From an uncultured Lentisphaerota bacterium (GTDB lineage: Bacteria > Verrucomicrobiota > Lentisphaeria > Oligosphaerales > CAITYL01), in the NCBI GenBank assembly GCA_903896595.1, contig CAITYL010000169.1, forward strand, positions 1 to 32,569: a stretch of DNA of 32,569 nucleotides, in the 5' to 3' direction. Each line of letters opens with the position of its first letter. Positions within the stretch are counted from its first letter, which is position 1. The position numbers were made by a program, and so were the translations under genes. Positions 1-32,569 of the stretch are shown here, piece after piece. Under the pieces are notes generated by a model. The model ran no database searches, was not told where the DNA came from, and saw only the letters and a list, made by a program, of their open reading frames with translations.

Positions 1-387
1 GCCCCGCCGTCCGTCCGCCCACTCCACCAAAAACGTGACAACCTCCCGGCTGTCGTGTGCTTCCGCACGCCCTACCGTCACCAACACGGCTTTATGTCAC
101 CGCCGACCGGTCAAGCACAAATCAAATTCGTCAGTGCTGGGCAGCCATGAAGGTCATGGCGAAACATCACTGGATGCGGTAGATTAATTATCTGGGGTGC
201 ATTGATCGGCCGGCGCGACTTCCCAGGTCATGGCGAAAGCGAGCGGGCCGGGGTGATGGCACCGATCCTGCTTTTTGTCTTGCACTTAGGGAAGAGTTGC
301 GGCGAGCGCCATAACAGCAAAAGAGAATTGCCGCCAATGGCGAACTCCGCGACCCGCCAATTTGAACCAACGGGAAGGTTTTGTGTC
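1..387. other. leading intergenic region and 5' leader of the M6 protease
   Basis: No gene is convincing here. The protease frame stays open back to a TTG at 202, but that extension lacks a ribosome site and would bury the signal peptide, so it is treated as untranslated leader. A 14-base string (AGGTCATGGCGAAA) occurs near 151 and again near 225, the only repeat noticed. No known riboswitch fold was recognised. Confidence 0.4.
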
Positions 388-3300
388 ATGAATGGGAAAC
401 GCGCGCCGTGGTTCCGTGTTTCGGTTGCCCTGTTGCTGGCCCTCGTCGGCGGGACGGTGTCAGGCTGGGCGGCGCCCACCGGCCCCCAAGGGGTACCCGT
501 GGAAGCGCAACAGCCGGACGGGACCGTGCTCACGATTCGCGGCTACGGGGACGAGTTCTATCACCGTTACGAGACCACCGACGGCTATACGGTGATCCGG
601 GATCAACAGACCAACACCTGGCATTACGCCCAGGCCAGCACGGACGGAAGCACGCTGCTGTCGAGCGGGCTTGTCGTGGGCCGTGACCACCCGGCCGCCG
701 CCGGCCTGACCAAGCACGCGAATCGTTCGCGTGAAGCCATTGGCCGCATCATTGCGGACCGCCATGCCCGTTTCGTCGTCCCCGCGAACTGGGAACGGCG
801 GCGGCTGGAGCGTCAGATCACCCGGCTTCATGGCCTGGGCAGCCAGACCGCGGCGAGCGCCCTCGTCCAAACCTACAACGCACGCTACCAGGCCATGGGC
901 TACCGTGCCAGCCTGCCAGCCAGCGGCGCCCCCCGGCTCACCAGCGCCACCGAGCCCAATTACGCGCCGCCACCCGCCATGGCCCGAACCAGCGTGGTGG
1001 CGCTCTGCATTCTCGTCAAATTTCCCGACCAGGCGGCCCCCGCGTTCGACCAAGCGGAAATGGATGATCTCGTCAACCAGGAAGATTACACGGATGCCGC
1101 CGGAAACTCCGGATCGGTCCGGGACTATTTCTATGCCCAGTCGTTTGGCAAACTGACCTACACGGCCGTGGTCACGAATTACATCACCGCCGACCATAAC
1201 CGCAGCCACTACGCCAATCAGGCGGACTGTGATGGCGGGCTGGAACTGATCCGGGAATGTATCGGCAAGGTCTCGGGAGTGGATCTGACCCCGCTGACCA
1301 AAACCAGTGGCACCGCAGTGGCGGTCTACCTGCTCTATGCGGGGGCGACCGGCTACGACGGGCTGTGGCCCCATCAGTCCACCCTTTACCCCACGCCATC
1401 ACTTTCGGACGGCACCAAGGTGGCGGACTATATGGTGTCCAGCATTGGCACGACGCCCGTCATCGGCACCATCTGCCACGAATCCGGGCACATGGTTTTG
1501 GGCTGTGCGGATTATTACGATTACGGCGACGACGGCGTCGCCTCCGCCGGCGTGGGCGAGCACTGCCTCATGGGCTCGGGCAATCATCTGAACGACGGCA
1601 AGACACCGGCCCCCCTCAACGCCTATCTGAAATATAAGCTTGGTTTTGCCGCCGCAGTCCCCCTCCCCGCCTCCGGCAGCGTCTCGGTGGGCGCGAACGA
1701 CCAACAGTTTTACCGGGTGGTCAAGCCCGGCAAGGCCGCCGAATATTTCATCCTGGAAAACAAGTGCAAGTCCGCCAGTCCATGGAACGCCGGCATGGTG
1801 GACGAGGGACTGGCCGTCTGGCATGTGGACGAGGCCGTGACGACGGACAATGAATACCAGCAAATGACCATTGACAAGCACTATGAATTGTCCTTGGAAC
1901 AGGCGGACGGCCAGTTTGACCTTGAAACCAAAACCGATACGAACCGGGGTGACGACACCGACTATTACGACGGCGCCACCGGGCGCACCGCCATCTCATC
2001 GTCCGCCACCACTCCCAGCTCCAAATGGTGGGACGGCGGCAGTTCGGGTTCCCTGGCCATCAGCAATGTCAGCACCCCCGGCGCCACCGTCAGGTTTATC
2101 ATCAGCCAGGCGGTGACCCTTGACCCCGAGGGCGGCACAGTGAGTCCAACCGGCATCGGCGTGGTCTTTAACACCCCCTACGGAACCTTGCCGACTCCCA
2201 ACCGCAATGGGTACAGCTTTGACGGCTGGTGGACCGGCGACAACGGCACCGGCACCCAGGTGACCGCAGGCACGATGGTCACCACCGCCGCCAACCATAC
2301 GCTCTACGCCAAATGGACCCCCAATAGCTACACGGTAACCTTTGATCCCGAAAACGGCACGGTCACCCCGGAAACCATGGGCGTGACCTTCGGCGCCGCC
2401 TACGGCACCCTCCCAACCCCCGTCCGCACCGGCTACACCTTTGCCGGCTGGTGGACCAGCGACAACGGCACCGGCAACCGGGTGACCGCCACCACACTCG
2501 TCGCCGCCACCGCCGACCTTAGACTTTATGCCAGATGGACAGTGAGCACCTATACCGTCACCTTTGACAGCGAGGGCGGCCGGATGAGCACCACCAGCAA
2601 GAGCGTGGCGTTTGGCGGCACCTACGGGGCGTTGCCCACCCCCGCCCGGACCGGCTATGTCTTTGCCGGTTGGTGGACCGGCGACAACGGCACCGACACC
2701 CAGGTGCTCTCAACCACGGTCGTCACCATCCCCGCCAACCATGCGCTCTACGCCAAATGGATGGTGAACAGTTACACCGTGACCTTTTCCCCGGGGGGCG
2801 GCACGGTCTCTCCAACCAGCCAAGGCGTCACCTTTGATGCGCCCTACGGCCCCCTGCCGGCCCCCATCCGCACCGACTACACCTTTGACGGCTGGTGGAC
2901 CGGCACCTCGGTGACCGAGAACACGGTCGTGTCCATCGCCGCCAGTCACACCCTTTATGCCAAATGGGTGCGAAAAGGCAGTCAGACGATCACCTTCCCC
3001 GCCCTGCCCGCGAAAACGTATGGGAACGCGGACTTCGCACCGGGCGCCACGGCATCTTCCACCCTGGCCGTAAGCTACGCCAGCAACAACCCCGCCGTGG
3101 CAACGGTGGTTGCGGGCAATCTCCACCTGGTCGGTGCCGGTACGGCCACCATCACGGCGTCACAGCCAGGCGATGGCACGTGGACCGCCGCCACCGCCGT
3201 GGCAAAAACCTTGACCGTGGCCAAGAAAACCCTGACCGTCACCGCTGAAAATAAAAACCGCACCACCAACGAACCCACTCCGGCGTTCTCCATCGTCTAT

Positions 3301-4485
3301 GCAGGGTGGGTTAATGGCGATCAGGAGGCAGTGCTGGCCACCCCGCCCACGGCAACCTGTTCCGCCACCGCGGCGAGCCAGGCCGGAACCTACCCCATCA
3401 CGGTCGGCGGCGGCAGTGATGCCAATTATGCCTTCTCTTATGTGGCGGGGACGTTGACCATCACGGCGGTCTATCCAGCCGTAACCACCACGGTGCCGAC
3501 CGCCATCGGCACCACCACCGCGACGGCCGGGGGCACGGTAACGAGCGATGGCGGGACGCCGGTAACGGCCCGCGGCGTCTGCTGGAGCACCGCCACCACC
3601 CCAACGCTGGCCGATGCCAGGACCAGCAACGGCAACGGCATGGGCGCGTTCACCAGCATGCTCGGCAGGTTGCGGGCAAGCACGACCTATTATGTCCGGG
3701 CATATGCCACCAACGGCGCCGGAACGGCCTATGGCGAGCCGCGAGCCTTCACAACGCCCGCGGCCAGCGGCGCGGATTTCGTGGTGACGACCATCACCCT
3801 CCTGCCGGGACTGCCGGCCGTGAGCGGCAAGCTCACCGTCTCCGTCACCGTGCTGAACCAGGGCCTGCTGAGCGGCAAGGCGGGCAGCCTGTACGTGTGG
3901 ACCAACAAACCGGAGACGGCCGCCATGGGCGAACCCGCCGACAAATCCGCGGCCCTCAGCACCTTGAAACCGGGCCTAAGCAAGACGGTGAAGATGACGG
4001 TGACCGCGCCGGCAAGCCTGGGCACCTTCACCCTGCGCGCCTTTATTGACGCCAAAAACGCCGCCAAAGAAGACGATGAGTACAACAATCAAAGCAGCTA
4101 TGCGTACAGCACCGGCCTGCCGGACTTTGCGGTCCAGGCCGTCCAGATCAGTCCGGAAACCCCGGCCGCCGGCCAGGCGTTCACCGCCTATGTGACCGTG
4201 GTCAACTCGGGCGCGGTCGCCGGCAATGCGGGTTCTCTCGATCTTTGGGCGGACACCACCGCCCTGCCCACCCCCCCTGTGCCGGCCAGCACAATCAAGG
4301 GCAACAAGTACAAGACGGTCGGCACCCTCCTGCCTGGCCAGGAAAAAACCATCACCGTGACCGGCCTGAAGGCGCCGGTTGGCCAACCGGCGCCCGGCCT
4401 GGGCGTGCTCATCGACAGCCGCGCCAAAACGCGGGAGATGGACGAAACCAACAACGCCTTCGAGTTCGATTACAACTGCCAATGA
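388..4485 (+). CDS. secreted M6-family metalloprotease with InlB-type and CARDB repeats
   Basis: Predicted zinc endopeptidase exported from the cell, 1365 residues. The chosen ATG follows AAGG by about 9 nt and starts a clear signal peptide (basic MNGKR, hydrophobic [10 protein letters not shown], Ala-rich cleavage region). The catalytic motif HESGH lies at residues 364-368, followed by G372 and D375, the likely third ligand, as in M6 (immune inhibitor A-like) proteases. From about 576 to 860 there are four Listeria/Bacteroides (InlB B) repeats, each ending in an LYAKW-like motif with a GWW core. Then come a Big/YGX-like region (about 866-945), an MBG-like domain (946-1028), an FN3-like domain (1029-1128) and two CARDB domains (about 1129-1235 and 1245-1365). 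No C-terminal sorting signal is visible, so it may be free or held by the adhesive repeats. It stands alone, with no operon partner. Function as protease is well supported; substrate is unknown. Confidence 0.9.
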
Positions 4486-4770
4486 CGCATCGCGTTGTTC
4501 GTTGTCCCGGCTTCAGCCGGAAAAAGTGCCTAATCAGAGCCGCGAACGAAGCGAGCACAGGGAGCGAAAGTGACCGCTCCAAAAGAATCCACTTTGGGGG
4601 GCGGACACTTCTTGACCCGTCACTGACGTTCCGGGCTCTGATGCCCCACGATTCCCCGTTCGCCTCCTCACTCGCCTTGCCCTTTGACTGACATCGATAC
4701 AACAAACAACAGGCGCCGACATATATTGGGCAACAACACCATTCTGTCAGCGCCCGCGCCGAGACCTCCC

Positions 4771-5559
4771 ATGAACCACCACCACCCCGCCCTCCCGTTG
4801 CCCCAGTTGGTGCGGTTCCTGGACGCCCTGCTGGGCCAGGCCGCCATTCCCAATGACCACTCGAACAACGGCCTGCAGGTGGCCGGCGCGGCCCGGGTCC
4901 GGCGCGCCGCCTTCGCGGTGGACGCCTCGGCGGCGCTGTTCCAACTGGCGGCGGCGGACGGCGTGGAGTTTCTCTTCGTCCACCATGGCCTGAGCTGGAA
5001 CGGCGGCTGGAAACGGCTCACCGGTACGGCGGGACGCCGGGCGGCGCTGCTGCTAAAAAACAATATTTCCCTGTACGCCAGCCACTTGCCGCTGGACGCG
5101 CACCCGGAGGTCGGCAACAACGCCGGCCTGGCCAAGGCCCTGGGGCTGACCAAGCAGGAACTCTTTTTCGAGTACGACGGTGCCCGCATCGGCCGGCTGG
5201 GCGTGCTGCCGAAACCCCTGACCCCCGCGGCGCTGGCCGCCCAGGTCGGCCGCGTGCTGGGCACCGACGGCGTGCGCCTGCTCAACGGCGGCGGAGTCCG
5301 CACCGTGCGGCGGGTCGGCATCGTCTCGGGCGGGGCGGCGGACGCGGCGGAACCGGCGGCCCTGGCGGGCTGCGACGCCCTGATCACCGGCGAAGTCGGC
5401 CACAGCCATTACCATCCCGTGCTTGAATCGGGGGTCGCGGTAATCGCCGCCGGCCATTACGCCACCGAAACCGTCGGCCCGCGCCTGGTCCTGGACGCCG
5501 TCGCGGCCGCCTTCCCCAATCTCGACTGCCGCTTCTACGACCTGCCGACCGGCCTGTGA
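4771..5559 (+). CDS. Nif3-like dinuclear metal centre protein (YbgI/SA1388 family)
   Basis: 262 residues, normal for the compact Nif3 family. It shows NDHSNNGLQV near the N terminus, FVHHGLSW, the metal-binding ASHLPLDAH, ITGEVGHSHYH and C-terminal GHYATET, which together supply the His/Glu/Asp ligands of the dinuclear site. The family is often annotated as GTP cyclohydrolase I type 2 or Nif3; the true activity is not settled, and cytoplasmic location is expected. The ATG at 4771 was chosen over a TTG at 4684 because the homologous part starts there, though no strong ribosome site is visible. It is not overlapped by neighbours and the 285-base gap before it holds only a weak 5-bp hairpin at 4507-4520. 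Confidence 0.88.
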   Translation: MNHHHPALPLPQLVRFLDALLGQAAIPNDHSNNGLQVAGAARVRRAAFAVDASAALFQLAAADGVEFLFVHHGLSWNGGWKRLTGTAGRRAALLLKNNISLYASHLPLDAHPEVGNNAGLAKALGLTKQELFFEYDGARIGRLGVLPKPLTPAALAAQVGRVLGTDGVRLLNGGGVRTVRRVGIVSGGAADAAEPAALAGCDALITGEVGHSHYHPVLESGVAVIAAGHYATETVGPRLVLDAVAAAFPNLDCRFYDLPTGL

Positions 5560-5576
5560 GCCCAGTTTGGTTCCGC

Positions 5577-5606
5577 TCACAGAGCCACGGCGGCACAGAG
5601 AAACCG
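5577..5606. repeat. short CACAGAG-type periodic repeat remnant
   Basis: Two CACAGAG units 16 nt apart lie just after the Nif3 stop, with an intervening ACGG unit. The pattern resembles the better array at 29040-29064. It is weak on its own and is listed only because the same unit recurs. Confidence 0.3.
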
Positions 5607-5717
5607 CATTCCGGCGGAGCCGGTGTGGCAAAGGGCTTGCAGCCCGTCGGAACGCCGCCGACGCGATACAATCACGTTGCCGCAAAAAAACCAATTCAAC
5701 GCCAAGCCGTTTTTAAT

Positions 5718-5900
5718 ATCGGCGTTATTTCAAGGCCGGGAGCCGCCCGGCCTCGGGCGGAACTCGATGGCGTCACACCAGTTCCGCCCTTTTTATTGGG
5801 CCACCGTCCGCCAAACCGAATTATGCACGTCTCCGACGATGACGGGTTCGTCCGCCCGAGGACGGGCGGCTCCCGGTTATGGGAAAACGTCGTTACTTTT
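5718..5900. repeat. palindromic repeat A, copy 1 (~183 bp)
   Basis: Matches 26288-26468 over its whole length with few changes. The outer arms are inverted copies of each other: GGGAGCCGCCCG...CTCGGGCGGA near the left end and TCCGCCCGAGG...GGGCGGCTCCC near the right end. The middle carries GTTCCGCCC and GTCTCCGACGATGACGGG. It begins about 40 bp 3' of the GH31 stop, and the second copy lies 15 bp 3' of the nadA stop in the same orientation relative to the gene. No open frame is shared between copies, so it is a non-coding palindromic element. Confidence 0.85.
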
Positions 5901-5940
5901 GGAAGCAGCTCCGCCTTTTTGAATAGTCCAACTGGACCCA

Positions 5941-8124
5941 TTACCGGGGCGCCAGCCGCAGGATGACGGTGCGGGCAACCGTCGGGGCGGCGGGCGGCAG
6001 ACGCAGCACGGGCACACCGTCTTGCGTCTCTACGGCCAACGGCTGGCCGTCGGCCTCCGCGGCCTGAATGGCACCGTAGCCGTGCAACTGAAACTCTACC
6101 GTCCGCGTTTCCGGCTGGCCGGCGTAGGTCCCCGCAGCCGGACCGACCCGGAGCGTCAACCGGTTTCCCGCGCGCTGTTGCAGCAACGGCGTCACGGCCC
6201 CGGCACCGTGCCGATAGGCGTCCGTCTGGCCGTCGTCCTCGTACAAAACGGCCGCATAGTCGCCATCCGCCGGCGGCGGCGTGCAACGCACGACCAGACA
6301 GGAGAGCGGTTCGGTGGTCATCCGCGGCGAGTACGGTTGCAGCGGCAGGGGCACGCCAGCCCGCACCCACAGCGGAATGCGCCCCAGTGGCGCGGCAATC
6401 TCCAGCCAGCGCGGCCCGGCCGTCACCTCGCCCGTGAACCAGTCCACCCAGCTTCCCTCCGGGATCCACACCGACTGCATGGCCACAAAGTCGGCGCCTG
6501 TGCCGGGGCTGGTCACCGGTGCGACCAGCAGGTGGTCGCCGAACAGGTATTCCTGGGGGCAGCGGTAGGCGTCCTCGCAGCGCGGATACTCCAGATAGAG
6601 CGGGCGAAGCAGCGGCAGGGTGTCGCGGTGACATTGCCAGGCGCTGGTGTAGACATAGGGCAGAAGCACGGCGCGAAGATGGAACGCGGCGTGCATGACC
6701 GCTGTAAACGGCTCGCCCCACAGCCACGGCCGGCGGTCCAGGTGATCGCCGCAGGAATGCAGGCGCAGGCTGGCGCTGAGGGCGCAAAACTGGATCCAGC
6801 GGGTGTACAATTCCGGGTCGCGCTGCGGGCTGTGGAAACCGCCGGCGTCATGAGCCCAGAAGAAACAGCCGGCATTGCCGGAGACGGCGGTGAACGGCAC
6901 CTCAAAGCGCAGCATCTCCCAGGTGGCGCCGGCATCACCGGAGAAATGGATCGGGTGCCGGTGATCGCCCCAGCCGGCCCAGCGGCTGAAGGAAAGCCCC
7001 CGCCGGCCGTCGGCCGCGGTATGTTCGAAGTACAGGTAATTCAGCCACGGCAGATGCTGCAGGTACGGCACGGGATGCGCGTAGGGCATCAGGCTGTCCT
7101 GCTGCCAGTCCACCCACCAGAAATCCACCCCGGCCTTCTCATGGGGTTCATGGCCGTGGCTAAAATAGGCGCGCATATAGTCGCGGTCACCGGCCTGGAA
7201 CGGCGGATCGGCGTCCTCCGGGGTCCGCCCCAAGTCACGCATGAATTCGGGGAAGGTGTCGTCCGTGCTGCGGATGCCGTCATGGGGATGCACATTGAGG
7301 GTGACCGCCAGCCGGTCCCGGCGCAGTTCCGCCAGCAGCGTTTCCGCGTCGGGCAGCAGCTCCCGGTTCCAGGACCAGCCGGTCCACCCGCGCATCCCCG
7401 CCCAGCCAAACCCGGTCCGGCCGTCTTTGCGGTGCCAGTCCATGTCCATGACCAAAATATCGAGGGGGAAATCGTGTTGGCGATATTCCTCGACAATCGC
7501 CCGGTAGTCGTTTGAGGTGTACGACCACCAGCGGCAGTACCAGGAACCGAACACATGCCGCCGGGGCAGCGCCGCCGGGCCGCCGATGACGGTCAGGGCG
7601 CGCAGGGCCGCCTTGTAGTCGCGGCCGTAGCCGAAGAAATACCAGTCGGTGGTGCTGGCCGCCAACGGCCGCTGGACGATCCAGCCGTCGCGCAGCAAAT
7701 GTCCGCTGCTGTCGTCGACCAGATGCCAGCCCTGGCGCGATAGCAGGCCGTCGGGCAGCGGCACCGGCCCCTGAACATTGTCCACCGTCGCCAGCGGCCC
7801 GCCCAGATTCTCCGTGTCGGCCAGCCCGGGCCGCCACAGCGTGCCGCCCTCCGTCACCGTAATCTCCAGGTTGTCGGCGGTGAACGCCGCGCCCGCGCCC
7901 CGGTAACGCAAGCGCAGGACACCGGTGTCAATGACCAGTTCCGCCCCGTCGTTGCGGAGTTCGCAGGGACAGGCGGGCACGGCGCGTTCGCGGGCGAACA
8001 GGGTCGGCTCGTCGGTGAAGGTGCCGGAAGGAGAATGTTCGAGACGGACCAGTTCGCGGGCAATAACCGTGAACCGCGCCGTGCCGCCAATGACGATGCT
8101 TTGTGAAAACATGGAGTTATTCAT
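5941..8124 (-). CDS. glycoside hydrolase family 31 (alpha-glycosidase)
   Basis: 727 residues without signal peptide, so probably cytoplasmic, hydrolysing alpha-linked sugars from the non-reducing end. The N-terminal beta-sandwich precedes a (beta/alpha)8 barrel. DMDW (D227, D229) lines the substrate pocket, the predicted nucleophile is D339 in WWVDWQQ and the acid/base is D397 in HFSGDAGATW. The usual GH31 nucleophile motif is WxDMNE; the WVDWQQ form marks a different subfamily, so the substrate (glucosyl, xylosyl, galactosyl or N-acetylgalactosaminyl) cannot be stated. The C-terminal beta domain contains the LYEDDGQTDAY motif common in the family. Start choice is between 8124 and 8112; neither has a strong ribosome site. 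Repeat A follows its stop. Confidence 0.92.
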   Translation of the reverse strand: MNNSMFSQSIVIGGTARFTVIARELVRLEHSPSGTFTDEPTLFARERAVPACPCELRNDGAELVIDTGVLRLRYRGAGAAFTADNLEITVTEGGTLWRPGLADTENLGGPLATVDNVQGPVPLPDGLLSRQGWHLVDDSSGHLLRDGWIVQRPLAASTTDWYFFGYGRDYKAALRALTVIGGPAALPRRHVFGSWYCRWWSYTSNDYRAIVEEYRQHDFPLDILVMDMDWHRKDGRTGFGWAGMRGWTGWSWNRELLPDAETLLAELRRDRLAVTLNVHPHDGIRSTDDTFPEFMRDLGRTPEDADPPFQAGDRDYMRAYFSHGHEPHEKAGVDFWWVDWQQDSLMPYAHPVPYLQHLPWLNYLYFEHTAADGRRGLSFSRWAGWGDHRHPIHFSGDAGATWEMLRFEVPFTAVSGNAGCFFWAHDAGGFHSPQRDPELYTRWIQFCALSASLRLHSCGDHLDRRPWLWGEPFTAVMHAAFHLRAVLLPYVYTSAWQCHRDTLPLLRPLYLEYPRCEDAYRCPQEYLFGDHLLVAPVTSPGTGADFVAMQSVWIPEGSWVDWFTGEVTAGPRWLEIAAPLGRIPLWVRAGVPLPLQPYSPRMTTEPLSCLVVRCTPPPADGDYAAVLYEDDGQTDAYRHGAGAVTPLLQQRAGNRLTLRVGPAAGTYAGQPETRTVEFQLHGYGAIQAAEADGQPLAVETQDGVPVLRLPPAAPTVARTVILRLAPR

Positions 8125-8547
8125 TTTTCATGATGTCTGAACTGAGTTTTTTTAACCTTAATTCTACTTTGCCAGATTGAAAATCGTGGTTATTGGCGGG
8201 GTCGCCGATCACTGGCTATAATTCATCTTGCCGGCAATGGCAACAGGGCGGATCCCATACAAATTGAGGCCGTGATGGCGGTGCGGAATGACATGATCTA
8301 TCCATTTTACGAGTGAAGACAAAACGAAACGCCATGAAACTCTCGACTTTCACAACGGCGCAATAAAAAAACGCTAAGATTCCTGTTGTCGCGTGAAACG
8401 CGGTCAGGAAAAAAGTGTTTTTTTGCCTTGGAGGTCCAAGGCCACAACACAGAAAACGAACGCAAGCAACTCACGGCGCCATAAATAACATGATTCTTCC
8501 CCCTTCCGCCCCCAAGCCTGAAATCAAAATTCCTATCAGTCTATCCG
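8125..8547. other. AT-richer spacer between GH31 and the AAA_14 ATPase
   Basis: 423 bases without a credible gene. It holds the upstream region of GH31 and the 3' side of the ATPase gene. A TATAAT at 8217-8222 with TTGGCG 18 bp upstream reads to the right, but no gene follows on that strand. A short GCGT/ACGC stem sits at about 8392-8402. A pyrimidine-rich stretch lies at 8489-8545. Confidence 0.4.
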
Positions 8548-9705
8548 TTACTCCGCGGCTTCCAGCCGTTGCACGGCCTCCATGAGCGGCATCACGGTGA
8601 CGTTTTCCTGCAAGGCGTAGATGCGTCCGCCGGGATAGACCACCAGCAGGCGGTCCAGTCCGAGGTCGGCCATGGCGATGCGCATGGATTTGGTCATGTC
8701 CGGCGCGTCCGCGCATTTGAACTCGACCCCCGTCCGGCGTCCGTCGCGTTCGAGGAACAGATCCAGTTCCGCACCTTGCCGGGTCGCCCAAAAATAGGGT
8801 TGGGCAGCGGGCATCCGCGCCAGGATTTGTTCCATGGCAAACCCTTCCCAGGAGGCGCCGTACTTGGGGTGCCCCAAAAGCCCCCGCATGGATTCCACGC
8901 CCCAGAACGCATGGAGGAGGCCGCTGTCCCGCAGGTAAACCTTGGGGGATTTCACGATGCGCTTGCCCGCGTTCTCGAACCAAGGCGGCAACACACGGAC
9001 CAGATACGTCCCCTCCAAGATTTCGAGGTAATGCCGGACCGTCTTGCCGGTAACCCCCAAGGAACGCCCCAGTTCCTCCCCGTTCCACACCTGGCCGTGG
9101 TAATGGGCGAGCATGCTCCAAAAGCGATGGAGGACGCCCGCCTGCACGCGGATGCCCAACGCCGGCACGTCCCGTTCCACATGCGTCCGGATGAAGTCCC
9201 GCCGCCATGCCAGCGAGGCGCTGGAAGAGGAGGCAAGGAACGACCGGGGAAAGCCGCCGCGCAACCACAGGTCATCCCGACGGCCGGCGCCCACCTCATC
9301 CAACGTCAGGCCGGTGACGGGTACGAAGCTGACGCGTCCCGCCAGCGATTCCGACACGCCCCTGATGATTTCCGGCGCCGCGCTCCCCAGCAGGCAGAAA
9401 CGGGCGGGAAGCGGCATGCGGTCAACCAAAGGTCGGAGCGCCGTGAACAGGTGCGGCGCCCTCTGCACCTCGTCAATGATCACCAAACCCGTCAGCCCGG
9501 CCAATGCCTGCTTCGGATTGCGCAGGGCCAGGCTGTCCGTTGCGTCTTCCATGTCAAAAACATGGACGGGTTCCGGCCATGTCGCCGCCAGTTGCCGCGC
9601 CAGCGTCGTCTTGCCAACCTGCCGCGCCCCGAGAAGTGCGGCAACCGGCGTTTCCCGCAAGGCGTCCTGGATGGATTTTGCCAGATAGTCGCGGGAAATC
9701 ATCAT
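8548..9705 (-). CDS. AAA_14 / DUF4143 ATP-binding protein
   Basis: 385 residues, typical length. N-terminal AAA domain: Walker A GARQVGKTT (26-34), Walker B VIIDE (D78, E79), and sensor-like GSAAPE. A winged-helix segment (NGEELGRSLGVTGKTVRHYL) leads into the C-terminal DUF4143 domain, which has a PD-(D/E)xK-like core: GAELD (D315) and VEFK (E328, K330). The family is widespread in bacteria and archaea, often in many copies, and its role is not firmly known; toxin-antitoxin-like or mobile-element roles have been suggested. It is monocistronic, with its own promoter at 9738-9766 and a dyad at 9721-9739, which would suit autoregulation. Intact catalytic residues argue against decay. Confidence 0.9.
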   Translation of the reverse strand: MMISRDYLAKSIQDALRETPVAALLGARQVGKTTLARQLAATWPEPVHVFDMEDATDSLALRNPKQALAGLTGLVIIDEVQRAPHLFTALRPLVDRMPLPARFCLLGSAAPEIIRGVSESLAGRVSFVPVTGLTLDEVGAGRRDDLWLRGGFPRSFLASSSSASLAWRRDFIRTHVERDVPALGIRVQAGVLHRFWSMLAHYHGQVWNGEELGRSLGVTGKTVRHYLEILEGTYLVRVLPPWFENAGKRIVKSPKVYLRDSGLLHAFWGVESMRGLLGHPKYGASWEGFAMEQILARMPAAQPYFWATRQGAELDLFLERDGRRTGVEFKCADAPDMTKSMRIAMADLGLDRLLVVYPGGRIYALQENVTVMPLMEAVQRLEAAE

Positions 9706-9720
9706 TTTTATCCATGCTTT

Positions 9721-9739
9721 TTAGGAATTTAAGTCCTAA
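9721..9739 (-). promoter_or_regulatory. dyad TTAGGA-N7-TCCTAA, possible operator
   Basis: The sequence TTAGGAATTTAAGTCCTAA has 6-bp perfect arms and lies 15 bp upstream of the ATPase start, overlapping the predicted -10 element and start of transcription. Position and symmetry suggest a repressor site, perhaps autoregulatory. Inference only. Confidence 0.4.
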
Positions 9740-9766
9740 TATACATGATAAAAAATGCATTAACAA
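9738..9766 (-). promoter_or_regulatory. sigma-70-like promoter of the AAA_14 ATPase
   Basis: Reading leftward: TTGTTA (plus-strand 9761-9766), a 17-bp spacer, then TATATT (9738-9743). Four of six and five of six consensus matches with ideal spacing, in an AT-rich pocket directly before the gene. Confidence 0.5.
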
Positions 9767-9880
9767 GTCTTTTCCGGCGGCCGGGATTCCGACACTCCCG
9801 CCGCGCTTCGCCGTTCGCGAATGCTATGCGCGGGAATTGAAATCTCGCGCCGAAGGTACGAAAAAAAGGGTGAAAACCTG

Positions 9881-10828
9881 TCAAATATCAGTTCCTGGCG
9901 CCGGTGCCTCCGGCGCCATGAACCGGTGGCGGATGATGCGCCAACGCCAGTCCGCCGCGGTCTTCGCCTCCAGCCAGGCATCGAGGGCCGCCGGGGCCAG
10001 CCGAGCGAGCGCGGCGATCTCCGCATCCGAGCAGCGGAACAGCACGGCGCCGGCAAAGGCGCCGAAACGGGTGGCGAGCACGCGACGGGCGCGGGCGAAG
10101 ACGCCGGCGTCCCCGGCGTCACGCACACCTAGAAACAATACAACGGCTCCCACGGCGCCCCAGAACGGAAACATCGGTAACCGGGGAATCAGGAAAAGCT
10201 GGGCTGATTGCGCCGCCAGCAACAGCAGGGTGACCCCGAGGAACAGCAGGCTGTCGGACGGCTTGCGGAACAGGCTGCCGCAGCGGCGGCGGAAGGCGGT
10301 GGCGGCGGTGCCGTAGGCGTGGCGCTCCTCAAAGCGCTCGCTGGCCAGGGGCATGCGCGCCACATGGCAAGCCTCGTGCGCCAGCAATTCCTCGCGGCCG
10401 TAGATCAGCCAGCGGTCGCGCCGGGCAAACACTTCGCGGATGATAAAGACGGCGAACCGCTCGGGGTCGAAAGTGAAGGCGCAACCGCCGAACAGCCAGG
10501 AGAATGTCGGGTCCACATAAAAGCCGGGCGCCCAGGCGGCGCGGAAGGCGAACAGCCGTTCGGTGATTTCCCAGGCATCGGCAAAACGCTCGGGCGGAAT
10601 GCGGCGGCCAGCCTCGAGTTTCACACCTTCGCCGAGGTCGCAGCGGCCGGAGGCGGCCAACTCGGCCTCGAACTCCCGCAGCCGCGCATCCAAGGCGCGG
10701 ACACTGGCAATGAACGCTGCGGGCGCCTCGCCGGGGGCGAGAAACAGCCCCAACGCGTCCAGCTCGGCCAATGCCGCCAGGTCGCCGGCTTCCGCCCGGG
10801 CCAGCCGTTCCGCTTCAAACATGCTCAT
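9881..10828 (-). CDS. putative integral membrane zinc peptidase (HEACH motif)
   Basis: 315-residue protein not assigned to a named family. It has a gluzincin-like motif LLAHEACHVARM with H151, E152, H155, and a downstream FEERHAYG whose E167/E168 could be the third zinc ligand. Two hydrophobic segments follow at about 193-214 and 219-236, then a helical C-terminal domain. The N terminus is rich in Ala, Glu and Arg and appears soluble. AAGGGA six bases before the ATG supports the start. The order (soluble metal motif, then a TM hairpin) suggests a membrane-anchored metalloprotein facing the cytoplasm, but proteolysis is inferred only from the motif. It is transcribed alone. Confidence 0.75.
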   Translation of the reverse strand: MSMFEAERLARAEAGDLAALAELDALGLFLAPGEAPAAFIASVRALDARLREFEAELAASGRCDLGEGVKLEAGRRIPPERFADAWEITERLFAFRAAWAPGFYVDPTFSWLFGGCAFTFDPERFAVFIIREVFARRDRWLIYGREELLAHEACHVARMPLASERFEERHAYGTAATAFRRRCGSLFRKPSDSLLFLGVTLLLLAAQSAQLFLIPRLPMFPFWGAVGAVVLFLGVRDAGDAGVFARARRVLATRFGAFAGAVLFRCSDAEIAALARLAPAALDAWLEAKTAADWRWRIIRHRFMAPEAPAPGTDI

Positions 10829-11235
10829 GGTTGTCCCTTAACTGGCCACGGCCGCTTTGGGTTGTGTTCAATTGTCATCACTTTTCGCTGACTCCCCCAT
10901 GGGCGGCACGCCCGCGCCTACAGGAATGGAAACTTGCCTAATTTCCGGCCTGACCATTCCTGTAGGAGCATGGTTACACCACGCTCGGCAACCCGCCGCA
11001 AGGCCATGGCGTCATCGCCCCGGTCTTCTCCGTCCCAGTCTCCTCGTTACCGTACACTCAAATACAGTTTCGAAGTTCCGCCTTCAGGCGGCGCCTTTGG
11101 GGCGCACCATTTTCGTATTACATTGTCACCCGGTAGATTGCTTGGAATGAATTTTTCACGTCTCCACTCCAACCTACAGCCTAACAGCCTACAGTCTATC
11201 AACCTGATAACGACGGGTAACATAGGTAGGGCATC
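10829..11235. repeat. spacer with 13-bp inverted repeat and GGCTGTAGG repeat
   Basis: No gene seen in these 407 bases. A perfect 13-bp inverted repeat lies at 10917-10929 and 10954-10966 (CCTACAGGAATGG and its complement). A CCGCC-TTCA-GGCGG hairpin lies near 11079-11092. At 11170-11206 is a minus-strand copy of the GGCTGTAGGCTGTTAGG-type repeat also found at 28824-28860 and 30620-30653. Confidence 0.6.
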
Positions 11236-12201
11236 ATGAAAATTCTTGTCGCCGGCGGCGCCGGTTATATCGGCAGTTGCACCACGGAGTATCTGTTGGA
11301 CCGCGGACACGAGGTCGTGGTCTATGATTCGCTGGTCAAGGGCCACCGCGACGCGGTGGATCCGCGGGCCCGCCTGCTCCATGGCGACCTGGCCGACCGC
11401 GACCGCGTGTTCGAGGCCCTGCGCGCCGAACGTCCCGAAGGCGTGATCCACTTCGCGGCCTTCATTGAGGTCGGCGAGTCCATGCGCGACGCCGCCCTCT
11501 ATTTCCGCAACAACGTGGCCAACGGCCTGAACCTGCTGGACGCCGCCGTGGACTGCGGCGTCCGCAAGCTGGTCTTCTCCAGCACCGCCGCCGTTTACGG
11601 CATGCCGGCCACCGTGCCCATTCCTGAAACCGAGCCGACCAAGCCGATCAATGCCTACGGCGAGTCCAAGCTGATCTTCGAGAAAATGCTGCGCTGGTAC
11701 AACGAGGTGCATGGCCTCGGCTACACCGCCCTGCGCTACTTCAACGCCGCCGGCGCCACCGAGCGCCGGGGCGAGGACCACCATCCCGAGAGCCACCTGA
11801 TCCCGATCATTCTCCAGGCCGCCATGGGCCAGCGCCCCCATGTCCAAGTCTTTGGCGACGACTACCCCACCCCCGACGGCACCTGCATTCGCGACTACAT
11901 CCACGTCAGCGACCTGGCCCAGGCCCACCTGCTGGCCCTGGAAAGCCCCCTGTGCGGCAGCTTCAATGTCGGCTCCGGCAGCGGCTTCAGCGTCAAGGAA
12001 ATCATCCAGGTCGCCCGGGAGATCACCGGCAAACCCATTCCCGTGATCACCGCCCCGCGCCGCCCCGGCGACCCGCCGCGCCTGGTCAGTGACTCCACCC
12101 GCGCCCGCACCGAACTGGGCTGGACGCCGCGCTTCGACGACGTCCGCACCATTGTCGCCTCCGCCTGGGCCTGGCGCCAGCGCCATCCCAACGGCTACTG
12201 A
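11236..12201 (+). CDS. galE: UDP-glucose 4-epimerase
   Basis: Short-chain dehydrogenase-type epimerase of 321 residues that interconverts UDP-glucose and UDP-galactose in the cytoplasm using tightly bound NAD. The nucleotide-binding GGAGYIGS is at residues 7-14, the catalytic SST is around 115-117 (FSSTAAVYG), and the YxxxK pair is Y141/K145 in AYGESK. RYFNAAGA, DGTCIRDYIHVSDLA and the C-terminal PRRPGDPPRLVSD segment are typical of GalE. GGTAGGG precedes the ATG by about 5 nt. The product feeds polysaccharide or glycoconjugate synthesis. The MFS gene follows 145 bp later on the same strand, but a perfect palindrome sits directly at the galE stop. Confidence 0.95.
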   Translation: MKILVAGGAGYIGSCTTEYLLDRGHEVVVYDSLVKGHRDAVDPRARLLHGDLADRDRVFEALRAERPEGVIHFAAFIEVGESMRDAALYFRNNVANGLNLLDAAVDCGVRKLVFSSTAAVYGMPATVPIPETEPTKPINAYGESKLIFEKMLRWYNEVHGLGYTALRYFNAAGATERRGEDHHPESHLIPIILQAAMGQRPHVQVFGDDYPTPDGTCIRDYIHVSDLAQAHLLALESPLCGSFNVGSGSGFSVKEIIQVAREITGKPIPVITAPRRPGDPPRLVSDSTRARTELGWTPRFDDVRTIVASAWAWRQRHPNGY

Positions 12202-12226
12202 TTTTCCGGGGCGCGCCCCGGAAAAT
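12201..12226. repeat. perfect 26-bp palindrome at the galE stop
   Basis: Starts on the last base of the galE TGA and reads ATTTTCCGGGGC followed by its mirror complement around GC. The RNA hairpin would be very stable, but it is followed by CAGACGG, not a U-run, so a classic terminator is not supported. It may act in 3'-end protection or be a repeat. Confidence 0.7.
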
Positions 12227-12283
12227 CAGACGGCCGGTGCCCGGCCGGTGCAAACCGCCAACAGGGCGGTCGGGCCTGGGAAC

Positions 12284-12303
12284 GCCGAGCCCCAGCTCGG
12301 CGA
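12284..12303. repeat. CGCCGAGC hairpin between galE and the MFS gene
   Basis: Eight-base perfect arms (CGCCGAGC and GCTCGGCG) with a four-base loop, upstream of the MFS start. No T-run follows. It could be a dispersed hairpin repeat; no second copy occurs in the window. Confidence 0.5.
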
Positions 12304-12346
12304 GTTGCGTCCACCGCCACGCTTCTCACCGTTAACGAAAGATCTT

Positions 12347-13567
12347 ATGCGATCCCCGCCATTCTCGCTGTCCAGCGCCTGGGGCAAACTGCTGACCCTG
12401 ACCGTGACCCATGCCCTGGTGGACAGTCTCGGCGGCCTGCTGCCCGTCATCCTGCCGGTGGTGCGCCAGCGCTTCGGCCTGGGGCTGGCGCAGGCCGTGG
12501 TCATGCTCACCGTCATCAACCTGGCCAGCAACGTCTTCCAAGTGCTGACCGGGCACCTGCGCCCCCACGCCAGCCGGCCGTTGTTCCTGCCCGTCGGCCT
12601 GGTCTTGGGCGGCAGCATCTGCAGCCTGGCGTTTCTGCCCGCGGGCGCCGGCGCCTTCACCATTCTGCTGCTGGTCGTCCTGGTCACCGGCATGGGCGTG
12701 GCGGTGGCGCACCCGGAGGCCCTGCGGGCCGTGCACGCGCTGGAGGCGATCCCCGCCCGCATCAGCACCCCGGTGTTCATGACCGGCGGCTTTTTCGGCT
12801 ACGCCGTCGGCGCCTGGATCTGCTCACTGCTGGTGGGGCGTTGGGGACTGTTCGGCCTGCTGGCGCTGCTGCTGCCGGTCGTGGTCATGGTGCTGCTGAT
12901 CCTGACCGGCGGCATCCGCCTGGCGGTGGAACCCGCGCCGGGCACGGAGCTTGACGAGAGCGTAGTCGACACCGCGCCAACCACGGCCGGCGCCGCGCCG
13001 GTGATGCCGTTCTGGCGGCTGTTCATCCTAGCACTGCCCACCACCGCCGGCGCCGCCCTGCTGGTCAGCCTGCTGCCGACCCGGCTCCATGAACTCGGCT
13101 TTTCCCTGGGCTTTGGCGGCTTCAGCTCCATGCTCTTTGGCGCCGGCGGCGCGGTGGGCGCCCTGCTCCTGGGCGTGCTCGCCCATCGCCACGACACCCG
13201 CACCGGCATCCGCTGCATGCTGATGCTCGGCCTGCCCCTGCTGGTCGCCTATCTGCTGCTGATCCGCCACCCCGCCGCCGCCGCCCTGCTGGCGGGCGCC
13301 GGTTTCTGCCTGGGCTCGGTCTACTCCCAGCTGGTGGCGCTGGCCCGCAATGCCGTGGACGGCCCGCAGCTCGGCATGCGCATGGCCTGGATGGTCGGCG
13401 GCGCCTGGGGCGTGGCCAGCCTGGCGCTGCTGGCCCAGGGACAACTGGCCGCCGTCACCAGCGTCCAGCTCGTGCTCCACGCCTCCTGGATCAGCTACGC
13501 CCTCGCCCTCCTCCTCGCCTGGACCTGGCTACGCCCTTCAGGAAAAGTCAGGCTCGGCTTTTCCTGA
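12347..13567 (+). CDS. MFS transporter, fosmidomycin-resistance (Fsr)-like
   Basis: 406-residue inner-membrane protein with about twelve hydrophobic segments, usual for the major facilitator superfamily. The first helix region (THALVDSLGGLLPVILPVVRQRFGL) and the paired halves separated by a charged loop around residues 190-220 resemble Fsr-type efflux carriers. Substrate cannot be told. The frame extends back to 12089 inside galE, but ATG 12347 places the first helix correctly; the upstream AAAGA is only a weak ribosome site. It follows galE in the same direction. An 11-bp inverted repeat spans its stop codon. Confidence 0.82.
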   Translation: MRSPPFSLSSAWGKLLTLTVTHALVDSLGGLLPVILPVVRQRFGLGLAQAVVMLTVINLASNVFQVLTGHLRPHASRPLFLPVGLVLGGSICSLAFLPAGAGAFTILLLVVLVTGMGVAVAHPEALRAVHALEAIPARISTPVFMTGGFFGYAVGAWICSLLVGRWGLFGLLALLLPVVVMVLLILTGGIRLAVEPAPGTELDESVVDTAPTTAGAAPVMPFWRLFILALPTTAGAALLVSLLPTRLHELGFSLGFGGFSSMLFGAGGAVGALLLGVLAHRHDTRTGIRCMLMLGLPLLVAYLLLIRHPAAAALLAGAGFCLGSVYSQLVALARNAVDGPQLGMRMAWMVGGAWGVASLALLAQGQLAAVTSVQLVLHASWISYALALLLAWTWLRPSGKVRLGFS

Positions 13568-13568
13568 A
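13537..13568. repeat. 11-bp perfect inverted repeat spanning the MFS stop codon
   Basis: Arms TTCAGGAAAAG (13537-13547) and CTTTTCCTGAA (13558-13568) with a 10-base loop. The right arm contains the TGA, so the last ten codons are part of the hairpin. The galE stop shows a similar arrangement. Confidence 0.75.
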
Positions 13569-13587
13569 TCTGGGTATTCGATTACCT

Positions 13588-13648
13588 GTCGTTATCGTGA
13601 TCGTTGTCGTAATCGAATCGACTACGATGGACGACAACGAAAACGATG
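13588..13648. repeat. 9-nt periodic palindrome (TCGTTATCG type)
   Basis: Left arm made of successive nonamers GTCGTTATC, GTGATCGTT, GTCGTAATC; the right arm (13618-13648) is an imperfect inverted copy with ACGACAACG. Non-coding, directly followed by the F-type repeat and the next nonamer array. Confidence 0.6.
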
Positions 13649-13841
13649 CAATCTTCTCCGCCCGAGGCTAGGCGGCTCCCAATGATCCCCGTCGTGGGGG
13701 GGCGTCCTCCACGTCCTCGTTGTCCTCATTGGCGTTATTTGTCCCCAATGTCCCCGCCCCCCCCAGTTCCCGTCCAGCGGCCATTGCCGCCGAGGACAGA
13801 GAGGACGGGGAAAACCGGAGGACATTGAAGACTATGAGGAC
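13634..13841. repeat. repeat F copy 1 plus GTCCTC/GAGGAC nonamer palindrome
   Basis: The first ~65 bp (CCGCCCGAGG...GGCGGCTCCCAATGATCCCCGTC) match 17431-17495. Then GTCCTC starts at 13704, 13713 and 13722, and GTCCCC at 13741 and 13750, all stepping by 9 (one step of 19). The opposite arm has GAGGAC at 13792, 13801, 13818 and 13836 and GAAGAC at 13827. The arms can pair in several registers. Confidence 0.75.
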
Positions 13842-14160
13842 GCGGCAACGGTAACCGCCGGTGCCCGAGAGGTTGCCATCCGGACGTCGCCGGGTCAAAG
13901 TCGCCACCTGGGGAGTTGTGGCTGCGGTCTCCGATCCTGTCCGCGCGGCCGGCGGAGCAGCCGCCCGGCCGCCTAATGCGGCGACGGCAACTGGACGGCG
14001 TTCGGCCAAAGCCGCGGCCGCTGCGACGAAACCGTCCGCGCCCCGGCGGAACTCCAGGGCGCCTTCACGCGGGCCCTCGACCACCACGTCCCCCACCGTC
14101 ATCGGCGTCAAAGCGAACAAACAGTGCAAAACCCCCGTTACGCATTGTATAGTAGGCAGG
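13842..14160 (-). other. GC-rich stretch with coding-like minus-strand frame, uncertain
   Basis: On the minus strand from an ATG at 14102 there is an open frame beginning MTVGDVVVEGPREG, with a plausible amphipathic segment, that runs into the nonamer array and loses protein character. It lacks a ribosome site and no family was recognised. It could be the remnant of a gene cut by repeat insertion, or chance in GC-rich DNA. Confidence 0.2.
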
Positions 14161-14172
14161 GATAAATTTATC
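14161..14172 (+). promoter_or_regulatory. 12-bp perfect palindrome GATAAATTTATC, possible operator
   Basis: Lies 48 bp before the ATPase/TOPRIM operon, in a locally AT-rich zone, 7 bp after a TATAGT hexamer (14148-14153). Perfect symmetry and position suggest a regulator site; no regulator gene is adjacent. Confidence 0.35.
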
Positions 14173-14220
14173 AAGTAGTTGTGGCCCTAACTCTCACCCC
14201 GGGTCGCCAAGGGGTATCAT

Positions 14221-15747
14221 ATGCTGACACGACTCAAGGTCTCAGGTTTCAAAAACCTGGTGGACGTGGACGTACGATTCGGCCCCTTCACCTGCATTGC
14301 GGGCGGTAACGGCGTCGGCAAATCCAACCTCTTTGACGCCATTTGCTTTCTCAGTGCGCTGGCCTCAAAAACCTTGAACGAGGCCGCCATGGCCGTACGC
14401 GAAGAAGGTGCCAGCGCCTCTGACATCCGGCGCCTGTTTCACCAAGTGGATGGAGAGTATGATAAAGCGATGCGCTTTGAGGCGGAAATGCTGGTTCCGT
14501 CCAAGGCGGTGGATGACTTTGGCCAGGAAGCCGCTGCCACCACCACACTGCTTTGTTACACCTTGGAACTGGAGTATGCCGCCGAACCGGATAGCCGCCA
14601 ACCGGCTCGCCTAACGATTCTGAAAGAGAAACTCACCTATCTGCCACGCTCTAACGCGAATGCCAGTCTTCTTTTTCCTCACAAACCAGGAACCTGGCGG
14701 AAAAGCGTTTTGACGGGAAAGCACCGAACCGCTGATTTCATCTCGTCCAAAGTCGATGGGAATGGCACCCGCGTGGTCATGCTTCACCAGGATGGCGGCG
14801 GCCATGGGCAGCCCTTGTCACGTCCGGCACAAAATCTGCCGAGAACCATTTTGTCCGGTGCCAGCGCGGCGGAATGCCCAACCGTGCTTTGCGCCAAACG
14901 GGAAATGGAGTCTTGGCGCCGGCTGCAACTGGAACCCTCCGCCCTGCGCCAATACGATGAGATTAACGCGCCCCATCATTTGGACATGCATGGAGGCCAC
15001 CTGCCGGCCACGCTCTTTTATTTAGCCGGCGGTAACCAACCGGATGCCGTACGTTCCTCCGCCATTTACAGTGGAGTGGCAAACCGCTTGGGTGACCTGA
15101 TTGATGATGTGCGGAGCGTGTCGATCGACAAGGATGACAAACGCGAAAACCTCACCCTCATGGTCTCCGGCCGGGACGGCACCCTCCTTCCGGCCCGATC
15201 CTTGTCAGACGGCACGCTTCGTTTCTTGGCCCTTGCCGTCATGGACTTGGACACTCAGTCACCAGGCGTGATTTGCCTGGAGGAACCGGAGAACGGCATC
15301 CACCCAGAACGCATCCCGGCCATGCTACAGCTACTGCAAAATATTGCCAGCGATACGGACGAAGCCGTTGCCGAAGACAATCCTCTTCGGCAGGTAATCA
15401 TTAACACTCATTCGCCAATCGTCGTTGCGGAAGTCGACGATGATTCAATCTTGGTGGCTTATCCGCAGGAAGTCTGTCAAGGGGAGAAACGATTTCATGC
15501 GGTGGCCTTTGGTTGTCTGCCCGACACGTGGCGGACAAAAGCGGACCCGCCCGCCCCGATAGTGGCCAAAGGAGAGTTGTTGGCCTACCTAAACCCCATC
15601 AACCAGCGAAAGAAGGACTCCCAATCTCCCATGCTGGAAGTTGCGGACGGCATACAGGCGAAAAAATCCAAACCTCGCAACCGCGTGGCTGATCGTAATG
15701 ACCTGCAAATTCTCTTGCCCGGCTTGGAGGGCTATGATCGCCTATGA
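14221..15747 (+). CDS. AAA_21 (OLD/RecF-like) ABC-class ATPase
   Basis: 508-residue SMC/ABC-type ATPase. Walker A GGNGVGKSN at 28-36 follows the FKNL motif typical of RecF/OLD proteins; the signature is LSDGTLRFLAL; Walker B is ICLEEPENGIHP; the H-loop is INTHSP. The middle (about 80-310) is a family-specific insertion in place of a long coiled coil. AAGGGG six bases before the ATG supports the start. The stop overlaps the next gene's start as ATGA, so both are one operon with coupled translation. With the TOPRIM-like partner it resembles split OLD systems and PARIS (AriA/AriB), in which the ATPase senses and the TOPRIM protein cuts. The GC content appears lower than in neighbouring genes, suggesting transfer. 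Defence function is inferred. Confidence 0.88.
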   Translation: MLTRLKVSGFKNLVDVDVRFGPFTCIAGGNGVGKSNLFDAICFLSALASKTLNEAAMAVREEGASASDIRRLFHQVDGEYDKAMRFEAEMLVPSKAVDDFGQEAAATTTLLCYTLELEYAAEPDSRQPARLTILKEKLTYLPRSNANASLLFPHKPGTWRKSVLTGKHRTADFISSKVDGNGTRVVMLHQDGGGHGQPLSRPAQNLPRTILSGASAAECPTVLCAKREMESWRRLQLEPSALRQYDEINAPHHLDMHGGHLPATLFYLAGGNQPDAVRSSAIYSGVANRLGDLIDDVRSVSIDKDDKRENLTLMVSGRDGTLLPARSLSDGTLRFLALAVMDLDTQSPGVICLEEPENGIHPERIPAMLQLLQNIASDTDEAVAEDNPLRQVIINTHSPIVVAEVDDDSILVAYPQEVCQGEKRFHAVAFGCLPDTWRTKADPPAPIVAKGELLAYLNPINQRKKDSQSPMLEVADGIQAKKSKPRNRVADRNDLQILLPGLEGYDRL

Positions 15748-16499
15748 GTCGGTGGTTAAACTTGAATTTCACCTTGGTCTCGGAGGGGTCTTCAGACTGT
15801 GTTCTCGTACCCATTTTGGCATGGGCACTGCGTGCGTTACCCCAAATTGGCGCCGTAAATGGCAAATGGGCAGATCTGCACCAGCTCCGCACTCCGCCAC
15901 AAAATTTGGCAGAAAAAATACTCAAGGCCGCCGAACTTTATCCATGTGATCTACTATTCATCCACCGGGACGCAGATAGGCAACCTCCTGACATGCGGTA
16001 TCGCGAGATCGATGCGGCCGTGGATGAAGCATGGGCACAACAGTCACGACTGCCCGCCGTCTGTGTCGTTCCCGTCCGGATGTCCGAGGCTTGGTTATTG
16101 TTTGATGAACCCGCAATTCGGCAAGCCGCCAGCAATCCCCGCGGTAAGATACCGTTAACCATCCTGACCGGCGCGCGGGTAGAACAGTGTCCCGATCCCA
16201 AGGATCTTCTGCTCCAAAATCTGCGTGACGCCAGCGAGACCAGTGGCCGCCGCCTCAAGCAATTCCGCCAGCAGGAAACGCAAGCGGTTCACCGCGTCGT
16301 CGCCAATATCCGCGACTTTTCCCCGCTGCGCCAAATTCCAGCCTTTGCCCGTTTGGAACACGACTTGAAAGAGTGCGTGGAAAGAGAATTCGTCCATATG
16401 CACAACGTCAGTGGCCACCAATCACCGGAGCCGAAGGCGGCTGGTGGTTCGGTGCGCCACGTTGCGGGGATTCAATCATCTTCAAAAGTTCAGCCTTGA
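15744..16499 (+). CDS. DUF4276-like TOPRIM-type protein, partner of the ATPase
   Basis: 251 residues. VSEGSSD gives the acidic Glu (E14) and FIHRDAD the DxD pair (about 76 and 78) expected of a TOPRIM metal site; RMSEAWLLFDE and the basic GRRLKQF region fit the DUF4276 group. Proteins of this type are found next to AAA_21 ATPases, and TOPRIM partners in OLD and PARIS systems are nucleases. It starts inside the ATPase stop (ATGA); TTGGAGG lies upstream. The last ~30 residues, after FVHMHN, read antisense through the small minus-strand gene at 16408-16649 and look unlike the rest, so the original end may be near 16408. Nuclease activity is inferred, not shown. Confidence 0.82.
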   Translation: MSRWLNLNFTLVSEGSSDCVLVPILAWALRALPQIGAVNGKWADLHQLRTPPQNLAEKILKAAELYPCDLLFIHRDADRQPPDMRYREIDAAVDEAWAQQSRLPAVCVVPVRMSEAWLLFDEPAIRQAASNPRGKIPLTILTGARVEQCPDPKDLLLQNLRDASETSGRRLKQFRQQETQAVHRVVANIRDFSPLRQIPAFARLEHDLKECVEREFVHMHNVSGHQSPEPKAAGGSVRHVAGIQSSSKVQP

Positions 16500-16649
16500 T
16501 CGCTTTCATCTGAAAATAATAGAGGGCGCCCAGTCCAACCAAACTTATTCCTATGATTTTCTTGCCGCGCGCAGGAAAATCGTTCGGCGTTGCTCCTTCG
16601 GAAAAAGCTTCAGTTCCGGAACGCCTTCACCGATGAATTGGTAAGCCAT
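16408..16649 (-). pseudogene. small membrane protein gene broken by a frameshift
   Basis: From ATG 16649, preceded by the purine-rich GAACAGAGAGAA, the frame reads MAYQFIGEGVPELKLFPKEQ and stops after about 32 codons in GCAAGAAAATCATAG. One extra A in the A4 run restores a frame with a hydrophobic helix (IIGISLVGLGALYYF), a charged stretch (MKAIKAELLKMIES) and a stop at 16408-16410. The joined product would be about 80 residues with one membrane span. It overlaps the 3' end of the TOPRIM gene tail to tail by about 92 bp. No family is recognised. Either a decayed gene, a sequencing error or a frameshift site. Confidence 0.45.
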
Positions 16650-16689
16650 TTCTCTCTGTTCCCAACAGTGGCGGTCATAAAGTTGATAG

Positions 16690-16929
16690 TACCCCCAATT
16701 TACCTGTCACCAAACGACTTCGCAATTTGAAAATACCGCCGACGCCTTGCGTCATGCCAAACGCATGGTGGTTGATCAACAGTTGCTCACGGCCGGGGAA
16801 TTCATGGTCCTGGTGGTGGGCCGCGGCCTTTCCCGCGAGTTCTCGGCGCGCGTGCATCTCTACCAAATGCCGTTTCCGGATGCGGAACGGCCGGATGCCA
16901 AACTGCATGCCCCCCCCCGGGACGGGTGA
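16690..16929 (+). pseudogene. C-terminal gene remnant, unknown family
   Basis: An open frame after a TAG at 16687 reads through DALRHAKRMVVDQQLLTAG and VVGRGLSREFSARVHLYQ to a TGA at 16927. The first ATG (16747) is internal to what looks like protein, and no ribosome site precedes it. The composition is protein-like, with alternating hydrophobic and charged residues, so this may be the tail of a larger lost gene. No family is recognised. Confidence 0.3.
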
Positions 16930-17028
16930 ATTCTGGCGACACGCCAACCGTCACCCCGTTCAAGGGCCACCCGAGGCGAGAGCGTAGGGACAGGGACCAC
17001 AATTCTCCCGTCCCCAAGCACGTTCTCC

Positions 17029-17262
17029 TCAAAACCGTTCGGTTCGGGGTTTGGGACTCGGTTTCAACGGGTTCTCGATCATGGGGTTCGGCCCATGTGG
17101 CGTTGCCACCTTTACCCAGACCCATGCCCCCCCGACCATGATGCATGCAGACAAAATGAAGTAGATGACCGCTGAAGGGTAATGTCTTGTAATAACGTTT
17201 TTTACGGAAAAGGCAAAAAAGAGCAACCCAAACAGCGTGATCGGATTAAACAAGATAAACAT
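17029..17262 (-). CDS. small two-helix membrane protein
   Basis: 77 residues: two hydrophobic segments (FNPITLFGLLFFAFSV and VIYFILSACIMVGGAWVWV) joined by a basic loop (KNVITRHYPS), then a Pro-rich basic tail. No known family. The start at 17262 is preferred over the in-frame ATG at 17274 because its ATG overlaps the stop of an upstream 11-codon frame as TGATG, while neither has a ribosome site of its own. This arrangement implies translational coupling. Confidence 0.6.
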   Translation of the reverse strand: MFILFNPITLFGLLFFAFSVKNVITRHYPSAVIYFILSACIMVGGAWVWVKVATPHGPNPMIENPLKPSPKPRTERF

Positions 17263-17297
17263 CAGGCCATGCATTTGGCGGTAAATTCGTTGTGCAT
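17262..17297 (-). CDS. 11-codon leader peptide coupled to the membrane protein
   Basis: Encodes MHNEFTAKCMA. It has the best ribosome site in this area: GAGGTGAG (plus 17301-17308) ending 3 nt before the ATG. Its TGA overlaps the next ATG in TGATG. A strong ribosome site on a tiny frame that hands over to a gene without one is the usual form of translational coupling. The leader has no run of one amino acid that would suggest attenuation. Confidence 0.5.
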   Translation of the reverse strand: MHNEFTAKCMA

Positions 17298-17430
17298 TTT
17301 CTCACCTCGTTGCTGCCGCCAATATATCACCGGTGCCGGTGGCGCCTCAAAAAGGTTTTCTTGGCGCGCTTGGCCAGAGAATATTCCGGGGGTGGGCACC
17401 GACCCAAAAGCGGCAAAGGAATTGCCGCAA

Positions 17431-17556
17431 TCCGAAAACGGTGTAACCTTGTCCACCCGAGGCCGGGCGGCTCCCAATGATCCCCGTCACGAGGCGCGTC
17501 CTCCCCGTCCTCGTTGTCCTCCAAGTCTTCCTGGTCCTCGCCGTCCTCATTTCGAG
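17431..17556. repeat. repeat F copy 2 and GTCCTC nonamer array
   Basis: The first ~65 bp match 13634-13698 (CCCGAGGC.GGGCGGCTCCC then AATGATCCCCGTC). GTCCTC or GTCTTC then begins at 17498, 17507, 17516, 17525, 17534 and 17543, five exact 9-nt steps. The last unit overlaps the stop codon of the racemase-like gene (17547-17549). There is no second arm here. Confidence 0.75.
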
Positions 17557-18407
17557 CTTAAACTTCTCTTCACCGCGGCGGCGGCGTGGATCGCGGTCGT
17601 GTCTAACACGGGAATGGCCACATCGCCTGATTTGACCAGCAGCGGAATCTCGGTGCAGCCAAGAATGACGCCTTCCACCCCTTCCTCTTTGACCAGACGG
17701 TTGATGATCTGCACGAACTGTTTCCGGGATTCCGGCTCGATCCGGCCCCGGCACAATTCGTCAAAAATGACGGTATTGATATAATCGCGCTCTTTGGCGT
17801 TGGGGGTGATGACCTTGAGGCCGCGTTTCTCCAAACGCTCCCGGTAAAAGGGCTGTTCCATGGTGTATTTGGTGCCCAGCAGCGCCACGGTATGCTCGCC
17901 ACGTTCCAGCACGGCATCGCCGGTGGCGTCGGCGATATGGAGGACAGGAATCCCCACCGTTGCCTCAATAATCCCGGCCTGCGAATTCAAGGTATTGGAG
18001 GCAATGACGATGAACTCCGCGCCCCCGCGCTTCAGCCGTTGCGCGGCGTCAATCATGGTGGCGGTCAGCGGCGTCCAGTTGCCGCGGTCCGCCAGACGCT
18101 CCTGCTGGGCAAAGTCGTCGAACTCGATGGAAAACATCAGGATCTGCGCGGAGTGCAGGCCGCCCAGCTGGTCCCGGAACATTTCGTTCATCAGCCGGTA
18201 GTATTCGATGGACGACACCCAACTGACCCCGCCGATGATGCCGATGGTCTTGACCTGCGGTTTGGGCAATGCCGGTTGCTCCGCGCGTCGCGGTTCAGCG
18301 GCAGTCGCCTCCCGCCCAGCCGAGGCGGCGTGGCTCGCGCCGCCGCCCATCGCCAGGGCCGCCACCAGCACCATCCAGCGACGGCCATGCATCCAGTTCG
18401 TGTTCAT
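17547..18407 (-). CDS. exported aspartate/glutamate racemase-family protein
   Basis: 286 residues from ATG 18407, which has AAGG about 9 nt upstream and starts a signal peptide (MNTNWMHGRRW, then VLVAALAMGGGASHA). The mature part belongs to the PLP-independent Asp/Glu racemase superfamily: GIIGGVSW, VIASNTLNS and LGCTEIP. C251 in GCTE is present, but the first active-site position holds Ser (S137 in ASNT) where two-Cys racemases have Cys, and the usual His of NTxH is Asn. E. coli YgeA, as far as remembered, has Thr there and acts on L-Asp/L-Glu, so one-sided chemistry or another substrate is possible. A periplasmic racemase could act on D-amino acids. The stop lies inside a nonamer array. Confidence 0.82.
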   Translation of the reverse strand: MNTNWMHGRRWMVLVAALAMGGGASHAASAGREATAAEPRRAEQPALPKPQVKTIGIIGGVSWVSSIEYYRLMNEMFRDQLGGLHSAQILMFSIEFDDFAQQERLADRGNWTPLTATMIDAAQRLKRGGAEFIVIASNTLNSQAGIIEATVGIPVLHIADATGDAVLERGEHTVALLGTKYTMEQPFYRERLEKRGLKVITPNAKERDYINTVIFDELCRGRIEPESRKQFVQIINRLVKEEGVEGVILGCTEIPLLVKSGDVAIPVLDTTAIHAAAAVKRSLSSK

Positions 18408-18486
18408 CGGGTTGTCCTTGTTCCGGCCTAACTTTATCGAAGGCGCCAGAAAAGGCAAGGTGCTGGCGAAAAAAGAATGGCAGGTA

Positions 18487-18594
18487 GAGGACTTTTGGGG
18501 GACGTTGAGGACGAAGATGACCTTGAGGACAATGGGATTCCCGCCGCCAGCTGTCCTCGTTGTCCTCCACGTCTTCCCAGTCCTCTGTGTCCTC
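18487..18594. repeat. GAGGAC/GTCCTC nonamer palindrome upstream of the racemase-like gene
   Basis: Left arm: GGGGAC, GAGGAC, GATGAC and GAGGAC begin at 18498, 18507, 18516 and 18525 (a further GAGGAC at 18487). Right arm: GTCCTC or GTCTTC begins at 18553, 18562, 18571, 18580 and 18589. All steps but one are exactly 9 nt, and the arms are inverted relative to each other. It lies between the amt-glnK terminator and the racemase-like start. Confidence 0.75.
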
Positions 18595-18621
18595 ATTCTT
18601 GCGAAGCTGGCGAGCTATCAC

Positions 18622-18660
18622 AAAAAAAAGGCCCCCGCGCCGAGGATGTGCGCGGGGGCC
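18622..18660 (-). terminator. rho-independent terminator of amt-glnK
   Basis: Read on the minus strand: an 11-bp perfect GC stem (GGCCCCCGCGC at 18630-18640 and its complement at 18650-18660) followed by eight T (plus-strand A at 18622-18629). It lies about 110 bp past the glnK stop in the correct direction. Confidence 0.88.
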
Positions 18661-18703
18661 CAATGCGGTCACTACCAACCGGGCCGCGGGGTTTTTATGG
18701 GGA

Positions 18704-18730
18704 GCCGGCGGGGCTGCAAACCCCGCCGGC
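18704..18730. repeat. GC-rich 10-bp hairpin 3' of glnK
   Basis: Perfect arms GCCGGCGGGG (18704-18713) and CCCCGCCGGC (18721-18730). No T-run on either side, so it is probably a stabilising 3' hairpin in front of the terminator at 18622-18660. Confidence 0.5.
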
Positions 18731-18772
18731 CTTGAATACCTTTGCGCTCACCGTCTGGTCGGCGAACGCCAA

Positions 18773-19114
18773 TCAGCCGATGGCGACAGGGCCGGTCTCG
18801 CCGGTGCGGATGCGCCGGCAGTCTTTGAGGTCGAGAATGAAGACCTTGCCGTCGCCGACCTGGCCGGTGCGGCCGCCCTTCATGATGGCGTCCACCGCCA
18901 CTTCGACGAAGGGATCGTTGACGGCGATCTCCAGCTTGATCTTCTTGAGCAGGCTGCCCGCCTCCTTGTGGCTGCGGTAGACCTGGGCGATGCCCATCTG
19001 CCGGCCCCGGCCCAGTACGGTGGACACGGTGACCAGGTGGATTTCTTTCTCCTCCAGGAGGTTCAGCACCTCGTCGAGGCGGTCGGGTTGGATGATGGCG
19101 ATAATGTATTTCAT
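18773..19114 (-). CDS. glnK: PII nitrogen regulatory protein (GlnK/GlnB family)
   Basis: 113 residues. Trimeric PII proteins read ATP, ADP and 2-oxoglutarate and block the partner ammonium channel with the T-loop. The conserved start MKYIIAIIQP, the T-loop region (GRGRQMGIAQVYRSHK) and the C-terminal GDGKVFI signature are present. Position 51, the uridylylated Tyr of E. coli GlnB/GlnK, is Glu here (YRSHKE), so control by uridylylation is unlikely. It follows amt by 33 bp with AAGGA about 11 nt before its ATG, forming an amt-glnK operon with the order reversed from the common glnK-amtB. The terminator is at 18622-18660. Confidence 0.93.
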   Translation of the reverse strand: MKYIIAIIQPDRLDEVLNLLEEKEIHLVTVSTVLGRGRQMGIAQVYRSHKEAGSLLKKIKLEIAVNDPFVEVAVDAIMKGGRTGQVGDGKVFILDLKDCRRIRTGETGPVAIG

Positions 19115-19147
19115 GATCTGTGTTTCCTTTATTTTGATCCGGTGGAA

Positions 19148-20515
19148 TTACTCAAGCATGGTGTAGCCGGCTTCGCGGTGCTGCGTCAGATCCAGACCGA
19201 TGCGCTCATCTTGGTCGGCCACGCGCAGGCCCATGACCAAATCAATCACCTTGAAGATGATGTAACTGGCGACGAACGAGAACACGACGGTCACCAAAAC
19301 CGCCTTGATTTGGATGATGAACTGGGCGGGATTGCCATAGAACAGGCCGTCGGCGCCGGCGCTGTTGACCGCCTTGGTGGCGAACAGGCCGGTGGCCAGC
19401 GCGCCCCAGATGCCGCCGATGCCGTGAACGCCAAAGGCATCCAGCGAATCGTCATAGCCGAGCTTGGGCTTGATCACGCTGACGAACAGATAGCAGATCA
19501 GCGAGACGCCCACGCCGATGGCCAGCGCGCCCACGCAGTTGACGAACCCCGCCGCGGGCGTGATCGCCACCAGACCGGCCACCGCGCCGGTGATGGCGCC
19601 GAGGACCGTGGCATGCTTGTTGAAGAACCAGTCCAACACCGCCCAGGTCAGCCCCGCCATGGCGGCGGCGACATGGGTCACCACAAAGGCGTTGACCGCC
19701 AGGCCGTTGGCCGCCAGCGCGCTGCCGGCGTTGAATCCGAACCAGCCGAACCACAACAGCGCCGCGCCCAGCACGCCGAACGGCAGGTTATGCGGCGGCG
19801 ACATGGTGTTGGGGTAACCGCGGCGGCGCCCCATCACCAACGCGGCCGCCAGCGCGGCCATACCGGCATTGATATGCACCACCGTGCCGCCCGCGAAGTC
19901 CAGGGCGCCCCAGCCGCGGATGAACCCGCCCAGCCCCCACACCCAGTGACAGACCGGCGAATAGACCACCGTGGCCCACACCAGGGTGAAGATGCAGAAC
20001 GAGCTGAATTTCATCCGTTCCGCAAAGGCGCCCAAAATCAGCGCCGGGGTGATGACGGCAAACATCATTTGGAAGACCATGAACAGCTGGTGTGGGATCG
20101 TGCCGGCATAATCCGGGAATGGATCCAGCCCCACGCCGTTCAGTCCGACCCATGACAGGCTGCCGATGAGTCCCTTGATGTCGGGGCCAAACGACAGGCT
20201 GTAGCCGAACAGCACCCAGGTGACCGAAATCAGGCACAGGGTGATAAAGCACTGCATGAGGACGGACAACACGTTCTTTTTGCGGACCAGGCCGCCGTAG
20301 AAGAAGGCCAGTCCAGGGGTCATCAGCATCACCAGCGCGGTGCTGATGAGCAGCCAGGCGGTGTCGCCCGAATCAATCTTGGGCACGGCCGGCGCGGCGG
20401 CCGCGACGGCGGCCACGGCGGGGGCGGCGGCCTCTTGCGCCCACGCCGCCAGACCGAACAGTCCGGCGACGGGCAGGGCCAGCGCCGCCGATTTCTTTAG
20501 CAGATGCGTTCTCAT
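19148..20515 (-). CDS. amt: ammonium transporter (Amt family)
   Basis: 455-residue inner-membrane channel for ammonium. ATG 20515 follows the strong GAGGAG site by 6 nt and starts a signal peptide (MRTHLLKKSAALALPVAGLFGLAAWA), as in AmtB. Ala/Val/Pro-rich residues form a short periplasmic stretch before the first core helix (DTAWLLISTALVMLMTPGLAFFYGG). Family signatures VHINAGMAALAAALVMG, LLWFGWFGFNAGSAL and DAFGVHGIGGIWGA contain the pore twin-His pair. A near-consensus sigma-54 promoter lies 98 bp upstream, and the PII gene follows in the same transcript, so expression under nitrogen limitation is expected. Confidence 0.95.
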   Translation of the reverse strand: MRTHLLKKSAALALPVAGLFGLAAWAQEAAAPAVAAVAAAAPAVPKIDSGDTAWLLISTALVMLMTPGLAFFYGGLVRKKNVLSVLMQCFITLCLISVTWVLFGYSLSFGPDIKGLIGSLSWVGLNGVGLDPFPDYAGTIPHQLFMVFQMMFAVITPALILGAFAERMKFSSFCIFTLVWATVVYSPVCHWVWGLGGFIRGWGALDFAGGTVVHINAGMAALAAALVMGRRRGYPNTMSPPHNLPFGVLGAALLWFGWFGFNAGSALAANGLAVNAFVVTHVAAAMAGLTWAVLDWFFNKHATVLGAITGAVAGLVAITPAAGFVNCVGALAIGVGVSLICYLFVSVIKPKLGYDDSLDAFGVHGIGGIWGALATGLFATKAVNSAGADGLFYGNPAQFIIQIKAVLVTVVFSFVASYIIFKVIDLVMGLRVADQDERIGLDLTQHREAGYTMLE

Positions 20516-20612
20516 GAATTTCTCCTCGGATAGGTTTGACTTGCGGTTGCTTCCGGCCGTCACGGACGTCCGGGTGACCGGCTCTGGCGAAGCAACCGAT
20601 CGGCAGGGTGAT

Positions 20613-20629
20613 AGCACCGACCGTGCCAG
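20613..20629 (-). promoter_or_regulatory. sigma-54 promoter of amt-glnK
   Basis: Minus strand CTGGCACGGTCGGTGCT keeps the GG-N10-GC core of the YTGGCACGrNNNTTGCW consensus with one change in the -12 box. It sits 98 bp upstream of the amt start in an AT-rich region, which fits NtrC-type control. Activator sites were not identified. Confidence 0.7.
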
Positions 20630-20765
20630 CCTCCATCTTACAGTTATAATAACCTTATTTTAAACAAATTAAACACTAAACATCCCCACCCAAACCCGCC
20701 CCCCGCCGGTGATACACGATTGTGGCAAAAGCCCACCTTGATACAATTTTGTCGATCTCGCCCAC

Positions 20766-20800
20766 AAAAAAACCGACACCCCGTTGCCGGGGGCCGGTTT
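20766..20800 (-). terminator. terminator of the ferredoxin gene
   Basis: On the minus strand an imperfect GC-rich stem (AACCGGCCCCC with GGGGTGTCGGTT) leads into seven T (plus-strand A at 20766-20772). It lies about 36 bp after the ferredoxin stop. Confidence 0.8.
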
Positions 20801-20835
20801 GGCTGATGCGGCGGCCGCGACAAGCGGCGCCGGAC

Positions 20836-21006
20836 TTACTTCATGGCGATGGCGTTGACCGGGCAGGCGTCGACGCACTGGCCGCAATCCACGCAGCCGT
20901 CGCTGACTTCGGCCTTGCCACCCTTCATGGCAATGGCTTCGACCGGGCAGGTGGAAACGCAGGCTTCGCAGGCGGTGCACTTGTCTTTGTCAACACAGGC
21001 GGGCAT
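20836..21006 (-). CDS. 2[4Fe-4S] ferredoxin
   Basis: 56-residue soluble electron carrier. Two CxxCxxCxxxCP motifs, cysteines 10, 13, 16, 20 and 38, 41, 44, 48, each next to Pro, bind two [4Fe-4S] clusters, as in clostridial-type ferredoxins. The two halves resemble each other (CPVEAIAMK and CPVNAIAMK), the ancient duplication of this family. AAAGGA lies 7 nt before the ATG and a terminator follows, so it is a single-gene unit. It may serve anaerobic metabolism; the redox partner is not in the window. Confidence 0.93.
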   Translation of the reverse strand: MPACVDKDKCTACEACVSTCPVEAIAMKGGKAEVSDGCVDCGQCVDACPVNAIAMK

Positions 21007-21120
21007 GGGAGTATCCTTTCGCTGGGATGGAAGAAAAAGAGAGACGGCGTATCAATGGAAAAATATAAACAGCGTCCCGGAAAAGACAATAGCACCATCG
21101 TTTGAGGGGAGCATGACCGT

Positions 21121-21350
21121 TTTGTAGGATGATGTTGGGAACCCCCTTTTAAGGAAAGGCGGGTCCCAAACCCTCCGTCAAACCTTTTTGTGCCTTAACG
21201 CGGAGGGCGCATACACCACAAGCCGTTCTGGCAAATCATCGCCTTCGCACTCGTGGGCTTGTGGCGGAAGCGCCCTCCGGTTTAAGATCCAAAAGTTTTG
21301 GGAAGGGGCTTGGGGAGCACCCTTTTCCAAAAGGGTGGCCCCAACATCTT
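21121..21350. repeat. repeat B, full bidirectional copy 3' of dapB
   Basis: Left part (21127-21197): ATGTTGGGAACCCCC hairpin and the TCCCAAACCCTCCGTCAAA tract. Centre (about 21208-21280): palindrome with arms GGGCGC...CCACAAGCC and GGCTTGTGGCGG...GCGCCC. Right part (21285-21348): a diverged inverted copy of the left part, reading on the minus strand ATGTTGGGGCCACCC and a TTCCCAAAACTTTTGG tract, ending 10 bp 3' of the dapB stop. Copies also occur at 27518-27669, 29207-29362 and 32426-32569. Confidence 0.85.
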
Positions 21351-21359
21351 GGCCCGGTC

Positions 21360-22169
21360 TCAGCGGAGGCCGAGGACGTCCTGCATGTCGTAGAGGCCCG
21401 GGGGGGCCTGGCGCAGGAACTTGGCGGCGCGCAGGGCGCCCTTGGCAAAGGTCTCGCGACTGGACGCCTTGTGGGTGAGTTCGACGCGCTCGCCAGTGGC
21501 GGCAAAAATGACCGTGTGATCGCCAACCACATCCCCGCCGCGGACGGCATGCATGCCGATCTCGCGCTTGGTGCGCGGCCCGGGCAGTCCTTCACGGCCA
21601 TGCCGGACATCCGTGGCATAATCCAGCCCGGCGGCCCCGGCGAGGATCTCGCCCAGGCGCACGGCGGTGCCGCTGGGGGCGTCCTTTTTCTGGTTGTGGT
21701 GCATTTCGACCACCTCAATGTCATAGTCGGGACCGAGCCGGCGCGCCACCAGGTCGCTGAGGTAAAACAACAGATTGACCCCCACGCTCATATTGGGGGC
21801 GCTGACGATGCGGGCGCCGTCGCTGGCCAAGGTGGACAGGGCCGCACGCACGGCCGCGGACAGGCCGGTGGTGCCGATGACGGCGGCGCAGCCCGCCTGC
21901 GTCGCCGCGATGGCATTGGGTACGGCGGCCTCGGCGGCGGTGAAATCGATCACGGCATCGGCGCCCTGGAGGGCGGCCGCCAGATCATCGGTAATGCGGA
22001 CTCCGCAAGCCGGCAGGCCGGCCACGACGGCGGCGTCCTGGCCGAGGAACGGGTTACCGGCAAGCTCAATGGCGCCCGCCAGCGCCAGCTCCGGATCGTG
22101 CAATGCCCCGGCCACCAGCATCCGCCCCATGCGCCCCGCCGCCCCCAAAATCACCACGCGTGTAGCCAT
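21360..22169 (-). CDS. dapB: 4-hydroxy-tetrahydrodipicolinate reductase
   Basis: 269 residues, normal size. Reduces 4-hydroxy-tetrahydrodipicolinate with NAD(P)H in the diaminopimelate/lysine pathway. The N-terminal Rossmann motif GAAGRMG (residues 8-14), the IDFT segment, IGTTG and the catalytic EMHHNQKKDAPSGTA (HH, K, DAPSGTA) are present. ATG 22169 is preferred; a TGGGGTG stretch precedes it. The frame extends upstream to 22310 but without DapB character. Its pathway partner dapF lies 7 kb away, also on the minus strand. Confidence 0.95.
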   Translation of the reverse strand: MATRVVILGAAGRMGRMLVAGALHDPELALAGAIELAGNPFLGQDAAVVAGLPACGVRITDDLAAALQGADAVIDFTAAEAAVPNAIAATQAGCAAVIGTTGLSAAVRAALSTLASDGARIVSAPNMSVGVNLLFYLSDLVARRLGPDYDIEVVEMHHNQKKDAPSGTAVRLGEILAGAAGLDYATDVRHGREGLPGPRTKREIGMHAVRGGDVVGDHTVIFAATGERVELTHKASSRETFAKGALRAAKFLRQAPPGLYDMQDVLGLR

Positions 22170-22248
22170 AGCACCCCAGTCCTCAGTTCCGAACCGTCGT
22201 TTGGTTTTGGGGGTAATATGGCGCGCCATCGGCGGCCCGCCGCCCGCA

Positions 22249-22983
22249 TCAGTCGTTGATGCCGGTGGTGGGCGCTGACTTTTTGAGCCACCAATAGCGG
22301 TAGCCGGCAAAGGCCAGGCCGCTCTCGACGCCGGCCGGGGTGCCCAACAGTTCGCGGTCGGTCAGGCCGGAAGCGTGTCCGTCCACCCACAGCACATTGG
22401 TGCCATTGCTGCCGTGCCGGAATTTGGGCTGGCCGCCCGCCCAGTTGGGGGCGACATAGGAGCCGTAGTTACTGTCGGCGAAGGCCACGGTTTCCGAGGG
22501 CAGTTCAACGTCCGTGAGCCGGTGAAAATTATAGTAATAACTGCTGCTGCCCTGGCCGAGCCAGCCATAATTGTAGCCGTAATGCGGATCGTTCCAGCGC
22601 CAGTCATTGGCGTTTTCGCAGACCAGGGTTGAGCCCGGCGTCCAGGCGGGGCAAGAGAAAATGGTGCCGGCCGGGGTCGGGGCCGCCGTGACGTTGCCGT
22701 AGTACCCGTTCATCCACAGGGTGGCGATCCAACTGTATCCCGCGCCGTAGACGCCGGGACTGTACGGGGCGGGATATGACGCGGGAACGGACATGGCCAG
22801 CAGGTAGCCGTTGTGGTCGTCCATCCAACTGGTGGCGATCAGCCCGAGCTGTTTTTCGTTCGACAGGCAGACCGCCCGCTTCGCGGTGTCCCGCGCCTTG
22901 CCCAAGCTCGGCAGCAGCATGGAGGCCAGGATGGCGATGATGGCGATTACCACCAGCAGCTCAATGAGGGTGAAGCGTTTCAT
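22249..22983 (-). CDS. type II pseudopilin-like protein with H-x10-DG C-terminal motif
   Basis: 244 residues starting [32 protein letters not shown]: a short basic leader, the prepilin cleavage and methylation motif around F4-T5-x-x-E, and a single hydrophobic helix. Prepilin peptidase would cleave and methylate it. The C-terminal part has [16 protein letters not shown], the H-x(9-10)-DG motif of the DUF1559-like group that is abundant in PVC bacteria. The middle is rich in Tyr, Trp, Gly and Ser, with paired Cys. Many genomes carry dozens of such proteins; their role is unknown, perhaps surface display through a type II-like secretion machine. A nonamer palindrome lies just upstream, between it and the PEP-CTERM gene. 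Confidence 0.9.
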
Positions 22984-23035
22984 GGCTGACGCTCTTGGGG
23001 GTTGATGCTGCCGGGGAAAAAGGGGTTTGGGGAAA

Positions 23036-23108
23036 GGACCCAAAGGACCTAAGCGACCTAAGGGATGGCCCTTAAAGCCGTTAGGTCCCTTAGGTCGTTT
23101 AGGTCCCT
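23036..23108. repeat. nonamer palindrome, GGACCTAAG type
   Basis: Left arm GGACC, GGACC, CGACC, GGATGG starting at 23036, 23045, 23054 and 23063. Right arm GGTCC, GGTCG, GGTCC starting at 23084, 23093 and 23102. Every step within an arm is 9 nt, and the arms are inverted copies (CCTAAG against TTAGG). It lies between two same-strand surface protein genes. Confidence 0.8.
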
Positions 23109-23115
23109 TGTTTGC

Positions 23116-23862
23116 TCAGCGCCGGCGCCGGCCCAGGCCGGCCAGCGCGCCCAACGCCAGCAGCGACAGCGCCACCGGTTCCGGCACGATGGTCAACTGC
23201 GGCTGGTAAGCGGCCGTGGCGTTGTTCTGGGTGGCAAACCTGGACTGCCAGGCGAGATTGCTCGGCACAGTAACGTACAAGGTGAACCACATATAGTTCT
23301 GGCCACCGGCATAGGCTGCCTTGACGGCGCTGGTCACGTCAATGCTGAACGTCTTGGGGCCGTCGTAGTAACTGCCAGCCGCAAGCACCGAATAGTCGGT
23401 GTAGGCGGTGCCGTTATCGGTGCCATAGGCGGGATTGACGGGCACATTCACGCCGCTGGTGCCGTAATTCGTGCCGCTGTTGTTGGTGGCCGAAGCGCTG
23501 GCCAACAGGTTCAGGTTGCCGCCGGCATAGACAAAGTAATTGGGGTTGGTCTCGGTGATTTTCAGGGTCACCCCGGTAATGCTGGCGCTGCCATACCCCA
23601 AGGCCGGCAGGTCGAACACGTAATAGTCGCGGTAACTGTAGGTGGTGCCGTTGAACGGATTGCTGTCGTCCCACACCACCGGGCCAACCGTTTCGCCGGT
23701 CGCCACGCTCGAGCTCCAATAGTAGGCGCCGCCGGCCGGCATGTGACGGAAATAGTTGCCGCTTTCCGTGGCAACGGTGGTGACTGGGGCGGCGGTGGCG
23801 GCGGCGCCAAGGCTGGCGGCCAGCAGGACGGATCCCACAACGGTGTTCAAGGCGGTGCTCAT
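23116..23862 (-). CDS. PEP-CTERM surface protein
   Basis: 248 residues. The N-terminal signal peptide (VVGSVLLAASLGAAATAA) leads to a mostly beta-structured, Ser/Thr/Asn/Tyr-rich body, with DYYVFDLPALG and ITGVTLKIT segments similar to anchor-associated beta domains. The C terminus is VPEPVALSLLALGALAG plus RRRR: the PEP motif, a membrane helix and a basic tail, recognised by exosortase. No exosortase occurs in the window. AAAGGAG is 10 nt before the ATG. It is divergent from the GntR/LacI regulator and may be under its control. Confidence 0.9.
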   Translation of the reverse strand: MSTALNTVVGSVLLAASLGAAATAAPVTTVATESGNYFRHMPAGGAYYWSSSVATGETVGPVVWDDSNPFNGTTYSYRDYYVFDLPALGYGSASITGVTLKITETNPNYFVYAGGNLNLLASASATNNSGTNYGTSGVNVPVNPAYGTDNGTAYTDYSVLAAGSYYDGPKTFSIDVTSAVKAAYAGGQNYMWFTLYVTVPSNLAWQSRFATQNNATAAYQPQLTIVPEPVALSLLALGALAGLGRRRR

Positions 23863-23955
23863 CGGGGCGTTCTCCTTTGGGGGCGGGGCTGGGTTTGGGG
23901 CGTCGCGGCGCCATCCGCGGCGCCGGGCATCAACGATCAGACAAAATTCTCACCA

Positions 23956-23978
23956 GTAACAATATGACTAATCATTAC
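23956..23978. promoter_or_regulatory. imperfect dyad GTAA...TTAC, candidate operator of the GntR/LacI regulator
   Basis: Within the 247-bp divergent gap, GTAACAAT and ATCATTAC flank a GAC centre; 14 of 22 paired positions are complementary. GntR/LacI-type proteins bind such dyads near their own promoters. Only inference. Confidence 0.3.
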
Positions 23979-24071
23979 CACAAGTTATCATCAAAAAAGC
24001 AAAAAGCAAATGCGCCAGCCTGGCGAAAGCACGGGGGCACTGAGCGGGGGTACGGTAAAATGAACCGCCGC

Positions 24072-24099
24072 TTGCCAATTGATCAGTCATTTCTATATT
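24072..24099 (+). promoter_or_regulatory. sigma-70-like promoter of the regulator
   Basis: TTGCCA (24072-24077), 16-bp spacer, TATATT (24094-24099). Transcription would start about 5 nt before the ATG at 24110, giving an almost leaderless message. Confidence 0.35.
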
Positions 24100-24109
24100 G
24101 ATACCTGCT

Positions 24110-25219
24110 ATGAATAAAAAAAGCCTGCACAGCACCATTCGCGAACAGATGCTCCGGACCATCAACGCGGCCCAGGTCGGCGACCTGCTGCCGACGGAGA
24201 AGGAGATCGCGGAACGTTTCGGCTCGTCCCGGGCCACCGTGCAAAACGTCATGCTGTCCCTGCAACGGGAAGGCTTTATTGAGCGCAAAAAAGGGCGCGG
24301 CTCGTTTGTCCGCAGCAAGGAGCGGCGGATTTTCTCCGCCACCGACTTTTCCTTTGGCGGCCAGATTCTGTACGCGTATCCGGATTATCCGGCCCTGGAA
24401 TACCTGCTGTTCCGCAAGATCGTGGAGGAACTGGCGCGGCAGCGGCAGCTCGACATGGTGGAGGCGCGGATTTCGCGCTTTTCCAATCTGTCCCTGATCA
24501 AGGAACTGGCCGGACAATCGCCGCAGCTCAAGGGGGTTCTGGCGCACACCGCCACCGAACTGACCGAGGGGCGCGGACAGCGGCTGCTGCATGCGCTGGG
24601 GGTGCCGGTGGTGGTGATCAGCGGCGAACAAAGCGTCTACGACAACGTGTTCACCATCAATCCCGACCATTACAAAAACGGCTACAAGGACATCGAGCTG
24701 CTGGCCGGCCGGGGGCACCGCCGCCTGGCGTACGTCGGCAACGAGCCGAAAAACCAGGGGGAAAAACTGGTCCAGGAAGGCATGCGGCGCGCCCTGGCCG
24801 ATTTCGGACTGCCGCAGAAAAATTTGGCGGTCAACCACGGGGAGGTCAAGCCGTGGGAAGACAGCGCCGTCGCCGCCTATGAGGCCACCCGCCGGATCGT
24901 CGCCGGCCGGAATCGCCCCAGCGCCCTCATTTACCGGTCGTTCAGCGGGGCCTGGGCGGGGTTGCGGGCGATCCGGGAAGCGGGCTTGTCGGTGCCGGAG
25001 GATTTCAGCGTGGTGGCCAACAGCAGTCCGCTGCCCATGGACATCTATCTCTATCCGCGGATCGCCTACATCACCTGCCACCGGGAGGCGGTGGTCAAAA
25101 TGGCCATGGACGTGATCGGCGGCAAGCTGGACCGCACGGCCAACAACCTCACGGTCGATGTGACGGTGTGTGAAGAAGAAAGCATCCGGCCGCCCAAAGG
25201 CCCGAGTGTACCGCGTTAG
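24110..25219 (+). CDS. GntR-type winged helix fused to LacI-like ligand domain
   Basis: 369-residue transcription regulator. Residues ~5-70 are a GntR-type wHTH (LLPTEKEIAERFGSSRATV, followed by LQREGFIERKKGRGSFV). From ~90 to the C terminus it has a LacI/periplasmic-binding fold (PVVVISGEQSVYDNVFTIN, then YKDIELLAGRGHRRLAYVG and the PEDFSVVANSS motif). Such hybrids are typical of Lentisphaerae and related groups and probably sense sugars. ATG 24110 is chosen; a TTG four codons upstream is possible. It is divergent from the PEP-CTERM gene, a likely target. Its stop codon TAG lies inside the left arm of a ~155-bp palindromic element. Confidence 0.88.
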   Translation: MNKKSLHSTIREQMLRTINAAQVGDLLPTEKEIAERFGSSRATVQNVMLSLQREGFIERKKGRGSFVRSKERRIFSATDFSFGGQILYAYPDYPALEYLLFRKIVEELARQRQLDMVEARISRFSNLSLIKELAGQSPQLKGVLAHTATELTEGRGQRLLHALGVPVVVISGEQSVYDNVFTINPDHYKNGYKDIELLAGRGHRRLAYVGNEPKNQGEKLVQEGMRRALADFGLPQKNLAVNHGEVKPWEDSAVAAYEATRRIVAGRNRPSALIYRSFSGAWAGLRAIREAGLSVPEDFSVVANSSPLPMDIYLYPRIAYITCHREAVVKMAMDVIGGKLDRTANNLTVDVTVCEEESIRPPKGPSVPR

Positions 25220-25367
25220 GATGAAAACTTGACTTTTTTACAACCGCAGAGTGACGAATGCTGAGGTCCGAATAACGAAGGAAGTCCACTGAAAGACAGC
25301 AACGACCTCAAGATTCTGCGGTTCAACATTCGGCAATCTGCGGTTAAATTATTTTTCACCCTAACGC
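25213..25367. repeat. palindromic repeat C, full copy, including a stop codon
   Basis: Outer arms GCGTTAGGATGAAAA (25213-25227) and TTTTTCACCCTAACGC (25352-25367), and inner arms AACCGCAG...GAATGCTGA (25242-25264) and TCAACATTCGG...CGGTT (25323-25345), with about 19 of 23 pairs. The TAG at 25217-25219 of the regulator is in the outer arm. A partial copy lies at 28871-28932. Confidence 0.75.
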
Positions 25368-25377
25368 AGTATAACAC

Positions 25378-26196
25378 TTAATGTCCATGGTCGTGGGCGA
25401 TGATGTGGGTGTGGGGATGGACGTGCAGCACCTCGCCATGGCGGTGGGAGTGGGCGTGAATGAGATTGACCCGGGCCAACAGTTCGGTCTCATGCAGAAT
25501 GTCGTGGACCGGCCCCACCGCCGCCAACCGATGCTCCTCATCCAGCACCAGGGCGCGGTCGGCCAGGTGCGGCAGAAGCGTCAAGTCGTGGGTGGCGGTG
25601 ATCAGGGTCATGCCGGTTTCGCTCAGGCCGGCCAGCAGTTCAAGCAGGCGTGCCTGATGGCGCGGATCCAGGCCGGCGGTGGGTTCGTCCAGCAACAGCA
25701 CGCGGGGCGCGGCGGTCAGCAGGGCGCCGAGGGCGACCCGTTTCTGCTGGCCGGCGCTGAGGGTCTGGGGCGGACGGCGGCGCAACGGCGCCAAGTCCAT
25801 CATGGCCAGGGCATCGTCCACCCGGCGTGCGACGTCGGCGGCCGGCAGGCCGAGCTGGAGCGGGGCGAAGGCCAACTCCTCTTCGACGGACGGCGAGAAT
25901 AATTGCGCGTCCGCCTGTTGGAACAGCAGCCCCACTTCCTGGCGAAACCGCCGCCCCCAAGCGGTGTCATCCGCGGCCGCGCGGGTCAGCGGTTCGCCCC
26001 GCATGCGGATCGTCCCCGCGGTGGGAAAAACCAGGGCGTCCAGCAACAGCAACAGAGTGGACTTGCCGCTGCCGTTGGCGCCCAGCAGGGCCACTCGTTC
26101 CCCCGCAGCCACTTGGAACGACACCTGCTCCAGCGCCGGCGCAAACCCCGGATAGGCGAAGCTCACCCCGGCCAGTTCAAACAGCGGCGTTGCCAT
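25378..26196 (-). CDS. ECF-type ABC transporter ATPase (CbiO-like) with His-rich tail
   Basis: 272 residues. Walker A GANGSGKS (39-46), Q-loop LLFQQADAQLF (the ADAQLF form is typical of CbiO/EcfA), signature LSAGQQKRVALGALL, Walker B LLLDEP, H-loop ATHD. The last 27 residues contain 11 His (HAHSHRHG and HPHTH motifs), a metal-binding tail seen on some Ni/Co transport ATPases. It probably powers uptake of nickel or cobalt. No CbiM, CbiQ or EcfT partner lies next to it: nadA is upstream and the regulator downstream. No ribosome site is obvious before the ATG. Confidence 0.87.
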   Translation of the reverse strand: MATPLFELAGVSFAYPGFAPALEQVSFQVAAGERVALLGANGSGKSTLLLLLDALVFPTAGTIRMRGEPLTRAAADDTAWGRRFRQEVGLLFQQADAQLFSPSVEEELAFAPLQLGLPAADVARRVDDALAMMDLAPLRRRPPQTLSAGQQKRVALGALLTAAPRVLLLDEPTAGLDPRHQARLLELLAGLSETGMTLITATHDLTLLPHLADRALVLDEEHRLAAVGPVHDILHETELLARVNLIHAHSHRHGEVLHVHPHTHIIAHDHGH

Positions 26197-26234
26197 GGTG
26201 CGGTGGGTACCTTAAAGACGTAAGAAATGTCTCA

Positions 26235-26258
26235 CACAAAGCCACGAAGATCACGAAG
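26235..26258. repeat. CACAAAG/CACGAAG short periodic array
   Basis: CACAAAG at 26235, CACGAAG at 26243 and 26252, with 8- and 9-nt steps. It is single-armed, in the same spacer as repeat A copy 2. Confidence 0.45.
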
Positions 26259-26287
26259 CTTTTGCCGGGGTCGGTATCGACATCGGT

Positions 26288-26468
26288 ATCGGCGTTATTT
26301 CAAGACCGGGAGCCGCCCGTCCTCGGGCGGAACTCGATGGCGTCACAGCAGTTCCGCCCTTTTTTGGGCCACCGTCCGCCAACCCCATGACGCGCGTCTC
26401 CGACGATGACGGGTTCGTCCGCCCGAGGACGGGCGGCTCCCGGTGATGGGAATAACCTCGTTACTTTT
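26288..26468. repeat. palindromic repeat A, copy 2 (~181 bp)
   Basis: Near-identical to 5718-5900. The outer inverted arms here are complementary (CCGGGAGCCGCCCGTCCTCG on the left and its complement on the right), and changes between copies in the left arm appear at positions where the right arm is constant. It lies 15 bp 3' of the nadA stop. Confidence 0.85.
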
Positions 26469-26483
26469 CTTTGGGTTACGTCC

Positions 26484-27398
26484 TCACCCGCCGCCGTGAG
26501 CGAGCATGGCGAGAATGGCACGGCGGGCGCCGTCGGCGACGGCGGGGGGAACGGTGATGCGGGTTTCGTCCGTTTCCAGGGCGTGCGCGACCTTGGCGAG
26601 GGTGGTTTTCTTCATGTTCGGGCAGCGCAGAAACGGCGTCAAATGATGAAACACGGTCTGGGGGGCGGCCCGGCGCAGGGCGTGGAGAATACCCTCCTCG
26701 GTGCCGACAATGAACTCCCGGCACTCGCTCCGCTTCACCAGGGCGAGCATCTGACCGGTGCTGATGACGTGATCCGCCTGATCCTGCACCTCGGGCGAAC
26801 ACTCGGGATGAACCATGACCTGGGCGTTGGGATGTTCGCGCCGCGCCTTTTGCACCATTTCCGGGCGGAGAATGGCGTGGGTCGGACAGAAGCCGTCCCA
26901 CAACACCAGTTTGCGGTTCAGCTTGCGTTCGACGAAGCGGCCGAGGAACTTGTCCGGAACAAAAAGGATTTCCGGCACGTCCCCCAGCGAGTTGACAATC
27001 TCCACCGCGTTCGAGGAGGTGCAGCAGATCGTGCTTTCCGCCTTGACCTCGGCGGTGGAATTGACGTAGCAGACCACCGGCGCGCCAGGGTGCGCCGCCT
27101 TGAAGGCGCGCAGCTGGTCGGCGGTGATCATGTCGGCCATGGGACAGCCGGCGGTGGCGTCCGGCATCACCACCCGGCGGCCGGGATTGAGCACGGCGGC
27201 GGTTTCCGCCATGAACAGGACGCCGCAAAAAATAATGCGGTCGGCATCCACCAGGCTGGCCTGCTTGCTCAGCCCGTAGGAGTCGCCGACGAAATCGGCG
27301 ATGTCCTGGACCTCCGCCGGCTGGTAGGTGTGGGCGAGAATGACCGCGCGGCGTTCCCGCCGCAACTGCTGAATGGTGTCCACAAGATTCATGCCCAT
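26484..27398 (-). CDS. nadA: quinolinate synthase A
   Basis: 304 residues, usual length for the [4Fe-4S] NadA that condenses iminoaspartate with dihydroxyacetone phosphate to quinolinate in NAD synthesis. Visible motifs: AHTYQPAEVQDIADFVGDS near the N terminus, FCGVLFMAETA (first cluster Cys), PDATAGCPMADM, YVNSTAEVKAES, HPECSPEV (second cluster Cys) and LRCPNMKKTTL (third cluster Cys). Start 27398 or 27392 (in-frame ATGs two codons apart). No nadB or nadC is in the window. Confidence 0.95.
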   Translation of the reverse strand: MGMNLVDTIQQLRRERRAVILAHTYQPAEVQDIADFVGDSYGLSKQASLVDADRIIFCGVLFMAETAAVLNPGRRVVMPDATAGCPMADMITADQLRAFKAAHPGAPVVCYVNSTAEVKAESTICCTSSNAVEIVNSLGDVPEILFVPDKFLGRFVERKLNRKLVLWDGFCPTHAILRPEMVQKARREHPNAQVMVHPECSPEVQDQADHVISTGQMLALVKRSECREFIVGTEEGILHALRRAAPQTVFHHLTPFLRCPNMKKTTLAKVAHALETDETRITVPPAVADGARRAILAMLAHGGG

Positions 27399-27517
27399 AC
27401 CATAATTCCGCCCGTGAAAAATGCCCTGCCCCCGCGCTCCGCGCTTCGCAGTCCCGGCTCCGCCGGGTCGTTCACATGTTCACTCTGCACCCCCCTTCCT
27501 AAAACTTTTGTTTCATT

Positions 27518-27669
27518 TTGCGGATTCCGCAGGCCGCCGTCGCGCGACAAACCACGATTGGACAGCAGGGGCGGCCTGTGGAATCCGCAAAAGGCACAAA
27601 AAGGTTTGACGGAGGGTTTGGGAACCGCCTTTCCTCAAAAGGGGGTTCCCAACATCATCCGACAAAACT
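27518..27669. repeat. repeat B, copy 3' of the rhomboid gene
   Basis: Reads from the rhomboid stop on the minus strand: GTTTTGTCGGATGATGTTGG, the GGGAACCCCC hairpin, the CCAAACCCTCCGTCAAACC tract, then a palindrome with arms GCGGATTCCGCAGGCCGCC and GGCGGCCTGTGGAATCCGC (18 of 19 pairs). At the far end CCTTCCTAAAACTTTTG (27495-27510) resembles the decayed inverted half. Confidence 0.85.
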
Positions 27670-27683
27670 GTCATGCACCCCGG

Positions 27684-28815
27684 TCACCCCGGGGCCTGGG
27701 CGGTCAGCCACCAGCAGGCGGCGACAGTGCCGGCGGTCAGGGTGCCGACCAGCGCCTGGATCCAGCCGGGCAACGGCCGGTCGAGCGCCGGCAGCAGCAG
27801 GACGCCAAGCAGCAGCCCGCAGACAAAGCCGTAGAAATGCCCCAGCAGATCGGTGCCGGGACCGGTGCCAAGAAAGGCCAGCAACGACACGCCGGCCAGG
27901 AGCGGCACCCAGCTCCGGCTCCACACCGACCGCAAGTCGCGCCAGCCGCTGAACCGGCGGCGGCAGGCAAACATCGCCAGGGTCCCCAATGCCCCAAAAG
28001 TGGCCGTTGAGGCGCCGACGGCGGAGTGTCCCTCCGGCTGACTCAAATAAACGGCGGCCAAGTTGCCGAAGGCGCCGGCCAGCACGATGGCGGCCCAGCC
28101 CAGCCCCAAGCCCACGCTCTGGCACAGCCAGCGGCCGAAGACCGCCAGACAGACGGCATTGGCGCCAACATGGGCCAGGTCGGCGTGCAAGGTCAGGGCG
28201 GTCACGCAGCGCCACCACTCGCCGGCGCGGATGGCATCGGCGTCCGCCGCGCCGCGATGGGCCACCGCGCCGGCATCGGCGAACGGCCCGGTCTGAACGT
28301 AAAACAGCACCAGCGCCACCGCCAGCCAAAAACTGACGCCGGGGTCGGCGGCCCGCGCCGGCCGCCAGGCCTGCTCGTCCGGCCGCGCCGGCGGAAACAG
28401 GTAATTGAGGCGCTGATAGGCATCCAGTTCACGCCGGGCGCGCGCCGCCCAGGGTGCCGGCACCCGCACTTCCCAGCCCCCCCCCGCCCCGTTCCAGGCG
28501 ATAGGGTAGCCGCGCCGAAGCCAGCGCCGCCAGCCACGGCATCGGCTTGCGCAGGCCAGCCGGAATCACCACCTCGATCTCGTCGGGGTCTTCCGGCGGG
28601 GACGCCGGTTCCGGCGCCAACCCCGGCACCACGTTCGCTTCCGGTTCCGACCACGACGTCAAGGGCGGCAGGAACGGCGCCAGGTCCATCTCCAGTTCCG
28701 GCGGCGCAACCGCTCCCTCCGCCGCGTCGCCGTCCAGTGGCGGCGGCGGCGGTGGTGGCGGCGAATCGGAGGACGAGGCGCGCCCCCGTGACGGGTTCCG
28801 GCGTGAGTCAGGCAT
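27684..28815 (-). CDS. rhomboid intramembrane serine protease, frameshifted at a G9 tract
   Basis: The N-terminal part starts at ATG 28815 (MPDSRRNPSRGRASSSDS, a Pro8 run, then an acidic region and PAGLRKPMPWLAALASARLP). It stays in frame until a run of nine G (plus-strand C at 28477-28485), after which the frame leaves for an unrelated tail. Removing one G joins it to WEVRVPAPWAARARRELDAY and the six-helix rhomboid core. Active-site residues are intact: GASTATFG (Ser codon 28008-28010), LLGHFYGF (His codon 27837-27839) and the HADLAHVGAN motif. The core alone (27684-28469) is open. Slippage in the G run, sequencing error or phase variation could explain it. Membrane protein, cutting within membranes. 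Confidence 0.8.
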
Positions 28816-28823
28816 GTGTACGG

Positions 28824-28860
28824 CGTTAGGCTGAAGCTTGTTAGGCTGTAGGCTGAAGGT
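28824..28860 (+). repeat. GGCTG(A/T)AGG short repeat D
   Basis: TTAGGCTGAAGC, TTAGGCTGTAGGCTGAAGG: heptamer-like units. Matches 30620-30653 and, on the other strand, 11170-11206. It directly precedes the partial repeat C. Confidence 0.6.
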
Positions 28861-28870
28861 AATTATACAG

Positions 28871-28932
28871 TGTTCTGCGGTTCAACATTCGGCAATCTGC
28901 GGTTTAATTCATGTTTCACCCTAACGCAGTAT
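28871..28932. repeat. palindromic repeat C, right-half copy
   Basis: Matches 25314-25371 (TTCTGCGGTTCAACATTCGG, CAATCTGCGGTT, TTTCACCCTAACGCAGTATAA). The left half is replaced by repeat D, so this is a recombined or truncated copy. Confidence 0.75.
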
Positions 28933-29039
28933 AAAAAGCTCGGCCAAAACCGTGATGCCGCTATTATAGTGCGTGGGAGATCGATGTGCCGGATGCACCC
29001 CAACCCGGCACAGCCGGAACCCAAATAACTTCACTTCAC

Positions 29040-29064
29040 CACAGAGGACACAGAGGGCACAGAC
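29040..29064. repeat. CACAGAG nonamer array
   Basis: CACAGAG at 29040 and 29049 and CACAGAC at 29058, exact 9-nt steps. Similar CACAGAG strings occur at 5577-5606. Confidence 0.6.
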
Positions 29065-29090
29065 AAGATTGACTACCGCCGGGTCTGCAA

Positions 29091-29192
29091 CGGCGGCCAC
29101 GGACGCGCACGGACTTTCACAGACACACACGGACCCATTGAGTGCCGCCATGCTGTGCCCGTCCGTGGGCGTCCGTGTTTGTCCGTGCCGCC
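29091..29192. repeat. 10-nt periodic palindrome, CACGGAC type
   Basis: CACGGAC, CACGGAC, CACAGAC, CACGGAC begin at 29098, 29108, 29118 and 29128; the inverted GTCCGTG begins at 29161, 29171 and 29181. Steps are exactly 10. The arms are capped by GGCGGC (29092) and GCCGCC (29187). Same design as the nonamer palindromes with one extra base per unit. Confidence 0.75.
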
Positions 29193-29206
29193 AATGTTGT
29201 GTAGGC

Positions 29207-29362
29207 TTTGCGGATTGCGCAGGCGGCTTTAGCACGACAGGCCATGATTGGGATCACTGGGGCGGCCTGCGCAATCTGCAAAAAGGCACAAAAAGGTTTG
29301 ACGGAGGGTTTGGGAACCGCCTTTCCTCAAAAGGGGGTTCCCAACATGGTCCAACAAAACTA
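29207..29362. repeat. repeat B, copy 3' of dapF
   Basis: The ATGTTGGGAACCCCC hairpin and CCGTCAAACC tract are the same as at 27518-27669. The palindrome arms GCGGATTGCGCAGGCGGC and GCGGCCTGCGCAATCTGC differ from that copy at paired positions (ATTGC/GCAAT in place of ATTCC/GGAAT). It touches the dapF stop codon. Confidence 0.85.
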
Positions 29363-30289
29363 TCATCCACCCGTCAAAAACTGGGGGCGGACAACGCCGT
29401 CATAGACGGTGCGGACGCGCGTTTCGAGGCAGACGTCCGTCACCTCCACCGGCGTGCCGCGGGCCTCAAACCACACCTTCAGGGTTTCACCGCCGCGGAC
29501 CTGGACCCGGACCGGGGTCTCACCGCTGCGGAGTCCGCTGTTCCAGCCGCGCGCCAGGGTGGTGACGATGGCCGCCGAGGCCGAGCCCGTGCCGCAGGCT
29601 AGGGTCTCCGCCTCGACGCCAAATTCGAAGGTGCGCACGGCGATCTCGCCCTCTCCCAGCACCTGGGTGAAATTGACATTGATCCCCCGCGGAGCGAACC
29701 GCGAATGCCAGCGCAGCAGGCCGCCCCACCGGGCCACGTCCAGCGGTCCCACATCGTCCACGAAGACCACGGCGTGCGGCACGCCAATGGTGAGACGGAT
29801 CAAGGTCCAGGTACGCCCCTCGACCTCGACGGTTTCTTCCGGCTGCAAATCACGCGGTTGCGGGATGCAAACCCGGATCCGGCCCGGACCGTCTTGGCTA
29901 CGTCGGCCGCGGGCCATGCCGGCGGCGGTCAGCAGGGTCACGGCATCCAGGCCCGGCTCCATGTGTTCCAGCCACCAGGCGGCACAGCAGGCGGTGCCAT
30001 TGCCACACAACTCAGCCTCCGACCCGTCCGGCTCCAGAAAGCGCGCCTGCACATCGGCCAGCGGGTGCTGCGGCAACCGGCGGGCCACAATCACACCGTC
30101 GGCGCCCACGCCCAACCCGTGCCGGCACAGGCGGCGCACCACCTCCGGCGCCGCCGGACCGGTGAACAGCGCGTCATGCCGCCCGTCCGAGTTGTCCACG
30201 CACAGGAAATCATTCCCGGCCGCGGTCAACTTGCAAAACGGCAGACCGGCGATGATGACAGCAGGCGAAATTGACGGTGAGTCGGTCAT
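29363..30289 (-). CDS. dapF: diaminopimelate epimerase
   Basis: 308 residues, cytoplasmic; interconverts LL- and meso-diaminopimelate for lysine and peptidoglycan. PLP-independent two-Cys mechanism: the first Cys in ELCGNGTACC, the second in LACGTGSAS. CKLTAAGNDFLCVD at the N terminus, GVGADGVI and GVPHAVVFVDDV are family motifs. Start at 30289 gives the standard N terminus (about 15 extra residues before CKLTAAGND); GATAGGG lies upstream. The open frame to 30505 crosses a nonamer palindrome and is not used. Stop codon lies against repeat B. Confidence 0.95.
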   Translation of the reverse strand: MTDSPSISPAVIIAGLPFCKLTAAGNDFLCVDNSDGRHDALFTGPAAPEVVRRLCRHGLGVGADGVIVARRLPQHPLADVQARFLEPDGSEAELCGNGTACCAAWWLEHMEPGLDAVTLLTAAGMARGRRSQDGPGRIRVCIPQPRDLQPEETVEVEGRTWTLIRLTIGVPHAVVFVDDVGPLDVARWGGLLRWHSRFAPRGINVNFTQVLGEGEIAVRTFEFGVEAETLACGTGSASAAIVTTLARGWNSGLRSGETPVRVQVRGGETLKVWFEARGTPVEVTDVCLETRVRTVYDGVVRPQFLTGG

Positions 30290-30418
30290 GTCGCATACCC
30301 TATCCCCGGCCAAGCCGAAACCAAACCGCCGCGCGGTTTGCGTGTGTGGTGCCGTTTGCGGATTCCGCAGGCGGAGCCCCACCGGCTTCCGGGCCGATAA
30401 AAAATGCCGGCGAAAAAA

Positions 30419-30524
30419 TAGGACCATTTGGACCATTAGGACTCTTGGGACCCTTAGGACGCCGGCGGAAACCACCGCCAGTCCCAAGCGTCCCAATGGT
30501 CCCAAGAGTCCTAAGTGTCCTACA
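30419..30524. repeat. nonamer palindrome, GGACCATTAG / GTCCCAATG type
   Basis: GGACC, GGACC, GGACT, GGACC, GGACG begin at 30421, 30430, 30439, 30448 and 30457. GTCCC, GTCCC, GTCCC, GTCCT, GTCCT begin at 30481, 30490, 30499, 30508 and 30517. All eight steps are 9 nt, with the arms inverted around a GCCGGCGG...CCGCC loop. It is the most regular of the set, in the divergent gap between dapF and the permease. Confidence 0.85.
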
Positions 30525-30619
30525 AAACCACTTTCCCGTCGGCGCTCGACCCTGTCCCTAACACTGACCGGCTACCCGCCGGCCCTTCTTGCATGCCCCG
30601 ACTTCACGTTTATACTTTC

Positions 30620-30653
30620 CTAGGCTGAAGACTGAAGGCTGTTAGGCTGAAGG
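30620..30653 (+). repeat. GGCTGAAGG short repeat D, second plus copy
   Basis: TAGGCTGAAGACTGAAGGC and TTAGGCTGAAGG units, as at 28824-28860. Followed at once by the heptamer array leading to the permease start. Confidence 0.6.
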
Positions 30654-30664
30654 TCATTCACCAT

Positions 30665-30706
30665 TCACGCGTCACGTGTCACGCATCACCCATCACGTTA
30701 TCACCC
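30665..30706 (+). repeat. TCACGCG/TCACCCA heptamer array ending at the permease ATG
   Basis: TCACGCG, TCACGTG, TCACGCA, TCACCCA, TCACGTTA, TCACCC follow each other in 7- or 8-nt steps and run into ATG 30707. It takes the place of a ribosome site. Confidence 0.6.
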
Positions 30707-32395
30707 ATGATTTTTCTGGGCAATCCCATTCTGCGGCGCGAATTCCAGGCCCACTGCCGGAACCGGCGCAGCCTGTTGTTCGCGGTGGTGTTGCTGGGCC
30801 TGTTGAGCGCGGTCCTGCTGCTCCTGTGGCCGCGTAGCGGCATCTTTTCCGAAACCTCGGGCAATGAGATCTTTTCCGTCTTCCTCGGCGGCAATCTGCT
30901 GCTGATGATCCTGATGACCCCGGGCTTCACCTCGACCTGCATCACCAGCGAACGCGAACGCGGTTCCTTCGACCTGCTGTTCACCTCGCTGCTGACCCCC
31001 GGCGAGATCATGACCGGCAAACTGGCCGCCTCCCTCGGCATGGCGTTTCTGCTGCTCCTGGTGTCGTTGCCGGTGACCGCGGTATGCGCGCTCAGCGGCG
31101 GCATCTCGCTGCCCACCCTGTCCCGAGCGTGTGCGGTGATTGCCGCCGCCACCCTGGTCTACGGCCTACTCGGCCTGGCGGCCAGCGCCATCTGCCGGCG
31201 CGGCTACACCGCCCTGGTCCTGACCTATATCGGCATCATTATTTTGGCGGGCGCCACCTGGTTGCCGGCCGCCCTGCTGACCCAGTTCCCCGTCCTCAAC
31301 CCGGCCCTGCGCTCCATCCGGGCCATGAGCCCTTTTGAGGCGCTGTTCGCCCTCAACTACGCCGAACGCTATTCCCTCGCCGTCGGCGGCGCCGCCACCG
31401 CCGAGACCGTGTTCCGCACCTATCTGGCCGGCATGGCCGGCTTGGGCGTGCTCTTTTTCGCGGTCTTCAGCTTCTTCATCTTCAAGCCGCTCCGCTCCCG
31501 GCCGCCCAAGCCGGCGGAACACTATGACGACAGCAAGACCGCCATCCGCCGCAAGCTCGGCTTCCCCTTCTACCTGATCGACCCGTTGCGCCGCCGCAAC
31601 CCGATCCGGCGCGGCCAGAACCCGGTGTTCGTCGCCGAAATGCGCAGCAAGCTGTTCGGCAACCCCAAGTTCATCATCCGCGGCCTGGCTGTCTGCATGT
31701 CGCTCAGCCTGGGACTGCTGATCCTGATTGCCAACCAGTACGGCACCTTCCTCGACGCTGACAAGCTGCGAGTGGCGGCCATCATCTTCCAGCTCGGCGT
31801 GCTCGCCTTCTTGGCCCCGGCCATCAGCAGCGGCAGCATAACCGACGAGGTCGCCAGCGGCACTCTGCTGATGTTGCGCCTGACCCCGCTCTCCGCCACC
31901 CGCGTGGTGCTGGGCAAGCTTGAGGCGTCCTTTCTCTACGTGCTGATCTTCCTGGTCAGCAGCCTGCCGGTGCTCGGCGCCCTGGCCTATCTGGAGAGCA
32001 CGGCCGCCTACTGGCGCCTGGGTGCCTGGCTGGCGGTGCTGATCCTCTCCACCGTGGTGTTGACAGCGGCCGGCCTGACCGCGTCCTCGCTCTGCCGCAA
32101 CACCGCCGCCGCCACCGCCGCCAGCTACCTGTTCGCCTGCACCCTGTGCCTGGCACCGCTCGGCGTCTTCCTTCTCGGCAGCCGCGTTTCCCCCGAAATG
32201 CAGGCCTGGATCCTCACCCTCAACCCGGTCGCCGCCGCCTTGCAGATCACCTCCGACACCGCCTTTGCCGGCCTGCCCGCGTTGTGGGGCAACAAGCTCT
32301 GGCAAAACCATCTGCTGGCCATGGGCGGGCTCACCGTCCTCCTGGTGATGATCGCCTCCTGGCGCGTCCACCGCCTCTTCCGCCAGCGCGCCTAA
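30707..32395 (+). CDS. ABC-2 type transporter permease, two fused halves
   Basis: 562 residues, about twelve hydrophobic helices, inner membrane. The two halves share a pattern: NPILRREFQAHCRN with SERERGSFDLLFTSLLTPGE...GKLAAS in the first, and NPVFVAEMRSKLFGNP with ITDEVASGTLLMLRLTPLSA...GKLEAS in the second (from about residue 300), so one chain holds two ABC2-type permease domains. Such fusions work with a separate ATPase, which is not in this window. The substrate is unknown. No Shine-Dalgarno sequence precedes ATG 30707, only a heptamer array. Confidence 0.88.
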   Translation: MIFLGNPILRREFQAHCRNRRSLLFAVVLLGLLSAVLLLLWPRSGIFSETSGNEIFSVFLGGNLLLMILMTPGFTSTCITSERERGSFDLLFTSLLTPGEIMTGKLAASLGMAFLLLLVSLPVTAVCALSGGISLPTLSRACAVIAAATLVYGLLGLAASAICRRGYTALVLTYIGIIILAGATWLPAALLTQFPVLNPALRSIRAMSPFEALFALNYAERYSLAVGGAATAETVFRTYLAGMAGLGVLFFAVFSFFIFKPLRSRPPKPAEHYDDSKTAIRRKLGFPFYLIDPLRRRNPIRRGQNPVFVAEMRSKLFGNPKFIIRGLAVCMSLSLGLLILIANQYGTFLDADKLRVAAIIFQLGVLAFLAPAISSGSITDEVASGTLLMLRLTPLSATRVVLGKLEASFLYVLIFLVSSLPVLGALAYLESTAAYWRLGAWLAVLILSTVVLTAAGLTASSLCRNTAAATAASYLFACTLCLAPLGVFLLGSRVSPEMQAWILTLNPVAAALQITSDTAFAGLPALWGNKLWQNHLLAMGGLTVLLVMIASWRVHRLFRQRA

Positions 32396-32425
32396 GCCCC
32401 CACCGGCCCGCCGGAAACCGGCAGC

Positions 32426-32569
32426 GGTTGGGAACCCCCTTTTGAGGAAAGGCGGTTCCCAAACCCTCCGTCAAACCTTTTTGTGTCTTAACGCGGGGGG
32501 CGCTTCCACCACAAGCCCATGCGAGCGACGATGAATGATCTGCCAGTATGGCTTGTGGTGGAAGCGCCC
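32426..32569. repeat. repeat B, copy 3' of the permease, cut by the window end
   Basis: Begins 31 bp after the permease stop: GTTGGGAACCCCCTTTTGAG, GGTTCCCAAACCCTCCGTC, then a palindrome with 20-bp perfect arms (GGGCGCTTCCACCACAAGCC and its complement, the latter reaching 32569). Confidence 0.85.

Follow-up and report, generated by a model that had tools for sequence, protein, structure and literature searches.

A HEC-01-type gene pair encoding an OLD/PtuA-like ATPase and a predicted TOPRIM-like nuclease with a coupled Glu/Asp exchange in its putative metal site

The PARIS system combines an ABC ATPase with the TOPRIM tRNase AriB, which the ATPase activates on sensing a phage protein (PMC12409363). 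In E. coli, the members of two-gene AAA and TOPRIM pairs work as antitoxin and toxin, respectively, and the authors of that study suggest abortive infection as the role of such AAA pairs (PMC10440598). In OLD nucleases, metal A is bound by E377, D431, and D433, and metal B by D381, S478, and E480 (PMC7049728). HEC stands for Hma-embedded candidate, and according to an archaeal survey, antiviral activity has been shown for several HECs, including HEC-06 (PMC12988326). HEC-01 is listed as a predicted system in one genome paper; in the open-access literature, we found neither an experimental test of HEC-01 nor a description of its mechanism.

The gene pair that we analyzed lies in a stretch of 32,569 nucleotides (the window) from a single contig (G000:C169) of an uncultured Lentisphaerota bacterium, whose genome comprises 5.8 Mb in 404 contigs. 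Gene A (14221-15747, forward strand) encodes an OLD/PtuA-type ABC ATPase (AAA_21) of 508 aa, and gene B (15744-16499, forward strand) encodes a predicted TOPRIM-like two-metal nuclease of the DUF4276 superfamily of 251 aa. Both open reading frames are complete and the start of gene B overlaps the stop of gene A in an ATGA, so that the sequence of the window agrees with the two frames, coordinates, and overlap given by the first-pass annotation. Protein A matches the PADLOC model HEC-01A (PDLC04184) at 1e-96 (residues 1-408 against positions 1-397 of 464) and protein B matches HEC-01B (PDLC04210) at 1.3e-24 (residues 7-213 against 4-210 of 217), and we therefore regard the pair as belonging to a candidate system that is already catalogued, and not as a new system. 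The genes also have a lower GC content than their surroundings, as had been noted at first pass: GC is 0.57 for A and 0.56 for B, and GC at third codon positions (GC3) is 0.63 and 0.58, respectively, compared to 0.79-0.90 in most neighbors.

The assignment of A as an OLD/PtuA-like ABC ATPase with intact motifs is strongly supported. Its AAA_21 identity, already proposed from the letters of the window, holds in Pfam with a match of 2.8e-26, over the family cut-off. When we searched with the AlphaFold2 model of A (pLDDT 92.0), the best Foldseek match was PtuA (1.1e-11), the ATPase of Septu and retron Ec78, and the other top structural matches were SMC heads, Rad50, and the OLD protein of T. scotoductus. 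The Walker, signature, and H-loop motifs that the first reading had called intact are indeed so, with ATP-site residues that are invariant or nearly invariant in an alignment of 61-70 relatives. Specifically, this conservation is seen for G28, N30, G33, K34, and S35 of the Walker A motif (GGNGVGKS, residues 28-35; 14302-14325, forward strand), which are invariant, as are L328, S329, D330, G331, and F335 of the ABC signature (LSDGTLRF, residues 328-335; 15202-15225, forward strand) and E354-N358 and P362 of the Walker B and D-loop region (GVICLEEPENGIHP, residues 349-362; 15265-15306, forward strand). In the H-loop (INTHSP, residues 394-399; 15400-15417, forward strand), N395-P399 are nearly invariant.

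Protein B belongs to a diverged branch of the DUF4276 superfamily, a term that we did not find in the open-access literature. The HEC-01B model PDLC04210 matches all 80 relatives of B. The description of B as DUF4276-like stands in part: B itself scores 18.9 bits against DUF4276 (PF14103), under the curated cut-off of 30.2 (E=0.0019), whereas 65 of the 80 relatives match DUF4276 (E<0.01; best 1.4e-7), and a profile-profile comparison (hhalign) of the B family with true DUF4276 proteins gave E=2.2e-5 and a probability of 76%. This comparison pairs HRD of B with an Asp of DUF4276 and MSEAWLLFD with HEFEALL, and it places the DPK region near APSKR. The C-terminal approximately 35 residues of B (16380-16499) match nothing in the relatives and are modeled at low confidence, and they may have been added recently as an extension.

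The proposed TOPRIM identity of B found support in its acids and in the order of its strands, but not in fold searches. In the AlphaFold2 model of B (pLDDT 90.5), the order of strands and acids is as in TOPRIM, with E14 following the strand at residues 5-12 and D76-x-D78 following the strand at 70-74, and these acids are conserved in the relatives. A Foldseek search of the model against PDB and BFVD returned no match of any kind below 1e-3, no TOPRIM in the top 50, and no listed match to the AriB structure, and the B profile found only a chance match among PDB sequences. Because Foldseek gave no TOPRIM match, we infer the TOPRIM fold of B from its acid motif and from the strand order in the model. 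These search results are what one would expect if B were some other metal enzyme on a Rossmann-like fold and not a nuclease, as would be the lack of a link to RloB in hhalign. We consider this very unlikely, given that the strands and acids follow the TOPRIM order, that the acids are spaced as the metal ligands of OLD are, and that the family of the ATPase partner usually carries TOPRIM or HNH nucleases.

The conserved residues of B fall into four motifs, all on the forward strand, and can be compared with the ligands of OLD. In motif 1 (EGSSD, residues 14-18; 15783-15797), E14 is a predicted ligand of metal A and D18 of metal B; G15 is invariant, D18 is found in 78 of 80 relatives, and position 14 is D or E in all 80. 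In motif 2 (HRDAD, residues 74-78; 15963-15977), D76 and D78 are predicted metal A ligands, and H74 and D76 are invariant. Motif 3 (MSEAWLLFD, residues 113-121; 16080-16106) contains M113, E115, and W117, invariant in the 80 relatives, with E115 as a candidate ligand of metal B, and motif 4 (DPK, residues 151-153; 16194-16202) contains P152 and K153, again invariant in the 80, with K153 as a candidate catalytic lysine. The E...DxD motif reported at first pass is thus present, with acids at these positions in 79 of 80 relatives. Residues E14, D18, D76, D78, and E115 of B parallel E377, D381, D431, D433, and E480 of OLD: the E-x3-D spacing of motif 1 is identical to that of E377/D381 in T. scotoductus OLD, and the D-x-D spacing of D76/D78 is identical to that of D431/D433. 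K153 can be compared with K562/R487 of OLD. In this comparison, the acids of B match those with which OLD nucleases build their two-metal TOPRIM site, and E115 and K153 would serve in metal B binding and catalysis, respectively.

We observed that positions 14 and 78 of B change together. The window copy carries E14 and D78, whereas most relatives carry D14 and E78: the combination is D/E in 69 of the 80 relatives, E/D in 10 (the window included), and D/Q in one, and neither E/E nor D/D occurs, such that covariation is complete. On a tree built without columns 14 and 78, parsimony counts seven changes at each of the two positions. Five independent pairs lie on well-supported branches and all agree (sign test, p=0.0625); with all 80 rows, three pairs are supported, also in agreement. 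Since the small number of supported pairs limits the attainable p-values, we regard the swap as strong pattern evidence, short of formal proof. The simplest reading of the pattern is that side chains 14 and 78 share one metal and that their combined length is kept. If so, E14D or D78E alone would be harmful, and the double change would be tolerated; the paired swap thereby makes the prediction that B is an enzyme testable. The only copy with Q78 is that of a Nostoc metagenome-assembled genome (L015:3865-6061), in which gene A is split into two frames; this may be a decaying pair or an assembly error.

To place the pair among its relatives, we searched genome contigs. The single B sequence found none, and an alignment of four B sequences found 275, of which we kept 80, from Cyanobacteria, Chloroflexota, Planctomycetota, Acidobacteria, Verrucomicrobia, Proteobacteria, and other phyla. 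Together with three loci from other searches, this yielded 83 loci. Gene A adjoins gene B in all 83, which excludes chance, and precedes it in 82; the remaining locus (L019:9627-11846) is the lone convergent one, with the two genes still adjacent. An ATGA overlap is possible in 43 of the 83 loci, and no A-B fusion occurs among them. The flanking genes lie on the same strand as the unit in 62% and 54% of cases, which is near random, and this lack of a strong strand preference argues that there is no constant third gene and that the unit consists of two genes. The unit is thus strictly two-gene and self-contained across phyla. Such tight overlap and obligate pairing would also suit a toxin-antitoxin pair kept by addiction, in which B is a toxic nuclease, A neutralizes it, and defence is incidental or absent, and AAA-neutralized TOPRIM toxins have been shown experimentally in related architectures (PMC10440598). 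We consider this explanation quite unlikely: as a complete ABC ATPase whose motifs are all nearly invariant, A goes beyond the needs of simple neutralization, and the authors of the same work themselves suggest abortive infection for such AAA pairs.

The unit was likely spread by horizontal transfer, as had been suggested at first pass and as its patchy distribution, its tree, and its foreign GC3 now support. Within the phylum of the window, we found full-length copies in only 4 of 388 genomes, and in the tree the window copy groups with proteobacterial copies, apart from the Kiritimatiellota copy (L068). Mobile defence modules are often found in phage, viral, and plasmid collections. We found no relative of the unit among IMG/VR viral contigs or INPHARED phages and one among PLSDB plasmids.

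The genomic surroundings of the unit did not show all of the features that the first-pass annotation had expected of a transferred defence module. The scanned genes flanking the unit in the window encode an MFS transporter, an Asp/Glu racemase, an ammonium transporter, and a GH31 hydrolase, and the supposed flanking gene remnants were not recovered: four short flanking frames gave no convincing Pfam match. Copies of a dispersed repeat, consisting of a GTCCTC-rich nonamer run after a conserved block of approximately 56 bases, flank the unit (13638-13739, 17425-17551, and 18544-18597); we rejected them as element borders, as the repeat family is genome-wide (at least 43 matches). The MFS and racemase flanks are not conserved in two genomes of the same family, so that no usable empty site was available. 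Elsewhere in the window (202-4485) lies the gene of a protein of 1427 aa that combines List_Bact repeats, MBG, CARDB, and a weak match to M6 peptidase; this large protein is probably located on the cell surface or secreted.

Across the surveyed loci, PADLOC matches were no more common among 248 near genes (the two nearest per side) than among 139 genes more than 6 kb away, a comparison based on a simple ORF caller, family tallies instead of gene counts, and fragmented contigs, which could miss a modest enrichment. The near genes include one HmaB and one BrxL, which is no excess over the distant genes, and in Pfam the neighbors are mainly housekeeping genes. In this sample, the expected enrichment in defence islands was therefore absent. 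This branch of HEC-01, at least, is not concentrated in defence islands, and the database label is consequently not a sufficient reason to assume a role in defence. The neighborhood result keeps alive the main rival to a defence function, namely that the unit is a chromosomal housekeeping or genome-maintenance ATPase-nuclease, sometimes transferred, with no primary anti-phage role. A precedent is archaeal Cran1, an ATPase-nuclease of the OLD family that is essential to the cell cycle and has shown no sign of acting against viruses (PMC12796447). A housekeeping role would fit the mostly housekeeping neighbors without excess of defence genes, the lack of relatives in phage or viral contigs, and the resemblance in flanking ORF layout among several Nostoc loci, which suggests stable inheritance there. 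It fits less well with a unit that is rare and patchy in its phylum, whose gene tree crosses phyla and whose GC3 in the window is foreign, and that is kin, by PADLOC, to a candidate discovered through its embedding in defence systems. On balance, we consider a housekeeping role unlikely.

We propose instead that the unit is a HEC-01-type module, probably for abortive-infection defence, in which ATPase A gates the two-metal nuclease B. The earlier description of a candidate anti-phage two-gene unit thus holds for its parts, pairing, and transfer, and PADLOC names the pair HEC-01, but it finds no echo in an enrichment of defence genes nearby. The defence role is suggested mainly by family kinship, and the nuclease activity of B and its control by A by analogy: with PARIS and the AAA and TOPRIM toxin pairs as analogues, A most likely gates B and infection would be the trigger. 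Under this proposal, A would multimerize and hold B inactive; a signal of infection would alter either the nucleotide state of A or its assembly, and A would then release or activate B, much as in PARIS or AbiL; and B would cut nucleic acid (tRNA or DNA), stopping phage growth and usually also the host cell. More broadly, and only tentatively, the HEC-01B family may represent a TOPRIM branch marked by repeated Glu/Asp exchange between the first acid and the last DxD acid, both predicted ligands of metal A, with D...DxE in most members as opposed to the canonical E...DxD, and HEC-01 a widespread two-gene defence system outside defence islands. By naming a metal site in B and the ATPase that partners it, the analysis assigns both halves of HEC-01 concrete roles that can be tested.

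Comparison with known systems places the unit closest to HEC-01 itself. PARIS likewise has two genes, an ABC ATPase followed by a TOPRIM-type effector, and A matches AriA at 2.5e-27; however, the fit of A to HEC-01A is much closer (1e-96), Pfam shows no match of B to DUF4435, the family of the PARIS partner, and we found no DUF4435 gene in the genome. AbiL (AbiLi and AbiLii, RloB family) is also a two-gene ATPase and TOPRIM-like effector system, A matches AbiLi at 3.4e-16, and the EGxxTE, DxD, and FExW motifs of RloB resemble those of B. We tried and rejected B as an RloB protein of the AbiL/RloAB type, as hhalign of the B family against RloB gave a probability of 4.9% over 12 columns; DUF4276 and RloB share a weak profile link. 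The same genome encodes two RloB-family genes (G000:C402:1626-2183 and G000:C21:46511-47101; L125 and L139), each of which adjoins an ORF with a weak match to the profile of gene A, and these are therefore likely AbiL-like pairs. OLD nucleases (classes 1-3, including GajA and Retron-Eco8) share with the unit the kinship of the ABC ATPase and the predicted layout of metal ligands, but they carry ATPase and nuclease in one chain, whereas A and B are separate genes. Septu provides the best fold match for A in PtuA; its partner PtuB is an HNH nuclease, which B is not. Canonical DUF4276 and AAA_21 pairs resemble the unit in that an AAA_21 gene lies upstream in 27 of 30 canonical DUF4276 loci from related genomes, but they differ in the size of the ATPase (approximately 370-400 aa compared to 508 aa) and in the DUF4276 motif, often VDxYG in place of the HRDx[D/E] of B. 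Canonical DUF4276 genes (L086-L115) occur in 19 of 60 genomes of the order and class of the window, with up to six copies in one, nearly always preceded by an AAA_21 gene. With HEC-01, finally, we found no defining difference: both proteins match across almost the whole conserved region, and A and B are adjacent. The window copy has E14/D78 where most relatives have D14/E78, and defence genes are not enriched nearby; it is not embedded in an Hma or other defence locus, which is how HEC-01 was discovered and not a rule of membership. What the analysis adds is the assignment of an active site in which two acids swap together, a two-gene structure that holds strictly across phyla, and the finding that islands are not enriched for the unit; the unit itself is an ordinary, well-formed member of the known candidate family HEC-01.
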